Positions 1 to 64,000 of a stretch of DNA of 64,000 nt are shown here, piece after piece. Under the pieces are notes generated by a model. That model had not been told where the DNA came from. It worked only from the letters and a program-made list of their open reading frames with translations, and searched no databases. The position numbers and the translations under genes are program-made. How positions within the stretch are numbered: position 1 is the first letter of the stretch; each line of letters begins with the position of its first letter. The stretch is from Halomonas sp. (GTDB taxonomy: Bacteria > Pseudomonadota > Gammaproteobacteria > Pseudomonadales > Halomonadaceae), in NCBI RefSeq assembly GCF_017983445.1, contig NZ_JAGOBJ010000012.1:1-64000 (forward strand). The letters are read 5' to 3'.

Positions 1-905
1 CCTTGATGGGCCAGCGCTGGATGGAAACGCTGATGCGGCGTGGCGTGGGCATGAGCGACTCACCGTTACTCTCCCGCGCCAGTGTGAAAAAGCAGCTGCG
101 GGCCTGGGGCGTGGCGGAAGCCACGCCGACGTCACTGGCCCTGCTCACCGAGCAGCAGCGCGCCCAGAGCGTGATTGTGGTTCAGGATGCCTTCACCACG
201 CACTTTGAAGCCAAGCTGGTGATGGACGTGGTCGAACTACTTTCACGCCTGAACCTGCGCGTGTTCGTGATGCCGTATAGTGCCAACGGCAAGCCGCTGC
301 ACGTACAAGGCTTTTTAGGCGCCTTTGAGCGCACGGCAGAAAAGCAGGCCAAACGCCTGCGCGCCTTAAGTGAGTTTGAGGTACCCATGGTGGGCATCGA
401 CCCGGCCATGACCCTGACCTACCGCCAGGAGTACGTGAAAGCGCTGGGCCCCGACGCCGTGCCTGACGTGTTAATGCTTCAGGAGTGGCTGGCCACACGG
501 GTGAACACTTTAAAGCCCAACCATCTTGCCCTGCGCGACCCCGGCTTTACGCTGCTGTCCCACTGTACGGAAAAGACCAATGCGCCCGGCAGCCCTAAAG
601 CATGGCAGCAGGTGTTTGCCACGTTTGGCCTAACGCTTGAGTTGGCGGCGACGGGCTGCTGCGGCATGTCCGGCACCTACGGTCATGAAACCCGTAACGC
701 CGACACGTCCCACACCATCTACGCCCAGTCCTGGCAGCCGCAGGTGGAAACCCCCGAGAATGCGGGCAAACTGCTGGCGACAGGCTATTCATGCCGTAGT
801 CAGGTTAAGCGGTTTTCCAATCAAGTGCTCCCCCACCCGCTGCAAGCACTGCTGAACGTGCTTCGCAGTGCTGACAGTCAGCAAGAGAAGCTAAAGGCGG
901 GTTAA
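1..905 (+). CDS. ydiJ: YdiJ-type FAD/Fe-S D-2-hydroxyacid dehydrogenase, C-terminal part (5' truncated by window)
   Basis: About 300 C-terminal residues of a roughly 1000-residue protein whose start lies left of the window. The visible part is the cysteine-rich Fe-S oxidoreductase end: a CCG-type motif ([13 protein letters not shown], about residues 216-228 of the visible part) and a second cysteine in YSCRSQ. In YdiJ this domain follows an N-terminal FAD-linked oxidase domain and the enzyme oxidises D-2-hydroxyglutarate. The FAD part is not visible, so the assignment rests on the C-terminal motifs. The stop codon TAA (903-905) overlaps the stop of the convergent trpC, so the two genes share the sequence TTAA. 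Confidence 0.8.
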
Positions 906-1705
906 AAGAACAAGCTTTTAAGCGCCAGGCCTGGGTCGGCCTGGCGCATAAAGGCCTCACCTACCAAAAAGCCATTGACGCGATGCTCACGCATCAGTTG
1001 AACATCGTCTCGGGTATGGATACCCGATTCGGTGATCACGGTAACGTTATCGGGGATCTGCGCCAGTAAATCCAGCGTGGTATTCAGGCTGGTATCAAAG
1101 GTATGCAGATTGCGGTTGTTAATCCCCACCAACGCTAAATCGAGCTTGAGTGCCCGGTTAAGCTCTTCAGCATCATGTACTTCCACGAGTACATCCATGC
1201 CCAGCTGATTGGCCTGCTGATATAGATCACGCAACTGAGCATCATCAAGAGCCGCCACAATCAGCAAAATACAGTCGGCGCCAATCGCCCGCGCCTCGCT
1301 AACCTGATAGCCGTGGGTAATAAAGTCTTTACGAATCACCGGCAACTCACATACATCCCGTGCGGCAATCAGGTAATCTTCGTGGCCCTGAAAAAAGTCA
1401 GCATCCGTCAGCACCGATAAGCAAGCCGCGCCGCCCTGGGCATAGCTTTTGGCAATATCTGCAGGATGGAACTCTTCACGGATGACCCCTTTAGAGGGCG
1501 AGGCCTTCTTCACTTCCGCGATAATCGCCGGGTCACCTGCTGCAATACGCTGATTAAGCGCACTGATAAAACCGCGTGGGGCGCTTTGCTTTTGGGCCAA
1601 GGCCAGCAAGTCAGTTTCAGAAACCGCCTGCTGACGCTCCGCGACTTCCTGATCTTTACGTGCCAGGATACGCGTTAAAATAGTCGGCGTTATCTGTTGA
1701 GTCAT
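902..1705 (-). CDS. trpC: Indole-3-glycerol phosphate synthase TrpC
   Basis: A 267-residue monofunctional TrpC, cytoplasmic TIM barrel that closes the indole ring in tryptophan synthesis. Family motifs visible are [12 protein letters not shown] near the N-terminus, [30 protein letters not shown] and ITESGI. The ATG at 1705 is preferred to a TTG at 1714 because AAGGG lies about 12 bases upstream. It is the last gene of trpGDC; the gap to trpD is 9 bases, so translation is probably coupled. It is not fused to TrpF, unlike in enteric bacteria. Confidence 0.95.
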
Positions 1706-1714
1706 GGCGATCAA

Positions 1715-2734
1715 TTACCCTTTAAAAACGCTGGTGAAGTGAGAAAGCTCTCTGAGTTTCTCGAGCGGCAATTTAGACGCCTGTGCATCCTGGGCTATCA
1801 TTACGCCCTCTTTCAAGTTATCAGCTACGCCAGCGCAGTAAAGCGCGGCACCGGCATTGAGCGATACCATATCAGCGGCGGGTCCTTCACCACTCAAAGC
1901 TGCCTTCACCAACCGCAGGCTGTCTTCTGCATTGGCCGCCTTCAAGGTGGCCAGGCTTTGGCGCTCAATGCCCAATGCTTCAGGCGTGACTGTGTATTGA
2001 GTAATCTTACCGTCTTTAAGCTCGGCAACTTGGGTTGGCGCGGCCAAGGAGATTTCATCCAGTCCATCATCAGAATGGACGACCATGACATGGTGGCTGC
2101 CTAGCTTTTTAAGCACTTCAGCCATAAGCGGCACCAGCTCAGGGGAGTACACACCCACAACCTGATTAGGCGCACCCGCTGGATTGGTCAGCGGCCCCAG
2201 AATATTGAACAGCGTGCGTACCCCCATTTCACGGCGTGGGCCGATGGCATAACGCATTGCCGGATGATGGTTAGGTGCAAACATGAAGCCGACCCCCACC
2301 TGCTCGATACAGCGGGCCACCTGCTCGGGCTTAAGATCCAGGTAAATGCCTGCAATATCGAAAAGATCTGCACTGCCGGAAGATGAGGAAACGCTGCGAT
2401 TGCCGTGCTTCGCGACGTGAGCGCCTGCCGCTGCGGCCACAAAGCTTGAGGCAGTGGATACGTTAAATAAATTAGCGCCATCACCACCGGTACCAACGAT
2501 ATCCACTACATTGTCAGCCTTTAGCTGAACACGCCGCATCAAATCGCGCATTACCTGGGCAGCCGCGCTAATCTCTTCAGCGCTCTCACCTTTCATGGCA
2601 AGCCCTACCAGCAAACCGCCCACCTGAGCGTCGGTGGCAACGCCCGTCATTATTTGTTGCATCAAAGCATGCATTACATCAAAGGGGAGGTTCTCGCGGT
2701 GTATCACCGCGTTAATTGCATCTCGCATTTGCAT
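1715..2734 (-). CDS. trpD: Anthranilate phosphoribosyltransferase TrpD
   Basis: Transfers phosphoribose from PRPP to anthranilate in the second committed step of tryptophan synthesis. The glycine-rich PRPP-binding motif DIVGTGGDGANLFNVST and the following KHGNRSVSSSSGSADLF segment are typical. I place the start at ATG 2734 (protein begins MQMRDAINAV, 339 aa), the usual length for the family; TAGAGG lies about 13 bases upstream. An in-frame TTG at 2770 directly abuts the trpG stop and would add 12 residues. It is a stand-alone enzyme, not fused to TrpG. Confidence 0.94.
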   Translation of the reverse strand: MQMRDAINAVIHRENLPFDVMHALMQQIMTGVATDAQVGGLLVGLAMKGESAEEISAAAQVMRDLMRRVQLKADNVVDIVGTGGDGANLFNVSTASSFVAAAAGAHVAKHGNRSVSSSSGSADLFDIAGIYLDLKPEQVARCIEQVGVGFMFAPNHHPAMRYAIGPRREMGVRTLFNILGPLTNPAGAPNQVVGVYSPELVPLMAEVLKKLGSHHVMVVHSDDGLDEISLAAPTQVAELKDGKITQYTVTPEALGIERQSLATLKAANAEDSLRLVKAALSGEGPAADMVSLNAGAALYCAGVADNLKEGVMIAQDAQASKLPLEKLRELSHFTSVFKG

Positions 2735-2770
2735 GAGCAGAGGAGCCTCTAAAGCGTGTGAAACAGGCAA

Positions 2771-3361
2771 TCAGCCACGTTTTAAAAAATTAGCCAACAG
2801 CTCATGGCCTTGGCGAGTAAGTATTGACTCAGGGTGAAACTGCACCCCTTCTATATCCAGTGTGCGATGACGCAGCCCCATGATCAAACCTGGCGTAATG
2901 TCATCGTCTGCTGTCCAGGCGGTTACTTCAAGACAACTGGGAAGCGTTTCTTTTTCAATCACTAATGAGTGATATCGGGTCACTTCGACCGGGTTATCCA
3001 GACCTTCGAATACGCCTTGGTTCAAATGTAAAACAGCAGATGTTTTACCATGCATCACCTTGGGAGCGCGAATCACCTGGCCACCATAAACCTGGCCGAT
3101 GGCCTGATGCCCCAGGCAGACGCCCAGGATAGGTAGCTTACCGGCAAAATAACCAATAGCCGCCATGGAAATACCGGCCTCGTTTGGCGTACAGGGACCA
3201 GGAGAAATCACCAGATGCGTGGGCGATAGCGCTTCAATTTGCTCGATGGTAATAGCATCGTTGAGGTGGGTTATCACCTCGGCGCCCAATTCGCTTAGGT
3301 ACTGGACGATGTTAAAGGTGAAGCTATCATAGTTATCGAGCATCAAGACTTTCTTAATCAT
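2771..3361 (-). CDS. trpG: Anthranilate synthase component II (glutamine amidotransferase) TrpG
   Basis: A 196-residue class I glutamine amidotransferase. The catalytic cysteine is Cys82 in GVCLGHQ, and the His/Glu pair is in GVQFHPES near the C-terminus. It supplies ammonia to TrpE for anthranilate; in some bacteria the same subunit serves PabB. It is the first gene of trpGDC. No trpE lies upstream: the next genes are small unknown proteins and a metal-binding protein, so the partner subunit must be encoded outside this window. Confidence 0.93.
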
Positions 3362-3389
3362 AACCCACTGATTACCTTCTCACTCACCT

Positions 3390-3563
3390 AAGACATCCGC
3401 TTTATTGTCCAGCCATTTAACCAGCGACACCACTACCTGCAGGTGTGCTTGATCAAGGGATTGTATCGTTGGATGAAGGTAATCGCCATGACCGTTACGC
3501 CGTTGCAAATTTTTGCCTGTACTGGTCTATGCTGAACAAGAATGCTGCACAAGACATCCGCTT
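3390..3563. repeat. Pair of 13-bp direct repeats upstream of trpG
   Basis: AAGACATCCGCTT occurs at 3390-3402 and again at 3551-3563, 161 bp apart. One copy lies just upstream of trpG (minus strand), the other just upstream of the small plus-strand gene at 3578. It may be a trace of a duplication of spacer sequence; no function is evident. Confidence 0.5.
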
Positions 3564-3577
3564 AACAGGAGAACGCC

Positions 3578-3775
3578 ATGGATAAGGCTGTCATTGATAT
3601 CATTCGGGAAAAGGAAAAAATACCTGACAGCGTGCCCGATAGCGAAATCGCCCGAGAGTACAAAGGGACGTATACCGCTGCCAGAGCCGCAGTGAGCTTG
3701 GATCACACACCCATTGACCAACAGCTCGCCAATGCCATGGCAAAAATTTTCCCGTTTATGAGAAAGAAGAAGTAA
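3578..3775 (+). CDS. Small hypothetical protein, 65 aa
   Basis: I do not recognise this protein. It has no signal peptide or membrane segment; it is charged, with an acidic/basic N-terminal half (IIREKEKIPDSVPDSEIAREYKG) and a basic tail FMRKKK. Support for a real gene is an AGGAG Shine-Dalgarno 7 bases before ATG 3578, followed by a strong terminator 39 bases after the stop. It is divergent from trpG and convergent with the small gene at 3909-4070. Confidence 0.65.
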   Translation: MDKAVIDIIREKEKIPDSVPDSEIAREYKGTYTAARAAVSLDHTPIDQQLANAMAKIFPFMRKKK

Positions 3776-3813
3776 TTCTTTTCTAGTAGCGCACGTTAAA
3801 ACAGCAGCCTAAA

Positions 3814-3843
3814 AAAACAGAAAGCCCGCGGGCTTTCTGTTTT
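3814..3843. terminator. Bidirectional terminator, perfect 30-bp palindrome
   Basis: A perfect inverted repeat with 15-bp arms and no loop bases (core AGAAAGCCCG/CGGGCTTTCT), flanked by A residues on the left and T residues on the right. It serves both convergent small genes, 3578-3775 and 3909-4070. Confidence 0.9.
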
Positions 3844-3908
3844 GAGGTTTGATGTTGGCTAGCGTCGGCGCTGAGTCCTTTATTAGCTTACTTACTGCAG
3901 CTTGAGTT

Positions 3909-4070
3909 TTAGCCTAGAGAGTTTTCATTGAGGCGCTTGGCTTCGTCTTCAGCCTCTTGGCGGGTGGGATAGGAAACCACAGAGGTTTCATCGGTTTGAG
4001 AGTCATCAGGTCGCGTATCAATCACGTGAAATTCATCGTTGCGCTCTTGCACTTTATAAAATTCGCTCAT
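3909..4070 (-). CDS. Small hypothetical protein, 53 aa (weak DUF2188-like pattern)
   Basis: Start chosen at ATG 4070 (MSEFYKVQER) because AAGGAG lies 8 bases upstream; a longer frame to 4100 has no ribosome site. The protein is acidic and soluble. It has the shape of a tiny one-domain protein: a short beta segment (YKVQERNDEFHVIDTRP), then VVSYPTRQEAEDEAKRLNE, which resembles the helix of DUF2188-like small proteins. That resemblance is from memory and weak. It ends at the shared terminator 3814-3843. Confidence 0.6.
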   Translation of the reverse strand: MSEFYKVQERNDEFHVIDTRPDDSQTDETSVVSYPTRQEAEDEAKRLNENSLG

Positions 4071-4453
4071 CGTTCTTCTCCTTAGGTAAAACAACCTCAA
4101 GAGTAGAACATTTTTCCAGCCTTACAGTTTTCTAATCTTATATTCTCAAGTCCTTCGCCAAGGAACAGGCTTTTGTGATGGAAGTAAACGATCAGCGTTA
4201 CTATGTTTAAATCGTTGCTATGTTTAATTAGCACGATGCTTCATTAACACGACGTTAAATGAATATCACGGGCCATGATCACAATATTCGTACTTAGCAT
4301 AAATCAGTTGTAAATCGATCCAAAAACGCCTTCTTCTACAAGCCTTATACCATTAATAACAATAACTTATAATCAATTTTAAACGTTCAGGAACTAGCCA
4401 TGGGGCGCAGCAGTCTTTATTATCTTGAGCCTTTAATCGAGCGGGAGCGTGAA
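4071..4453. promoter_or_regulatory. AT-rich spacer and probable promoter of the metal-binding protein gene
   Basis: No gene is supported in these 383 bases. They hold the start region of the minus-strand 53-aa gene and, further right, a consensus -10 box TATAAT at 4368-4373 facing the gene at 4454. A matching -35 box is poor, which would suit an activated or repressed promoter. The AT-rich stretch 4350-4380 is where a Fur- or Zur-type repressor would be expected, but no clear operator palindrome is visible. Confidence 0.45.
4197..4230. repeat. Tandem repeat, 17 bp x 2
   Basis: Units at 4197-4213 and 4214-4230 share GTTRCTATGTTTAA, with two to four differences in total. It is one of the intergenic short tandem repeats seen through the window. 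Confidence 0.6.
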
Positions 4454-5368
4454 ATGCAAAAGCGAGTGACTTGGGTACGCACGCTCGTATTAAGTATTTT
4501 TATGAGCGCATCACCGCTAGCAAGCGCCTCAACACTTAACGTCATCGCTTCTTTTCCAGTCCTTGAAGACCTGGTTAAACGTATTGCAGGCGACGATATT
4601 CAGGTAAGCGTCATCGTGCCTATTGGTGCTGACGTCCATAACTGGGAGCTAACGCCACCCAACGCTCTGACTATCGAAAAAGCCGATATCATGTTTTACA
4701 ACGGCTATGGATTGGAGCCTTGGCTACGCCATGTCGTGGCCATGTCCGATGACTCGCTTGTCCTAAAGGCCGTTGCGGAAAACGCAGACGTCTTTCCGCT
4801 CACTATTATCACAGGCCAATATAAAGGGGCGGTCGATCCGCATATGTGGATGGACCCGCGAGGCGCTGCCGCTTATGTCGAAGTGATTGCCGAAACCCTG
4901 GCAGAGCATTATCCATCCAAAGCCGATGCGTTTTATGCCCGCGCGGAAGAAACCTATGGCGCATTGAAGACGCTTGATCAAATGATCGAGCAGCGTCTGG
5001 ACGGCGTCCCCAATACTAACCGCTCCCTGATTACCAGCGAGGCAGGCTTGGGTTACTTTGCACGCGCATACGACTTTGAATATGCCGCCATCTGGGGAAT
5101 GAATAACGAAACTCAGGGTAGCGCCGAGGCCATGGCCCAGATGAGCGAACGTTTGAACGCGACCCGTCCACCTGCGCTGTTTTACGAGAGCACCGTCGAC
5201 TTCATCCACATGGATGCCCTGGCACGAGAAACAGGAATTGCGCTGGCAGGCCCACTTTACGTTGATTCATTAAGCAATCAGGACAAACCGGCCTATAACT
5301 ACCCGGCCATGATGCGCCACAACACCGAGCTCATCCACGAAGCCTTAGGTGGTGCGCGTCCTGAGTAG
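4454..5368 (+). CDS. Zinc/manganese-type ABC transporter substrate-binding protein (cluster 9 family), orphan
   Basis: A 304-residue periplasmic metal-binding protein of the ZnuA/MntC/TroA family. Start placed at ATG 4454, with GGGAG 7 bases upstream; this gives a clean signal peptide ending near ASA. Metal ligands fit the family: His in ADVHNWELTP, His in VDPHMWMDP, an acidic residue in ITSEAGLGYFARAY, and a late Glu in FYESTVD. The His-rich loop of true ZnuA is missing, so manganese or another metal is as likely as zinc. No permease or ATPase gene is adjacent, which is unusual. It is convergent with gph, 8 bases away. Confidence 0.85.
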   Translation: MQKRVTWVRTLVLSIFMSASPLASASTLNVIASFPVLEDLVKRIAGDDIQVSVIVPIGADVHNWELTPPNALTIEKADIMFYNGYGLEPWLRHVVAMSDDSLVLKAVAENADVFPLTIITGQYKGAVDPHMWMDPRGAAAYVEVIAETLAEHYPSKADAFYARAEETYGALKTLDQMIEQRLDGVPNTNRSLITSEAGLGYFARAYDFEYAAIWGMNNETQGSAEAMAQMSERLNATRPPALFYESTVDFIHMDALARETGIALAGPLYVDSLSNQDKPAYNYPAMMRHNTELIHEALGGARPE

Positions 5369-5376
5369 TGGCACCC

Positions 5377-6072
5377 CTACTGGGCTTGCGCTTGCTCAGT
5401 TTCAGGTTTCAACAGTGCGAGTAGCGATGAAAGCACGATGTCCGGCTGACTAAGCTCGATGGGGTCACCATGGTTATACCCATACGGCAAGGCAAGCGTT
5501 GCAAAACCTGCGGCCTTGCCCGCTTCAATATCGTGGCGTGAATCACCGACCATCAGGCATTCACCGGGCGCCACATTACACGCGTGAGCGATATGCAAAA
5601 GCGGTAACGGCGAGGGTTTTTTCTCGGCCAGCGTGTCTCCTCCGACCCATAGCGAAAACCATTCGAGCAAGCCAAAGTGCTCAAGAATCGGCTCAATGAA
5701 TCGCTCAGGCTTATTGGTAATCAGCGCAAACGTAAACCCCGCATGATGAAGTGCTTCCAGCGCTGTTTTCACGCCTGGGTAAAGCGTCGTTAATGCATTG
5801 GGCGCAGCGGCGTAATACGCCATAAAAGCATCAAGGGCACGGGCTTGAAGATCTTTTTCAGGCGTGTGTCCAAGCGCCCAGGTAAGCGCGCGTTCAACCA
5901 ATATTGGCGCGCCATTGCCGACCCAATCACGTACCTGATCCTCATTCGGCAAAGGCAAATCAAGCTTACCCAATGCCTGCTGCACCGCGACCGCAAGGTC
6001 CGGTACGGAGTCGATCAGCGTACCATCCAGATCAAATGCCACTAACCGTTTCCCATGTAATATAGCGTGCAC
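5377..6072 (-). CDS. gph: Phosphoglycolate phosphatase Gph
   Basis: A 231-residue HAD-superfamily phosphatase. Motif I DLDGTLIDS (nucleophile Asp), motif II ITNKP, motif III Lys in EKKPSPLPL and motif IV GDSRHD are all intact. It removes 2-phosphoglycolate, made during repair of 3'-phosphoglycolate DNA ends and by side reactions. It usually lies beside rpe; here the type II NADH dehydrogenase gene sits between them on the other strand. Confidence 0.9.
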   Translation of the reverse strand: MHAILHGKRLVAFDLDGTLIDSVPDLAVAVQQALGKLDLPLPNEDQVRDWVGNGAPILVERALTWALGHTPEKDLQARALDAFMAYYAAAPNALTTLYPGVKTALEALHHAGFTFALITNKPERFIEPILEHFGLLEWFSLWVGGDTLAEKKPSPLPLLHIAHACNVAPGECLMVGDSRHDIEAGKAAGFATLALPYGYNHGDPIELSQPDIVLSSLLALLKPETEQAQAQ

Positions 6073-6297
6073 GGCACTACTCCCCAGAACGCGACTGATA
6101 AGAACGTTTTGCCATGATGGCGATCACATTGTTAGCGTCATAGTATGACGTATTTGCTCAGTATCTTACTGTTCCAAAAACGCTAATGCATTAGTCATAA
6201 GGGCTGGAAGCTTCTATGCTGAGGCCAAAGTCTTTGCGTGTTTTAGCGCGATGTGATTGAAACACCCATGGATCTTCGTTTAGCCCAGGAGACATTA

Positions 6298-7596
6298 ATG
6301 GCCATACCTCGAATTGTTATAGTGGGTGGCGGCGCCGGCGGTTTAGCGCTTGCCACTCGTTTAGGGCACACCTTAGGCAAACGCAAACGTGCCGAAATAG
6401 TCCTCTTGGACCGCAATGCGACACACGTATGGAAACCGCTACTTCATGAGCTGGCGACAGGCGTTCTTAATTCCAGCATGGATGAAGTAGATTACCGGGG
6501 GCACTCGTCTGCGCATTTCTACCGCTACCAGCGTGGCTCACTGCATGGGCTCGATCGCGAGCAGAAAGTTCTGCATCTATCACCTATTTATGATGAAGAT
6601 GGTTACGAAGTGCTTCCCGAGCGTGAATTGCACTACGACTACCTGGTTCTGGCGCTGGGCAGCGTTTCCAACGATTTTGGAACCGAGGGCGTTGCCGAAC
6701 ACTGTCACTTTATCGATTCACCGCAGCAGGCCAAATTATTTCAGCGTGAAATGATTAACACCTTCTTGCGCTATACCGACCCCTCGTTGCGTCAACATAC
6801 TGAGTTAACGATTGGCATTGTGGGCGGCGGCGCCACGGGTGTTGAACTGTCTGCTGAGCTTTTTGATGCCTCACGCCTGTTAAACGCGTATGGCGTAACG
6901 GCGCTTGATCACCAGCAAATTAGCGTCCACCTTCTGGAAGCCGCTCCCCGACTGCTGCCAGGGCTTTCTGAGCGCGTTAGCCAAACCGTGCAGAAAGAGC
7001 TGGAAAACTTGGGCGTCAAGGTGCATATCAACACCGCAATCAAGGAAGCCAAAGGGAATCAGTTGGTCACCTCTGACGGCGACATCATAGAAACCGACTT
7101 GAACGTATGGGCCGCAGGCATCAAAGCTCCTGAGTTTTTAACCAAACTGGGGCTCTCCACCAATAAGAAAAATCAGATCAACGTCACTAAAACACTGCAA
7201 AGTGTCGATGACGCGCATATCTTCGCGTTAGGCGACTGCGCATGCTGTCCGCTGGGCGAAGACAGCTTTGTGCCGCCACGCGCGCAGGCCGCGCATCAGC
7301 AGGCCAAGCTACTGGCTAAAAACCTGGTGCATGCGCTGGAAGATAAACCAATTAAAGACTTTAACTACCGTGATCACGGCTCGCTTGTCTCACTTGCACG
7401 CTATGATGCGGTAGGCAACTTGATGCGTAGCTCGGCGTCGCGCGGGCTGTTTTTAGAGGGCTGGCTTGCCCGCCAGTGTTACGCATCACTTTACCGTATG
7501 CACCAAATGTCGATTCATGGGATCCCCAAAACGGGGCTTACGTGGCTAGTCGATAAGCTTAACCGCTATCTCAAGCCACGCATGAAACTTCACTGA
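6298..7596 (+). CDS. ndh: Type II NADH:quinone oxidoreductase (NDH-2)
   Basis: A 432-residue single-subunit flavoprotein that passes electrons from NADH to quinone without pumping protons. The FAD-binding Rossmann motif is at the N-terminus (IVIVGGGAGGLALATRLG), the NAD motif near residue 180 (IGIVGGGATGVELSAEL), and a late FAD motif HIFALGDCACC. The start is ATG 6298 because AGGAG lies 7 bases upstream; an in-frame upstream ATG has no such site. The C-terminus is amphipathic and basic, as expected for membrane attachment. Confidence 0.92.
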   Translation: MAIPRIVIVGGGAGGLALATRLGHTLGKRKRAEIVLLDRNATHVWKPLLHELATGVLNSSMDEVDYRGHSSAHFYRYQRGSLHGLDREQKVLHLSPIYDEDGYEVLPERELHYDYLVLALGSVSNDFGTEGVAEHCHFIDSPQQAKLFQREMINTFLRYTDPSLRQHTELTIGIVGGGATGVELSAELFDASRLLNAYGVTALDHQQISVHLLEAAPRLLPGLSERVSQTVQKELENLGVKVHINTAIKEAKGNQLVTSDGDIIETDLNVWAAGIKAPEFLTKLGLSTNKKNQINVTKTLQSVDDAHIFALGDCACCPLGEDSFVPPRAQAAHQQAKLLAKNLVHALEDKPIKDFNYRDHGSLVSLARYDAVGNLMRSSASRGLFLEGWLARQCYASLYRMHQMSIHGIPKTGLTWLVDKLNRYLKPRMKLH

Positions 7597-7638
7597 CGCT
7601 TCAAGGCTCCGCTAACGTATGCCATAGCTGAAGAAGAG

Positions 7639-8334
7639 TTATTTCTGAGCCAGCGCTGCACGCATCTTATTGATCACTGAATCATAGCCGTGCGGATCGC
7701 TGGTTTCATGAGCATTAAAAATCGCGGAACCGGCGACGAACATATCCGCGCCTGCCGCAGCGATCTCGGCAATATTGTCCGCTTTAACACCACCATCGAT
7801 TTCCAAGCGAATGTCCTTAGCCGACGCATCAATACGCGCTCGCGCTTCACGCAGCTTATCCAGCGTGGCAGGAATAAACGACTGTCCACCAAATCCTGGG
7901 TTGACGCTCATGAGCAGCACGATATCGATCTTATCCATCACGTAATCGAGATACGAGAGCGAAGTCGCCGGATTAAATACCAGCCCCGCCTTGCAGCCGC
8001 CATCGCGAATCAACTGAAGCGAGCGGTCTATATGCTCAGAAGCTTCGGGATGAAAGGTAATGTAGCTTGCCCCGGCCTCGATAAAGTCGCTGATCATCCG
8101 ATCCACCGGCTTGACCATCAAATGCACATCAATAGGCGCGGTCACGCCGTGATTACGCAGCGCCTTGCATACCATCGGCCCGATTGTCAGGTTAGGTACA
8201 TAATGGTTGTCCATAACGTCAAAATGAACAACGTCAGCTCCTGCGGCCAGCACGTTATCCACCTCTTCCCCAAGGCGCGCAAAGTCAGCCGACAGAATTG
8301 AAGGGGCTATTAAATAATCATGCGTAACGCTCAT
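7639..8334 (-). CDS. rpe: Ribulose-phosphate 3-epimerase Rpe
   Basis: A 231-residue TIM-barrel enzyme of the pentose phosphate pathway that interconverts ribulose 5-phosphate and xylulose 5-phosphate. Visible motifs are [13 protein letters not shown], the catalytic Asp in [31 protein letters not shown] and DGGV. Start ATG 8334 is preferred over 8355 because AGGAG lies 8 bases upstream. Confidence 0.95.
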
Positions 8335-8397
8335 GGCACACTCCTGACTAACCATTGAAAAAGGACAACCGGCATATTCAGGAACAAACCTGGCGGT

Positions 8398-8413
8398 GCC
8401 CTTTGCAAAGGGC
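8398..8413. promoter_or_regulatory. 16-bp perfect palindrome upstream of rpe
   Basis: GCCCTTTGCAAAGGGC is a perfect palindrome with 8-bp arms, 64 bases upstream of the rpe start and 210 bases upstream of sbp. There is no T tract, so it does not look like a terminator. A transcription-factor site or a 5'-leader hairpin is possible. Confidence 0.4.
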
Positions 8414-8623
8414 GCATTTTAACAGAGCGGCTTAAAAAAACAGGCGCTGTTTTGTCACGCTCAATTGTTAAGCATAAGGCTAGCCCTTTGAAAGATATCT
8501 CATGGAGTGTTCAGGCGTGGCGTTATTTCTAAAAAGAATATAAACCGATATTGTAATTCCATAATGTCAGGATTATCTTATGCCCCTTGCCATTTGAATC
8601 GCTACCGTCTTTAGGAGCTTGTC

Positions 8624-9634
8624 ATGACGTTACCTGTACTGTTTCGCCGCAGCCTGCTTACCATCGCACTGGGCGCCAGCATTGCCAGCCCCGCCATGGC
8701 GCAAGAACGTGAGCTGCTCAACTCTTCCTACGATATCGCCCGCGAGCTCTTCAGCGCGATCAACCCCGAGTTTGAAGCGTGGTGGCAGGAAGAGCATGGC
8801 GAAGAAATCAGTATTAACCAGTCACATGGCGGCTCTTCTGCGCAGGCACGCGCCATCATGCAAGGGCTACGGGCGGATGTGGTCACGTTCAACCAGGTAA
8901 CCGATGTACAGGTTCTGGCGGATGCAGGTCTGGTCGCCGAAGACTGGCAGCAGGCGTTTGAAAACAACGCCTCACCCTACTACTCAACGACCGCCTTTTT
9001 AGTGCGTAAAGATAACCCCAAAGGCATCGAAAACTGGGATGATCTGGCCAAGGAAGACGTCAGCATCGTTTTCCCAAACCCTAAAACGTCAGGCAACGGT
9101 CGCTATACGTACCTTGCCGCCTGGGGGTTTGCTGACCAGGCGTTCGATGGTGATGACGAGCAGATTCAGGATTTCATGCGCACCTTCCTGGCCAATGTCT
9201 CGGTCTTCGATACGGGCGGCCGTGGCGCTACCACAAGCTTTATCGAACGTGGCATTGGCGATGTTCTGATCAGCTTCGAATCAGAAGTTAACAATATCCG
9301 TAACGAGTACGGCAGCGATGATTACGAAGTGATCGTGCCGCCCATCAGCATCCTTGCTGAATTCCCGGTTGCCGTGGTTGGCGAGAATGCCGAGCGCAAT
9401 GGCAACAGCGACCTTGCGCAAAGCTACCTTGAATTTTTATACCAGGAAGACACTCAGCGCCTGCTGGCAGGTTTCAACTACCGCGTTCACGATGAAACCG
9501 TGGTTGAAGAATTTGCTGACGAGTTTCCAGAAACCCAGCTGTTCAACGTTGAAGATGTTTTCGGTAGCTGGGATGAAGCGATGACCAATCACTTTGAGAG
9601 TGGTGCACTTCTTGATCAATTGCAGCGTCGTTAA
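8624..9634 (+). CDS. sbp: Sulfate/thiosulfate ABC transporter substrate-binding protein
   Basis: A 336-residue periplasmic protein with a signal peptide ending at AMA. The family features LLNSSYDIARELF near the mature N-terminus, HGGSSAQARAI, TSGNGRYTYLAAW and a late FNYR are all present. It delivers sulfate or thiosulfate to CysTWA, encoded directly downstream. The preference between Sbp and CysP cannot be settled from sequence alone. The gene follows a 289-base spacer, so it probably starts the operon, most likely under CysB, though no CysB site is clear. Confidence 0.92.
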   Translation: MTLPVLFRRSLLTIALGASIASPAMAQERELLNSSYDIARELFSAINPEFEAWWQEEHGEEISINQSHGGSSAQARAIMQGLRADVVTFNQVTDVQVLADAGLVAEDWQQAFENNASPYYSTTAFLVRKDNPKGIENWDDLAKEDVSIVFPNPKTSGNGRYTYLAAWGFADQAFDGDDEQIQDFMRTFLANVSVFDTGGRGATTSFIERGIGDVLISFESEVNNIRNEYGSDDYEVIVPPISILAEFPVAVVGENAERNGNSDLAQSYLEFLYQEDTQRLLAGFNYRVHDETVVEEFADEFPETQLFNVEDVFGSWDEAMTNHFESGALLDQLQRR

Positions 9635-9643
9635 CAAGCCATT

Positions 9644-10495
9644 ATGAGCCAAGCATTACGTTTAACCGGTAACACGCGCGTGTTACCGGGTTTTGGTCTT
9701 TCGATGGGTATCAGCGTGCTATTCATTTCGCTGGTACTTTTATTGCCTATTACGGGGCTGTTTGGGCAACTGTCCAATCTGAGCCTGGCTCAATACTGGG
9801 CGATCATTACCGAGGGCCGGATCGTCGCAAGCTATATGGTCACCATTGGTGCCGCGGCCGTCGCCGCCTTGATCAATGCCGTATTTGGTTTGCTGCTGGC
9901 CTGGGTATTGGTTCGCTATGAGTTTCCGGGTAAACGCCTGCTTGATGCGCTGATGGACCTGCCCTTCGCGTTACCCACGGCGGTTGCGGGCATTACGCTC
10001 GCTACGCTGTATGCGGGCAGCGGCTGGATGGGGCGCCTCCTTGAGCCGTTAGGCTTTCAGGTCGCCTACACCTGGGTGGGCATTGCGCTTGCCATGGCGT
10101 TTACCAGTATTCCGTTTGTAGTACGTACCGTTCAGCCGGTGTTAGAGGATTTACCTGCTGAGGTTGATGAAGCTGCCATGTCGTTGGGCGCCACCGACGG
10201 GGTCGCCTTTCGCCGGGTCATCATGCCGCATTTGTGGCCAGCCCTGGTTACCGGCACAGGGCTTGCGTTTGTGCGCTCGCTTGGCGAGTTTGGCGCGATT
10301 ATTTTTATCGCGGGCAATATGCCCTACGAAACCGAAATCACCGCCTTGATGATTTTCGTCAAATTGCAGGAATACGACTACGCGGGCGCGTCTGCCATTG
10401 CCTCAGTAGTGCTGTTCGTTTCGCTTGCCCTTCTGCTTGCCATCAATGTCTGGCAGGGCCGTTTTGTCCGCCGCCTGCACGGAGGTAAAGGCTAA
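9644..10495 (+). CDS. cysT: Sulfate ABC transporter permease CysT (CysU)
   Basis: A 283-residue inner-membrane permease with about six membrane segments and the EAA-type loop (DEAAMSLGATDGVAFRRVIMPHLWPAL, about residues 178-204) that contacts CysA. It starts 9 bases after sbp. Its stop overlaps the start of cysW as TAATG at 10493-10497, a sign of coupled translation. Confidence 0.93.
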   Translation: MSQALRLTGNTRVLPGFGLSMGISVLFISLVLLLPITGLFGQLSNLSLAQYWAIITEGRIVASYMVTIGAAAVAALINAVFGLLLAWVLVRYEFPGKRLLDALMDLPFALPTAVAGITLATLYAGSGWMGRLLEPLGFQVAYTWVGIALAMAFTSIPFVVRTVQPVLEDLPAEVDEAAMSLGATDGVAFRRVIMPHLWPALVTGTGLAFVRSLGEFGAIIFIAGNMPYETEITALMIFVKLQEYDYAGASAIASVVLFVSLALLLAINVWQGRFVRRLHGGKG

Positions 10496-11322
10496 TGCGT
10501 CGAATCGGTGATGCACCGGCCGTCAAACGCCTGCTGATTGGTGCGGCGTTAGTGCTGTCGGCGCTGTTTCTGCTTTTGCCTCTGGTGGCGATCTTCGCCC
10601 AGGCATTTTCACAGGGCATGGCAGTTTTCTGGACTAACGTCAGCAATTACTTCACCCTGCATGCGATTGGTTTAACGCTCGGGGTTGCCCTGCTTACCAT
10701 TCCTATCTGTTTGATATTTGGTGTTGCCTTAGCGTGGCTGGTCACCCGCTTCAGCTTCCCAGGCAGGCGTATTCTGCAAACGCTGATCGATATCCCGTTT
10801 GCAGTTTCACCGGTGGTGGCTGGGCTTATTTATCTGCTGCTTTACGGGCGCAATGGCTGGATAGGCAGCTGGCTGGATGGTCACGATATTCAGCTGATGT
10901 TTGCCTGGCCGGGTATTTTGATGGTCACCGTATTTGTGACCTGCCCGTTTGTTGCCCGCGAGCTTATTCCCTTGATGCAGGCACAAGGCTCGCGCGAGGA
11001 AGAGGCTGCGGCTACGCTTGGCGCGAAAGGCTGGATAACCTTCTGGCGAGTCACGCTGCCTAACATTCGCTGGGCACTACTTTACGGAGTTATTTTAACT
11101 AACGCCCGCGCTGTGGGTGAGTTTGGCGCGGTATCGGTGGTGTCAGGCGCGATTCGCGGGCAAACCAATACGCTGCCCCTTCATCTTGAACAGCTTTACC
11201 AGGATTACAACGCGGTGGGCGCCTTTGCCTGTGCCGCGCTGCTGGCCCTGATCGCTCTACTTACCCTGGCGGCCAAGGCAAGCTTGGAATGGCGCGCATC
11301 GCGTCGGGAGGCGCTCTTATGA
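10495..11322 (+). CDS. cysW: Sulfate ABC transporter permease CysW
   Basis: The second, 275-residue permease subunit. It has about six membrane segments and its own EAA loop ([24 protein letters not shown]). It overlaps cysT by 1 base and cysA by 4 bases (ATGA at 11319-11322), so the four genes form one tightly coupled operon. Confidence 0.93.
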
Positions 11323-12410
11323 GCATTCGCTTACAGAATATTTCAAAACATTTCGGCAACACGCTGGCCCTAGAGCCCGTCAATCTGGATATCCATGAAG
11401 GCGAACTGGTGGGCTTGTTGGGTCCGTCAGGCTCGGGCAAAACCACCCTGCTACGCATTATCGCAGGGCTTGAAAACGCCGACCCCTCGCCCGTACCGGG
11501 CAAAATCCTGTTCGGCGACCGCGATGTCAGCAATGTTCACGTGCGTGACCGGCGCATTGGTTTCGTCTTTCAGCACTATGCGCTTTTTCGTCATATGAGC
11601 GTATATGATAACGTCGCGTTTGGTCTGACGGTGATGGCCAAAAAAGAGCGTCCTTCAAGCGGTGAAATTCGCGCTCGGGTATTTCGCCTACTGGAAATGG
11701 TTCAGCTTGAGCACTTGGCCAAGCGCTACCCAGCGCAGCTTTCCGGCGGCCAGCAGCAGCGGGTTTCACTGGCCCGTGCACTGGCGGTAGAACCGGACGT
11801 ACTGCTGCTCGATGAACCGTTTGGTGCGCTTGACGCAAAAGTCCGCCAAGACTTGCGCCGCTGGCTTCGCCGCCTGCATAGCGAGCTTAACTTCACCAGC
11901 GTGTTTGTAACTCACGACCAGGAAGAAGCTCTGGAACTTTCTGATCGAGTCGTGGTGATGAGTAACGGGCGTATCGAGCAAATTGACGCTCCGGATACGC
12001 TTTATCATTCGCCCAAAAACCGCTTTGTATTTGAGTTTCTAGGCGATGTTAATCACTTGGAAGGTAACCTCAATAATGGCGTTTTAACCTGTGGCGATGC
12101 CTACTTGCACGTTGATCTGCCGGACGGCGCCGAAGAGCTGCTATTGCGCCCACATGAAATACGTTTGGCTGAGCAGCCAAGCGACACCTGCCATTTGCCG
12201 GTGGTGGTTACCGCCATTTCGCCGGTGGGTGCAGAAGTACGTGTCGAACTGGAGGCGGACTGGTTAGCCAAGCCCTGGCTTGCTACCGTGCGCCATGCTG
12301 ATTTTGAGCGCCTTGAAATGCGCCGAGGGCAACACCTTTACGCCCACCCTCGACAATGGCACCGGTTTAAGGATGAGGCTCTCGCTGCGAAGCAGACACG
12401 GGTAGTTTAA
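11319..12410 (+). CDS. cysA: Sulfate ABC transporter ATP-binding protein CysA
   Basis: A 363-residue ATPase. Walker [10 protein letters not shown], signature [15 protein letters not shown], Walker [13 protein letters not shown] and switch His in FVTHDQEE are intact, and a C-terminal TOBE-like regulatory domain covers about residues 240-350. The start is ATG 11319, with GGGAGG 7 bases upstream. It is the last gene of the sulfate operon; no terminator is evident downstream. Confidence 0.95.
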
Positions 12411-12496
12411 AACGTCATTACGACACAAATTCATGAGCGCTGGCGGTATCTTGCTGGCATTTAAGGCGTAACAACGGCATAGTTTGCATAGAGAAA

Positions 12497-12538
12497 TTCA
12501 AAGACAGTTTTTCAAAGACACGTTCTCAAAGACACTTT
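12497..12538. repeat. Tandem repeat, 14 bp x 3
   Basis: Three units with the core TTCAAAGACA begin at 12497, 12511 and 12525 (third unit CTCAAAGACA). They lie in the spacer between cysA and the YajG-like gene, ending about 30 bases before its start. Confidence 0.8.
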
Positions 12539-12569
12539 CTTGAAACAAACCGTTATAGCGGAGAAAAAT

Positions 12570-13163
12570 ATGCTTCGGCGCCAGTTTTTACGTCTTTCAG
12601 GTGTGCTTTTGGCAGGCGTTTGGTTAGCGGGCTGTGCAAGCCCTCAATACCTTCAGCTTAGCCCAGAGCGCAGTGGCAACGTACCGCAAACCGGATCAGG
12701 TCAGCAGGTAACCGTTGTTGCCGTCGATGGTCGGGAAAGCGAAGTTATCGGTACGCGGGCGGGTGGCAATATGTCGACTGCGCAAATCACGGTTAACAGC
12801 CACGAGCTTATTCCCCAGCTGCAGGCGGAAGCCGAGCGTGCGGTTCGCGAAATGGGTTTCAACCCCACGACAGAACAGGCTCAGGGTCGTCCTACGCTAA
12901 CGCTAGAGCTTGCCAGCCTGCAGTATGGACGTGGCGACAGCGGCCAGCCGTTAGTGGACGAGGCCCGTCTTGAAGGTGTTTTCCGCGCGATTGCCAAAAA
13001 TAAAGGCACAACGTATACAGGCACCTACACCTCACGCCGCACGCAGGGCTATGCAGTCAAACCTGGTGAAGATACCAATACCCGTATGCTCAATGATCTC
13101 TTGAGCGACGGTCTGAACCGGGCATTCAACGACCCGGAACTTGGCCGCCTGCTGGCCCGTTAA
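12570..13163 (+). CDS. YajG-family outer-membrane lipoprotein
   Basis: A 197-residue predicted lipoprotein. The signal peptide ends in the lipobox LAGC with Cys22. The body (VTVVAVDGRESEVIGTRAG, then PTLTLELASLQYG) matches the YajG/uncharacterised lipoprotein family, whose role is unknown. Start ATG 12570 has GGAG 8 bases upstream; a longer frame from 12540 begins inside the spacer. It is separated from cysA by a tandem repeat and convergent with tpm. Confidence 0.75.
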   Translation: MLRRQFLRLSGVLLAGVWLAGCASPQYLQLSPERSGNVPQTGSGQQVTVVAVDGRESEVIGTRAGGNMSTAQITVNSHELIPQLQAEAERAVREMGFNPTTEQAQGRPTLTLELASLQYGRGDSGQPLVDEARLEGVFRAIAKNKGTTYTGTYTSRRTQGYAVKPGEDTNTRMLNDLLSDGLNRAFNDPELGRLLAR

Positions 13164-13199
13164 AACCCCAAACGCGGCGTGGCATCACGCTACAGTGTA

Positions 13200-13832
13200 C
13201 TAAAGCTGTGGCCCACGCCGTTTAAGCGACCAGACCGACTCAGTACGGCCCCGCTCATCGGGGCTGCCTTCCTCCAATAGCGTTACGCGAAAATTCGGCG
13301 TAAACAGCTGAGCTATTTCGTCGCCGGGCACGCTATATGGCGGGCCCGCTTCGTCGTCCTGATGCGTTATGCTTACCAGCAAGCCTTTGGCTTCTGGCGG
13401 GACTAACTGCGCCAAATGAAACGCATAGCGTTCACGCGTTGCCGGCGGCAAGGCAATGAGCGAAGCGCGATCATAGAACGCGCCTACCTCGGCTGCCTGC
13501 TGTATGTGCAGATGAAAAAAATCTCCACACCACAGCTCCACACTCCCCTGGCGCGAGATTTCGAATCCCGCCTGAGTATAGCGTGACACGCCAATCGGGC
13601 GCTGGGCCAGAAACTGCTCGATCGCCTCCGGCGCAAGCTCAATCCCTAATACGGGATGCCCGGCTTCCGCCAACCAGCGCATATCCAGGCTTTTACCGCA
13701 TAAGGGCACCAGCACTTTCGTGCCGGGCCCGACCTCAAGCGTGGGCCAAAAGTGAAGCAACGCCGGGTGCGGCTGATCCAAGTGAAAACCAATTCGGCCT
13801 TCTTGCCAACGCTGTCGCCAGGAAGTACTCAT
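13200..13832 (-). CDS. tpm: Thiopurine S-methyltransferase family protein
   Basis: A 210-residue SAM-dependent methyltransferase. The N-terminal WRQRWQEGRIGFHLDQPHPAL segment and VLVPLCGKSLDMRWLAEAGHPVLGIEL are characteristic of bacterial TPMT. Family members methylate thiopurines and, in some bacteria, tellurite or selenite. Start ATG 13832 is favoured because AAGG lies 8 bases upstream; the ATG at 13841 would be too close to it. Confidence 0.88.
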   Translation of the reverse strand: MSTSWRQRWQEGRIGFHLDQPHPALLHFWPTLEVGPGTKVLVPLCGKSLDMRWLAEAGHPVLGIELAPEAIEQFLAQRPIGVSRYTQAGFEISRQGSVELWCGDFFHLHIQQAAEVGAFYDRASLIALPPATRERYAFHLAQLVPPEAKGLLVSITHQDDEAGPPYSVPGDEIAQLFTPNFRVTLLEEGSPDERGRTESVWSLKRRGPQL

Positions 13833-13877
13833 TGAAATCACCTTCTCTTTTTTACAGGCTTTGAACCGGCGACTGGC

Positions 13878-14513
13878 TTAGAACCAACGATCACGCTTTT
13901 TACGCCGACGCGGCAAGTGCGGCACGATAAGCCCCACTAAAAGACCAGCACCCGCCACGCCACCGCCATACATGAAGTAGCGCATCAGCAGGTCTTCTTC
14001 CTGAGTGTCCAGACGCGCCTGTAAAGCACGCACCTGCTGGCGCGATTGTTCGGTTTCGCTATCCAGCTCATTGTTGCGCGCTTCAAGATCGCTAATGCGC
14101 TGTTCACGTATTTCCAGCGTTTCGGTCATGGAGGAAGTACGCTGCTCCCAGGTATCGTTGATGCCTGCAAGCTCAGCCGTAAGTTCATCGACTCGATCCT
14201 GCAGCATCGGCAGCTGCTCACGCGCGCTGGGGGTTTCCTGAAGCTCACCGGTCAGCACCCATACCGTATCACCGCTACTGCCCCGTACACGCGTGTAGTT
14301 ACCACTTTCTTCCAGCACCTCGACCTGCTCACCCGCATTGAGCGTGCCGATAATACGATACCCGTCGGTGGGGCCACTGCGTACATAAGTGCTTAACGCA
14401 TCACTCACCCAGGCTTGATTATCGGTTTGTGCAATCGCCTGTGTACTGGCCACACTTAGCAGCACGCTGGCAGCGGCTGCAACACATGAGAAACGAAATT
14501 TATCTGCTTGCAT
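13878..14513 (-). CDS. YgiM-like SH3-domain envelope protein (TIGR04211 type)
   Basis: A 211-residue protein. Order of parts: signal peptide ending at AIA, a bacterial SH3 domain (about residues 35-95, STYVRSGPTDGYRIIGTLNAGE), a coiled coil (about 100-170, rich in Glu, Gln and Arg), one membrane helix (about 178-198) and a very basic tail PRRRKKRDRWF. The domain faces the periplasm and may bind peptidoglycan peptides. The exact function in this family is not established. It starts 45 bases before tpm on the same strand. Confidence 0.85.
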   Translation of the reverse strand: MQADKFRFSCVAAAASVLLSVASTQAIAQTDNQAWVSDALSTYVRSGPTDGYRIIGTLNAGEQVEVLEESGNYTRVRGSSGDTVWVLTGELQETPSAREQLPMLQDRVDELTAELAGINDTWEQRTSSMTETLEIREQRISDLEARNNELDSETEQSRQQVRALQARLDTQEEDLLMRYFMYGGGVAGAGLLVGLIVPHLPRRRKKRDRWF

Positions 14514-14593
14514 GACGTCATGTCCTGATTAAAAAAACGCTGCATGGCGGACGAAGCCACCAGCGCTAACAGCGTCGCGCTTGTCTTGGGCGC

Positions 14594-14923
14594 TTACCCT
14601 TCGCTACGCGGCGGTAGGGGGAAGGGACGTGGGAACTCAGCAACGCGGGCATCGCTTTTTACTGCCTTCAAAGGCCCTTCGCGCTCCACCTCATCAATAC
14701 GCACAATTGCATTTAGAGGCAGGTAACTGCGCTTGACGCCCTCGAAGGTTCGCTGCAGTTTTTCGGTTGCAGGGTCAACGACTACCCGTGATGCATCGTC
14801 AAAGACAAACTCCTCGACTTCAATAAAGCCCCAGAGTTCGCTTTGAAAGATCTCCCGCACGTATAAATCCCAAATTTCACCCTGTTGGTGAACCACCACC
14901 CTATAAATCGGCTTGGCCGCCAT
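14594..14923 (-). CDS. DUF1820 family protein
   Basis: A 109-residue soluble protein of unknown function. The N-terminal pattern KPIYRVVVHQQGEIWDLYVREIFQSELWGFIEVEEFVF is the hallmark of the DUF1820 family of gammaproteobacteria, and the length fits. The tail is proline-rich. No catalytic residues can be named. It precedes the SH3-domain gene by 80 bases on the same strand. Confidence 0.85.
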   Translation of the reverse strand: MAAKPIYRVVVHQQGEIWDLYVREIFQSELWGFIEVEEFVFDDASRVVVDPATEKLQRTFEGVKRSYLPLNAIVRIDEVEREGPLKAVKSDARVAEFPRPFPLPPRSEG

Positions 14924-15130
14924 CTTGGCCTATCCCTCTTGCCACTTGAACGTAAAATTTTCCGCCCTAGCGTACCATAACCCAACCAGTAGAGCCTTAG
15001 CTGACGTGACGCAAAGCGTTAATAAACGCTAACCATCCACATTACGCAGTACTAATTAGCCGATATGGCGGGCATCGTGTAGGGTGAAGAGAAGGAAATA
15101 GAAAGGCATACCCTTACAGGAGTAACGATT

Positions 15131-16354
15131 ATGCAGAAGGATCCAAATAAAGGTTATATCGCGCTGCTTGGCTGGAGCCTCAACGCCATCGAAGCCGCAG
15201 AGAAATTTGACCGACGCTATATCGTAGTAGCTCCTGATTGGGCCGAGGAGTATTGCCAGCAGCATGAAATCCCTCACGTAGCCTGGAATTTTGAACGCCT
15301 CAACGACCGCTCTCTGGAAATTGCCGAAACGCTCAAAGAGAAAGGCGTGGACGTGGCCATCCCGCTGTTTGAAGAAACGGTTGAATGGGCTGGCGCCATC
15401 AACTCCGTTTTGCTTGATAACCCTCGCCTTTATGGCCAGTCACTGCTGCTACGTGACAAGGCATTGATGAAGCGGCGCGCCCAGCTGGGTGGAATCCGCG
15501 TAGGGATCTTTGAAGAAGCACACGATAAAGAAGACGTGGTGCGCTTTTTAAAACGCGTCAACCAGACGCTGCTCAAACTCGATGGCGACCCCAACGACCC
15601 CATTCACCTAAAGGCTTTTGACAAGGCGGGCTGCTTGGGTCACCGCGTGATCCGCACTCCTGATGAGATCGACGCCATTCCTGAAGAGGAATTCCCGGTG
15701 TTGATGGAGTCGCATCTGGATGGGTGGGAATTTGCGGTTGAGGCGTGGATTCATAATGGCAAAATCGCCTTTTTGAATATTTCCGAGTATGTCACGCTAG
15801 GTTATTCCGTGTTTGTGCCCGCCTCTCCCGAGCTTGAAAAATACCGTGATCAGATTACGACTCAGATCGAAAAACTGATCAAGGCCTTCGACATTGAGTT
15901 TGGTTTGATTCATCCCGAGTACTTCGTTACGAGCGACGGCGAAATGTACTTTGGCGAAGTCGCCTACCGCCCGCCTGGTTTCAAAGTTTTTGAGCTTCTG
16001 GAGCGCGTCTACGGCTTTAACGCCTACCAAGCCTCAATGCTGGTGTTTGACCCCAAAAGTACGCCGGATGAAATCGCAGCGTTCTTTCCCAAGGAAGTGG
16101 TTGATGCCAACGGCTTTGCCGGCTGTTTCGGGGTTTACCCACGGCGTCGCGTTGTCAGCCGCCTGGAAATCCCTGAAGAGACCGAAGATCACGCTTACTT
16201 CGAGTCGCATGAGCTTACCTCGCCGGTTGAAGAAACGGTTACCAAGCGCACCGCTTTTGGTACCCACTGGGGGCTGATTTACTTCAAGGGCGATGACGCA
16301 CATACCATGCGCGATCTCCTTAAGCGTCAGGAAGACCTCGACTTCTATGTATAA
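15131..16354 (+). CDS. ATP-grasp domain protein, unknown substrate
   Basis: A 407-residue cytoplasmic protein. Residues 1-100 look like the pre-ATP-grasp Rossmann-like domain (YIALLGWSLNAIEAAEKF); residues 105-310 are the ATP-grasp fold, with acidic residues in LMESHLDGWEFAVEAWI (Glu193, Glu200) and the metal-binding segment IHPEYFVTSDGEMYFGEVAYRPPG (Glu263, Glu276, Arg280). Such enzymes form amide or related bonds through an acyl phosphate. The substrate is not recognisable. An AGGAG site precedes ATG 15131. It is followed 30 bases later by the 679-residue gene, so the two probably form an operon. Confidence 0.8.
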   Translation: MQKDPNKGYIALLGWSLNAIEAAEKFDRRYIVVAPDWAEEYCQQHEIPHVAWNFERLNDRSLEIAETLKEKGVDVAIPLFEETVEWAGAINSVLLDNPRLYGQSLLLRDKALMKRRAQLGGIRVGIFEEAHDKEDVVRFLKRVNQTLLKLDGDPNDPIHLKAFDKAGCLGHRVIRTPDEIDAIPEEEFPVLMESHLDGWEFAVEAWIHNGKIAFLNISEYVTLGYSVFVPASPELEKYRDQITTQIEKLIKAFDIEFGLIHPEYFVTSDGEMYFGEVAYRPPGFKVFELLERVYGFNAYQASMLVFDPKSTPDEIAAFFPKEVVDANGFAGCFGVYPRRRVVSRLEIPEETEDHAYFESHELTSPVEETVTKRTAFGTHWGLIYFKGDDAHTMRDLLKRQEDLDFYV

Positions 16355-16384
16355 TCCCAGCGACCACCGGGACAAGGAGTCATT

Positions 16385-18424
16385 GTGACACCTCATGACG
16401 CGCCGCTTTCAAACGCTGGCAAGCTTGACGAGCTGCTGCAAAAACTGGACAACGCTGTGGCGCTGCTGGATCAGGCGCCTGCTTTTTCCAAGCCCGCGAA
16501 ACTCCCCCGCGTGTTGGACACCGCCCGCCGCGTGTTACTACAGCCCGGCGGCTGTGCGGCGCTTGAAACGCGCGCGGCAGTCATTGAAGCGTCGGGTGTT
16601 TTTGCGGGTTCAGATTGGGAAACGCCTCAATATCTCGTGCCTACGCTCACGACATTCTCGCTGAAAAGCGCCGACGCGAACGTAGTAGTTATCGAGGCAT
16701 TAAGTGAATTACGCCTGCTTGCCGTGGCCAAAGGCGACTATCTGCACCCGCTACTCTCTAAGCAGCAGGCGCATCACTATCTGACACAGGTCATGGCGAT
16801 TAACCTCTGGCTGCTGTTTGGCGCGCCCAGTGAAGCCGAGCGTGAAACCCAAGGGCGGCTCTCGACCATTACTCGCCAGCTATTTGGTCATCTTGCAGAG
16901 CGCATCGGTTATGAGCATGTGATTGACCAACTGATCGATGAAATCTGGCGCATCTTGAAGCAGCGGCCTATTCAGGTAGATGCCATCAAGCAGATGATTA
17001 CCCAGATTGCGCTGTGCCAGGCAAACCCGGATATTGATCTGGGAGCCAGCGGGCAAGGCGCCGACCGTTTGGTAAGTTCACTCTATGGACCTACTCAGGC
17101 CTGCCGGGAAGACCCCGGTGTGGATATTTATCGCGAACGCCTTGAGCACATGGATACTTCAGCCTTACAAGCCGAAGCCACGGGATTTGCCCGCGCCATG
17201 CACGATACCGGCCTGGTTTCCCCCTACCACGCCGTACTGATGCGCCACCTGCTTGAAGAAAGCGACTATCTACTCACCGAAGCAATGGGCCTTTCATCTA
17301 CTGGACGTGACTGCCTGCTATGTTATCGCGAGCTTGTTCATGCACTCATCCGCAGCGCCATTTACCCTGCCACTGCGCAGGCGGTGTATGGCTTGGCACT
17401 GCTGCTTGAACGGGGCATTCTTTACCAGCCGCCGGTGGCGCCCGCCATGTGGCGCCAGCTAAATCTGTCGCTTTCCGACTGGACACAGGCACGCCTGACG
17501 CTTGCCTATGGTGAGCTGACTACACCGCGAGCACGTCTACTGGAGGGGGTCTTGTGCATGTTGGGGCTCCCACTAGGTGTAGGCCAGGGCAATAACCCTA
17601 CCTGCCAGTCGGCCAGAGCGCTTTCCATGTGGGCGTACAACGATCCCGACTACTTGTTGCAAATGGTCGCCTGGGCGGCACGCGATGATGAAATCGTCGT
17701 GCATTTTGAAGGACAGCCGATCTCGTCCAAAGAGAGTCAGTCAGGGGTGGCAACATCACTTCCTTCAGACCTTGACCCAGTTTCGCTGATTGTAGTGCCC
17801 CAGCTTGACCGTATCTATGCAGAAATGGGCAGGCGCTGCATTGGTCGTGAAGGTGACCCCCACCGCTGGGTGAATCCTGAGTTTCATGGCTGGTGGTCAG
17901 GCCGCGGGTTTTGCATCAATGTCGACGTTGCCACAGGGCAACTAACGGATATTGATACTTTCATACGCCATTTCTATGCCTGTTATCATCCCTTCTACAA
18001 CGGCAATCAGCCGCTTATCCACCCTCAGCCGGCGGGTATCGCGGTTACCGATAGCGCTGCCCGTTTTATCGGTTGGCATGCCATTACAATACTGCGCGCA
18101 TCGCTTGATCCTTCGGATATAATGCGGCTGTATTTCTATAACCCCAATAATGACAGTGGTCAGGATTGGGGAGATGGCGTCGTTGTGAGCACCGCCGGTA
18201 ACGGTGAGCGCTTTGGTGAGGCGTCGCTACCCTTTGATCAGTTTACGTCGCGGCTGTATATCTATCACTTTGATCCCTTGGAGCACGGTGAGTTGGCAAC
18301 GGTAACTGATGAGGAGCTTGAAGGCGTCAAACAGTATCTATATCGCAGCTGGGGGGGCGCTCGTTTGCCAGATACCGAGCTACAGGCCAATGAAGGCGCT
18401 CACTCGTCAACTAATCAGCCATAA
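16385..18424 (+). CDS. Unassigned 679-aa protein with a papain-like C-terminal pattern
   Basis: I do not recognise the family. Residues 1-390 are mostly helical with no motif I can name. Residues 395-655 show the residues of a papain-like fold in order: Gln401 and Cys407 in GVGQGNNPTCQSARALS, His565 in GWHAITIL, and Asn586 with a following Trp-Gly in FYNPNNDSGQDWG. This is inference from pattern, not homology. There is no signal peptide or membrane helix, so it acts in the cytoplasm unless exported otherwise. The start is GTG 16385 with AAGGAG 6 bases upstream. It follows the ATP-grasp gene by 30 bases and precedes tlyA by 17. Confidence 0.7.
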   Translation: MTPHDAPLSNAGKLDELLQKLDNAVALLDQAPAFSKPAKLPRVLDTARRVLLQPGGCAALETRAAVIEASGVFAGSDWETPQYLVPTLTTFSLKSADANVVVIEALSELRLLAVAKGDYLHPLLSKQQAHHYLTQVMAINLWLLFGAPSEAERETQGRLSTITRQLFGHLAERIGYEHVIDQLIDEIWRILKQRPIQVDAIKQMITQIALCQANPDIDLGASGQGADRLVSSLYGPTQACREDPGVDIYRERLEHMDTSALQAEATGFARAMHDTGLVSPYHAVLMRHLLEESDYLLTEAMGLSSTGRDCLLCYRELVHALIRSAIYPATAQAVYGLALLLERGILYQPPVAPAMWRQLNLSLSDWTQARLTLAYGELTTPRARLLEGVLCMLGLPLGVGQGNNPTCQSARALSMWAYNDPDYLLQMVAWAARDDEIVVHFEGQPISSKESQSGVATSLPSDLDPVSLIVVPQLDRIYAEMGRRCIGREGDPHRWVNPEFHGWWSGRGFCINVDVATGQLTDIDTFIRHFYACYHPFYNGNQPLIHPQPAGIAVTDSAARFIGWHAITILRASLDPSDIMRLYFYNPNNDSGQDWGDGVVVSTAGNGERFGEASLPFDQFTSRLYIYHFDPLEHGELATVTDEELEGVKQYLYRSWGGARLPDTELQANEGAHSSTNQP

Positions 18425-18441
18425 CCGCGCTTAATTAACCC

Positions 18442-19212
18442 ATGTCTTCTATGTTACGACTTGATCAACTGCTGGTCAGCCAGGGGCTGGCCAGTTCTCG
18501 TACCCGTGCCCAGCGGCTTATTCGCCATGGCCGTGTTCGCCTGCTAGAGGCTTACCCGCGTGTACTGACCAAACCTTCAGAAAAGTGGCCTTTAGAGACA
18601 CGCTTACAGGTTGATGATGATCCGGAAGAGCGCTACGCATCGCGCGCCGGCTTAAAGCTTGAAAGCGTACTGAACGTTTTAAATAAGCGCCTTGATGGGC
18701 TGGTCGTGTTAGACGTTGGCCAGTCGACAGGGGGCTTTACCGACTGCGCGCTGCACTTTGGCGCACATCACGTACTCGGTGTTGAAGTGGGCCACGGCCA
18801 ACTTATCGATTCACTTCGCCTGGATCCGCGGGTAACTTGCCTGGAAGGCCTTAATGCCCGGCATATGAGCACCTCGCCAGCGCTACAGGAAGCTATCGCG
18901 GCGTTGCCGATTGATATCGCGGTCATGGATGTCTCGTTTATTTCACAGACGTTAATATTGCCTGAAATTGCCGCGCTGCTGACGTCTGGCGGAGAGCTGA
19001 TTTCCCTGGTCAAGCCACAGTTTGAACTAAGCCCCGGGGCGCTTGACAAGCGTGGTATCGTTCGCCGGGCAGCTGACTACAAGATCGTTGAGGAGAAAAT
19101 TCGTACGGCGTGTAGCGCCTGCGGATTAACCATACAGCACTGGCAGGAAAGCCCGATCACCGGTGGAGACGGCAATCGGGAGTTTCTTCTTCACGCCATC
19201 AAACAAGACTAA
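18442..19212 (+). CDS. tlyA: TlyA-family rRNA 2'-O-methyltransferase (hemolysin A family)
   Basis: A 256-residue protein with an N-terminal S4 RNA-binding domain (LRLDQLLVSQGLASSRTRAQRLI) and a C-terminal FtsJ-type SAM methyltransferase domain (VVLDVGQSTGGFTDCAL, then SLVKPQFEL). In mycobacteria TlyA methylates 16S and 23S rRNA; the target here is inferred. It starts 17 bases after the 679-aa gene and may be cotranscribed with it. Its stop overlaps the mscK stop on the other strand by 4 bases. Confidence 0.88.
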   Translation: MSSMLRLDQLLVSQGLASSRTRAQRLIRHGRVRLLEAYPRVLTKPSEKWPLETRLQVDDDPEERYASRAGLKLESVLNVLNKRLDGLVVLDVGQSTGGFTDCALHFGAHHVLGVEVGHGQLIDSLRLDPRVTCLEGLNARHMSTSPALQEAIAALPIDIAVMDVSFISQTLILPEIAALLTSGGELISLVKPQFELSPGALDKRGIVRRAADYKIVEEKIRTACSACGLTIQHWQESPITGGDGNREFLLHAIKQD

Positions 19213-22200
19213 CTAAGCGTGGCGGGCGGTAGCCGCTTTACCGACTGCACCTTGGCGGCCTCCCCCTCGTCACGGTGCAGCCAGACATCCATCTGCTCGA
19301 AAGCGACCCGAACGTTTGCCTCCCGGAACAGCTGATCCACCCGGCAGTTCACTTCATCCGCCGCAAACAAGCGGTCCACCAGGTCATTAACAAAGATGCG
19401 CAGCTCAAAATTGAGGCTGTGGTTGCCATAACTCAAGCAGAAAACCTGGGGCTCCGGATCAGCCAGCACCCGCTCATTCTCGTCGGCCGCCTGACGCAAA
19501 AGTCGATGCACCTTGTCTAAATCAGAGCCGTGGGCAACGCCGTAGGTTAGTACTACCCGGGTAATATTGTCGGATAGCGACCAGTTGATAAGCTGATCGG
19601 TGACAAAGGTCTTATTGGGTATAATGATCTCTTTGCGATCGAAGTCCGTGACGGTGGTGGCGCGTATTCGAATACGACTTACGGTACCGTGCAGGTTGCC
19701 AAGCGTAATCGTGTCGCCGATCCGAATCGGTCGCTCGAAAAGAATGATCAGGCCTGAAATGAAGTTGGCAAAAATTTCCTGCAAGCCAAAACCCAAGCCC
19801 ACGCTGAGCGCCGCCACCAGCCACTGCAGTTTATCCCACGATACGCCCAGCGTCGCCAGTGCCATCACGATGCCCGTGCCTACAATCGCATAGGAAAGCA
19901 ACGAGCTTATGGCGTAGGCGCTACCCTGCTTTAATGCCAGCCGAGATAGCACCATGACCTCCAGAAGCCCTGGCAGGTTGCCCGCCATGATAATGGTAAT
20001 GCCCACAATCAGAAGCGCCGTAAATACATCGGAAATCGACAGCGTATCGCCGACCAGGTCGCCTTCTTCGGCATCCCATAGCGAGACATGATCAAGGTAA
20101 CCCAGCACGGACAGCAGGTCCGCCCAAACTAGATATAAAAGCGCGCAGAAACCAATCAATAAAATCAGTTTGGAAAGGCGCAGCGACTGGCTATTGATTT
20201 TTTCCATATCAAGCGGCGGCTCTTCCACCACCTCAAGTCCACCTTCTGCCCCCTCCTGCACCTGCGCCCGGCGACGAGCCAGAGCACGCCGGTAGGCAAG
20301 TCGCCTGGCGGCAACGGCCAAGCTGCGCACAACCGTTGCCTCGACCACAATCCATAGCCCTAGCAGATAAAGCGTAATAGCAAAGCGCCCCACCAGGTGT
20401 AGCGCCGTATACTCATACCCCCACACCACCAGACCCAGCAGCACTAACGGTATGGAGGCCATGGCAAGCCCCAACATCAGTCGAAACAGGCGAACGCCAA
20501 AAAACGGTATATGTGACAAAATCAGCTGGGCCAGCCACCAGCTCATGGCCATAAGCCCTACGGTAATCAGCGCCATGGCGACAGGCCTCATCGCCAGAGG
20601 GGTTTCCATCTGCTCTGACATGGCCGCAATGGCCACTACCGGCACTAACGCCAAACCTAGTCCACGGAGCAGCTCGCGAAGCCGAGCATTGTAATGGGCC
20701 GACCAGGTAAAATGCCGCTCGGCCACGCCATCAGCCACTAACAGCCTGCGCCCCCACGCTACCACCGCCCAGCTTAAGGCCAACTGCAGCAACGCCGGCG
20801 AAACGCTATGGGACAATGCGCCTTGCGTTGCGCTAAGCCCTACCCCTACGCCTGCCAGTGCTAACGGCCGGGGGATAGCCAGCAGCGCGTTTAGAAGCAC
20901 CGCTTTTGGTGTGTGCAGCTGGGTATCGCTTTTCAAACGACCAATCTGTGAATGAATTGCGGCAAGACCTGTCTTGATACGCCGTCGCAAGCCCACAAGC
21001 AGCAGGCTAATCAGTAGCAGAGGGGCGCCGCTAAGCACCTCCCAGGAAACGCCCTGCCAGTGGCTGGGCAAAATGGCTCGCCACTCGCCTTCCCGCCATT
21101 CCAGACGCGCATTGTTGGGCAATTGTCGCACCCAGTTGAGATCCAGCGGCCGACTGTTAGCCACCCAGAATAACTGCTCATCGATAGTCGTGCGCAGTTC
21201 TCGCGTGGTGGTTAATAGCTGCTGCTGGTTAAGCTGAAGTTCAATGGCAGCGCTGAGCAGACTGCCATAGGACTGCTCCAATTGCTCAACCAGCTCACGA
21301 CGCGACTGGTAAAGCCGTGAAAGCGAACTGACCAACCCAGGGGTAACCTCAAGACCAGCCTCTTCCAGCCGCTGAGTCGCCAGCCGCTCGCCCTGACGCA
21401 GCTGGTCGCGTTGGCGAATCAAGTCAAACTGCTTTAATCGCAGGTCGGCAATTTCGTCCTGAAGGTCACGACGCGGCACAATAGGTGGCAACGATTGGCG
21501 CTGCTCACGCAGAATTCGCGAGAGTAACTGGCTGCCACGAATAGCATCAATCTGCTCGTTAAGACTGCGCTGCAGCTGGCGCACGTGATCCAGCAGACGC
21601 TGCGCTTCGATATTCTCACGTACGATGCTATTGGAGCGATCGGTCGCACGTAGCAGCTCCAAACTAAGCTCTTGGTTGATTTGCTGGGCACGCAAGACAA
21701 CCGGGTGTCCTTCAGCGATTAAAGGATCATCCCTGGCGGCATCGGCGATCGCCTGTTCCGACTGCAGGCGGCGCTGCCTATCAATCGCCCCCTGTAATAG
21801 ATTTAAGCGCTGCTCCTGACGGTCGATTTGCATTGAGAGCAGATCACGCCGCTGTTGCGCCAGCTCACGTAGGCGGCTATTGGCGCTCAGCTCACGCTGA
21901 TTGTAGGTTACCTCGCGTTCCGCCAATGCGCGCTCAAGCCGCAGCTGGATCAGCTGAGCATCGTTCAGGGCCGAGAGCTGCCGATCCGCCAGGAGCGCTT
22001 CGCGCTCATCATGCTGGCGGCGTAAAGTTTCAATACGCTGGAGCGACTCGGAAATCGCCTGCTGGGCTCGCTCGGGAAGAGTCTGGGCAGAGAGAAGCTG
22101 CGAATTCACTTCCGCCAGTTGACTCTGCAGCTGTTGTAGCTCCACGACGGCGTCTGTCTGCTGTGCTTCAAGCGTATCAAGCGGCGTATCGGTTAGATCG

Positions 22201-22562
22201 GTAACCGTTAATTGCTGACTACCATCGTTAATATCATTGAGCTCGCGCTCCAATAACTGCCGCTGTTCTGGCGCCTGCTCAACACGCTGAGTCAATGCTG
22301 ACAGACGCTCATCAACCGCGCTTAACCGCTCATAGGCCTGCAGGGCCGCCGTGAGCGCATCTCTATCGCGGCCTTGTTGAGCCGTAAGTTCGCCCTCAAC
22401 CGCATCTAGTTCGGCGAGCCGCTCGGCCAGCTCTTTTTGGAGAGGAACCCGATCAAGCGGGGAGTTATCTGCCGCGTGAACATGAACGCAAGCTACCAAT
22501 ACCCACACGATAAGCAGGCTTCTAACAAGCCAACTGCCAGCAAATCTCACCACGTTAATCAT
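19209..22562 (-). CDS. mscK: Large mechanosensitive channel of the MscK/MscM family
   Basis: A protein of about 1117 residues, close to E. coli MscK (1120). Order of parts: signal peptide ending near VHA, a long periplasmic coiled-coil region (to about residue 500), a series of membrane segments (about 510-900), then the MscS-like pore and cytoplasmic beta domain with LQEIFANFISGLIILFERPIRIGDTITLG. It releases solutes on hypo-osmotic shock, useful to a halophile. I start it at ATG 22562, which begins the signal peptide; an upstream ATG at 22610 has no ribosome site. Confidence 0.85.
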   Translation of the reverse strand: MINVVRFAGSWLVRSLLIVWVLVACVHVHAADNSPLDRVPLQKELAERLAELDAVEGELTAQQGRDRDALTAALQAYERLSAVDERLSALTQRVEQAPEQRQLLERELNDINDGSQQLTVTDLTDTPLDTLEAQQTDAVVELQQLQSQLAEVNSQLLSAQTLPERAQQAISESLQRIETLRRQHDEREALLADRQLSALNDAQLIQLRLERALAEREVTYNQRELSANSRLRELAQQRRDLLSMQIDRQEQRLNLLQGAIDRQRRLQSEQAIADAARDDPLIAEGHPVVLRAQQINQELSLELLRATDRSNSIVRENIEAQRLLDHVRQLQRSLNEQIDAIRGSQLLSRILREQRQSLPPIVPRRDLQDEIADLRLKQFDLIRQRDQLRQGERLATQRLEEAGLEVTPGLVSSLSRLYQSRRELVEQLEQSYGSLLSAAIELQLNQQQLLTTTRELRTTIDEQLFWVANSRPLDLNWVRQLPNNARLEWREGEWRAILPSHWQGVSWEVLSGAPLLLISLLLVGLRRRIKTGLAAIHSQIGRLKSDTQLHTPKAVLLNALLAIPRPLALAGVGVGLSATQGALSHSVSPALLQLALSWAVVAWGRRLLVADGVAERHFTWSAHYNARLRELLRGLGLALVPVVAIAAMSEQMETPLAMRPVAMALITVGLMAMSWWLAQLILSHIPFFGVRLFRLMLGLAMASIPLVLLGLVVWGYEYTALHLVGRFAITLYLLGLWIVVEATVVRSLAVAARRLAYRRALARRRAQVQEGAEGGLEVVEEPPLDMEKINSQSLRLSKLILLIGFCALLYLVWADLLSVLGYLDHVSLWDAEEGDLVGDTLSISDVFTALLIVGITIIMAGNLPGLLEVMVLSRLALKQGSAYAISSLLSYAIVGTGIVMALATLGVSWDKLQWLVAALSVGLGFGLQEIFANFISGLIILFERPIRIGDTITLGNLHGTVSRIRIRATTVTDFDRKEIIIPNKTFVTDQLINWSLSDNITRVVLTYGVAHGSDLDKVHRLLRQAADENERVLADPEPQVFCLSYGNHSLNFELRIFVNDLVDRLFAADEVNCRVDQLFREANVRVAFEQMDVWLHRDEGEAAKVQSVKRLPPATLS

Positions 22563-22719
22563 GCCCTCACAGACATTATTAAAATCCGTCGATACGGAAG
22601 CAGCCGCCATTGTCAGGCGTTATAATGATAAGCGCAATGAAGAGGAGTTGACTTACACCGGCCGCGTGTATAGAAACATCCTTGATAACTGTTTTTCCCT
22701 CTATTTGTGAGCCACCTAG

Positions 22720-23751
22720 ATGGTCATCCGAAAACTGATGTTGGTCAGCCTAACGGTATTGCTAAGCACTGAAATGCTCGGCAATACTGCATTAGCCGAA
22801 TCTAAAGAAGCAATTGAAGCACGTATCCGGGCACTTGATAACGAACGCTATCAGCTTAACCGGCAGTTGCAGCAAATTAATGCATCTGAAGACATATCAG
22901 GCGATATGGCCAATGAAACGCTACCGGTGGAACAGGCGCGCGACGACCTTCTTGAGCGCCGTCTACTGGAACAAGAGTCCACTCGAAATCCCTTTTCGAT
23001 CACCACGCACCGCACTAACTACTTATTCCCGGTTAGCTACAATGCCAAGCAAAACAGTGAGAATTTTCGCAATATCACTACTGATGCGGGCCCCGATAGC
23101 AACGAAGTCAAGTTTCAGCTCAGCGTTAAGGTAAATTTAGCGGAAGATGTTTTTGGCAGTGTCGGGGATGTCTACTTCGGCTACACCCAGCGCAGCTGGT
23201 GGCAGGCCTATAACACTGATGCGTCATCACCGTTTCGGGAAACCAACTACGAGCCCGAAATATTTATCGACTTCGATAACGCCTGGAGTGCTTTAGGGTG
23301 GGTCAATACTCGCAATCGAGTGTCCTTTAATCATCAGTCCAACGGTCGCTCAGATCCACTTTCGCGAAGCTGGAACCGCGTGTATCTGGAAAGTATTTTT
23401 CAGCGTGGTGATTGGGCTTTGACACTAGCTCCCCATTGGCGCGTGCCAGAATCAGAAAATGACGACGATAACCCTGATATCGAGCGGTATGTGGGTTACG
23501 GCGACATTCGGCTTGCCAAGCGACTAAACAATAACCATGAAATCAGTGCTCAATGGCGCGGCAACCCCAGTGCCGGCCATGATGGTACCCAGATCGACTA
23601 CAGCTGGCCCACGTTCAATAATTTGCGTGCTCACGTGCAGTATTACTATGGCTACGGTGAAAGCATGATCGACTATGATAACCGGGTTCACCGCTTGAGC
23701 ATTGGTTTTAGCTTAAATCCGCTATTTAGTGCAACTGGATTGAACCGTTAG
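22720..23751 (+). CDS. pldA: Outer-membrane phospholipase A1 PldA
   Basis: A 343-residue protein with a signal peptide ending near ALA, a coiled-coil stretch (about residues 28-60) and a beta-barrel. The active site is intact: His205 and Ser207 in NHQSNGRSDPLSRSWNR and Asn219, with the same spacing as E. coli OMPLA His142, Ser144, Asn156. It degrades phospholipids that reach the outer leaflet. The N-terminal extension before the barrel is longer than in E. coli. It is divergent from mscK. Confidence 0.92.
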   Translation: MVIRKLMLVSLTVLLSTEMLGNTALAESKEAIEARIRALDNERYQLNRQLQQINASEDISGDMANETLPVEQARDDLLERRLLEQESTRNPFSITTHRTNYLFPVSYNAKQNSENFRNITTDAGPDSNEVKFQLSVKVNLAEDVFGSVGDVYFGYTQRSWWQAYNTDASSPFRETNYEPEIFIDFDNAWSALGWVNTRNRVSFNHQSNGRSDPLSRSWNRVYLESIFQRGDWALTLAPHWRVPESENDDDNPDIERYVGYGDIRLAKRLNNNHEISAQWRGNPSAGHDGTQIDYSWPTFNNLRAHVQYYYGYGESMIDYDNRVHRLSIGFSLNPLFSATGLNR

Positions 23752-23828
23752 CAAAACGAGCTTGTCTATCACGTATCGGCTGCTATGCTGATATAGGTTA
23801 AATAATTCATTCGTCAAAGGAAGACAAA

Positions 23829-24161
23829 ATGGCTAAGCGTCAATTCGGTACTGATAACAGCGCTGATCAATGGAAAGAAGATCTGCGTCATTTAAGCGAC
23901 ACGGTAGAAGAGCTGGTTAAAGCTACTTCAAAGGATGCCAGCAGCGAAATGCACGATCTTCGTACTCGTGCCGAGGGTCGTCTTAAAACTGCCCGTGCAC
24001 GCCTGGAAGCACGTGGTGAACGTATTTATGACGACACCCGTGAAACGATTTCACAACAAGTGGATTGCTGTGACCGCTACGTACATGAAAACCCGTGGTC
24101 AAGCATCGGCATCGGCACTGCTGTCGGTGTACTGGTAGGTATGCTGCTCGGTCGCCGCTAA
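23829..24161 (+). CDS. ElaB/YqjD/DUF883 membrane-anchored protein
   Basis: A 110-residue protein: a charged helical N-terminal part (about residues 1-85) and a C-terminal helix with glycines (IGIGTAVGVLVGMLLGRR). E. coli YqjD is an inner-membrane protein that binds ribosomes in stationary phase; that role is assumed from the family. AAAGGAAG lies just upstream of the ATG. The stop overlaps the next start as TAATG. Confidence 0.88.
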   Translation: MAKRQFGTDNSADQWKEDLRHLSDTVEELVKATSKDASSEMHDLRTRAEGRLKTARARLEARGERIYDDTRETISQQVDCCDRYVHENPWSSIGIGTAVGVLVGMLLGRR

Positions 24162-24565
24162 TGTCTTTGGGTCCAACCCAACGCGTATTCTCCGCCGCTA
24201 AACGCTTGCTGAAGTCACTGGTTGCTAACAGTGAAACCCGCCTGCGTTTGGCGGTTTTAGAGCTTGAAGAAGAGCGCTCCCGGCTGTTTACGCTGTTTCT
24301 TTTATTGGGTGCCAGTTTACTGCTACTGCTATTAGGCGTTGCTACATTAACGACCCTTATCGTAGTGATCTTCTGGGACTCTTACCGGCTATTGGCGATT
24401 GGTGGAAGTGCAGGCGCTCTCTTAGCGGCCAGCTTCTTGTTGGCAGCTATAGGGTTTCACCAAGCTAAGCGGCATACGCTATTAAAAGAAACGCTTAAAC
24501 AACTTGCAGCCGATCGTGCTCTGCTTGAGGTGAACGGAGATGAAGCAAACCGACAAGAGCGTTGA
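24161..24565 (+). CDS. YqjE-like membrane protein (phage-holin-X superfamily name)
   Basis: A 134-residue protein with two membrane helices (about 45-68 and 75-100) between charged ends. It matches the family often labelled phage holin, but its place between the DUF883 and YqjK-like genes shows it is the cellular YqjE protein. The true start is ATG 24161, which overlaps the previous stop by 1 base; a longer frame from 24095 lies inside the previous gene. Confidence 0.85.
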   Translation: MSLGPTQRVFSAAKRLLKSLVANSETRLRLAVLELEEERSRLFTLFLLLGASLLLLLLGVATLTTLIVVIFWDSYRLLAIGGSAGALLAASFLLAAIGFHQAKRHTLLKETLKQLAADRALLEVNGDEANRQER

Positions 24566-24839
24566 GCCGCCCAGCCGTGCTGAACGTAAAGCGGCGTTAC
24601 TGGCTCAGCTTGAGCAGCAGCGTGTCGATATCTTGGTGTGTAGCGAATATCTGCAACGCTCAGCATCACCGCTTGACCAAAGTTGGCGCAGTATTAAGCT
24701 GCCGCTTTACGCTGCTGGCGGCCTGTTGGCATATAAGCTCGTACGGCGCCCAGGTGGAGTTATGGCGGCTGGCAGAAAAGGACTTGCAGGCTATATGCTA
24801 TTTCGTAAACTGAAGTTGCTAGCTAAAATTGCCAGTTAA
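24540..24839 (+). CDS. YqjK-like protein
   Basis: A 99-residue basic protein with a helical, charged N-terminus (RAERKAALLAQLEQQR), a weakly hydrophobic middle (LPLYAAGGLLAYKLV) and a basic, hydrophobic end. The start at 24540 overlaps yqjE by 26 bases, and GAGG lies 9 bases upstream. Its position as third gene in yqjD-yqjE-yqjK supports the call more than its sequence does. Role unknown. Confidence 0.75.
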   Translation: MKQTDKSVEPPSRAERKAALLAQLEQQRVDILVCSEYLQRSASPLDQSWRSIKLPLYAAGGLLAYKLVRRPGGVMAAGRKGLAGYMLFRKLKLLAKIAS

Positions 24840-24852
24840 GTGCTTGCTACAC

Positions 24853-24900
24853 GAGTTTATTACTGCCTGAGTTCGTTACTGCCTGGAATCGTTACTTGAG
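24853..24900. repeat. Tandem repeat, 16 bp x 3
   Basis: Units at 24853-24868, 24869-24884 and 24885-24900, with the core CGTTACTGCCT degrading in the third unit. They lie between the convergent ends of the yqjK-like gene and the BaiN gene. A further imperfect hairpin (AAGCTTGC at 24913-24920 and GCAAGCTT at 24942-24949) follows; it lacks a T tract. Confidence 0.75.
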
Positions 24901-24938
24901 CTTGTACTAACTAAGCTTGCCAGGTCGCAGCATGCGAT

Positions 24939-26123
24939 TTAGCAAGCTTGGCCACAGGCCACCCCACTTGCCCAAGCCCATTGAAAGTTATACCCGCCAA
25001 GCTCCCCCGTCACATCCAGCACTTCCCCTATAAAGCGTAATTGAGGTAGATCTTTGACCTCAAACGTTTTAGATGACACTGCATTAGTATTAACTCCTCC
25101 CATGGTCACTTCAGCAGTACGCCACCCTTCTGTTCCGGCGGGCTTAAGCTGCCATTGATTAAGCCGACAGGCCCATTGATCCAACTCATCATTGCTGTAT
25201 TGAGCTAATGGTTTGAGCTGGTTTGAGTCGGGATACCACTCCAGAAGCGCTTGAGCAAATCGTTTGGGGAAACGCTCACCCAGCCAGGTTGAGAGCTGAC
25301 GTTTAGGGGTCATTTGGCGTGCATCGCGTAGTGAATTTGCGGCACCTTCATTCGCCAGCAGATCGATTTCAATGGGCGAACCTGGGTGCCATACGCTGGA
25401 TATTTGCAGTATGGAAGGCCCAGACAGTCCGCGGTGAGTAAACAGCATGGGTTCGACAAAACGTCGCCCGGCACAGCTAACCGCCACAGGTAAACTGACC
25501 CCAGAAAGATCTGCACAACGCGCCTTCCAGAAGTCACTCAGGGTAAATGGCACCAGCCCTGCCCGAGTAGGCAATACCTCCAGGCCAAACTGACGGGCGA
25601 GCTCATAGCCGAAACCGGTGGCGCCCATGGTCGGTATGGATAAACCACCACTTGCCACTACCACTACCCCGGCATCAATAACGCCCATTGAGGTAGAAAG
25701 ACGCATACCCTCGCCTTGCCTCACGACCTTCGTGATCTGGGTATTGAGCTTTACCTCGACGCCTGCCCACTCACATTCAGTCCATAATACACGCACGATT
25801 TCCTTGGCAGACGTTGCACAAAACAGCTGGCCTGGTGCTTTCTCAATGTATTCCACGCCATGCCGGTCGACCAGCTCTACAAAGTGTTCAGGCCGGTAGC
25901 GTTTAAGCGCTGAAATACAAAAATATGGATTTTCAGAGTAAAAGTGCTGAGGTGTTGTGCCAAGATTGGTAAAGTTGCAGCGGCCACCGCCTGACATGAG
26001 TATCTTTTTACCTGCTTTGTTGGCGTGGTCGAGCACCAGAACGCGTCGGCCTGCATAGCCAGCCTGTGCTGCACACATTAAGCCAGCCGCACCGGCGCCG
26101 ATAACCACGACATCATAAACCAT
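24939..26123 (-). CDS. BaiN/YhiN (HI0933) family FAD-dependent oxidoreductase
   Basis: A 394-residue flavoprotein. The dinucleotide-binding motif VVVIGAGAAGLMCAAQAG starts at residue 5, followed by GKKILMSGGGRCNFTN, which is characteristic of this family, and a C-terminal FIGEVLDVTGELGGYNFQWAWASG. The physiological substrate is not known. It is divergent from the RND efflux genes. Confidence 0.9.
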   Translation of the reverse strand: MVYDVVVIGAGAAGLMCAAQAGYAGRRVLVLDHANKAGKKILMSGGGRCNFTNLGTTPQHFYSENPYFCISALKRYRPEHFVELVDRHGVEYIEKAPGQLFCATSAKEIVRVLWTECEWAGVEVKLNTQITKVVRQGEGMRLSTSMGVIDAGVVVVASGGLSIPTMGATGFGYELARQFGLEVLPTRAGLVPFTLSDFWKARCADLSGVSLPVAVSCAGRRFVEPMLFTHRGLSGPSILQISSVWHPGSPIEIDLLANEGAANSLRDARQMTPKRQLSTWLGERFPKRFAQALLEWYPDSNQLKPLAQYSNDELDQWACRLNQWQLKPAGTEGWRTAEVTMGGVNTNAVSSKTFEVKDLPQLRFIGEVLDVTGELGGYNFQWAWASGVACGQAC

Positions 26124-26151
26124 AGAAAATAGCTCTTGGGAGGGTGAAAAG

Positions 26152-26243
26152 AACCGTATTTTAACAGTTCAAGCCAGTAAGGAAATTTTTCTTCGCGCTT
26201 CATTACACCATACAAAAATCTAACCAAAACCGTATTTTAATAG
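26152..26243. repeat. 16-bp direct repeat pair between baiN-type gene and RND operon
   Basis: AACCGTATTTTAACAG at 26152-26167 recurs as AACCGTATTTTAATAG at 26228-26243 (15 of 16 identical), 76 bp apart in the divergent promoter region. It could be a regulator site or a spacer duplication. Confidence 0.5.
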
Positions 26244-26345
26244 CTACTGGAGAGCCTAGAGGGTGGCATCAAACGCACACCCGAGAGGAAGTATCGCTAT
26301 TTCCTGGGTCAATAAACCGCCTCCCAGCCTAATACAGAGAAGCTT

Positions 26346-27425
26346 ATGTCTGCGTATTTCCGACCGTTTTTGCTTTTTTCACTCACTCTGATTTTTTCTG
26401 GGTCAGCGCTTGCACAAACATCCGGGCAGACAGCGTCTCCGGTCATAGGCAGCCGCGCTGAATTAACCACCTGGTCTGACCCGCTAGAAGCATTGGGCAC
26501 CCTACGCGCTGATGAGAGCGTTACACTTTCCGCCACGGTGACCGAGATTGTTGCCGAGATTAACTTTCAAGATGGCGAGCAGGTTGAACAGGGGCGATTG
26601 TTGGTGCGCCTGGAAGATACCGAAGAACAAGCGCTGCTGCGCTCGGCGCAGGCGATCAGTGACGAGCGGCGTAATGCGCTTGGTCGCGTCACCCAACTGC
26701 AGGATCGCAATCTGGCTGCTCGTGCGGACGTAGAAGACTTTCAAGCGCAGCTTCGCCAAGCACAGGCTGATATCCAGGCGCTGGAGGCCCGCCTCACCAA
26801 TTACCAGATCAAGGCCCCGTTTAGTGGTCGGGTTGGCTTTCGAAATATCAGCTCGGGTACACTGGTGACGCCCGGTATGGAGCTGGTAACGCTCGACAAG
26901 CTCGACATCATGAAGCTCGACTTTAGCGTCCCTGAAAGCTTTCTAGGCCGCCTCTCAAACGGACTTGCACTAAGTGCAACAACAGCGGCCTACCCCGACG
27001 AAGTATTCAGCGGAGAAATCGCCAGTATCGGAACGCGTATTGATCCTGTCTCGCGAAGCGTCAGCGTACGCGCCGTGCTTGAAAACCCGGGCATGCGCCT
27101 GCGCCCTGGAATGCTGATGGAAGTAATCGTTCAGCAGCGCGTACGAGATGCGGTGGTATTGCCGGAAGCGGCACTCGAACCCAGTGGTGACCAACACTAT
27201 GTGATGCTGATCGACCAAAGCGGTGATGCTCCACGCCTTGAAAGGCACCAGGTCGTCATTGGCGAGCGGCGTTATGGCCAGGTCGAAATTCTCGAAGGTA
27301 TTAACGCAGGCGATCTGGTGGTCGTACATGGCCTGCAGCTCGCTAGAGACGGTCTCGAAGTACGCTTGTTAGGCATCATGGATGGTGAAACGGATATTCG
27401 CGCCCTGCTGGAGGCTGACCGCTGA
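26346..27425 (+). CDS. RND efflux periplasmic adaptor (membrane fusion protein)
   Basis: A 359-residue protein with an export signal ending at ALA. The lipoyl-like halves (VAEINFQDGEQVEQGRLLVRL and YQIKAPFSGRVG) flank a helical hairpin (about residues 95-140); a beta-barrel domain and a membrane-proximal domain follow. There is no lipobox Cys, unlike AcrA. It links the pump to an outer-membrane channel. Its stop overlaps the pump start as TGATG. Confidence 0.9.
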   Translation: MSAYFRPFLLFSLTLIFSGSALAQTSGQTASPVIGSRAELTTWSDPLEALGTLRADESVTLSATVTEIVAEINFQDGEQVEQGRLLVRLEDTEEQALLRSAQAISDERRNALGRVTQLQDRNLAARADVEDFQAQLRQAQADIQALEARLTNYQIKAPFSGRVGFRNISSGTLVTPGMELVTLDKLDIMKLDFSVPESFLGRLSNGLALSATTAAYPDEVFSGEIASIGTRIDPVSRSVSVRAVLENPGMRLRPGMLMEVIVQQRVRDAVVLPEAALEPSGDQHYVMLIDQSGDAPRLERHQVVIGERRYGQVEILEGINAGDLVVVHGLQLARDGLEVRLLGIMDGETDIRALLEADR

Positions 27426-30400
27426 TGCGCCTATCCGATATTTCCGTTCAGCGGCCCGTGCTCGCCATGGTGATTGCCGCGCTGATTATCGCGTTTGGTT
27501 TACTCGCGCTTAACCGGCTTCCACTGCAGGAATACCCTACGGTGGATCCTCCTATTGTCAGTATTGATACCCGTTACCCTGGCGCCGCCGCCAATGTAGT
27601 CGAAACACGAATTACCCAGGTGTTGGAAGACCGGATTGCAGGTGTCGAAGGCATCGAGCTAATTACCTCTCAAAGCGAGGACGGTCGCTCACGCGTTGAG
27701 ATCGAATTTGGCATTGAGATGGATATCGACGCCGCCGCAAACGATATTCGGGATCGCATCTCAGGCGCCTTGGGCAACCTGCCGGATGATGCCGATACCC
27801 CGGAAGTCACCAAGGCGGACAGCAGCGAGGAAATTGTCGTCTGGCTGAGCCTTTCAGGCGCCGACTACTCGATTACCGAGCTTACCGATTACGCCAACCG
27901 CTTTCTGGTCGATAGCCTATCTGTTCAGCCGGGGGTCGCCCGCGTTCGCGTCGGCGGTGGCCGAGACTACGCCATGCGTGTATGGCTTGACCGTAACGCG
28001 CTTGCCGCCCGAGGCTTGACCGTGGGCGATATTGAGGATGCGTTACGCGCAGAGAACGTTGAGCTACCGGCAGGCTCAATCGAATCACAAGACCGCCAGT
28101 TTATCGTTCGCCTACCGCGCAGCTTCGTTACCGCCGATGACTTTAAAAGCCTGGCACTGACTCAGAGTGATAACGGCTATTTAGTACGTCTGGCGGACGT
28201 CGCACGGGTGGAAGTCGGCTCGGTCGAAGACCGCTCGGTGTTTCGGGCCAACGGCATCCCGATGGTCGGGCTGGGCATGATTATGCAATCGACGGCTAAC
28301 GTCATCGAGCTTTCCAGCGCCGTTCAGCGAGAGCTTGAGCGCCTTCAGGGTACGCTGCCTGAGGGTATGACGCTTACCCTGAACTACGATGCGTCAGTGT
28401 TTGTTTCCGGTGCGATTGAACAGGTAGTGATGACCCTGTTTATCGCCATGGGCCTGGTGGTTATCGTTATTTTTCTGTTCCTGGGTAATTTACGCACCAC
28501 TCTCGTGCCTGCCGTCACCGTGCCGATCGCCGTTATCGGAGCATTTACCGCGCTTGCCGCCATGAATTTTTCAATCAACCTGCTTACCCTACTGGCCCTG
28601 GTTCTGGCGATTGGGTTGATTGTCGATGACGCCATAGTGGTACTGGAAAATATTAATCGCCGTATGCACGACTACGGCGAAACGCCGCTGGTGGCGGCCT
28701 TTAAAGGCACACGGCAAATTGCGTTTGCGGTTATCGCCACCACCCTGGTGCTGGTCGCGGTATTTGTGCCATTAAGCATGCTGCAGGGCGATATCGGCCG
28801 CCTGTTCTCCGAGTTTGCGCTTACCATGGCATCCGCCGTTGTGTTCTCGACGCTACTCGCCCTGACGTTAACCCCCATGATGGCATCCAAGATTCTTAAG
28901 CCAGGTATGCACGATAGCGTTATTGGCCGAGGCGTACAGCGGCTACTTGACGGCACTCAGCAGCATTATCAGCACATACTTGAGTGGCTACTGGCACGCC
29001 GCTGGCTGGTGGTTGGGCTCTTCGCTGTGCTGATGGCCGGCACCGCCTGGCTTGCCACCCAGCTGCCGAGTGAGTACACGCCTCAAGAGGATCGCGGCAA
29101 CTTCATTGTACTGGTGAATGGCCCTGAAGGGGCCACTTTCGATTACATGATGGATTACATGGATGAAATCGAAGCGCGCCTGACACCGCTTATAGACGCG
29201 GGTGAGCTTGAGCGTGTGGTGGTACGCGCCCCTCGCGGCTTTGGCAATATCGAAAATTTTAATAGCGGTTTCATCATTATCAACATGACCGACTGGGGCA
29301 GTCGCCGTAGTGCCTGGGAAGTAATGGATGATGTGCGCGAATTGCTGCGTTCACTGCCCGGTGTTCAGGCGTTCCCGGTAATGCGACAAGGGTTTGGGCA
29401 GCGCACTCAAAAGCCCGTACAGTTTGTTCTGGGCGGTGGCACTTACGAAGAGCTTGCTCGTTGGCGCACCGTCTTGATGGACCATGTGCGTGAAGATAAT
29501 CCACGCCTTACCGCTCTGGAGAGTAACTATAACGAGACCCAGCCACAGCTTAGCGTCGAGATCAATTATGAGCGTGCCGCCGCCCTGGGCGTCACTGTCA
29601 CCGAAATTGGCCGCACGCTGGAAGTACTTCTGGGCGGACGCAATGTGACTCGCTATGTGGATGACGGCGAAGAGTACGATGTGATTTTAGAAGGTGATCG
29701 CGGTCGCCAAAATAGCCCCCGTGCTCTGGATAATATACAGGTGCGCTCGGCACGCTCTGGCGAATTAATCCCGTTGGCAAGTTTGGTCACCCTCTCCGAC
29801 TTTGCCGGGGCCAGTACGCTAAACCGTTTTGATCGCATTCGGGCGATTACCATTGAGGCCAACCTGGTCGATGGCTATCCGCTCGGTGAAGCGCTGGCTT
29901 ACTTGCAGGAGACCGCCGACACTCTGCTACCTGAAGAAGCACAAACCAATGTAGCAGGCCCCTCTCGTGATTTTCAACAGGCAAGCGGAGCGACCACCTT
30001 CCTACTGGTATTGGGGGCAGTCGTGGTATTTCTGGTACTGGCGGCGCAGTTTGAAAGCCTTATCCACCCGTTTGTGATCATGCTGACGGTACCGCTTGCG
30101 ATGAGCGGCGCCTTGCTGGCGCTGCTGCTGACCGGGCAGTCGCTTAATATTTATAGCCAGGTTGGTCTGGTGCTGCTGATTGGCTTGGCCGCGAAAAACG
30201 GCATACTGATTGTAGAGTTTGCCAACCAGCTTCGCGATGAAGGCAAAGCGTTTCGTATAGCGCTCATTGAGGCATCGGTTACCCGCCTTCGGCCTATTTT
30301 AATGACCGCAATTACCACCATGGCAGGCGCGATACCACTGATTATTTCCAGCGGCCCTGGCTCAGAGTCCCGGCTAGTGATTGGTACGGTGATTATGGCA

Positions 30401-30535
30401 GGCGTTGGCGCGGCCACGCTGTTTACGCTGTTCGTGGTTCCAGTTGCCTATGATCTACTGGCCCGTCATACTGGCTCGCCAGGTGCCGTTAAGCGTCGGC
30501 TGGAAGAGGAAATTGCCAACGCAACGGAGGAGTAA
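27425..30535 (+). CDS. RND efflux pump, HAE-1-like permease
   Basis: A 1036-residue inner-membrane pump driven by the proton gradient, with twelve expected membrane helices and two large periplasmic loops. The proton-relay aspartates are in LAIGLIVDDAIVVLENI. The N-terminus MRLSDISVQRPVLAMVIAAL is typical. The substrate cannot be told. No outer-membrane factor gene is adjacent, so it must use a TolC-like channel from elsewhere. It ends at a strong terminator. Confidence 0.92.
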   Translation: MRLSDISVQRPVLAMVIAALIIAFGLLALNRLPLQEYPTVDPPIVSIDTRYPGAAANVVETRITQVLEDRIAGVEGIELITSQSEDGRSRVEIEFGIEMDIDAAANDIRDRISGALGNLPDDADTPEVTKADSSEEIVVWLSLSGADYSITELTDYANRFLVDSLSVQPGVARVRVGGGRDYAMRVWLDRNALAARGLTVGDIEDALRAENVELPAGSIESQDRQFIVRLPRSFVTADDFKSLALTQSDNGYLVRLADVARVEVGSVEDRSVFRANGIPMVGLGMIMQSTANVIELSSAVQRELERLQGTLPEGMTLTLNYDASVFVSGAIEQVVMTLFIAMGLVVIVIFLFLGNLRTTLVPAVTVPIAVIGAFTALAAMNFSINLLTLLALVLAIGLIVDDAIVVLENINRRMHDYGETPLVAAFKGTRQIAFAVIATTLVLVAVFVPLSMLQGDIGRLFSEFALTMASAVVFSTLLALTLTPMMASKILKPGMHDSVIGRGVQRLLDGTQQHYQHILEWLLARRWLVVGLFAVLMAGTAWLATQLPSEYTPQEDRGNFIVLVNGPEGATFDYMMDYMDEIEARLTPLIDAGELERVVVRAPRGFGNIENFNSGFIIINMTDWGSRRSAWEVMDDVRELLRSLPGVQAFPVMRQGFGQRTQKPVQFVLGGGTYEELARWRTVLMDHVREDNPRLTALESNYNETQPQLSVEINYERAAALGVTVTEIGRTLEVLLGGRNVTRYVDDGEEYDVILEGDRGRQNSPRALDNIQVRSARSGELIPLASLVTLSDFAGASTLNRFDRIRAITIEANLVDGYPLGEALAYLQETADTLLPEEAQTNVAGPSRDFQQASGATTFLLVLGAVVVFLVLAAQFESLIHPFVIMLTVPLAMSGALLALLLTGQSLNIYSQVGLVLLIGLAAKNGILIVEFANQLRDEGKAFRIALIEASVTRLRPILMTAITTMAGAIPLIISSGPGSESRLVIGTVIMAGVGAATLFTLFVVPVAYDLLARHTGSPGAVKRRLEEEIANATEE

Positions 30536-30593
30536 AGTAGCAACGCGTAAACTCGCAAGCACAGTCACAGCAGCACAAATCAAAGCAATATAA

Positions 30594-30624
30594 AAAAGGG
30601 CGCCTCTCAAAGAGGCGCCCTTTT
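30594..30624. terminator. Bidirectional terminator between RND pump and DUF3617 gene
   Basis: Stem GGGCGCCTCT (30598-30607), loop CAA, stem AGAGGCGCCC (30611-30620), with AAAA before and TTTT after that extend the pairing. It lies between convergent genes. Confidence 0.92.
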
Positions 30625-30654
30625 CACTTACCAGGCAATATTTATAAGCGCTGA

Positions 30655-31083
30655 TTATTCACAGTCGCCTACACGCTCGCCTTCAATCGTAGTGTTCATG
30701 GTCAACTCGCCCATGGGCGATTGCGTCAGAATATCAACGCTACCGTTTATCTGCTCCCCCATAAAGCGCATATCGCCATCGATAGTGGCTTCACCACCTT
30801 CGGCGCGGCATACCATGCTGTAAGCAAGGCCATCGGCGTTCATATCCTGGTTGAGAAGCTCACAGCCTTCTTCTTCCTCGATAAAGCCAAACTCAGCGCC
30901 ATCCAAGTCATCCTGAGTAATACACTGACGCTCGGTTTCCGTTTGATCCGGAATATCCATATCGCCACTGATACTGGTCACGCTGACGAACTCCCACTCA
31001 CCTGGCGTTACGTTGGGTGTTTCTGCCAAGGCGACCATCGGGAAGGCCAAAGCGGCCGCTACTGCCATGTTTCGTAACATCAT
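30655..31083 (-). CDS. DUF3617 periplasmic protein
   Basis: A 142-residue, strongly acidic protein with a signal peptide ending at ALA. The mature start (TPGEWEFVSVTSISGDMDIPDQTETERQCIT) is characteristic of DUF3617, with four conserved cysteines likely to form disulfides. Function unknown. The protein may start at the first or second of two tandem ATG codons (31083 or 31080). It is convergent with the RND pump. Confidence 0.85.
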   Translation of the reverse strand: MMLRNMAVAAALAFPMVALAETPNVTPGEWEFVSVTSISGDMDIPDQTETERQCITQDDLDGAEFGFIEEEEGCELLNQDMNADGLAYSMVCRAEGGEATIDGDMRFMGEQINGSVDILTQSPMGELTMNTTIEGERVGDCE

Positions 31084-31094
31084 CGTTTCTCTCT

Positions 31095-31147
31095 ATAGCA
31101 CTTAAAAAATAGTACTTGAAATAGTACTTGAAAATAGCACGTGGAAA
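31095..31147. repeat. Degenerate tandem repeat, about 13 bp x 4
   Basis: Units resembling ATAGYACTTGAAA begin at 31095, 31109, 31121 and 31134. They occupy the region just upstream of the DUF3617 start, ending 12 bases before it, so they lie in its promoter or leader. Confidence 0.75.
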
Positions 31148-31258
31148 ACGGTAAGCAGAAAACCGTTTACATCCTACCTGATTCATCACCACGATGCCCG
31201 GCTTCGCGCCATGCTGCTACACTGGCGTCGAGTTTCAAACTGTTAAAGGTAGCCTCTT

Positions 31259-31468
31259 ATGCACGATGACGCCTTAGTGAACCATGATTTTCACTGCCCC
31301 TATTGCGATGCACCTTTAACCTTTGTCATCGACACATCACAAGGTAGCCACGCCACATGGGAGGACTGCCATCAATGCTGTGCACCCATTCAGCTGGAAA
31401 TCATCATCTCCCCCATGACCGGTGAGCTTGAAGCGGTGCTCACCGGCCGTGATGACGATGTCTTTTGA
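31259..31468 (+). CDS. CPXCG-motif cysteine-rich protein
   Basis: A 69-residue protein with two cysteine pairs, HCPYCDAPL and DCHQCC, that probably bind one zinc ion. The family (Cys_rich_CPXCG) is widespread in gammaproteobacteria and has no known function. Here the first motif reads CPYC. The C-terminus is acidic. The terminal codons lie inside the tandem repeat at 31463-31536. Confidence 0.85.
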   Translation: MHDDALVNHDFHCPYCDAPLTFVIDTSQGSHATWEDCHQCCAPIQLEIIISPMTGELEAVLTGRDDDVF

Positions 31469-31536
31469 TGACGACATTTTTAATGGCAATGTTTTTAATG
31501 GCCCTGTTTTGATAACCATGCTTTTAAGCGCTATGC
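31463..31536. repeat. Degenerate tandem repeat, about 15 bp x 5
   Basis: Units start with TTTT at 31463, 31477, 31492, 31507 and 31522; the second and third share TTTTTAATGGC. The array begins in the last codons of the CPXCG gene and ends at the potI stop region, filling the spacer between convergent genes. Confidence 0.75.
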
Positions 31537-32370
31537 AACGTCTTCTTGCCGTTGAGCGATTTGACGCCGTTCGTTACGCCGCATCATGTACCAGGCCAAG
31601 AACGTGGCCAGCGATACAGTCAAGATAATCAGCGTTGCCAAGGCGTTAATTTTAGGTGATACGCCCATGCGCACGGATGAAAATACGACCATGGGCAGTG
31701 TGTTGGCACCGGGGCCAGAAACAAAGCTTGCGATTACCAGGTCATCCAGCGACAGCGTAAAGGCAAGTAGCCAGCCGGCCGCCAGAGCAGGTGCAATAAT
31801 AGGCAGCGTCACAAAAAAGAACGTTTTTAATGGCGGCGAGCCTAGGTCCATCGCGGCTTCTTCAATGGAGCTGTCTAATTCACGCAGCCGCGCGGCGACC
31901 ACCACGGCAACGTAAGCACTACAGAAGGTGGTATGCGCAATCCAGATAGTGCCCTCGCCCCGATCGGCGGGCCAGCCCGTCAGCTGCGCCATCTGTACAA
32001 ATAGCAATAACAGCGACAGGCCGGTAATGACTTCTGGCATTACCAATGGGGCGGTCACCATGCTGGAAAGCGCCGTTTTACCGCGAAAATGACCAAATCG
32101 GGTCATGACAAAGGCAGCCACCGTGCCTAAGCATACCGCCATGCTCGCGGCAAAAAACGCGATTTTAAGACTTGTCCATACCGCCGAGAGAATCTGCTGA
32201 TCCTGAAACAGCGCGCCGTACCACTGCGTTGAAAAGCCTGCCCATACGGTAACCAACCGTGAGGAGTTGAAAGAGTACACCACCAACACTGCCATCGGGA
32301 GATAAAGAAACAGCAAGCCCACTACCAGCATTACCGTTGAAAAATGGGGGCGCCGACGGACTGTGCTCAT
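31531..32370 (-). CDS. potI: Putrescine ABC transporter permease PotI
   Basis: A 279-residue permease with about six membrane segments and an EAA loop (EEAAMDLGSPPLKTFFFVTLPIIAPAL). It is the last gene of potFGHI and overlaps potH by 1 base (TAATG on the minus strand). No terminator is obvious downstream. Confidence 0.92.
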   Translation of the reverse strand: MSTVRRRPHFSTVMLVVGLLFLYLPMAVLVVYSFNSSRLVTVWAGFSTQWYGALFQDQQILSAVWTSLKIAFFAASMAVCLGTVAAFVMTRFGHFRGKTALSSMVTAPLVMPEVITGLSLLLLFVQMAQLTGWPADRGEGTIWIAHTTFCSAYVAVVVAARLRELDSSIEEAAMDLGSPPLKTFFFVTLPIIAPALAAGWLLAFTLSLDDLVIASFVSGPGANTLPMVVFSSVRMGVSPKINALATLIILTVSLATFLAWYMMRRNERRQIAQRQEDVA

Positions 32371-33278
32371 TATTCAAGCTCCCGAGACTGATAACGATGA
32401 AACCAAACGATCGGTATAAGCAGCATTAGCAACATGACCATTGCCAGCGCCGAGGCCACTGGCCAATCGCGGTTAAGGAAAAACTCTTCCCATAATACCT
32501 TGCCGATCATCAGCGTATCTGGTCCACCCAGCAGTTCAGGGATAACGAACTCCCCCACCGAGGGAATAAATACCAGCATGGAGCCTGCGATAATCCCGCC
32601 CATTGAAAGAGGCAATGTCACCTTGATAAACGTATTGATCTTACGTGACCCAAGGTCAGAAGCTGCCTCCAGAAGCGAGTTATCCAGCCGGGTCAGGTGG
32701 GCATAAAGGGGCAGCACCATAAAGGGCAAATAGGCATAGACGATGCCAATCACGACGGCAAACTGCGTATTCATCATACGTAGAGGCGAGTCGATCAGGC
32801 CAAGCCCTATCAGCAGGTTATTGATTAAACCGCTGTTGCTCAGAATCCCCATCCAGGCGTAGACCCGGATCAGAAAAGATGTCCAGGAAGGCAGCATCAC
32901 CAACAGCAGCAGAAGAAGCTGCCAGCGCGCCGGCGCGCGCGCCATAGCGTAGGCCATGGGATAGCCAAGCAGTAAACAGGCTGCAGTCGCGATAAACGCC
33001 GTTTTCACCGACCCCCAATACGCAGCTATATACAGCGAATCGGAAAGCAGGAAAAGGTAGTTACCCAGGTTTAAAAAGACATGCAGGGTTTGGTCAGCAT
33101 ATTCAAGCAGCGGCCCGTAAGGGGGAATCGCCACAGCCCCTTGGGACAAGCTGATCTTCAATACCAGCGCAAATGGCAACAAAAAGAACAGCAAAAGCCA
33201 TACAAGCGGAAAGGCAATGACCGCTCGACGCCCTAACTGACAACGCTTGAGCAGAGCGACAACCTGAGATGGCATCAT
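32370..33278 (-). CDS. potH: Putrescine ABC transporter permease PotH
   Basis: A 302-residue permease with about six membrane segments. The EAA loop LEAASDLGSRKINTFIKVTLPLSMGGI is present. It pairs with PotI to form the pore. GGAG lies 10-13 bases upstream of two tandem ATG codons (33278 and 33275), either of which may be used. The gap after potG is 35 bases. Confidence 0.92.
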   Translation of the reverse strand: MMPSQVVALLKRCQLGRRAVIAFPLVWLLLFFLLPFALVLKISLSQGAVAIPPYGPLLEYADQTLHVFLNLGNYLFLLSDSLYIAAYWGSVKTAFIATAACLLLGYPMAYAMARAPARWQLLLLLLVMLPSWTSFLIRVYAWMGILSNSGLINNLLIGLGLIDSPLRMMNTQFAVVIGIVYAYLPFMVLPLYAHLTRLDNSLLEAASDLGSRKINTFIKVTLPLSMGGIIAGSMLVFIPSVGEFVIPELLGGPDTLMIGKVLWEEFFLNRDWPVASALAMVMLLMLLIPIVWFHRYQSRELE

Positions 33279-33313
33279 CTAAAGCAATCTCCTAATAGCC
33301 AGAGTAGGCAGCA

Positions 33314-34495
33314 TCAGCGGTTCAACACGATGGCACTATGGTCTTCCCAGTAGACATATACGCTGTCTTCCCAGGTTGGCCGGTCTCCCCGCCGCTCGGT
33401 ATTCGCCATACTGGCCTTGATCAACTGACCTTTGGTCGTGCGTACGTAGTAAAGCGAAAAACCGCCCAGGTAGGCGATGTCGTCGACTTTACCTTCCGCC
33501 CAGTTATAGTCTCCCGTGGGCTTTTCACGGGTTAGCCAGATTTTTTCAGGGCGCAACGCCGCCCATACCCGCCGGTCAACCGCTTGGGTGGTAATCCCAT
33601 GATCGATATAGATGGGGCGTTCAAGCTCAGGGGATACAATCTGGCAATGGTCGGCGGCATCTTCCACAATCTCGCCTTCAAACAGATTCACCGTTCCCAC
33701 AAACTCCGCCACCATGCGACTAGCCGGGCTTTCGTAAACATCCACGGGTGAGCCGACCTGCTCAATCCAGCCGTCGGCCATAATCGCCACACGGTCTGCC
33801 ATGGTCATGGCTTCTTCCTGATCGTGAGTCACCATAATGCAGGTTACGCCTACCTGCTCAATGATCTCGACCACTTCCAGCTGCATTTCGGTACGCAGCT
33901 TTTTATCCAGTGCTCCCATGGGTTCATCGAGCAGCAGTAGTTTTGGCCGTTTAGCGAGAGAACGCGCAAGTGCCACCCGCTGGCGCTGGCCGCCCGAAAG
34001 CTGATGCGGTTTGCGTTTGGCAAAGCGTTCCATATGAACCAGCTTCAGCATCTGCGCAACGCGCGCTTCCACTTCGGCCTTAGCAAGCTTGTCCTGCTTT
34101 AGCCCGAATGCAATATTTTGCGCCACGGTCATATGCGGAAATAACGCATAGGATTGAAACATCATATTAATCGGGCGCTTGTAAGGCGGCATCGCAGTAA
34201 TATCGTTACCGCCGAGCAAAATACTGCCTTCTGTGGGGGTTTCAAATCCTGCCAGCATACGCAGAAGCGTCGATTTACCCGAACCCGACCCGCCTAAGAG
34301 CGCAAAAATTTCACCACGCTTTACCTGTAAATTTACATTATCTACCGCCAAGGCATCGTCAAAGCGCTTACATAAGCCCTTAACCTCAAGCACGATGTCT
34401 TCTGCAAACCGTGGCGTTTTCCCTTGAGGGCGCTGTACTGATGAAGCGGCCGGGGAAGACGCTAACGGTTCGTTCGATAGGGGCGTAGTGACCAT
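33314..34495 (-). CDS. potG: Putrescine ABC transporter ATP-binding protein PotG
   Basis: A 393-residue ATPase. Walker A GGSGSGKST, LSGGQRQRVALARSL and LLLDEPMGALDKKLR are intact, with a C-terminal TOBE domain. The N-terminus carries about 35 low-complexity residues before the ABC domain, as in E. coli PotG. GGGAG lies 6 bases before the ATG at 34495. It is separated from potF by 96 bases containing a strong hairpin. Confidence 0.93.
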   Translation of the reverse strand: MVTTPLSNEPLASSPAASSVQRPQGKTPRFAEDIVLEVKGLCKRFDDALAVDNVNLQVKRGEIFALLGGSGSGKSTLLRMLAGFETPTEGSILLGGNDITAMPPYKRPINMMFQSYALFPHMTVAQNIAFGLKQDKLAKAEVEARVAQMLKLVHMERFAKRKPHQLSGGQRQRVALARSLAKRPKLLLLDEPMGALDKKLRTEMQLEVVEIIEQVGVTCIMVTHDQEEAMTMADRVAIMADGWIEQVGSPVDVYESPASRMVAEFVGTVNLFEGEIVEDAADHCQIVSPELERPIYIDHGITTQAVDRRVWAALRPEKIWLTREKPTGDYNWAEGKVDDIAYLGGFSLYYVRTTKGQLIKASMANTERRGDRPTWEDSVYVYWEDHSAIVLNR

Positions 34496-34542
34496 TCGCC
34501 ACTCCCATCAAAAGGCCCGAAAAACCGGGCATTAAAAGATGA

Positions 34543-34576
34543 ACAGCGAGTCAGGCGCATAGGCCTGACTCGCTGT
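34543..34576 (-). terminator. Intercistronic hairpin between potF and potG
   Basis: Perfect 14-bp stem (ACAGCGAGTCAGGC at 34543-34556 paired with 34563-34576) and a 6-base loop. On the minus strand it follows the potF stop by 15 bases and is followed by TCATCTTTT. It may terminate part of the transcripts or protect the potF mRNA, giving more binding protein than transporter. Confidence 0.8.
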
Positions 34577-34591
34577 CGGGTGAAGTTTGAC

Positions 34592-35695
34592 TTAACGGCC
34601 AGACTTTACGCGGTTCCAGATACGCGTACGAACCCGCTGGACCGGCTGCGGCATATCAGTGGCCACGTACAGGTTCTGCATGACCTCGGTTTCCGGATAC
34701 ACCGCCGGATTATTCAGAATTTCTTCTGGCAGGTAAGCATCCGCCGCTGCGTTGGGGTTGGCGTAGCTTACGAAGTCCGTAATTTCAGCGGCAATTTCAG
34801 GGTCTAGAATAAAATTGATAAAGGCGTGGGCGTTTTCTGCGTTGGGCGCATCGGCTGGGATCGCCATCACGTCAAACCACAAGGCAGCGCCTTCCTTGGG
34901 AATGCTATAACCGATTTCAAAATCGCGGCCCGCTTCTTCCGCACGCTCAGCAGCCTGGAAAACATCGCCAGAATAGCCGCCCGCGACACAAATATTGCCA
35001 TTGGCAAGATCGGATACGTAGCGTGAAGAGTGGAAATAGGTAATATCGTCGCGAATAGCCGCAATTACCTCACCACCCGCTTCAAGGTCTTCGGTCTTTT
35101 GGCTCAGCGGGTCCAGACCCAGATAAGCCATTGCGGCCGGGATCATTTCTTCGCCGGTATCCAGCATCGAAATGCCGCAGCCTGCTTCATTCAAGGCGGA
35201 GGTGATTTCTGGATCAAACAGCATTGCCCAGCTATCTACCGGCGCATCGTCGCCAAGAATTTCTTCAATACGCTCAACGTTATATCCGAACCCGTTGGTA
35301 CCCCACATATAAGGCACGGAGTATTCGCCATCGGGATCAATAGCTTCAAGATTATCGGTTAACTCGGTATTAAGGTTTTCCAGATTAGGCAACTGTTCTT
35401 TATTCAGCGCCTGGTACACGCCCGCATTGCGTTGACGCGTAAAAAAGTGTGTTGAAGGGACAACAACGTCATAGCCTGAGCGACCAGCCAGTAGGGCAGC
35501 GTCGAGCGTTTCATTGCTGTCATAAACATCATAAATAACATCAATACCCGTACGCTCAGTAAATTTTTCAAGCGTTTCCGGGGCAATATAATCAGACCAG
35601 TTATAAACCCGCACCTCATCGGCATGAGCGAATGTCGCCGCTGCGGCAAAAGAAACGGCCGCAACGGCCCCAGAAAGTTTGTGAATGTTCCCCAT
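34592..35695 (-). CDS. potF: Putrescine-binding periplasmic protein PotF
   Basis: A 367-residue protein with a signal peptide ending at AHA. The mature start EVRVYNWSDYIAPETLEKFTERTGIDV matches the PotF/PotD family, and VPSTHFFTRQ, PYMWGTNGFGYN and ICVAGGYSGDVFQA line the polyamine pocket. Start ATG 35695 (tandem with 35698) follows GAGGAG. It heads potFGHI. Preference for putrescine over spermidine is inferred from similarity to the PotFGHI order. Confidence 0.92.
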   Translation of the reverse strand: MGNIHKLSGAVAAVSFAAAATFAHADEVRVYNWSDYIAPETLEKFTERTGIDVIYDVYDSNETLDAALLAGRSGYDVVVPSTHFFTRQRNAGVYQALNKEQLPNLENLNTELTDNLEAIDPDGEYSVPYMWGTNGFGYNVERIEEILGDDAPVDSWAMLFDPEITSALNEAGCGISMLDTGEEMIPAAMAYLGLDPLSQKTEDLEAGGEVIAAIRDDITYFHSSRYVSDLANGNICVAGGYSGDVFQAAERAEEAGRDFEIGYSIPKEGAALWFDVMAIPADAPNAENAHAFINFILDPEIAAEITDFVSYANPNAAADAYLPEEILNNPAVYPETEVMQNLYVATDMPQPVQRVRTRIWNRVKSGR

Positions 35696-36031
35696 CATCC
35701 TGCTCCTCATTATTCAAAAACAATATCATCTAGATTGACGCCAGCCATTAGCCACTCGCATTAGCGTAGGCCTTTCTACCGAACGTGCGAATTTTGCGTC
35801 GCAGCGACCTCTATCGCAAGTCAATGTGAAAGATTCTTGCATTATAATGGCTTCGCCCCCACTTCAAGGGCAGCGGAGCGAGTTTATCTACATAATTAAT
35901 GATCTGACCAACGCAATTATAGTAGAATCCTATCGAACATATGGCATTTTCCAATTTTAGCTATTAATCAAAACCGCCTACCATAGGCAACATCTTTTCA
36001 CCTTCACTCAACAAACCCGGAGATAACCTGA
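35696..36031. promoter_or_regulatory. Divergent promoter region between potF and ahpC
   Basis: No gene is supported here. The left part should carry the potF promoter. The right part carries the OxyR-type site described separately and a possible ahpC -10 box, TACCAT at 35979-35984. Confidence 0.55.
35919..35955 (+). promoter_or_regulatory. OxyR-type binding site upstream of ahpC
   Basis: The sequence follows the E. coli OxyR pattern ATAG-N7-CTAT-N7-ATAG-N7-CTAT with exact spacing: ATAG 35919-35922, CTAT 35930-35933, ATGG 35941-35944, CAAT 35952-35955. The first two tetramers match fully, the last two 3 of 4 each. It ends 76 bases before the ahpC start, next to the expected -35 region. Confidence 0.75.
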
Positions 36032-36595
36032 ATGTCTTTGATCAACACCGAAGTAAAACCGTTTAAAGCGACTGCCTATCTTAATGGCGAATTCATTGAT
36101 GTCACCGAAGCTGATCTGAAAGGTAAATGGTCAATCTTCTTCTTCTACCCCGCTGATTTTACGTTTGTTTGCCCCACAGAGCTGGGTGACTTGGCTGACA
36201 ACTACGACGCTTTCAAAAAGCTGGGCGTAGAAATTTACAGCGTATCCACTGATACCCACTTCACGCATAAAGCATGGCACGACAGCTCTGAAACTATCGG
36301 CAAACTGCAGTATCCGATGCTGGCTGACCCGACGCTTCAGATTTCACGCAACTTTGAAGTGCTGATCGAAGAAGCTGGCCTTGCCGAGCGCGGCACCTTC
36401 GTTGTAGACCCGGACGGTAAGGTTCAGATCGTCGAAATCAATGCGGGTAACATCGGCCGTAATGCTGAAGAACTGCTGCGCAAGGTTAAAGCCGCTCAGT
36501 ACGTTCGTGAAAACCCCAATGAAGTTTGCCCAGCCAAATGGAAAGAAGGTGAAGAAACACTCGCACCGTCTTTAGACCTCGTTGGCAAAATCTAA
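36032..36595 (+). CDS. ahpC: Alkyl hydroperoxide reductase subunit C (peroxiredoxin)
   Basis: A 187-residue typical 2-Cys peroxiredoxin. The peroxidatic Cys47 is in FTFVCPTE, the resolving Cys166 in EVCPAKW, and the GG[LIV]G-type loop is replaced by the family-usual residues. It reduces peroxides and is recharged by AhpF. Good Shine-Dalgarno (CGGAGATAACC). Regulated, by sequence, through the upstream OxyR-type site. Confidence 0.96.
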
Positions 36596-36662
36596 ACGGC
36601 GAACACTGCCGCTGATGCTTAACAGCCACTCATGATGGGTGTCGATTAAGAAGGTGGCAGCC

Positions 36663-36689
36663 ACACCCGGGCAGTTCTTGCCCGGGTGT
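36663..36689 (+). terminator. Hairpin between ahpC and ahpF
   Basis: Stem ACACCCGGGCA (36663-36673), loop GTTCT, stem to 36689. The T tract is weak, so it is more likely a partial terminator or mRNA-stabilising element that lets ahpC exceed ahpF. Confidence 0.65.
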
Positions 36690-36810
36690 TCTAGAAAAAC
36701 GCTTATTGCTCTCCCTCTAGAAGGCCTCCGGCGCTGTGGTATTTACCCACGCAGGTTAAGCGCGCCTATTGGTTGAGAGCCATTTTACAGATTACGAGGA
36801 AACCACTGTC

Positions 36811-38367
36811 ATGTTGGACGCTAATTTAAAAAACCAGTTGAAAGCTTATTTGGAAAAAGTGACTCAACCGTTCGAGATCGTTGCGTCCCTCGATGACGGT
36901 GCCAAGTCACGTGAACTGCTGGGCCTGTTGGAAGATATCAACGGCCTAAGCGACAAAATCACGCTAAAAACTGATGGTCAGGATAGCCGTGCTCCTTCGT
37001 TTGCCCTCAACCGTCCCGGCGAAGACACCGGCGTGGTGTTTGCAGGCATCCCCATGGGACACGAGTTTACCTCTCTGGTCCTAGCACTACTGCAGGTCGG
37101 TGGTCATCCGCCGAAAACCTCTGATGAGGTGCTTAACCAAATCAAAGCGCTCGAAGGCGATATGCTGTTCGAGACCTATTACTCGCTTTCCTGCCAGAAT
37201 TGCCCCGATGTAGTTCAGGCACTTAATCTCATGGCGATCTTTAACCCCAACGTTCGCCATGTGGCGATCGATGGAGCGCTTTTCCAGGATGAAGTGGAAG
37301 AGCGGGAAATCATGTCGGTGCCGAGCATTTACTTAAACGGCAAACCGTTTGACCAGGGCCGCATGACCCTTGAGAAAATTCTGGCTAAAGTAGATACCGG
37401 TGCTGCCGAGCGCGACGCGAAAAAGCTTAGCGAAATAGCCGCTTTCGATACGCTGGTGATCGGAGGTGGCCCGGCAGGTTCAGCGGCCGCAATCTACTCG
37501 GCACGTAAAGGGATCAACACGGGCATTGCTGCAGAACGCTTCGGTGGTCAGGTAGCCGATACCATGGGTATCGAAAACTTTATTTCAGTAACCCATACCG
37601 AAGGACCGAAGCTGGTTAGCGCACTTGAAGAGCACGTCAAAGAGTACGAAGTCGACGTGATGAATCTACAGCTAGCCAACGCCTTCAAAGCGGCAGAAGC
37701 TGAAGGCGGGCTCCATGAAGTAACGTTTGCGTCGGGCGCCAAACTTAAAAGCAAAACCCTGGTACTGGCAACCGGTGCGCGCTGGCGTGAAATGAATGTC
37801 CCCGGCGAGCAGCAGTACCGTAACAAAGGCGTTGCTTACTGCCCGCACTGCGATGGCCCCTTGTTCAAAGGCAAGCGCGTGGCGGTCATCGGCGGCGGTA
37901 ACTCCGGCGTTGAAGCGGCGATTGATCTGGCCGGTATCGTTGGTCACGTTACCCTGGTCGAGTTCATGGGCGAAATGCGTGCCGACGCGGTACTGCAGAA
38001 GAAGCTTAAAAGCCTGTCCAACGTAGATGTTATCTTGAATGCTCAAACCACTGAAGTAACGGGCGATGGCAGCCGCGTTAACGGCTTGACCTATAAAGAC
38101 CGTAACACTGACGAGACCAAGAATATCCCGCTGGAAGGGATCTTTGTTCAGATTGGCTTGGTACCCAATACCGAGTGGCTGAAAGACTCGCCGATCGAAA
38201 TGACACCGCGCGGAGAGATCATTGTCGATGCCCACGGCATGACGTCGGTTCCCGGCGTATTTGCCGCAGGCGACGTCACCACGGTGCCTTACAAGCAGAT
38301 CATTATCGCCATGGGCGAAGGTGCTAAAGCATCACTTGGTGCGTTTGATTACCTGATTCGCAACTGA
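36811..38367 (+). CDS. ahpF: Alkyl hydroperoxide reductase subunit F
   Basis: A 518-residue flavoprotein. The N-terminal tandem thioredoxin-like domain carries Cys128/Cys131 (SCQNCPD); the C-terminal thioredoxin-reductase-like part has FAD and NAD motifs ([25 protein letters not shown]) and the redox pair YCPHCDG. It uses NADH to reduce AhpC. The start at 36811 ([16 protein letters not shown]) matches the E. coli N-terminus; an upstream frame from 36769 has no support. Confidence 0.95.
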
Positions 38368-38390
38368 TCGTTAAAAACAGGCACTAAAAA

Positions 38391-38414
38391 CGGGTAGTGG
38401 TTACCCACTACCCG
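38391..38414 (+). terminator. Hairpin after ahpF
   Basis: Stem CGGGTAGTGG (38391-38400), loop TTAC, stem to 38414. It is followed by a pyrimidine-rich stretch ending in TCTTTT, so it could be a first terminator. Confidence 0.6.
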
Positions 38415-38467
38415 CTCCCCTATCTTTTAAACATAAGTTTATTTGACGTAAAAGGCCGTGACGTCAC

Positions 38468-38492
38468 GCCCGCTGCAAAGCGGGCTTTTTTT
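38468..38492 (+). terminator. Rho-independent terminator of ahpF
   Basis: Stem GCCCGCT (38468-38474), loop GCAA, stem AGCGGGC (38479-38485), then seven T residues. Confidence 0.9.
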
Positions 38493-38515
38493 ATGTCCGC
38501 CTGCTAAAAAATCCT

Positions 38516-41500
38516 TCACGTAGCCAGTGTTTGTGCCACTTGGCTTAGCCCAAACTTGTTAGATCCTTTAAATGCTACCCAATCGCCTGGTGTTAACGCT
38601 TTAGCCAGTGAGGCTTTTAACGCCTCTGTCTCATTAAAGCACTCAACTTGAGCAATGCTTTTTCTCAATTCTGGCGCTAGTGCCTGCATCTGCTCGCCAA
38701 AAAGCCATATTGTCTGAGCACCGGTTTCTATAATCTGTGCTATAAGCGCTTGGTGATAGCGCTGGCTGTCAGGGCCTAGCTCCAGCATATCAGCAAGAAT
38801 CAGATGCTTTTTACCCGTAGGCTTAGCCTTAGCTGCCTGAGAAAGCATGGCTGCCATAGAAAGCGGATTAGCGTTATAGGCATCGTCAAGAAGCGTGATT
38901 TCGCCCGTTTGCCAATTGACCAGACGCTTCTCTCCGCGCCCTTCGGGAGTTACAGCAAGCTCTAAAAACGGCAGTGAAGCCTGAACAGGCACTTTTAGAG
39001 CGTGAAGCACGCCAAGAGCTGCCAGCACATTCATTACCCAATGGCTGCCCTGACCTTTATAGTCAACCTCAATGAACGAACCCAGCAGCTTTATACGCAG
39101 AGATCCTTCTATACCGGGGTTGATCCACTGAATATCCGCCTCCGGGCGCTGCCCAAACGAGAGTATTTTTAATGAACGTTTTTTTGCCGCCGCCGACACA
39201 ACGGGCCACATCGCCATATCACGATTGATAACGGCATATGCCCCAGGCTGCATACTCTCAAATATGCGGCTTTTTCTAAGTGCTACGTTCTCGACCGTAC
39301 CGTGATACTCCAGATGGCTTGGCCCAGCATTCAAAAACACGGCGACATCTGGGCGCACCAGCGCAGTGTTCTGATGCATACGCCCTATAGCCATCTCGAT
39401 AACTTGAAAAGGCGCCTGCCAGGGTACCGAGGCTAATGTCCAGGCAATACCGTGAGGCAGATTAGCGCTATGCGTAGTTACCCCCACCTGCCCCCAAGGG
39501 TTAAGCAAGGATTTCAACAAACTGATACTGGTCGTTTTACCCGCACTGCCCGTAATGCCAACCACCTTACCGGTTAGCTGCTTTCGTGCGTAACGCCCCA
39601 AATCCAATATGGCATCATGGATATCCGGAACCTGGTAAATGGGTATGGCCAATGCGTCTAATTGATTTTCGTCGTACGGGGTTTGCGCTAGCAATAGCTG
39701 AGGTTTAAAGGGGAGCCTGCTTATATAAGAAGCGGGTATCCCTCTTTTGCTGCCTTGCTGGGTATCTCTGACGGCCACCATATGACCAGGCGACATCGTT
39801 TGAGCAGTAAAACTTAATCCTGTAGCCCTCCAGCTTTTCGTGGCTGGCTTTATAATCCACTCCCCTTGGGTAGCTTGCTGTATATCTTCGAGCGTCCAAT
39901 TAGCAGCACTAACATACGTGGGCTGCACTACTTTATTAGTCGGCATTTCATAAGATACTGGCACTACCCCACCCTGTGGCTTTAACAAATAATGCTGCAA
40001 ATAAGCCACAAAGCCCGATAAATAATGCTCAACATCATCGATACGCACACGAAAACTGTGATGGCGAATAAAAAAGCTGCCTAAGATGCGCCGGGGGTTT
40101 TGAAAGTACATGGCATATTCAGGCCAAAAATGCCCGTTGAGCAGATAGTGCGCACGGGTTTCTAGTGCGTGATAGAAACGTTTTAGGTCGATCAGCTCGA
40201 GCAGATGGCGATACTCCGTCTGCTGCTGCAAGCGGCTGATCATCTTATGCGCGGCCATCATGAGTTCAAGCAGAGTGGGAAAGGTGGTAATTCGCTCTTC
40301 TACAAACGCCAGATACCCGGCCACGTTTTGAATACCAAATCGATAATAACGCTCTTCAGGCCGGTAAAGCGTCAGTTCATTAACGCAGTAACTCAACCAG
40401 TGATCGTGGGCTTTCCAATGCTGTTTAGCGATAAAATATTCGAAGGCTTTTTCCACCACTGCAAGCCAGCGATCATCCTTGGTTAAACCGTATAAACGCA
40501 TTAAACCAAACGCGGCTTCGCCATCGTAATAAATGATGCGAAAGGTATCTTTAACGCTTAAGTCGGTTGCGTTAAGTACATGTGTAAAACCACCCATGAC
40601 GGGGTCTTGCAACTGACGGATGCCTAATGCTAATTGTTCCATTAAAGGTACATAGCGTTCGTCTGCGGTTAGCTCAGTGTATTTACTTAGCGCCAGCAGC
40701 GCGACTCCACTACCACCTAGCTTGATTTCATCATTAACTTCGACCAGATAGGTAACGCTTTCGCCCTTATGCTTTAAGGTACGCAGCAGCTGTGTCGTTA
40801 GGTAATTCAGCGCTTTATCAATGGCTCGTTTAAGCGTTTCGCTGCGCGTTACTTCCCAGGCTTCCAGCATGCTATAAATACTGCTGGTATGACGAAGGGT
40901 ATTATAGGTATTGATTTCACGGTCAAAACACGGGTGCAGTCCATAAATAAACGAGCCATTTTCCTGCACTTGGGCAGCCAGAAACTGGCTAGCATCGTCG
41001 ATTAGCGTATGCGCTGTCGGTGCGTCCAAGGGCTCAAGCATTCGCCGACCGGTATGACGCCCCTCTTTTCCTCCCGTATGCTCGTAAAGTCGCAGCGGCT
41101 TCTGCCCTGCTTCTAAGAAGAGTGCCTGCGTGGTAAACGTATACACGGGATGCTCGGGCGCAAAATCAAGCGCCACGTTCTTTCCATAGCGTTTTCTTGC
41201 ATAGCGGGAAAAGTTGTTTTCGTTGATGCGCGCATGGGCCACCTGGCTGCCAGCATAAAGCATCGCGTTTGCATTTAGTTCTTGCTCAAGGAAGGCGATG
41301 TTCCCCTGCGAATCTAAAGCGATGCCTTGACGAAAATAGTTACGCTTATACTGCTTAAGCACTCCCGCTAACGTCTGCCACGTATGCGCTTCAAGTTGGC
41401 TGGCCCAGTCAACTCTTAACCAGCGCACATTTTGGGTGTTTGTCGCGTAACGCTGTAACTGCTGCGTCAGGGCTAACCAGATATCCTCCAGCTTATCTCC

Positions 41501-41776
41501 GCTTGCATTCACAACGCTGGCACGCTGAGTGCCATCCGTCAGCGATATAAACACATGCAACGTTTGGCCGGGCGGCTCGTCGTTTAACGCCTCAACCAAT
41601 GCATGACGGGCAGCTAACAGGCTTTCGCTTAGAGGCATTGTGGGTACGTTGGCTGGCTCGAGGGAAAGCGCCGATGCTTTAGGCACCTGCAACGCAGGTT
41701 TAGCTGCAACCTTGTTATGTCTGCGCTGTGCACGCTTCGCTAGTTTTAAGCTTTTCGAGCCGAACGATTTGGCCAT
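38516..41776 (-). CDS. Large fusion: unknown N-terminus, alpha/alpha-toroid-like region and MurF-type Mur ligase
   Basis: A 1086-residue cytoplasmic protein with no signal peptide. Residues 1-30 are very basic; 50-240 unassigned; 255-600 a helical repeat region with motifs such as NTYNTLRHTSSIYSMLEAWE and YYDGEAAFGLMRLYG, like (alpha/alpha)-barrel enzymes. Residues about 620-1086 read as a full MurF-like ligase: N-terminal domain, P-loop GITGSAGKTTS (740-750), SHLEYHGT (820-827), Lys835 at the carbamylated-lysine position, and LLDDAYNANPLSMAAM (962-977). MurF normally has about 450 residues. No neighbours share an operon. It is unlikely to be the housekeeping MurF, which sits in the mra cluster. 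Substrate unknown. Confidence 0.75.
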   Translation of the reverse strand: MAKSFGSKSLKLAKRAQRRHNKVAAKPALQVPKASALSLEPANVPTMPLSESLLAARHALVEALNDEPPGQTLHVFISLTDGTQRASVVNASGDKLEDIWLALTQQLQRYATNTQNVRWLRVDWASQLEAHTWQTLAGVLKQYKRNYFRQGIALDSQGNIAFLEQELNANAMLYAGSQVAHARINENNFSRYARKRYGKNVALDFAPEHPVYTFTTQALFLEAGQKPLRLYEHTGGKEGRHTGRRMLEPLDAPTAHTLIDDASQFLAAQVQENGSFIYGLHPCFDREINTYNTLRHTSSIYSMLEAWEVTRSETLKRAIDKALNYLTTQLLRTLKHKGESVTYLVEVNDEIKLGGSGVALLALSKYTELTADERYVPLMEQLALGIRQLQDPVMGGFTHVLNATDLSVKDTFRIIYYDGEAAFGLMRLYGLTKDDRWLAVVEKAFEYFIAKQHWKAHDHWLSYCVNELTLYRPEERYYRFGIQNVAGYLAFVEERITTFPTLLELMMAAHKMISRLQQQTEYRHLLELIDLKRFYHALETRAHYLLNGHFWPEYAMYFQNPRRILGSFFIRHHSFRVRIDDVEHYLSGFVAYLQHYLLKPQGGVVPVSYEMPTNKVVQPTYVSAANWTLEDIQQATQGEWIIKPATKSWRATGLSFTAQTMSPGHMVAVRDTQQGSKRGIPASYISRLPFKPQLLLAQTPYDENQLDALAIPIYQVPDIHDAILDLGRYARKQLTGKVVGITGSAGKTTSISLLKSLLNPWGQVGVTTHSANLPHGIAWTLASVPWQAPFQVIEMAIGRMHQNTALVRPDVAVFLNAGPSHLEYHGTVENVALRKSRIFESMQPGAYAVINRDMAMWPVVSAAAKKRSLKILSFGQRPEADIQWINPGIEGSLRIKLLGSFIEVDYKGQGSHWVMNVLAALGVLHALKVPVQASLPFLELAVTPEGRGEKRLVNWQTGEITLLDDAYNANPLSMAAMLSQAAKAKPTGKKHLILADMLELGPDSQRYHQALIAQIIETGAQTIWLFGEQMQALAPELRKSIAQVECFNETEALKASLAKALTPGDWVAFKGSNKFGLSQVAQTLAT

Positions 41777-41976
41777 CTGACGTTCCTTATTGCTTGCCGT
41801 TTACACCGTTAGTAGAGCACAAAGGCCTCGCCTTATAGTCAGGCAAAGCGAACAGCTTAACAGCAGAATACTACATCATGACTAACTAAGAAGAGGCGCC
41901 ACAACGATTGGTGAGCACTTTAAAAGAGAGGATAAGACAATCAATAAAACACGAACGTGAAAGTTAGATCATCATG

Positions 41977-42726
41977 TCAAGGCGTACAAACCAAGCATGC
42001 AGGGTCACGCGGTACTTTAAAATGCCGCCACTGGCCACGCAGGCCATCAAAGGTAGAAAGCCCTTGGTGGGTTTGCCCTGCTCCACTAAGAAGCTTGAAA
42101 GCTTCCACAGCCTGAAAACAGCCAATCAACCCAACCAGCGGCGCCATTACCCCGCTTTCAGCACAGCTAAGCGCCTCGTCCCCCATATCGTCGGGTGGAT
42201 AAAGGCAGGCATAGCAGGGGCAGTCAGGGTCACGCGGATCGAATACGGCTAGCTGTCCCGAAAAACGAATGGCGGCACCGGAGACTAAGGGAACCCCCGC
42301 TTTTTGCGCAGCGGCATTAATAGCGTAGCGGCTGGAAAAGCGATCAGTGCAATCCAAGACCACATCGGCAGAAGCTACTAGCTGCGCCAACTTATCACCG
42401 TCGGCGTATTCCTCAATCGCCGTAATATGGCATTCGGGGTTAAGCGCCTGCATGCTCGCTTTGGCGGACGCCGCCTTATTATGTCCAATGCTTGTCTGCT
42501 GATGGGCAATCTGGCGCTGCAGGTTCGATAGCTCGACCGTATCGGCATCGGCAATCGTAATCCGCCCAACGCCTGCCGCCGCTAAATAAAGCGCTACCGG
42601 GGAGCCTAGCCCGCCCGCCCCAATAATCAGTGCATGGGCGTGACGCAGGCGCTCCTGCCCCTCAATATCCACTTCCGGAAGCATGATCTGGCGGCTATAG
42701 CGCAGCAGCGCCTGGTCGTCCATCAT
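41977..42726 (-). CDS. moeB: Molybdopterin-synthase adenylyltransferase MoeB (HesA/MoeB/ThiF family)
   Basis: A 249-residue E1-like enzyme that adenylates the C-terminus of MoaD or ThiS. ATP motif GAGGLGSPVALYLAAAGVG, YSRQIMLPE at the N-terminus, and zinc cysteines in CPCYAC and CLVC are present. ThiF cannot be ruled out by sequence alone; context (after prmC) favours MoeB. Start ATG 42726, 4 bases after the lrp stop; a longer frame from 42825 lies inside lrp. Confidence 0.85.
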   Translation of the reverse strand: MMDDQALLRYSRQIMLPEVDIEGQERLRHAHALIIGAGGLGSPVALYLAAAGVGRITIADADTVELSNLQRQIAHQQTSIGHNKAASAKASMQALNPECHITAIEEYADGDKLAQLVASADVVLDCTDRFSSRYAINAAAQKAGVPLVSGAAIRFSGQLAVFDPRDPDCPCYACLYPPDDMGDEALSCAESGVMAPLVGLIGCFQAVEAFKLLSGAGQTHQGLSTFDGLRGQWRHFKVPRDPACLVCTP

Positions 42727-42730
42727 CGGA

Positions 42731-43231
42731 TTATTTATCCTCAAATTCATCGAATTCAGGCACATGCAGGCTAAAGCTTTCTTTAACTTCCTCCATGACC
42801 ACATAACTCTTGGATTCTTTAACACCTGGGAGAGTCAGCACTACATCCCCCAACAGCTGGCGATAAGCGGCCATTTCAGGAATGCGGCATTTCAGAATGT
42901 AGTCAAACTGACCGGAGACCAGATGGCACTCCTGAATTTGCGGCAGTTTTTCCACGGCACGCCGAAATTCATCAAACACAGCGGGCGATTGGGTTTCCAG
43001 ACTGATTTCCACAAAGACCAGTAAATTGGCCTTCAGCGCCTGCGGATCAAGTATCGCCTGATAGCCCCGAATAACGCCCGCCCGCTCCAGCCGTTTCACA
43101 CGCTCCAGGCAAGGGGTTGTGGATAACCCAACCTCAGATGCCAGATCCACATAGGAAATTCGCGCATTCTCCTGCAGGCAACGCAGTATTTTAAGATCGA
43201 TTCGGTCCAGCGTTCTATTCTTAGGTTTCAT
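42731..43231 (-). CDS. Lrp/AsnC-family transcriptional regulator
   Basis: A 166-residue regulator with an N-terminal helix-turn-helix (LDRIDLKILRCLQENARISYVDLASEVGLSTTPCLERVKRLE) and a C-terminal ligand-binding (RAM) domain. It has a size and sequence close to Lrp itself, so it may be the global leucine regulator. It lies between prmC and moeB, which is not its usual place. The start at 43231 (MKPKNRTLDR) is preferred to 43243. Confidence 0.88.
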   Translation of the reverse strand: MKPKNRTLDRIDLKILRCLQENARISYVDLASEVGLSTTPCLERVKRLERAGVIRGYQAILDPQALKANLLVFVEISLETQSPAVFDEFRRAVEKLPQIQECHLVSGQFDYILKCRIPEMAAYRQLLGDVVLTLPGVKESKSYVVMEEVKESFSLHVPEFDEFEDK

Positions 43232-43306
43232 GGCAGGATCCATTGCTGATGAATCAGGCGATTAATGAAGGCGTATCAGACACGGCTTTATTCAATAATA
43301 ACCGAG

Positions 43307-44155
43307 TTAAATCTTTCCCAGCGTAATCCGCTCGTTCCCACCCAGGTCGCGCACACTTTCAACGTTTTGATAGCCCGCCTGGCTAAGCGCTGCGCGCACC
43401 TCTGCCGCCTGGCGGTAGCCATGCTCCAATAATAGCCATCCCGAGGGTGCCAGATACTGCGGCGCTGTGGCTATTAAATGCGCCAGATCCGCCAAACCAC
43501 CGGCATCGGCCACTAATGCGCTGGTCGGCTCAAAGCGCACATCGCCAAGACGCAGGTGCGGGTCATCAGCCGCGATATAAGGTGGATTACTGACAATCAG
43601 GTCAAACCGTTCAGCGGGGGCATCCAATTGTTCAAAAACGCTGAACCAATCGCTCTGCATAAACTGCGCGTTGGCAATATTCAACTGCGCAGCGTTGGTT
43701 TGGGCCAGGGCAACGGCCTCGGGGCGCAGGTCGACGCCCACTACCTGCCACTCTGGCTGCTCACTCGCAAAGGCAAGCGCAATGGCGCCGGTACCGGCGC
43801 CTAAGTCCAGCAGCCGCCCGGTTTTCGAGGTGACGCGGTTGAGAGCCGCTTCTACCAGTGTTTCCGTATCCGGCCGGGGGATTAGCGTATCGGGCGAGGT
43901 CGCCAACCGCAGCCCCCAGAATTCGCGCTCACCGGTCAGGTAAGCCACCGGCTGGCCCTGAGCACGCGCCGCCACCAGGGCATCAAAGCGGGCATGCTCC
44001 CACGGCGGGCAGTCACGATCACCCCAGGTATAGAGCCATGTGCGGTTACGCGCAATGACATACCCAAGCAGCACTTCGGCATCCAGACGAGGAGACGTCG
44101 ATCCGGCAGTTTTTAGACGCGCGGCCGCTGCCTGCAATAGTGCATCAAAGGTCAT
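43307..44155 (-). CDS. prmC: Release-factor glutamine methyltransferase PrmC
   Basis: A 282-residue SAM-dependent enzyme that methylates the GGQ glutamine of the release factors, the product of the gene upstream. Motifs: LDLGAGTGAIALA and the catalytic NPPY (SNPPYIAADD). It overlaps prfA by 1 base (TAATG on the minus strand). Confidence 0.95.
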   Translation of the reverse strand: MTFDALLQAAAARLKTAGSTSPRLDAEVLLGYVIARNRTWLYTWGDRDCPPWEHARFDALVAARAQGQPVAYLTGEREFWGLRLATSPDTLIPRPDTETLVEAALNRVTSKTGRLLDLGAGTGAIALAFASEQPEWQVVGVDLRPEAVALAQTNAAQLNIANAQFMQSDWFSVFEQLDAPAERFDLIVSNPPYIAADDPHLRLGDVRFEPTSALVADAGGLADLAHLIATAPQYLAPSGWLLLEHGYRQAAEVRAALSQAGYQNVESVRDLGGNERITLGKI

Positions 44156-45243
44156 TACGCGTCCTGAAGCGCCGAAAGCTGTTCAGCTTGATACTCATGA
44201 ATCAAAGGTTCGATGACGTCATCCAACTGCTCGCCGCTAACCACTTCATTGAGCTTATAAAGCGTCAGGTTGATGCGGTGATCGGTAATCCGCCCTTGCG
44301 GGAAGTTATAGGTACGGATACGTTCGCTGCGGTCTCCCGAGCCCACCAGCGAGCGTCGGGCATCGGCCTGCTCCTGGCGCTGGGTGTCCACGGCATTACG
44401 TTTCAGCTTGGCAGCCAGCAGCGACATGGCTTTCGCGCGGTTTTTATGCTGGCTACGTTCTTCCTGGCACTCAACCACAACGCCGGTGGGCAGGTGGGTA
44501 ATCCGGATAGCCGAATCGGTGGTGTTAACGTGCTGACCACCGGCACCGCTTGAGCGGTAGGTATCAACGCGCAGATCCGATGATTTGATATCGATATCGC
44601 TGACGTCATCGACTTCCGGCATCACCGCCACCGTGCACGCCGAGGTATGAATACGCCCCTGAGACTCCGTCGCCGGTACGCGCTGCACCCGATGCGCGCC
44701 GGACTCAAACTTCAAACGCGCATAAACGCTATCGCCCTTCACACGGGAGATAACCTCTTTATAGCCGCCATGCTCGCCGTGGTTAGCGCTGACGATTTCC
44801 ACGCGCCAGCCGCGCTTTTCAGCGTAGCGGGAGTACATACGAAATAAGTCACCGGCAAAAATAGCCGCTTCATCGCCTCCGGTGCCTGCGCGCACTTCCA
44901 AAAATACGCCGCGGCCGTCGTCGGGGTCTTTAGGTACTAGCAAGCGTTTTAGCTCAGCGTCCAGCGTCTCGAGTTGCTCGCGGCCTTCGCTAATTTCCAT
45001 TTCAGCCAATTCGCGCATGTCAGGATCATCATCCCGACTTAGCTGCTCCGCCGCCTCAATGTCGTTTTCTACACCACGATAGCGCTGCCAGGCCGCCACA
45101 AGCTCGTCGAGCTCGGCGTATTCACGTGAATAGTCGCGAAAGCGCTGCTGATTATTAATGACCTCGGGTTCAGACAGCAGCATCGCCAGCTCTTCAAAAC
45201 GTTCGGTAAAGCTGTCGAGGCGTTGGCGCAAGGTATCTTTCAT
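44155..45243 (-). CDS. prfA: Peptide chain release factor 1
   Basis: A 362-residue release factor for UAA and UAG. The codon-recognition tripeptide PAT is in [14 protein letters not shown] and the catalytic GGQ in [14 protein letters not shown]. It overlaps hemA by 4 bases (ATGA). Confidence 0.97.
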
Positions 45244-46550
45244 GCGGGCGTATTATCCTTCTGACGGTTAGCCTTGGGCGCGGTTTTTTCAAAGGCAGGT
45301 TTAACAGGCAATAGCAGGCGTGGTGCGGCGTCTAGCAGTTCATGGTGCTCTTGTGAGGCCGCATCGCGTATCGCCTGGGTAGGCTCGTGCATCAAGCGGT
45401 TGGCCAATTGATGGGCCAGGCGCTCAATCACTTTGGTCGGATCCTCGCCACGAGCCAGACGCTCTAGCGCCTGATCACGCGATTGATCGCGCAGGCTTTC
45501 ACCGTGCTGGCGGTAATCACGAATCAGTTCACCGCCGTTGCGAATACGTTTTTCATGCTGCCAACTGCCAACGCCGTGTTCAATCAGCGACTCGGCCTGA
45601 TCAGCAGCGACCTGACGATAGCGCATGTTCTCTTCGATGACTTCTTCCAGATCATCGACCGTATAGAGAAACACATCGGCCAGCTCGCCTACTTCGGGCT
45701 CGATATCGCGTGGCACGGCGATATCCACCATAAACACCGGGCGGTGGCGGCGCTTCTTGAGTGCGCGTTCCACCATCCCCTTGCCCAGAATCGGCAGTGG
45801 CGATGCGGTAGAAGAAATAACGATATCGGCCTCTTCCAACGCGGTCGGAATTTCAGGCAGCGTAATCGCCTTACCACCCAGTTTGGCGGAAACCAGCTCG
45901 GCACGCTCGCGCGTCCGGTTAGCGACGGTGAGTTCACGCACGCCGGCTTCGTGTAAATGACGAGCTACCAGCTCGATAGTTTCACCTGCGCCGATCAATA
46001 GCGCCCGGGCACGGCTAAAGTCATCAAAAATCCGGCTGGCCATACTTACCGCGGCATAGGCTATAGATACCGGGTTCTTGCCGATCCCGGTTTCTGTGCG
46101 CACCTGCTTGGCAACAGCAAACGTGTGCTGAAACAGTCGCTCAAGCTCGCCACCCAGCCCTTGCATTTGGCGGGCCTGCTGATAAGCGTCCTTCAATTGC
46201 CCGAGGATTTGCGGCTCGCCGAGCACCATGGAGTCAAGCCCAACGGCCACACGCATTAAATGGCGCGCGGCGTCGTTGTCTAGATAGTGGTATGCACAGC
46301 GTGTCAGCTCATCAATACTTAAATTGTGAAAGCGGCTCAGCCATTCAAGAACAGCTCGCTCACCGGCAGCATCCGTTACACAATAGAGTTCCGTGCGGTT
46401 GCACGTTGAGAGCACCGCAGCTTCACTAATTTGTGGCAAGCCACGCAGTTGCTCCAGCGCGTTTTGTAACTGCGCCGGTGTAAAGGCTACCTGCTCGCGT
46501 ACATCTACGCTTGCAGTACGATGATTGATTCCCAGGGCAAGAAGCGTCAT
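45240..46550 (-). CDS. hemA: Glutamyl-tRNA reductase HemA
   Basis: A 436-residue enzyme that starts tetrapyrrole synthesis by reducing glutamyl-tRNA. The catalytic Cys is in [16 protein letters not shown]-binding motif [16 protein letters not shown] near residue 185, and a C-terminal dimer helix region. It heads hemA-prfA-prmC and is divergent from the TPR lipoprotein gene. Confidence 0.95.
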
Positions 46551-46794
46551 GCGGTATGCGTCTTCGCTAGTGGTTCGGTCGTCACGTCGCTATCGGTCTT
46601 GAAGTCTCGGTGTTTTACGTCTTACGCTGGCGAACGTAAGTCTTGGCAGCGGCTCTGAATACTCAATTGCGCTTACCTGCCTGCCTTTCAAGGCCAACTA
46701 TTCTATCACAGCACACTAACATCTGGCGCACACCACTTTGCCGCAGCCAGTCAAGCCGCTATGCTGAGCATTCGGCCACTTAAATGAGAGACGC

Positions 46795-48588
46795 ATGCCC
46801 CTTCGCTCACTAATATCGGGTTCGCCCCTGCTGCCCCTGGCCGCCACCGTGGTACTTCTGAGCGGCTGCCAGTCATCGTCCATTTTCCAAGGTGGCTCGC
46901 CAAGCCTGTTGTCAGACGATCCTATGCGTTCGGCGCCGCCCATTACGCGTGGACTGGATGCGGAGGGGTTACGCACCCTGCTCGCCGCAGAGCTTGCGGG
47001 CCAGCGTGGTGATTACCGCTACGCCAGCCAAGGTTATTTACAGGCATCACAGCGCTACAGCGTGCCAGCATTGGCAGAGCGGGCGGCGTTTGCGGCGCGT
47101 TTTGGCGAGGATGTGGCGCTAATGGAGGCGTCTGCCCTGCGCTGGCGTGAACTGGCGCCCCAGGCAGAAACGCCCAACCGGCTGCTAGCATCAATCTCTC
47201 TTCAGCGGGGTGATTGGCTGGATAGCCTGGAGCAGCGCCTGGCGATTACCCAAGGGGGAGGCAATGGCGAACTAACCGTTTTTGCCGAGTTGGCCGTGAC
47301 CGAAAGTGGCACTAACAGCAATACTGCTCCGCTGAGCTTACTGGCGGGGCTATTGCGTGAACATCTCGCTCAGCCAGGCGCCGAGCAGCTTGAATACCAT
47401 AGCGATGCTTTACTGGCCACTGCCCTGCTTGAGGCAGCGCTGGGCAATACCCGCCAAGCGCAAATGTATCTGGACGACGTTGCCCAACGTGAGCCGGAAT
47501 CCGCCGCGCTGTGGCTTGCCCAGGCACGTCTGGCACTTGAAGTGGATGATGTGCAGACCGCCAGACGAGCTGCTCAAAAGGGCCTCAGCATCGCTCCTGA
47601 CGAAGTGCGCTTTATCTTGCTGCTGGCTCAGGCCGAAATTCGTTTAAACAACATTGCCGCGGCAGAAGTTCAAACCAATGCGCTGCTGGAAAGCCACGGC
47701 GGCAATCAGGAGCTACGTCTGGCGCTTGCCCAGCTCTATCTGGAAGAAGGCCACAGCGACCCCGCGTATCGCCTGCTGCAGCCGCTTATTGGTCAGGATA
47801 ACGTTCCCAACTTTGCCTATTACTTGCTGGGCGGCATCGCCCAGTCGCAAGGCGATATTGATAACGCCCTACTTTACTATCGCCAGGTAAGCGAGGGCAG
47901 CGAGTTCTTACCTGCCCGAGCCACCGCCGCTAAAATGCTCATTGAAGATAACCGACTGATCGATGCGCGGGCTTTTTTACGCATCGAGCGTATGCGTTAT
48001 GAAAATTATTTTGGCGATCTGGTGGCCCTTGAGGTTCAACTGCTTGATGAAATGAATCAGCAGGAAGAAGCATCAACGCTGCTCGACCGCGAGCTGACTC
48101 GTACACCCGATGATATCAACCTGCTTTATTTGCGGGCGATGCGGTCCTGGGAAACCGGTAATCTTGCAGGCATGGAGCAGGACCTACGTAAGCTATTAGG
48201 CATTGAGCCCAATAACGCCAATGCGTTAAATGCCTTGGGCTATACCCTGGCGGACCTTAATCTGCCCGGCCGCCTTGATGAGGCCCGCATGCTGATCGAG
48301 CGCGCCTACGAAGTAGCTCCCAACAATCCCGCCGTACTCGACAGCATGGGCTGGGTTCACTTTCGACTAGGCAAACCCGATGAAGCGCTTGCCTGGTTAG
48401 AAAGCGCCTACCAGCAAATGCCCGATCAGGAAATTGCCGCGCATCTGGCGGAAGTCTTACACGCCCTGGAGCGTAGCGATGAAGCTCGCGATATAATCAG
48501 CCGCATTATGCAAAGAACCTCCCAGCACCCGTTGATTGATGACTTACTTGAGCGCCACCCTGAACTAATGCCTGTAGTCGCGCCCTAA
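46795..48588 (+). CDS. TPR-repeat outer-membrane lipoprotein
   Basis: A 597-residue lipoprotein with lipobox LLSGC (Cys25) and many tetratricopeptide repeats (about residues 60-580; the best are near ALNALGYTLADLNLPGRLDEA and LDSMGWVHFRLGKPDEALAWLESAYQ). TPR arrays bind proteins. It is at the conserved spot between hemA and lolB. The transcript ends at a terminator overlapping its stop codon. Function unknown. Confidence 0.88.
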   Translation: MPLRSLISGSPLLPLAATVVLLSGCQSSSIFQGGSPSLLSDDPMRSAPPITRGLDAEGLRTLLAAELAGQRGDYRYASQGYLQASQRYSVPALAERAAFAARFGEDVALMEASALRWRELAPQAETPNRLLASISLQRGDWLDSLEQRLAITQGGGNGELTVFAELAVTESGTNSNTAPLSLLAGLLREHLAQPGAEQLEYHSDALLATALLEAALGNTRQAQMYLDDVAQREPESAALWLAQARLALEVDDVQTARRAAQKGLSIAPDEVRFILLLAQAEIRLNNIAAAEVQTNALLESHGGNQELRLALAQLYLEEGHSDPAYRLLQPLIGQDNVPNFAYYLLGGIAQSQGDIDNALLYYRQVSEGSEFLPARATAAKMLIEDNRLIDARAFLRIERMRYENYFGDLVALEVQLLDEMNQQEEASTLLDRELTRTPDDINLLYLRAMRSWETGNLAGMEQDLRKLLGIEPNNANALNALGYTLADLNLPGRLDEARMLIERAYEVAPNNPAVLDSMGWVHFRLGKPDEALAWLESAYQQMPDQEIAAHLAEVLHALERSDEARDIISRIMQRTSQHPLIDDLLERHPELMPVVAP

Positions 48589-48605
48589 ACCGGGCGCGCC
48601 TTTTT
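48579..48605 (+). terminator. Terminator overlapping the TPR-gene stop codon
   Basis: Stem CGCGCCC (48579-48585), loop TAAACC containing the stop codon, stem GGGCGCG (48592-48598), then CC and five T residues. lolB downstream must then have its own promoter. Confidence 0.8.
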
Positions 48606-48624
48606 ACGATCCATGATCCTGTTT

Positions 48625-48684
48625 GAAATAATGTTTTAAGAAATATTGTTTCAAGAACTCTTGCTTTGAGAAATATTGCTTTAA
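48625..48684. repeat. Tandem repeat, exactly 15 bp x 4
   Basis: Units at 48625-48639, 48640-48654, 48655-48669 and 48670-48684, consensus GAAATATTGYTTTAA; the third unit is the most diverged. It lies in the spacer before lolB, 45 bases upstream of its start, where the promoter is expected. Confidence 0.88.
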
Positions 48685-48729
48685 TACGCTTATTCACCAC
48701 TTCCTCAACACATTGACATGGAGCCAGTT

Positions 48730-49368
48730 ATGTTGACCAGAATGCCTACTTTCAAACGCCTTACCGTTGCCGCACACGTTTCACGGCTATGGATTGCAAG
48801 CCTGACCCTACTGCTGCTCGCGGGCTGCGCCGCCCAAGCCCCCATGGAAGAAGGTGGCCGTCAGGCAGGTCAGTGGGAGCGCCAGCAGGCGGATGTAGAA
48901 GCCTTTGACACTTGGACACTGATTGGTAAAGCGGGCCTTCGCACACCGCAAGAGAGCCAGAGCGCCAATTTGGACTGGAGCCAGCACCCGCACTATTTCC
49001 GCATGTTGATTAGCGGCCCCTTTGGCGGTGGACGCAGCGTGCTTGAAGGCCGTGAAGGTCGCTTCTCACTCACCACCGGTGAAGGCCGCTTTGAGGCAGA
49101 AACGCCCGAAGCCCTAATGGAAGAACAGCTCGGCTGGTCATTGCCGGTTAGCGCCATGCCCGACTGGGTACGCGGCCTGCCGGGTGATCACGCAAGCTAT
49201 CAGCTGGAAACCGATGAGCTGGGCTACCCGCTTCATTTAGAGCAGGACGGCTGGGAAATCGACTACCGCGACTGGAACGAAGTTGAAGGACTGTGGCTAC
49301 CGCGTCGCCTGATCATGAACTATGACGATGTGCGCATTACCCTGGTGGTTAACGAGTGGCGTTCTTAG
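48730..49368 (+). CDS. lolB: Outer-membrane lipoprotein receptor LolB
   Basis: A 212-residue lipoprotein that accepts lipoproteins from LolA and inserts them in the outer membrane. Lipobox LLAGC after a long N-region; the motif FDTWTLIGKAGLRTPQESQSANLDWSQ matches the family. Start ATG 48730, with GGAG 6 bases upstream; an ATG at 48718 is an alternative. Cotranscribed with ispE. Confidence 0.9.
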   Translation: MLTRMPTFKRLTVAAHVSRLWIASLTLLLLAGCAAQAPMEEGGRQAGQWERQQADVEAFDTWTLIGKAGLRTPQESQSANLDWSQHPHYFRMLISGPFGGGRSVLEGREGRFSLTTGEGRFEAETPEALMEEQLGWSLPVSAMPDWVRGLPGDHASYQLETDELGYPLHLEQDGWEIDYRDWNEVEGLWLPRRLIMNYDDVRITLVVNEWRS

Positions 49369-49388
49369 ACCTTCTATGCCTATCGCAT

Positions 49389-49415
49389 TTAGCCCAAGTA
49401 GCGATTAGCCCAAGT
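49389..49415. repeat. Tandem repeat, 16 bp period x 2
   Basis: TTAGCCCAAGT at 49389-49399 and 49405-49415, inside the spacer between lolB and ispE. Confidence 0.55.
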
Positions 49416-49433
49416 CACCGTGAGCGAGCTTGA

Positions 49434-50285
49434 ATGTCTGTTTCCTTAACACTGCCAGCCCCTGCGAAGCTTAACCGCATGCTGCATATCGTGGGCCGTC
49501 GTGATGACGGCTATCACGAGCTTCAAACGCTGTTTCAAATAATCGACGTATGCGATCAGCTTACGCTAACCCTGCGTGAAGATAGCGAGATTTCACTCAT
49601 CACGCCGGTTCATGGCGTGGCTCATGAGGATAATTTAATCGTTCGCGCCGCCCGTCTGTTGCAACGTTCAAGCGGCACCTCCCATGGGGTAAATCTGGCG
49701 ATTGAAAAGCAGCTTCCCATGGGGGGCGGGCTGGGCGGAGGAAGTTCTAACGCGGCAACCGTCCTGCTTGGTTTGAACAAACTGTGGCAGCTAGGGCTAA
49801 CGCGAGAAGCACTAGCCAAGCTGGGGCTGCAGCTAGGCGCGGATGTCCCGGTATTCATTCATGGGCATAGCGCCTGGGCGGAGGGTATTGGGGAGAAGCT
49901 CACATCGGTCACTATCGACGCTCCCTGGTTTGTGATTATCCATCCGCAGGTTAGCGTCTCGACCCCCCTGATCTTCCAAGACCCGGAATTGACACGCGAC
50001 AGCCGCCCCATTACTATGGCGCGCGCACTGCAGGGGGGAGTGCCTGAGTGGCGTAACGACTGTGAAGCTATTGTTCGAAAACGCTATCCGCCTATCGCGG
50101 AAGCGCTTGACTGGCTCGCACAGTATGCACCTAGTCGGCTGACCGGTACTGGCGCCTGTTTGTTCGCCGCTTTCGAGTCTGAAGAAGCAGCACAAGCAAT
50201 CGCTGAATTGGCAGGTCAACGCTGGCCGACGTGGGTCGCACGCGGACTTAACACCTCTCCCCTACAAGATGCTCTGGGCTGCTGA
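49434..50285 (+). CDS. ispE: 4-diphosphocytidyl-2-C-methyl-D-erythritol kinase IspE
   Basis: A 283-residue GHMP kinase of the MEP isoprenoid pathway. PAPAKLNRMLHIVGRRDDGYHELQT at the N-terminus and the phosphate loop PMGGGLGGGSSNAATVL (about residues 94-110) are diagnostic. The conserved Asp in LGADVPVF completes the active site. Confidence 0.95.
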   Translation: MSVSLTLPAPAKLNRMLHIVGRRDDGYHELQTLFQIIDVCDQLTLTLREDSEISLITPVHGVAHEDNLIVRAARLLQRSSGTSHGVNLAIEKQLPMGGGLGGGSSNAATVLLGLNKLWQLGLTREALAKLGLQLGADVPVFIHGHSAWAEGIGEKLTSVTIDAPWFVIIHPQVSVSTPLIFQDPELTRDSRPITMARALQGGVPEWRNDCEAIVRKRYPPIAEALDWLAQYAPSRLTGTGACLFAAFESEEAAQAIAELAGQRWPTWVARGLNTSPLQDALGC

Positions 50286-50315
50286 AAGCGCCCGGTCATC
50301 GCATTAGGTTATTGC

Positions 50316-50390
50316 TGGGGTATCGCCAAGTGGTAAGGCACCGGTTTTTGGTATCGGCATTCCCAGGTTCGAATCCTGGTACCCCAGCCA
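50316..50390 (+). tRNA. tRNA-Gln (anticodon TTG)
   Basis: 75 bases including an encoded CCA. The acceptor stem pairs TGGGGTA with TACCCCA, the T arm has GGTTCGAATCC, and the anticodon loop reads TTTTTGG, giving TTG. The gene lies in the usual place between ispE and prs. Confidence 0.95.
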
Positions 50391-50481
50391 ACTTAGTCAT
50401 TAGAAACCTAGTTGTCAGATATGGCCTAAGTATGATCTGCGTTTTCTCCCCTGATCCCAAACACTGCAAAGGTGGCTGCGC

Positions 50482-51423
50482 GTGTCAAAATTGATGGTTT
50501 TCACCGGGAATGCCAATCCCGAACTCGCTCAAAAGATTGCCGAGAGCTTAGACAGCCGCATGGGTAATGCCACGGTTGGTCAATTTAGCGACGGCGAAAT
50601 CGCAGTCGAGATCAATGAGAACGTGCGCGGTAAGGACGTGTTTATCCTCCAGTCCACCTGTGCACCGACGAATGACAACCTGATGGAGCTGATCCTGATG
50701 GTCGACGCGCTGCGTCGTGCCTCAGCGGCTCGCATCACGGCAGTGGTGCCGTACTTTGGCTATGCCCGCCAGGATCGTCGCGTTCGCTCCGCCCGCGTCC
50801 CCATTTCCGCTAAAGTGGTTGCGGACATGATGGTAAAAGCCGGCGTTGACCGCGTGATGACCATGGACCTGCATGCCGATCAAATCCAGGGCTTCTTCGA
50901 CGTACCGGTAGACAACGTCTACGGCTCACCGATTCTTCTGGATGATATCGAACGTCAAAACTATGCTGACCTGGTCGTGGTATCCCCCGACGTAGGCGGC
51001 GTAGTACGTGCTCGCGCCATCGCCAAGCAGCTTAATGCTGATCTTGCGATCATCGACAAGCGTCGACCCCAGGCCAACCAGGCCCAGGTAATGCATATCA
51101 TCGGTGAAATCGAAGGCCGCACCTGCGTCGTTGTCGACGATATGATCGACACCGCCGGCACGCTTTGCAAAGCCGGTGAAGCACTTAAAGATCATGGCGC
51201 TGCACGCGTTGTGGCCTATGCTACACACCCGATCTTGTCCGGCCCAGCCGTTGACAACATCACCAACTCTGTACTGGACGAAGTTGTCGTGACCGACACT
51301 ATTCCGCTTGCCGACCATGCGCGTCGTAGTGGAAAAATTCGCCAGTTGAGCGTTGCCGGCCTGATTGCGGAAGCTATCCGCCGGGTCAGCAATGAAGAAT
51401 CTGTCAGCGCGATGTTCCACTAA
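50482..51423 (+). CDS. prs: Ribose-phosphate pyrophosphokinase Prs
   Basis: A 313-residue class I PRPP synthase, the source of PRPP for purines, pyrimidines, NAD and the TrpD reaction. [14 protein letters not shown] at the start, GYARQDRR, the catalytic [14 protein letters not shown] and the PRPP loop [12 protein letters not shown] are present. The start is GTG at 50482, with AGGTGG upstream. Confidence 0.95.
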
Positions 51424-51519
51424 ACGCCTGACGATATAGCCCCCTTCTGGGGCCTTGGGAACGTCGTCGTCTGGTCGCGGTCGGCGGCGTTTCCTTACTT
51501 AAACCAAGAGGCAAATTAC

Positions 51520-52155
51520 ATGTCTGATTTTATCCTGAAAGCCAGCGTTCGTAACGACCTGGGGAAAGGTGCGAGCCGCCGCCTGCGTCGTGCGAACCAA
51601 CAAGTACCGGCCGTTATTTACGGCGGTGAAAAAGGCGCGCAATCAATCTCTGTAGAAAAGACTGCTTTCTACAAGGCGATTGAAGACGAAGCCTTCTTCT
51701 CCTCAGTAATCAAGCTGGTTATTGATGGTAAAGAAGAGCAGGTAGTGGTACGTGATCTTCAGCGTCACCCCTACAAGCCGCTTCTGACTCACGCTGACTT
51801 CCTGCGTGTTGATGCCACTCATGAAATCACCATGAACGTACCGCTTCACGTGACTGGCGAAGAAAAATGTGTGGGCATCAAAGACCAGGGCGGCGAACTG
51901 CACGTACTGGCCAACGAAGTTGCCATCAGCTGCTTGCCAAAAGACCTGCCTGACTACCTGGAAGTTGATATTTCAGCGGTTGAGCTGGGCACGACACTGC
52001 ACCTGTCCGACCTGACCCTGCCGAAAGGCGTCACCTCCGTTGACTTATCGCACGGCAAAGAGCACGACAACGCCGTTCTGAGCATCACTAAAGTAAAAGT
52101 ACGTAGTGAAGAAGAAGACGAAGGTGAAGGCGAAGAAGGTACCAGCGCTGAATAA
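51520..52155 (+). CDS. rplY: 50S ribosomal protein L25 (CTC type)
   Basis: A 211-residue long form: the L25 5S-rRNA-binding domain (about 1-95) plus the C-terminal TL5/CTC domain, ending in an acidic tail [15 protein letters not shown]. The E. coli protein has only the first domain. AAGAGG precedes the start. It ends at two adjacent hairpins, the second a strong terminator. Confidence 0.93.
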
Positions 52156-52200
52156 GCCTGATATCAGTACGCAAAGCCATAACGGCTAACACGTACTTGG

Positions 52201-52226
52201 CTTGGGCCATGCCTGCATGGCCCAAG
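52201..52226. other. Hairpin after rplY
   Basis: Perfect 11-bp stem CTTGGGCCATG (52201-52211) paired with 52216-52226, loop CCTG. There is no T tract. It stands 9 bases before the terminator and may protect the mRNA 3' end. Confidence 0.7.
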
Positions 52227-52235
52227 AATGATAAG

Positions 52236-52264
52236 ATCAAGCGCTTCGGCGCTTGATTTTTTTT
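52236..52264 (+). terminator. Rho-independent terminator of rplY
   Basis: Stem ATCAAGCGC (52236-52244), stable TTCG loop, stem GCGCTTGAT (52249-52257), followed by T residues to 52264. Confidence 0.93.
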
Positions 52265-52339
52265 GCGGTTTGCCTTCCTGGCAACCGCCCTTCAAGCCAC
52301 TTTTGATGCAACGCCAAAAATTCTACCGAAAACTTTTTA

Positions 52340-52380
52340 GAGGTAGGTAATTTGGAGGTAGGTAATTTGGAGGCAGCTAA
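52340..52380. repeat. Tandem repeat of the pth ribosome-binding site, 15 bp x 2.7
   Basis: GAGGTAGGTAATTTG at 52340-52354 and identically at 52355-52369, then a partial unit GAGGCAGCTAA at 52370-52380 directly before the pth ATG (52381). Each unit carries a GAGG Shine-Dalgarno core; the last has the correct 7-base spacing. Confidence 0.9.
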
Positions 52381-52962
52381 ATGAGCCAGGTAACGGCCCT
52401 GATAGGTCTAGGCAATCCCGGCGCCGAATATGACGCCACCCGACATAATGCGGGCTTTTGGCTGGTTGACGCCATTGCGCGCAGCGCCCATACCGAACTA
52501 CGCCCGGAAAAGAAGTTCCTTGGCCTTTATGTCAAGGCACGCATTGGCGACCATGAGCTTCATCTGCTCAACCCGACTACCTTTATGAACCGCAGCGGTG
52601 CAGCGGTAGCAGCACTTACCCAGTTTTTTAAACTTGCCCCTGAAAATCTGCTGGTCGCTCACGATGAGCTCGACCTCCCACCGGGGCAAGGACGCTATAA
52701 AACAGGCGGAGGCCACGGCGGCCACAACGGCTTGCGCGATATCATCAGCGCGCTGGGCGATCAAAAGCAGTTTCATCGCATCCGTATTGGCATCGGCCAC
52801 CCCGGTGAGGCGCGCCAGGTTACCAACTATGTACTTGGCCGCCCCGGCAAAGCCGAACAGGAAGCGATTGACCGCACTCTTGACGAGTGCCAGGCAACGC
52901 TCCCTCTTGTCTTGGAAGGCGAATGGGCGAAAGCCATGAACCGCCTGCATAGCGTAAAATAG
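52381..52962 (+). CDS. pth: Peptidyl-tRNA hydrolase
   Basis: A 193-residue enzyme that frees tRNA from drop-off peptidyl-tRNA. LIGLGNPGAEYDATRHNAGFWLVD contains the catalytic His; NPTTFMNRSG, DELDLPPG and GGGHGGHNGLRDI are the remaining signature parts. The start follows a tandemly repeated Shine-Dalgarno. It probably forms an operon with ychF, 82 bases downstream. Confidence 0.95.
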   Translation: MSQVTALIGLGNPGAEYDATRHNAGFWLVDAIARSAHTELRPEKKFLGLYVKARIGDHELHLLNPTTFMNRSGAAVAALTQFFKLAPENLLVAHDELDLPPGQGRYKTGGGHGGHNGLRDIISALGDQKQFHRIRIGIGHPGEARQVTNYVLGRPGKAEQEAIDRTLDECQATLPLVLEGEWAKAMNRLHSVK

Positions 52963-53044
52963 TTAACACTGATCTTTTTTCACTTTAGGCAGGCGCTGGA
53001 TAAGGCATTTAGGCGGCGTTTGCTTAGCGGCTAGGAATGAATTT

Positions 53045-54136
53045 ATGGGCTTTAACTGCGGTATCGTCGGCCTACCCAACGTAGGCAAATCCACGCTTTT
53101 CAATGCGCTGACCAAATCAGGCATTGATGCCGAAAACTTCCCTTTCTGCACCATCGAGCCCAACGTGGGCATCGTTCCCATGCCTGACCCACGCCTGGAC
53201 AAGCTATCTGCCATTGTAAAACCCCAGAAAATCCTGCCTACGACCATGGAATTCGTGGATATCGCAGGCCTGGTGGCGGGTGCTTCCAAAGGCGAAGGGC
53301 TGGGCAACAAGTTCCTGGCCAATATCCGCGAAACCCAGGCGATTGCCCACGTGGTGCGCTGCTTTGATAACGACAACGTTATTCACGTAGCCAACCAGGT
53401 TGATCCGCGTGCGGATATCGAAACGATCAATCTTGAGCTTGCACTTGCCGATCTGGATACTGTTGAGAAAGCCAGCCAGCGCTTGTTACGCTCAGTGAAA
53501 GGCGGCGATAAAGATGCCATCGCCACCAAAACCATTCTGGATAAAATCGAGCCACACCTGGCTGAAGGCATGCCGCTTAGAAGCTTTGGTCTGGATGAAG
53601 ACGAAAAGCGTCAGGTAAAAAGCTTTGGCTTCTTGACCTTGAAGCCGACCATGTACATCGCCAACGTCAATGAAGACGGCTTTGAAAACAATCCTTACCT
53701 TGAGATTGTCAGAGAGATCGCCGCTGAAGAAGGTGCCGTCGTGGTGCCGGTCTGCAATCAGCTGGAAGCTGAAATTGCCGAGCTTGAAGACGAAGAACGC
53801 GCCATGTTCCTGGGTGAAATGGGCATGGATGAACCCGGCCTGGATCGCGTGATTCGCGCAGGTTATGCCCTGCTTGGCCTACAGACCTACTTCACCGCCG
53901 GCGTCAAGGAAGTCCGCGCCTGGACTGTCAAGCAAGGCGCGACAGCCCCCGAAGCTGCGGGTGCCATTCACACCGATTTCCAGAAAGGCTTTATTCGTGC
54001 AGAAGTCATCGCCTATGACGATTTTGTTTCACTAGGCGGTGAGCAAGGCGCGAAAGATGCAGGCAAATGGCGCCTGGAAGGCAAAGAGTACATCGTCAAA
54101 GACGGCGACGTAGTGCATTTCCGGTTCAACGTGTAA
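53045..54136 (+). CDS. ychF: Obg-family GTPase/ATPase YchF
   Basis: A 363-residue P-loop NTPase. G1 is [10 protein letters not shown]3 is DIAGLV, and the specificity motif region reads IANVNEDG rather than the GTP motif NKxD, in line with the ATP preference of YchF. A coiled coil and a C-terminal TGS domain follow. E. coli YchF acts in oxidative stress and binds ribosomes. Confidence 0.94.
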
Positions 54137-54200
54137 GCGCTTCCAACAATAAGTGCTTGACGGACAATGGCTCACTGAGTAACATACGCCCCCGTTGAAA

Positions 54201-54277
54201 GGCTACGTAGCTCAGCTGGTTAGAGCACATCACTCATAATGATGGGGTCCCCTGTTCAAATCAGGGCGTAGCCACCA
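54201..54277 (+). tRNA. tRNA-Met (anticodon CAT, elongator type)
   Basis: 77 bases including CCA. Acceptor GGCTACG pairs with CGTAGCC; anticodon stem CATCA/TGATG with loop CTCATAA, anticodon CAT. The paired first base and lack of the three G-C pairs in the anticodon stem exclude the initiator tRNA. tRNA-Ile with a modified CAT anticodon is an alternative. Confidence 0.9.
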
Positions 54278-54302
54278 ACACCGATTTAAGCTAGCAATAG
54301 CT

Positions 54303-54335
54303 AAAAGCCCGCTGACTCGTCAGCGGGCTTTTTTT
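54303..54335. terminator. Terminator after tRNA-Met
   Basis: 13-bp stem (core AGCCCGCTGA), loop CTCG at 54316-54319, and seven T residues ending at 54335. It serves the tRNA and, reading the other way, the convergent aminopeptidase gene. Confidence 0.92.
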
Positions 54336-54365
54336 ATGTTCAGCGATGAACCTAATTGCCAGACA

Positions 54366-55670
54366 TCAGCCCAACGTTGGCCGATTTAAAAACACCGTAA
54401 GCGCCCGGGTAAGATATTCCACATCGCGTGTACCGGCCGTCTCACGGATGGAGTGCATCGCCCACTGCGGCACGCCGATATCCAACGTAGGCACGCCCAC
54501 TTCAGTGGCGGTAATCGGGCCAATGGTGCTGCCACAGCCCATATCGGCACGCGTCACGAACGACTGAACCGGCACATCCGCCTCACGGCACACATCGCGA
54601 AATAGCGCACCCGTCACGCTATTGGTGGCATAACGCTGACTGGCATTTACCTTGATAACCGGGCCGCCATTCAGTGCCGGGCCGTGGCGCTCGTCGTGCT
54701 TATCTTTAAAGTTGGGATGCAGGCCGTGGGCGTTATCACAGGAGATCATCAGCGACGACTGAATCAACTGAATCAGCGACTCCTCGGTTTTGCCACCGAC
54801 CTGCCCATTGATGCGCTTGAGCACGTCACCCAAGAAAGGCCCCTGCGCACCACAAGCGCTAGCACTACCCACCTCTTCGTGGTCATTGGCCACTAACAGC
54901 GCACCTTGACTGCCGTCGCTTTCAAGCAGAGCTTCCAGGCCCATAAAGCACGAAAGCAGATTATCCAGGCGTGCGCTGGCAATCAGCTCTTGCTTGACCC
55001 CGACAAGCGAAGGGGGCTGCACGTCATAAAAACCCAGCTCGAAATCCACTACTTCGACCGCGCGCATGCCGTGCTGCTCTTCAAGCCATACGGCCAGCAG
55101 ATCTGAAAGCTTGGCACTATCGCTTTGCAGCAATACTGGCGCCATCTGCGTTTGCGGGTTAATCGCCCGGCCCGTATTCACCTCACGGTCCATATGGATC
55201 GCCAAACTCGGCACCATGGCGACCGGGCGGTCAACATTGAGCAGCAGGCTTTCCAGTTGGCCGTCGGCATGACGCACGTGCACCCGCCCGGCTAAGCCTA
55301 AATCGCGGTCAAACCAGGGTGCCAGCAATACCCCGCCATACACCTGCACACCCAGCTGTAACCAGCCAGCGGAATGCTGTGTCGCGTTAGGCTTTAAGCG
55401 CAGACTTGGGCTATCGGTATGCGCGCCCAGCATGCGCAGGCTTTTAAGCGTATCGCTGGGCAATTGAAAGGCTATAATCGAGGAATCATTGCGCGTAACG
55501 TAGTAGCGCTTCCCAGGCGTAAGCTGCCAGTTAGCCGTTTCCTTCAGGCGCTGAAAACCCGCTTTCTCTAAACGCTCGGCCATTGTCTTCGTAGCATGCC
55601 ACGGCGTAGGCGACTGGCGCAGAAAATCACATAACCGCATTAAACGATCGGCGTTGAAGGCTTCGGACAT
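54366..55670 (-). CDS. apeB: M18-family aminopeptidase (ApeB-like)
   Basis: A 434-residue zinc aminopeptidase. Metal ligands: His and Asp in MLGAHTDSPSLRLKPN, Asp in ASARLDNLLSC, Glu pair in VANDHEEVGSASACGAQG, and a late His in DIGVPQWAMHSIRE. Start ATG 55670, with GAGG 6 bases upstream; an ATG at 55682 overlaps the ribosome site. It is divergent from prc. Confidence 0.92.
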   Translation of the reverse strand: MSEAFNADRLMRLCDFLRQSPTPWHATKTMAERLEKAGFQRLKETANWQLTPGKRYYVTRNDSSIIAFQLPSDTLKSLRMLGAHTDSPSLRLKPNATQHSAGWLQLGVQVYGGVLLAPWFDRDLGLAGRVHVRHADGQLESLLLNVDRPVAMVPSLAIHMDREVNTGRAINPQTQMAPVLLQSDSAKLSDLLAVWLEEQHGMRAVEVVDFELGFYDVQPPSLVGVKQELIASARLDNLLSCFMGLEALLESDGSQGALLVANDHEEVGSASACGAQGPFLGDVLKRINGQVGGKTEESLIQLIQSSLMISCDNAHGLHPNFKDKHDERHGPALNGGPVIKVNASQRYATNSVTGALFRDVCREADVPVQSFVTRADMGCGSTIGPITATEVGVPTLDIGVPQWAMHSIRETAGTRDVEYLTRALTVFLNRPTLG

Positions 55671-55808
55671 GGAAATCCTCATAACAGTAATGATTGAGTC
55701 TCATAGAGCAGACGACCTGCTACAATGCTCCCCTGACCTACGCAACTCATAGGTCACCTGCGGGTCTAGGGAAGAATGAGTGTACACAAATCCGGGAGAG
55801 CTTGACTG

Positions 55809-57899
55809 ATGAGCTTGTTTGCAACGCTTTCGCGCTCGGTCGTCCTTGCCGTCATGCTGGTTGTTACCAGCCAGGCTGCGATGGCACAAATTGCGCCGAC
55901 CGACGAACAACGCCAAGCGGCAGAAGAAATTGCGGACGCACTCCGCTACGGCCACTACGCGAATATTACGTTTGATGAGCAGTGGTCACAGGAAGCCTTT
56001 CAACGCTACCTGGACTTTCTTGATGGCCAGCGGGCTTATCTACTAAGCCGTGATATTGAACCCTACCGTCATTTAGAAAACACCATGGCCGAGGCGCTGT
56101 TTAGCGGTGACCTGGACGACGCTTTCAAGCTTTACGATCAGCTCAGCGAGCGCCATATAGCGCGCACCGAGTGGCTGCTGGCACGTCTTGACGAAGGGTT
56201 GTCGTTTGATTTCGATAGCGATGAGCGCCTTGAAATCGACCGTGAAGACGCTGCCTGGGCGACCCGCGAAAGCGAGCTGGACGAAGTGTGGCGCAAGCGT
56301 CTGAAAAATGATGCGTTAACGCTAGCACTTACTGATCAAGACGAAGAGCAAATAGTAGACAACCTGCGCCAACGCTATGAAGGCCAGCTGTCCCGCCTGA
56401 AACAAACAGAATCCGAAGATGTATTTGGCCTGTTAATGGCTGCCGTCACCAGCACCATTGATCCGCATACTGGCTATCTGTCCCCCCGCCAGAGCGAATC
56501 CTTTGACATCCAGATGAGCCTGTCGCTTGAAGGCATCGGCGCACTGTTACAGGCGGATGGTGAATACGTCAAAGTGGCAAGCCTGGTAACTGGTGGCCCC
56601 GCCGATCGCGCTGACGTACTGGAGCCTGCCGACCGCATTATCGCCGTTGGTCAGGAAGATGGCGAAATGGTCAATGTGGTGGGCATGCGCCTGGATAACG
56701 TGGTCGACCTGATTCGCGGCCCCAAAGGCTCGGTGGTGCGTCTGGACATTGTCCCCGCTCAGGCTGTTGACATGACCCGCTCGCATATCGTCGAAATTAC
56801 CCGCGATACGGTAAGCCTTGAAGACCAGGCTGCCCACGGCGAAGTAATCGATGTTGAGCGTGATGGCGAACCTCACCCGGTCGGGGTAATCAACATCCCT
56901 ACTTTCTACGTTGATTTCGATGCATGGCAGGCAGGTGAAGAAGAGTACCGCAGCACCACGCGCGACGTAGCCCGTGAAATCGAGCGCCTGAAGGAAGAAG
57001 GCGTTGAAGGTATCGTGCTGGACCTGCGCAATAACGGCGGCGGCGCCCTACAGGAAGCCAACTCGCTTATTGGCCTGTTTATTGACCGCGGCCCCACCGT
57101 CCAGGTGCGCGATGCCCAAGGCCGTATTCAGCTTTATGGCGATACGGATGCAGGCACCACTTACGATGGCCCGCTGACCGTTCTGGTGAACCGCCTCTCT
57201 GCCTCTGCCTCGGAAATATTCGCGGGCGCCATTCAGGATTACGGCCGTGGCCTGGTGGTTGGCTCCTCAACCTTTGGCAAAGGTACCGTTCAAACCTTGA
57301 ATGACCTAAGCCATGGGCAAATAAAGCTGACCCGCGCCAAGTTTTATCGCATTTCCGGCGAGAGTACGCAAAATCGCGGGGTTGATCCAGACATCAGCTT
57401 CCCAAGCCTGATCGACCCGGAGCGCATTGGTGAAAGCAGCCTGGATAACGCTTTGGGCTGGGATACGGTTCAAAATGTCCAGTACCGTCGTTATGGCACT
57501 CCGGAAATCTTTATTGATGCACTGGCGGCCGAGCATACGGCACGCGCCAAAACGAACCCCAACTTCCGTTACCTTGAAAGTCAGTCTGCGCTGGCTCGTC
57601 AGCTGCGCGAACAGCACACGACAGTCAGCCTGAACCGCGAGCAGCGCCAGCGCGAGCTTGAGGCCCAGGAAGCCGAGCAGCTTTCGCTTGAAAACCAGCG
57701 CCGTCGGGCCCTGAAGCTTCCCGAGCTTGACGAGTGGATGGACGCACGCATTGACAGCGGTGAGCCCGAGGAAGGCACCGAGACGGACGAGAACGAAGAT
57801 GAAGACATGCCGGTTGATCGCGCACCGGTATTAGAAGCAGCAGAAATTCTGCTCGACTACGCCCATATGCAGAAAACCCAGCGGATGGCCGCGCGCTAA
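55809..57899 (+). CDS. prc: Carboxy-terminal (tail-specific) protease Prc
   Basis: A 696-residue S41 protease (E. coli 682). Signal peptide ending at AMA, N-terminal helical region, PDZ domain (about 235-325), then the protease core with catalytic Ser466 in NRLSASASEIFAG and Lys491 in GSSTFGKGTVQ, spaced 25 residues as in E. coli. The C-terminal region is charged and partly coiled coil. It acts in the periplasm on misfolded or tagged proteins and on cell-wall enzymes. It ends at a strong terminator. Confidence 0.95.
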   Translation: MSLFATLSRSVVLAVMLVVTSQAAMAQIAPTDEQRQAAEEIADALRYGHYANITFDEQWSQEAFQRYLDFLDGQRAYLLSRDIEPYRHLENTMAEALFSGDLDDAFKLYDQLSERHIARTEWLLARLDEGLSFDFDSDERLEIDREDAAWATRESELDEVWRKRLKNDALTLALTDQDEEQIVDNLRQRYEGQLSRLKQTESEDVFGLLMAAVTSTIDPHTGYLSPRQSESFDIQMSLSLEGIGALLQADGEYVKVASLVTGGPADRADVLEPADRIIAVGQEDGEMVNVVGMRLDNVVDLIRGPKGSVVRLDIVPAQAVDMTRSHIVEITRDTVSLEDQAAHGEVIDVERDGEPHPVGVINIPTFYVDFDAWQAGEEEYRSTTRDVAREIERLKEEGVEGIVLDLRNNGGGALQEANSLIGLFIDRGPTVQVRDAQGRIQLYGDTDAGTTYDGPLTVLVNRLSASASEIFAGAIQDYGRGLVVGSSTFGKGTVQTLNDLSHGQIKLTRAKFYRISGESTQNRGVDPDISFPSLIDPERIGESSLDNALGWDTVQNVQYRRYGTPEIFIDALAAEHTARAKTNPNFRYLESQSALARQLREQHTTVSLNREQRQRELEAQEAEQLSLENQRRRALKLPELDEWMDARIDSGEPEEGTETDENEDEDMPVDRAPVLEAAEILLDYAHMQKTQRMAAR

Positions 57900-57919
57900 G
57901 CGCCAAGCCTCTGCCCTGC

Positions 57920-57947
57920 AACGCCGGCCTGAAGGTCGGCGTTTTTT
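57920..57947 (+). terminator. Rho-independent terminator of prc
   Basis: Stem AACGCCGGCC (57920-57929), loop TGAA, stem GGTCGGCGTT (57934-57943, one G-T pair), T residues to 57947. Confidence 0.92.
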
Positions 57948-58024
57948 TATAACGCAGCATTTTTCCAATTACCAGACACGCAAAATTACCCAAAATGCAG
58001 CTAGGCAGCGGGCGTTAAGGCAAT

Positions 58025-58064
58025 AACTGAGAGATGTAAATAAGAACTGAGAGATTTAAATAAG
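58025..58064. repeat. Tandem repeat, 20 bp x 2
   Basis: Units 58025-58044 and 58045-58064 are 19 of 20 identical (core AACTGAGAGAT and TAAATAAG). It lies between the prc terminator and the tRNA-Asn genes. Confidence 0.85.
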
Positions 58065-58128
58065 GCAGGCACATCATTCCAGAATCGCACATGAAGAAAT
58101 GCACAAAACATCTAGAAAGATAAGAAGA

Positions 58129-58204
58129 TGGCTCCTCGAACAGGACTCGAACCTGTGACCCAATGATTAACAGTCATTTGCTCTACCAACTGAGCTATCG
58201 AGGA
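58129..58204 (-). tRNA. tRNA-Asn (anticodon GTT), copy 3 in transcription order
   Basis: 76 bases with encoded CCA. Acceptor TCCTCGA pairs with TCGAGGA and the anticodon loop reads CTGTTAA, giving GTT. Identical to the two other copies. Confidence 0.95.
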
Positions 58205-58256
58205 ATAACGCGCTACCTGGTACGACTGACCAAACAGGTAGTGAAATAGAAAAGCT

Positions 58257-58332
58257 TGGCTCCTCGAACAGGACTCGAACCTGTGACCCAATGATTAACA
58301 GTCATTTGCTCTACCAACTGAGCTATCGAGGA
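58257..58332 (-). tRNA. tRNA-Asn (anticodon GTT), copy 2
   Basis: 76 bases, identical to the copies on either side; spacers are 52 and 46 bases and unrelated to each other. Confidence 0.95.
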
Positions 58333-58378
58333 ACATCTTAAGCTATTGTGTTTCAAGCAGAACCAATCTTTAAAGTGT

Positions 58379-58454
58379 TGGCTCCTCGAACAGGACTCGA
58401 ACCTGTGACCCAATGATTAACAGTCATTTGCTCTACCAACTGAGCTATCGAGGA
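58379..58454 (-). tRNA. tRNA-Asn (anticodon GTT), copy 1
   Basis: 76 bases, first of the three in transcription order. The three genes probably form one transcript. Its upstream side faces miaB, with about 180 bases that should hold both promoters. Confidence 0.95.
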
Positions 58455-58636
58455 ACTGCTCAAACACGGTGCGTAGTATACTGATTGAGACGCGAAGGTC
58501 AAGTATCGATTATAGCTGAACGCTAGCCCCGGGTTTCTTGTGTCCGTATAATAGGGTTATTCAACAGTGGCCTAAGCCACTACACGACATTTCATTCATC
58601 CCTCGTCTCCCGACGACTCATAGATGACAGGTACCG

Positions 58637-59980
58637 ATGGCGAAGAAGCTCTTCATCAAAACGCACGGCTGCCAAATGAACGAGTACGACTCCTCCCGTA
58701 TGGCGGATCTGCTCGGTGAATCTCATCAGCTTGAACTAACCGACAACGAGAAGGAAGCCGACGTTATCCTTCTCAACACCTGCTCGATTCGTGAGAAGGC
58801 GCAGGAGAAGGTGTTTCATCAGCTGGGACGCTGGAAAAAGCTTAAAGATGCCAATCCCGATCTGGTGATTGGCGTAGGCGGCTGCGTAGCGAGCCAGGAA
58901 GGCGAAGCGCTGCGCAAGCGCGCACCCTTCGTAGATATGGTTTTCGGCCCGCAAACGCTGCACCGTGTGCCCTCCATGCTGGATGCACGCAGCAACAACC
59001 AAATTGCCGCGGTAGATGTAACGTTCCCGGAAATCGAGAAGTTCGATCATCTGCCCCAGCCCAAGTCGGATGGCGCGACGGCCTTTGTCTCGATCATGGA
59101 AGGCTGCTCCAAGTACTGTACCTTCTGCGTGGTGCCCTATACCCGCGGAGAAGAGGTCTCGCGCCCGTTTGAAAAGGTCATGGATGAAGTTATCCATCTG
59201 GCCGATCAAGGGGTGCGTGAAGTCAACCTGCTGGGCCAAAACGTTAATGCCTATCGGGGCGATAACGACGATGGCGATGAAATTGATCTTGCTGAACTGA
59301 TTGCCTGCATCGCCGCGGTGGATGGTATTGACCGCATTCGCTTTACCACCTCACACCCGGTTGAGTTTACCGATAGTCTGGTTGATGCCTTCGCGGAAAT
59401 CCCCGAGCTTGTCAGCCATCTGCATTTGCCGGTTCAATCAGGCTCCGATCGCATTCTGAGCGCCATGAAACGTGGCCATACGGCAGAAGAGTACATTGAG
59501 AAGATGGAGCGCGTTCGCGCCAATCGCCCGGATATCAGCTTCTCATCTGACTTTATTATCGGCTTCCCCGGCGAGACTGAGGAAGACTTTGAAGCCACGA
59601 TGAACCTGATCCACCGGATTGGCTTTGATCACTCGTTTAGCTTTGTGTACTCAGCGCGCCCTGGCACCCCTGCCTCAGGCTTGCCGGATGACACACCGGA
59701 AAGCGTCAAGAAGCAGCGCCTGGCGATTCTGCAGGAACGCATTCTGCAGAATGTGGCCCAGATCAGCCGCCGCATGGTAGGTTCTACCCAGCGTATTCTG
59801 GTCACCGGCTTCTCGCCGAAAGACCCAGGACAGCTCTCCGGGCGTACCGAGAATAACCGCGTGGTGAACTTCCGCGCGGCCAATCCGACCGAGCTGATTG
59901 GCTACTTTGTGGATGTCGAAATTACCGAGGCATTCCCCAATTCCCTTCGCGGCGAGCTTGCTTCCTCAGAACGTTATTGA
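58637..59980 (+). CDS. miaB: tRNA-2-methylthio-N6-dimethylallyladenosine synthase MiaB
   Basis: A 447-residue radical-SAM methylthiotransferase acting on A37 of tRNAs that read U-starting codons. The first Fe-S cluster uses Cys in [18 protein letters not shown] and GGCVAS; the radical-SAM cluster is CSKYCTFC; a C-terminal TRAM domain begins near residue 380. It stands at the head of the conserved miaB-ybeZ-ybeY-ybeX-lnt group. Confidence 0.96.
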
Positions 59981-60067
59981 ACGCTCTCTTATCTTAGGTA
60001 ATTGCCCCGGCACCCGTCGGGGCAGTAAGCTGAGACCTACATACATCAACTGACGGGTTTCCTACTC

Positions 60068-61147
60068 TTGAGCCAACCATCAACTCAGGCCAATCGCATC
60101 ATTACCCTAAGCCTTGAACCCAATGATCCGCAGCGTCTTGCGAGCCTTTGCGGCCAGCAGGATGAGCACTTGAAGTTGATTGAAAGCCGACTGGATGTGA
60201 CGTTACGCAACCGGGGCAATGTTTTTCAGCTTGCAGGGCCAGCTAACCGCATCAAGGCAGCGGCGAACGTACTTGAACACCTTTATCGTGAAACGGCAGC
60301 TGACGAGCTTTCTGCCGACACCGTGCACCTGTTCCTTCAGGAATCTGGCCTGGAAGCGTTAGAGGACGAAGAGGATGGTGAAGGCGGCAGCGATGAAGTG
60401 ATCATGCGCACCCCGCGCACCATGATCAAACCCCGCGGCCTGAACCAGCAACGCTATGTGTCCAGCATTCGCGAGCACGATATCAACTTCGGTATTGGGC
60501 CAGCGGGTACCGGTAAAACCTACCTTGCCGTTGCGGCTGCCGTGGAAGCGCTTAATCAGCAGGAAGTTCGTCGTATTCTGCTGGTACGCCCAGCGGTTGA
60601 AGCGGGTGAAAAGCTCGGCTTCCTGCCAGGCGACCTGGCCCAAAAGATCGATCCGTACCTGCGCCCGCTGTATGACGCGCTGTACGAGATGATCGGCTTT
60701 GAACAAGTGGCCAAGCTTATCGAGCGCCAGGTGATTGAAATAGCGCCGCTGGCCTATATGCGTGGCCGCACGCTCAACAATTCGTACATCATTTTGGATG
60801 AGAGCCAGAACACCACGCCGGAGCAGATGAAGATGTTTCTGACCCGGATCGGCTTTGGCTCTACGGCGGTGATCACCGGGGATATTACTCAGGTCGACCT
60901 ACCCCGTGGGCAGCGTTCAGGCCTGTCTCAGGTGCTTGACGTATTGAAAGATACGCCAGGGATCGGCGTCACCCACTTTGCTGCTAAAGACGTGGTGCGC
61001 CACCCATTGGTACAGCGTATTATCGAAGCGTACGACGACTTTGAATCACAGCAGGAAGTCGAAGAGCGTGCCCGTCGCGACGCCCGCCAGCAAGAGCGCG
61101 AAGCACGCCTTCAGGCCCAGGAACGCTGGGGAGATACGTCACGTTGA
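60068..61147 (+). CDS. ybeZ: PhoH-like ATPase YbeZ
   Basis: A 359-residue protein: a small KH-like N-terminal region, then the PhoH P-loop domain with Walker A GPAGTGKT (about 141-148) and Walker B IILDESQN. YbeZ works with YbeY in RNA maturation. The start is TTG 60068; no ATG is near, and the N-terminus aligns in length with E. coli YbeZ. The stop overlaps the ybeY start as TTGA. Confidence 0.92.
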
Positions 61148-61608
61148 ACGCTATCGTGATTGATCGCCAAGCCGCGATTGATGAGCCGACACTGCCCACC
61201 CTTGAACAGCTCACCCACTGGGTGGGCTGTGTGTTTGCGCATCACCCCGATGATGAACGTAAAGAGCTCACCATTCGATTTGTCGATGAGCAGGAAAGTC
61301 AGACTCTGAACCGTGATTATCGCGGTAAGGACAAGCCCACCAACGTTTTATCGTTTCCGTTTGAAAATCCGCCCGGCATGACGTTACCACTGCTGGGAGA
61401 TTTGATTATCTGTCATGCGGTAGTGTTAAACGAGGCAGATGAACAGCAAAAGCCGTTGGCCAACCACTACGCACATATGGTCGTTCATGGCACGCTCCAT
61501 TTAATGGGCTATGACCATATTGAGGACCAGGAGGCGGAAGAGATGGAACAGCTTGAGCGAACACTACTTGCCGAGCTTGCAATCCCCGACCCTTATCACG
61601 TCGTTTGA
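61144..61608 (+). CDS. ybeY: Endoribonuclease YbeY
   Basis: A 154-residue zinc endoribonuclease for 16S rRNA 3' maturation and ribosome quality control. The H3xH5xH zinc motif is intact ([13 protein letters not shown]), as is GDLIIC. It begins with TTG 61144, overlapping ybeZ by 4 bases. Confidence 0.94.
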
Positions 61609-61738
61609 ACAAGCGCCGCAACATTGGCTCAAAGCGGCTGGCATAGAGCCCTGAGTCAGTGATAAAACGTTGGCTTGCGATGTGGCTTTTTATGCACGCC
61701 AAGGCAGTTATCTGCCCCATAAACAAGAGATTTGACGC

Positions 61739-62626
61739 ATGAGCGAAGACCGATCGAGCAACCCTAATCAAAAATCCTGGCTCGAGAAACTCTTTGGCGC
61801 CCTAACCGGAGACAGTGACGAACCCAGCTCACGCGATGAGCTGATGACGTTTTTACGCCACACTGCAGGGAAGTTGAAGCTGGATCAGGACGCCATCATG
61901 ATTATCGAGGGCGCGCTTGAGATTAGCGATCAGCAGGTTCGTGAGGTCCTGATTCCCCGCTCCCAGGTCTCCGCCATTACCCTGGATCAAACCAGCGACG
62001 GCTATCTGCCGCTTATTCAGGAAACCGGCCACTCCCGTTACCCTGTGATCGGCGAAAATCTGGACGATATAAAAGGCATTCTGCTGGTTAAAGACCTGCT
62101 ACCTCTACTTTCGCAAACCCAGGAAAGCCGTGACGCTTTCAAGCTTGAAGACATCCTCCGACCGGCCATGTTCATCCCCGAGTCCAAGCGTCTGAACAGC
62201 CTGTTGAAAGAGTTTCGTGACACCCACAACCATATGGCGATTGTGGTGGATGAGTACGGCGGTACGGCAGGTATTATCACCATCGAAGATATCCTTGAGC
62301 AAATCGTAGGTGATATTGAAGATGAGCACGACACCGACGAAGAAGACGATATCCGTACGCTTGAAAACGGCCATTTTGCCATTCGCGCCCTCACCCCCAT
62401 CGAAGATTTTAACGATCGTTTTGGCACCGAGTTTTCCGATGACGAATTCGATACGGTTGGCGGTCTGGTGATGCAGCAGTTTGGCCACTTGCCCGGTCGC
62501 GGTGAACATACCCGTTTCGGCGGCTGGCGTTTCGTTATCCTGAATGCCGATAACCGACGTATTCGTTTGCTGGAAGCCTACCGCGATGACAACACCGAGA
62601 GTACCGACGACAAAGACGGTGATTAA
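61739..62626 (+). CDS. ybeX: CorC/YbeX-family CBS-domain protein
   Basis: A 295-residue soluble protein: two CBS domains (about 70-195; VREVLIPRSQV and HMAIVVDEYGGTAGIITIEDILEQIVG) and a C-terminal CorC/HlyC transporter-associated domain. In enterics it is linked to magnesium/cobalt efflux and ribosome assembly. It lacks a membrane part. The protein is strongly acidic. 130 bases separate it from ybeY. Confidence 0.92.
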   Translation: MSEDRSSNPNQKSWLEKLFGALTGDSDEPSSRDELMTFLRHTAGKLKLDQDAIMIIEGALEISDQQVREVLIPRSQVSAITLDQTSDGYLPLIQETGHSRYPVIGENLDDIKGILLVKDLLPLLSQTQESRDAFKLEDILRPAMFIPESKRLNSLLKEFRDTHNHMAIVVDEYGGTAGIITIEDILEQIVGDIEDEHDTDEEDDIRTLENGHFAIRALTPIEDFNDRFGTEFSDDEFDTVGGLVMQQFGHLPGRGEHTRFGGWRFVILNADNRRIRLLEAYRDDNTESTDDKDGD

Positions 62627-62677
62627 TACGTTGTTCGCCCATAGACTTGCTAAATGATTAGCCGACAGGACATCACC

Positions 62678-64000
62678 ATGGGGCCGACGCCCATTTTTAT
62701 GCTGCAACTGCTACTCGCCCTCGTGGCGGGCGGTTTCACCACGCTCACGGCCTCACCGTTTGAATTATGGTGGCTTGGCCCGATCGCGATCGCATTGCTT
62801 TACATGGGCCTGCATACCCTGACGCCTGCCCAGGCAGCGCTTAAAGGCTGGCTGTATGGTGTGGCGCTTTTCGCAAGCGGCACTTCATGGGTATATGTTT
62901 CTATCCATGACTATGGCTACACCGGCGTACCGCTGGCCGTCTTTCTGACGGCCCTGTTTGTGGGTGTATTAGCGCTTTTTTATGCGGGTATCTTTTGGCT
63001 TTATCGACGTTTTTTTACGCCCAAACTGGCGCTGCTTACCTTTGCAGGTATTTGGGTATTGGGCGAAGTGCTGCGCACCTATCTGTTTACGGGCTTTCCC
63101 TGGCTGCTGCTGGGTTCAGGCTATGTCGACTCGCCGCTGGCCAGTTGGGCACCCATCGGTGGTGTGTACCTGCTCTCGCTGCTGGTGATGCTTAGCGGCA
63201 CGCTCGCCGCTGAAGCCGTACTACGTCGCCAATGGTGGGCGCTCGCGCCACTTGCGGCTATCTGGCTTATTCCCCTGGCGCTTCCTCAGCAGTGGACGAC
63301 CTCCGCCGAGACGCCTACCCGCGTTGCCCTGCTTCAAGGCAACCTGCCCCAGCTTTTAAAGTGGACGCCCGAAGGCCAGCGTACCGCTGCCAATACGTAT
63401 AGTCGTTTGACCGCTGACGTGGCCGATGAAGTGGATATCGTGATCTGGCCGGAAACGGCGCTGCCCATGATGGAAGCCCAGGCACGCCCGGTGCTGGAGC
63501 GGGTGCAGTCCAACCTGCCGCCAGGTGTTGCGCTGGTAACCGGGATCGTTCAGCTGGATGAGGCCAACCGCTACTATAATGGAGTGATTGGCGTCGGCAG
63601 TGTCGAAGGCAGCTATCAAAAAGAGCACTTGGTGCCCTTTGGCGAATACCTGCCCCTGGAAAGCGTGCTGCGCGGTGCTATCAACTTTTTTGACCTGCCG
63701 ATGTCAAGCTTTACCAAAGGCGCTTCTGAGCAGACGCCAATGCTTGCGGCAGGCGTAAGCCTTGGCAATGCGATTTGCTATGAAATCATTTACCCACAGC
63801 TTGTCGCCCGCCGCGCTCAAGAAAGCGATGTGCTGCTTACCGTTTCCAATGACACCTGGTTTGGCGCCTCGATCGGCCCTCATCAGCATTTGCAGATGGC
63901 CAGGCTTAGAGCACTGGAAAACGGCCGCTACGTGATACGCGCTACCAGCAATGGCATTACTGCCATTATTGATGCACGCGGTGAGATCGTGGCACGTGCT
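62678..64000 (+). CDS. lnt: Apolipoprotein N-acyltransferase Lnt, 5' part (3' end beyond window)
   Basis: 441 residues visible of about 510. A run of membrane helices (about residues 5-200) is followed by the nitrilase-like periplasmic domain with the catalytic set: Glu in VIWPETALP, Lys in YQKEHLVPFGEYLPLE and Cys in GNAICYEIIYP. It adds the third acyl chain to lipoproteins such as those at 12570, 46795 and 48730. Start ATG 62678 (AGGA upstream); an in-frame ATG at 62654 is possible. Confidence 0.93.
   Translation, partial: MGPTPIFMLQLLLALVAGGFTTLTASPFELWWLGPIAIALLYMGLHTLTPAQAALKGWLYGVALFASGTSWVYVSIHDYGYTGVPLAVFLTALFVGVLALFYAGIFWLYRRFFTPKLALLTFAGIWVLGEVLRTYLFTGFPWLLLGSGYVDSPLASWAPIGGVYLLSLLVMLSGTLAAEAVLRRQWWALAPLAAIWLIPLALPQQWTTSAETPTRVALLQGNLPQLLKWTPEGQRTAANTYSRLTADVADEVDIVIWPETALPMMEAQARPVLERVQSNLPPGVALVTGIVQLDEANRYYNGVIGVGSVEGSYQKEHLVPFGEYLPLESVLRGAINFFDLPMSSFTKGASEQTPMLAAGVSLGNAICYEIIYPQLVARRAQESDVLLTVSNDTWFGASIGPHQHLQMARLRALENGRYVIRATSNGITAIIDARGEIVARA

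Follow-up and report, generated by a model that had tools for sequence, protein, structure and literature searches.

Undescribed branch of small-molecule metabolism suggested by a conserved pair of ATP-grasp and papain-fold genes with links to ectoine synthase

The window analyzed here, a stretch of 64,000 nucleotides from Halomonas sp., contains two genes on one strand, P1 (start codon ATG) and P2 (GTG), which are separated by 30 bases and are each preceded by a good ribosome-binding site (Table 1). An earlier note on this DNA had described this same layout, and both open reading frames were recovered with the same boundaries. Around the pair, promoter and terminator patterns showed no excess over shuffled sequence. 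Two larger units were considered and rejected: an operon with the downstream TlyA-type gene, which is contiguous in part of the Halomonadaceae only, displaced by at least 1 kb in other Halomonadaceae and without a same-strand copy at the compared loci outside this family, and a plasmid-borne element, since the plasmid collection gave a single record, a 1.8 Mb Halomonas replicon.

Table 1. Features of the P1/P2 locus, in positions of the window
Feature	Position	Strand	Basis
P1, ATP-grasp carboxylate-amine ligase, 407 aa	15131..16354	+	ORF, PF13535, invariant motif residues
Ribosome-binding site AGGAG of P1	15118..15122	+	read off sequence
P2, helical N-terminal half and papain-fold C-terminal domain, 679 aa	16385..18424	+	ORF, AlphaFold model
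Ribosome-binding site AAGGAG of P2	16374..16379	+	read off sequence
P2 residues 1-364, all-helical region	16385..17476	+	model secondary structure
P2 residues 365-660, papain-like domain	17477..18364	+	predicted structure
P2 Gln401, putative oxyanion-hole position	17585..17587	+	invariant 44/44; papain analogy
P2 Cys407, predicted nucleophile	17603..17605	+	invariant 44/44; first residue of helix 407-419
P2 His565, predicted catalytic base	18077..18079	+	invariant 44/44; within strand 561-574
P2 Asn586, predicted third catalytic residue	18140..18142	+	invariant 44/44; directly after strand 580-585

P1 narrowly passes the Pfam model PF13535 (ATP-grasp_4; 27.3 bits, cut-off 27), and the five residues that the earlier note had assigned to ATP-grasp metal and ATP motifs (Glu193, Glu200, Glu263, Glu276 and Arg280) are all invariant in an alignment of 23 sequences. 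The profile match and the conserved ATP/metal residues together place P1 in the ATP-grasp superfamily. Its closest relatives with a solved structure are the L-amino acid ligases 3vot and 4wd3, with which the ATP-grasp region including Glu263, Glu276 and Arg280 aligns, but the profile match is weak and partial (E ~7e-4). Both P1 and P2 are under strong purifying selection, with pN/pS values of 0.005-0.085 and 0.05-0.21, respectively, in four comparisons each, from which duplicate sequences and matches below 85% coverage were left out.

P2 belongs to a papain-fold family that has no name in any library scanned here. In line with the earlier note, which knew no family for it, the protein exceeded no cut-off in Pfam or NCBIfam, named papain-superfamily families included; its sequence retrieved nothing from the PDB better than E 0.7, and the profile of its papain-like domain matched no PDB sequence up to E 10. 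Its AlphaFold model has a mean pLDDT of 84.9. With the full-length model, Foldseek returned no significant match (best E 0.16), and the C-terminal domain is papain-like by structure prediction and fold search, as the earlier note had proposed from the order of four residues. This domain matches the papain-fold domains of calpain, staphopain, PCAT1 and phytochelatin synthase at ~9-14% identity; P2 differs from these proteins in its 364-residue helical N-terminal region, which gave weak and mixed helical-repeat matches only. By eye, no obvious signal peptide was seen. Gln401, Cys407, His565 and Asn586 follow the papain order and are invariant in 31/31 full-length sequences, some of them paralogues with identities near 50%, and in all 44 domain sequences, whose identity goes down to 49%. 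By our own arithmetic, with 54 of the 296 domain positions invariant, the chance that all four named positions would be so is ~0.1%. Among the full-length sequences, Trp595, the residue that completed the papain-like context in the earlier note, is nearly invariant, and Cys407 is the sole cysteine on the invariant list. In the model, Cys407 opens a helix, His565 lies inside a strand and Asn586 just past the next one, which we take to be the places of the papain triad. Thus, the model and the conservation support P2 as a papain-fold enzyme with a predicted Cys-His-Asn triad.

The two genes also co-occur. Of the 293 genomes of the order, 40 carry P2 and the very same 40 carry full-length P1; one further genome shows a weak P1-like match only. 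Full P1 was likewise present in 20/20 further same-genus genomes with P2 (which in one is in two pieces); in the genus, G015 carries remnants of both genes and G024 neither. Outside the order, P2 was found in 12/12 P1 genomes, 11 of them chosen by P1. The suggestion of a conserved neighborhood also held up: at 70 of 80 named loci, full P1 lies directly upstream of P2 on the same strand, and of the 51 full P1 copies, 40 have a P2 no more than 1.1 kb away. Eight genomes have no intact P1 beside a paired-type P2, with either a P1 remnant (G299, G212, G001, G013 and G014) or no P1 (G252, G193 and G007) in its place, and all eight carry a full P1 elsewhere. The named hosts of the pair belong largely to halophilic or marine genera; many are Gammaproteobacteria, Halomonas and Marinobacter among them, and a Halomonas elongata strain (L119) also carries both genes.

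Further genes recur next to the pair. The first encodes an HDAC-type deacetylase. Of the 293 genomes, 23 possess its clade, and these are 23/23 within the P1+P2 set and 0/253 outside it (Fisher p 1e-23 from genome lists compiled by hand, a value that, like the other Fisher values, overstates independence because the genomes are related). Four of the 23 genomes supplied seeds for the clade profile, matches were considered to E 1e-60, and the scores drop from 484 to 273 bits at the edge of the clade. The deacetylase adjoins P1/P2 in seven families; 17 of the 40 P1+P2 genomes are without the clade, and the genome of the window lacks it too. It carries a Hist_deacetyl domain, and its best PDB relatives are HDAC6 and HDAH-type enzymes, as for class II HDAC/HDAH deacetylases, from which it differs in forming a clade of its own that our sample showed in P1+P2 genomes only. 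The clade profile has further matches in HDAC10, a polyamine deacetylase, and, at lower strength, in an acetylpolyamine aminohydrolase. The second recurring neighbor is ectoine synthase (EctC), which adjoins P1/P2 in six families. The gene orders vary: P2-HDAC-P1-EctC (L185), P1-P2-HDAC (L184), P2-P1-HDAC (L188), P1-P2-EctC (L048), EctC-P1-P2 (L233), EctC-P1-GNAT-HDAC (L169) and EctC-GNAT-HDAC beside P1 (L172). These groups fall in separate parts of a P1 tree built from 85 of the 139 P1 rows, most named Halomonadaceae being left out. The GNAT acetyltransferase beside the HDAC gene at L169 did not match the EctA model TIGR02406 and stayed below the cut-off of six other acetyltransferase models.

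The EctC assignment was scanned at four of these loci, leaving out L170 and L185, and all four exceed the PRK13290 cut-off of 128 bits (189 at L169, 173 at L172, 169 at L048 and 192 at L233). An EctC clade, cut at 199 bits by our own choice (next score 179), occurs in 19 genomes, of which 16 have P1 and P2 and three do not (G097, G232 and G272). In 15 of these 16, no other EctC match was found, and EctB exceeds its cut-off in 15 of the 16, the exception being G311. We searched EctB in 34 genomes and fetched the surroundings of ectB for 15 of them: these stretches of 9-12 kb were without EctC in 9/9 examined genomes having the clade EctC as sole match, and EctA exceeded its cut-off in 7/7 tested ectB stretches without EctC. 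The sole EctC adjoins P1 or P1-P2 in three genomes (G026, G100 and G287); two others (G193 and G090) have an intact ectA-ectB-ectC cluster and, in addition to it, an EctC next to P1, and in most EctC-clade genomes EctC is not near P1/P2. The genome of the window has an ordinary ectA-ectB-ectC cluster on a different contig from the pair, its ectA named by similarity to the tested EctA proteins. EctC of any type was found in 40/40 P1+P2 genomes. Among relatives from the same families that lack P1, a hand count gave 53 with EctC out of at least 63 (the negatives being minima; p 0.006 at best). Since the controls nearly match, this co-occurrence is weak evidence only, and much of it may reflect the salty habitat that these genomes share.

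The clade EctC keeps Fe and substrate residues of PlEctC. The equivalents of Trp21, Ser23, Arg25, Thr40, Tyr52, Glu57, Tyr84, His92 and Phe106, matched by eye, are invariant in 5/5 sequences; Asn38 is replaced by His. As a clue to the substrate, this change was discarded, for the L233 EctC, outside the clade, has the same His. Two papers describe orphan EctC proteins, encoded away from ectAB, and call their function unresolved (PMC5924519, PMC6344544). The copies described here are likewise apart from ectAB, but differ from the orphans as portrayed there in that most are the sole EctC found in genomes with EctB; for this reason most of the unlinked copies are probably working ectoine synthases. 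Because their genomes proved to hold ectA-ectB operons that lack ectC, we set aside the view of them as orphans of unclear role; the same finding made a link to ectoine somewhat likelier and three rival readings slightly less so. The examined genomes share the ectA-ectB-ectC-ask pathway, in that they carry ectA-ectB, mostly with an aspartokinase gene, but depart from it in that ectC is split off or duplicated, beside ATP-grasp, papain-fold or HDAC genes. Our literature search found no paper combining ectoine synthase with ATP-grasp and, in titles and the starts of abstracts, no description of a P1/P2 module.

We give a probability of roughly 0.5 to the reading that the two genes form the center of a module for the metabolism of small-molecule amides, with ties to ectoine-type compounds. 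We regard the enzyme classes, based on profile, predicted fold and conserved residues, and the linkage as well supported, and from them we infer substrate, reaction and direction. P1 would couple a carboxylate with an amine at the expense of ATP, and P2 would hydrolyze or transfer this amide or a similar one; that the ligase and the thiol enzyme share a product would be consistent with all observations. Glutathionylspermidine synthetase/amidase likewise pairs an ATP-dependent amide ligase with a papain-superfamily thiol amidase, but in one bifunctional protein, whereas P1 and P2 are two genes, and neither matched its domains in Pfam or NCBIfam. To this core, an HDAC-type deacylase would have been added in many lineages and an adjacent GNAT acetyltransferase in a few, with EctC placed beside the pair in several, at times as the genome's sole EctC found. 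These additions suggest ectoine, N-acetyl-diaminobutyrate, diaminobutyrate or a close relative as the likeliest substrate. It is tempting to go further and see P1, P2, the HDAC clade, the GNAT and the relocated EctC as a new branch of ectoine metabolism, a proposal that we make tentatively: P1 would conjugate an amine with ectoine or with the open-chain precursor of ectoine, yielding a novel compatible solute, storage or signaling form, P2 would release or transfer the conjugate, and HDAC and GNAT would regulate the acetyl group which becomes part of the ring formed by EctC.

Other readings account for parts of these data. P1 might conjugate a polyamine with an amino acid or a peptide, with P2 as the amidase, in the manner of glutathionylspermidine synthetase/amidase, and HDAC and GNAT removing and adding polyamine acetyl groups. 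The HDAC10 and aminohydrolase matches speak for this, as does a P2 paralogue found as the last gene of a PotFGHI-type transporter operon in each of two genomes (L055 and L062); however, this transporter link was seen in one genus only, the HDAC clade scores higher with HDAC6/HDAH-type enzymes than with acetylpolyamine aminohydrolase, and EctC beside P1/P2 is left without explanation, so we regard polyamine conjugation as rather unlikely. (Transporter neighbors of Halomonas loci match the Pot queries at 23-47% and were for this reason set aside.) We also think it unlikely that the product is a dipeptide-like osmolyte or storage compound made from ordinary amino acids by P1, in the role of an L-amino acid ligase, and cleaved by P2 as its dipeptidase, the EctC and HDAC links being side branches. 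The solved relatives of P1 fit such a scheme, but neither the confinement of the HDAC clade to P1+P2 genomes in the sample nor EctC beside the pair in six families follows from it.

The deacetylase, GNAT and ectoine synthase neighbors favor a small-molecule substrate over a peptide tag. Elsewhere, ATP-grasp enzymes and papain-fold proteases do add and remove protein tags, and the large helical region of P2 could bind a protein to which P1 adds a residue or tag that P2 removes; yet among the 40 and 45 recurring neighbor clusters listed in two comparisons (ORFs of at least 70-90 aa) we noticed no tag-peptide or carrier gene, and the remaining partners are small-molecule enzymes, which makes tagging quite improbable. 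That the genes merely share the gene content of salty habitats without a common function is very improbable: the hosts and the frequency of EctC in P1-minus relatives would agree with it, but adjacency was built in different gene orders across families, intact P1 is missing beside P2 only where another P1 exists (eight cases seen), and every sampled genome with the HDAC clade also has the pair. An anti-phage defense or toxin-immunity unit, in which papain-fold proteins do occur (some fold-search matches), is scarcely credible given the strong conservation of P1/P2 within the genus, and as a defense system the pair was rejected, with 0 PADLOC matches for four proteins and no phage records with P2.

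Taken together, these data suggest that the pair belongs to a branch of small-molecule metabolism not yet described. Ectoine is a widely used compatible solute and stress protectant, and the linkage of P1/P2 to an HDAC clade and a split-off ectoine synthase offers a testable lead to a new reaction around it. Through the same linkage, orphan-looking ectC genes, some of which encode the only EctC detected in a genome that also has an ectA-ectB operon, gain a recurring neighborhood.

Both genes of the pair are real, with the positions, strand and Shine-Dalgarno sequences given in the table and a gap of 30 bases between them, as the earlier note had claimed, and comparison of the window genes with their homologues revealed strong purifying selection both on P1, the predicted ATP-grasp ligase of 407 amino acids, and on P2, the 679-residue protein with a predicted papain-like C-terminal domain. 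P1 is the better conserved of the two, with 75-94% identity to the window sequence among 22 chosen homologues, compared with 50-82% among 30 homologues for P2. The ATP-grasp assignment of P1 holds, since its sequence narrowly reached the cut-off of Pfam ATP-grasp_4 and the five residues put forward for it (Glu193, Glu200, Glu263, Glu276 and Arg280) are all invariant in the alignment of P1 homologues. Two solved L-amino acid ligases were weak matches of the P1 profile (E about 7e-4), and the matched region of P1 holds Glu263, Glu276 and Arg280. By its family, P1 is predicted to be a carboxylate ligase, whose sequence does not specify the substrate. None of the scanned libraries has a named family for P2, a predicted papain-fold protein, and the earlier structural guess of such a fold is correct as far as tested. 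A TlyA-type gene, named by eye, begins 18 bases past the P2 stop codon; it is contiguous with P2 in part of the Halomonadaceae and, among the loci examined, not beyond.

Coordinates of the gene pair in the window and of features at the compared loci (L numbers, each with its own coordinates)
Feature	Locus	Position	Strand	Remark
P1	window	15131-16354	+	ORF, good Shine-Dalgarno sequence
P2	window	16385-18424	+	ORF, good Shine-Dalgarno sequence
TlyA-type gene	window	18442-19212		
Distant P1-like gene	L190	4792-5739		
Transporter operon and P2 paralogue	L055	5280-11458		
Transporter operon and P2 paralogue	L062	941-6870		
Desaturase gene and P2 paralogue	L057	5050-8165		
Desaturase gene and P2 paralogue	L060	4955-8064		
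Second EctC	L233	6099-6503		
Decarboxylase-like gene	L226	3583-4842		
ectA-ectB clusters without ectC	L236, L237, L238, L240, L241, L242, L245, L246, L247			only EctC found lies elsewhere

Across the order, P2 was present in 40 of 293 genomes, all 40 of which, and no others, had full-length P1; one further genome gave a weak P1-like match only, and P2 lay at most 1.1 kb from 40 of the 51 full P1 copies in this sample. For the neighbourhood count, we kept the best 80 of 585 confirmed P2 relatives in named genomes. The two-gene neighbourhood is indeed conserved: a full P1 stands directly upstream of P2, on the same strand, at 70 of these 80 best-scoring loci, the upstream region of L129 is cut off at the contig end, and the other nine show a remnant, no match or a distant partial match only (L080-L083, L087, L097, L117, L118 and L138). 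An overlap of 8 bases between the two reading frames was seen at some loci. At L016, L018, L019, L022, L032 and L080-L083, the P1 adjoining an intact P2 is a C-terminal remnant or gone. Wherever we searched genomes with such a decayed or vanished P1, a full P1 was located elsewhere; all eight genomes without an intact P1 beside a paired-type P2 (G299, G212, G252 and G193 from the order sample; G001, G013, G014 and G007 from the same genus) carry a full P1 at another site. Within the genus, one genome holds remnants of both genes and another holds neither. P2 was found in none of five genomes carrying distant P1-like genes; at L190, such an ATP-grasp protein with 28% identity is encoded in a genome that lacks P2, and four other genomes are similar. 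In these data, P2 does not tolerate the loss of P1 and tolerates its unlinking. A genome may contain as many as three additional P2 copies, paralogues at ~50-55% identity, and these often lack an adjoining P1.

Near these paralogues and near unlinked P1, the recurring partners are a class II HDAC-type deacetylase, a GNAT acetyltransferase and the ectoine synthase EctC. At a distance of no more than about 3.2 kb from P1 or P2, HDAC occurs in seven families (G067, G193, G100, G084, G757, G834, G918), EctC in six (G026, G090, G193, G287, G100, G834) and GNAT in two (G193, G100); in G206, an additional EctC adjoins a decayed P1, and GNAT adjoins HDAC in 7 of the 20 loci where HDAC sits apart from P1/P2. 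The in-order counts beside P1/P2 are five for EctC (p about 2e-6) and four for HDAC (p about 3e-5), based on Poisson expectations of 0.2 and 0.17 genomes that are rough estimates. On the P1 tree, which has a midpoint root only, the HDAC and EctC arrangements fall in separate groups. Among the neighbours listed, HDAC is the sole other recognised family, besides generic ABC-transporter ATPases, to recur in lineages far apart. Scores set the HDAC clade clearly apart (26 matches of 484-715 bits in 23 genomes; next score 273 bits), and all 23 genomes, four of which supplied profile seeds, lie within the 40 with P1 and P2, with none among the 253 others. For the EctC clade, with a cut chosen at 199 bits (next match 179), P1 and P2 are present in 16 of 19 genomes (exceptions G097, G232 and G272). 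These p-values overstate the evidence, because the genomes are related. Two further arrangements each occur in two genomes of one genus: a P2 paralogue directly 3' of a PotFGHI-type putrescine transporter operon (L055, L062), and a fatty acid desaturase gene adjoining a P2 paralogue (L057, L060).

Of the 16 genomes that combine P1+P2 with the EctC clade, 15 gave no other EctC match, the exception being G193; two members of the clade are present in G191. EctB scored above the curated cut-off in 15 of the 16 and, more broadly, in 33 of 34 genomes tested versus 0 of 14 controls. Around ectB in nine of these 16 genomes, all without a second EctC (G084, G043, G100, G287, G026, G306, G206, G252, G212), none of the 9-12 kb stretches contained EctC, which adjoins ectB in all five comparison genomes (G000, G193, G090, G918, G757). 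EctA was over cut-off in all seven ectC-less stretches tested, and an aspartokinase gene, confirmed by profile in one case, follows ectB in the expected place of ectC in eight of the nine genomes (not G026). Therefore, ectC is no longer part of the operon in the nine genomes. The sole EctC found in G026, G100 and G287 sits beside P1/P2 or P1. Together with this separation, that placement connects the module with ectoine synthesis in the lineages concerned; in most other lineages, EctC lies apart from P1/P2. For G834, a search restricted to stretches around two ectB genes gave no EctC. G193 and G090 each carry an additional EctC, and it is this copy that adjoins P1. At L233, a second EctC, whose score places it outside the unlinked clade, lies 213 bases upstream of P1-P2 in a genome that also keeps an intact ectA-ectB-ectC cluster, and this copy suggests a separate recruitment. 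At L226, an unlinked EctC locus of one genus, a nearby gene resembles an ornithine/lysine decarboxylase by eye. The EctC clade is likely a working ectoine synthase, because it keeps the metal and substrate residues of P. lautus EctC as described in passages of PMC6344544.

On the best reading, which is an inference, P1 would act on ectoine, the open-chain precursor of ectoine or a closely related compound to form an amide, P2 would hydrolyse or transfer that amide and, where present, HDAC would take off and GNAT put on an acyl group. The principle of a ligase combined with a thiol amidase is known from glutathionylspermidine metabolism; P1/P2 is not a member of that system by the profiles tested. 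Our literature search found no paper combining "ectoine synthase" with "ATP-grasp", and Halomonas, Marinobacter and ectoine are absent from the main text of PMC10318531, which classifies papain-like enzymes. In PMC5924519 and PMC6344544, the role of orphan EctC proteins is described as unresolved. Taken together, P1 and P2 are a real, conserved enzyme pair, which anchors a wider module that has links to an HDAC clade and also, for six families, to EctC.
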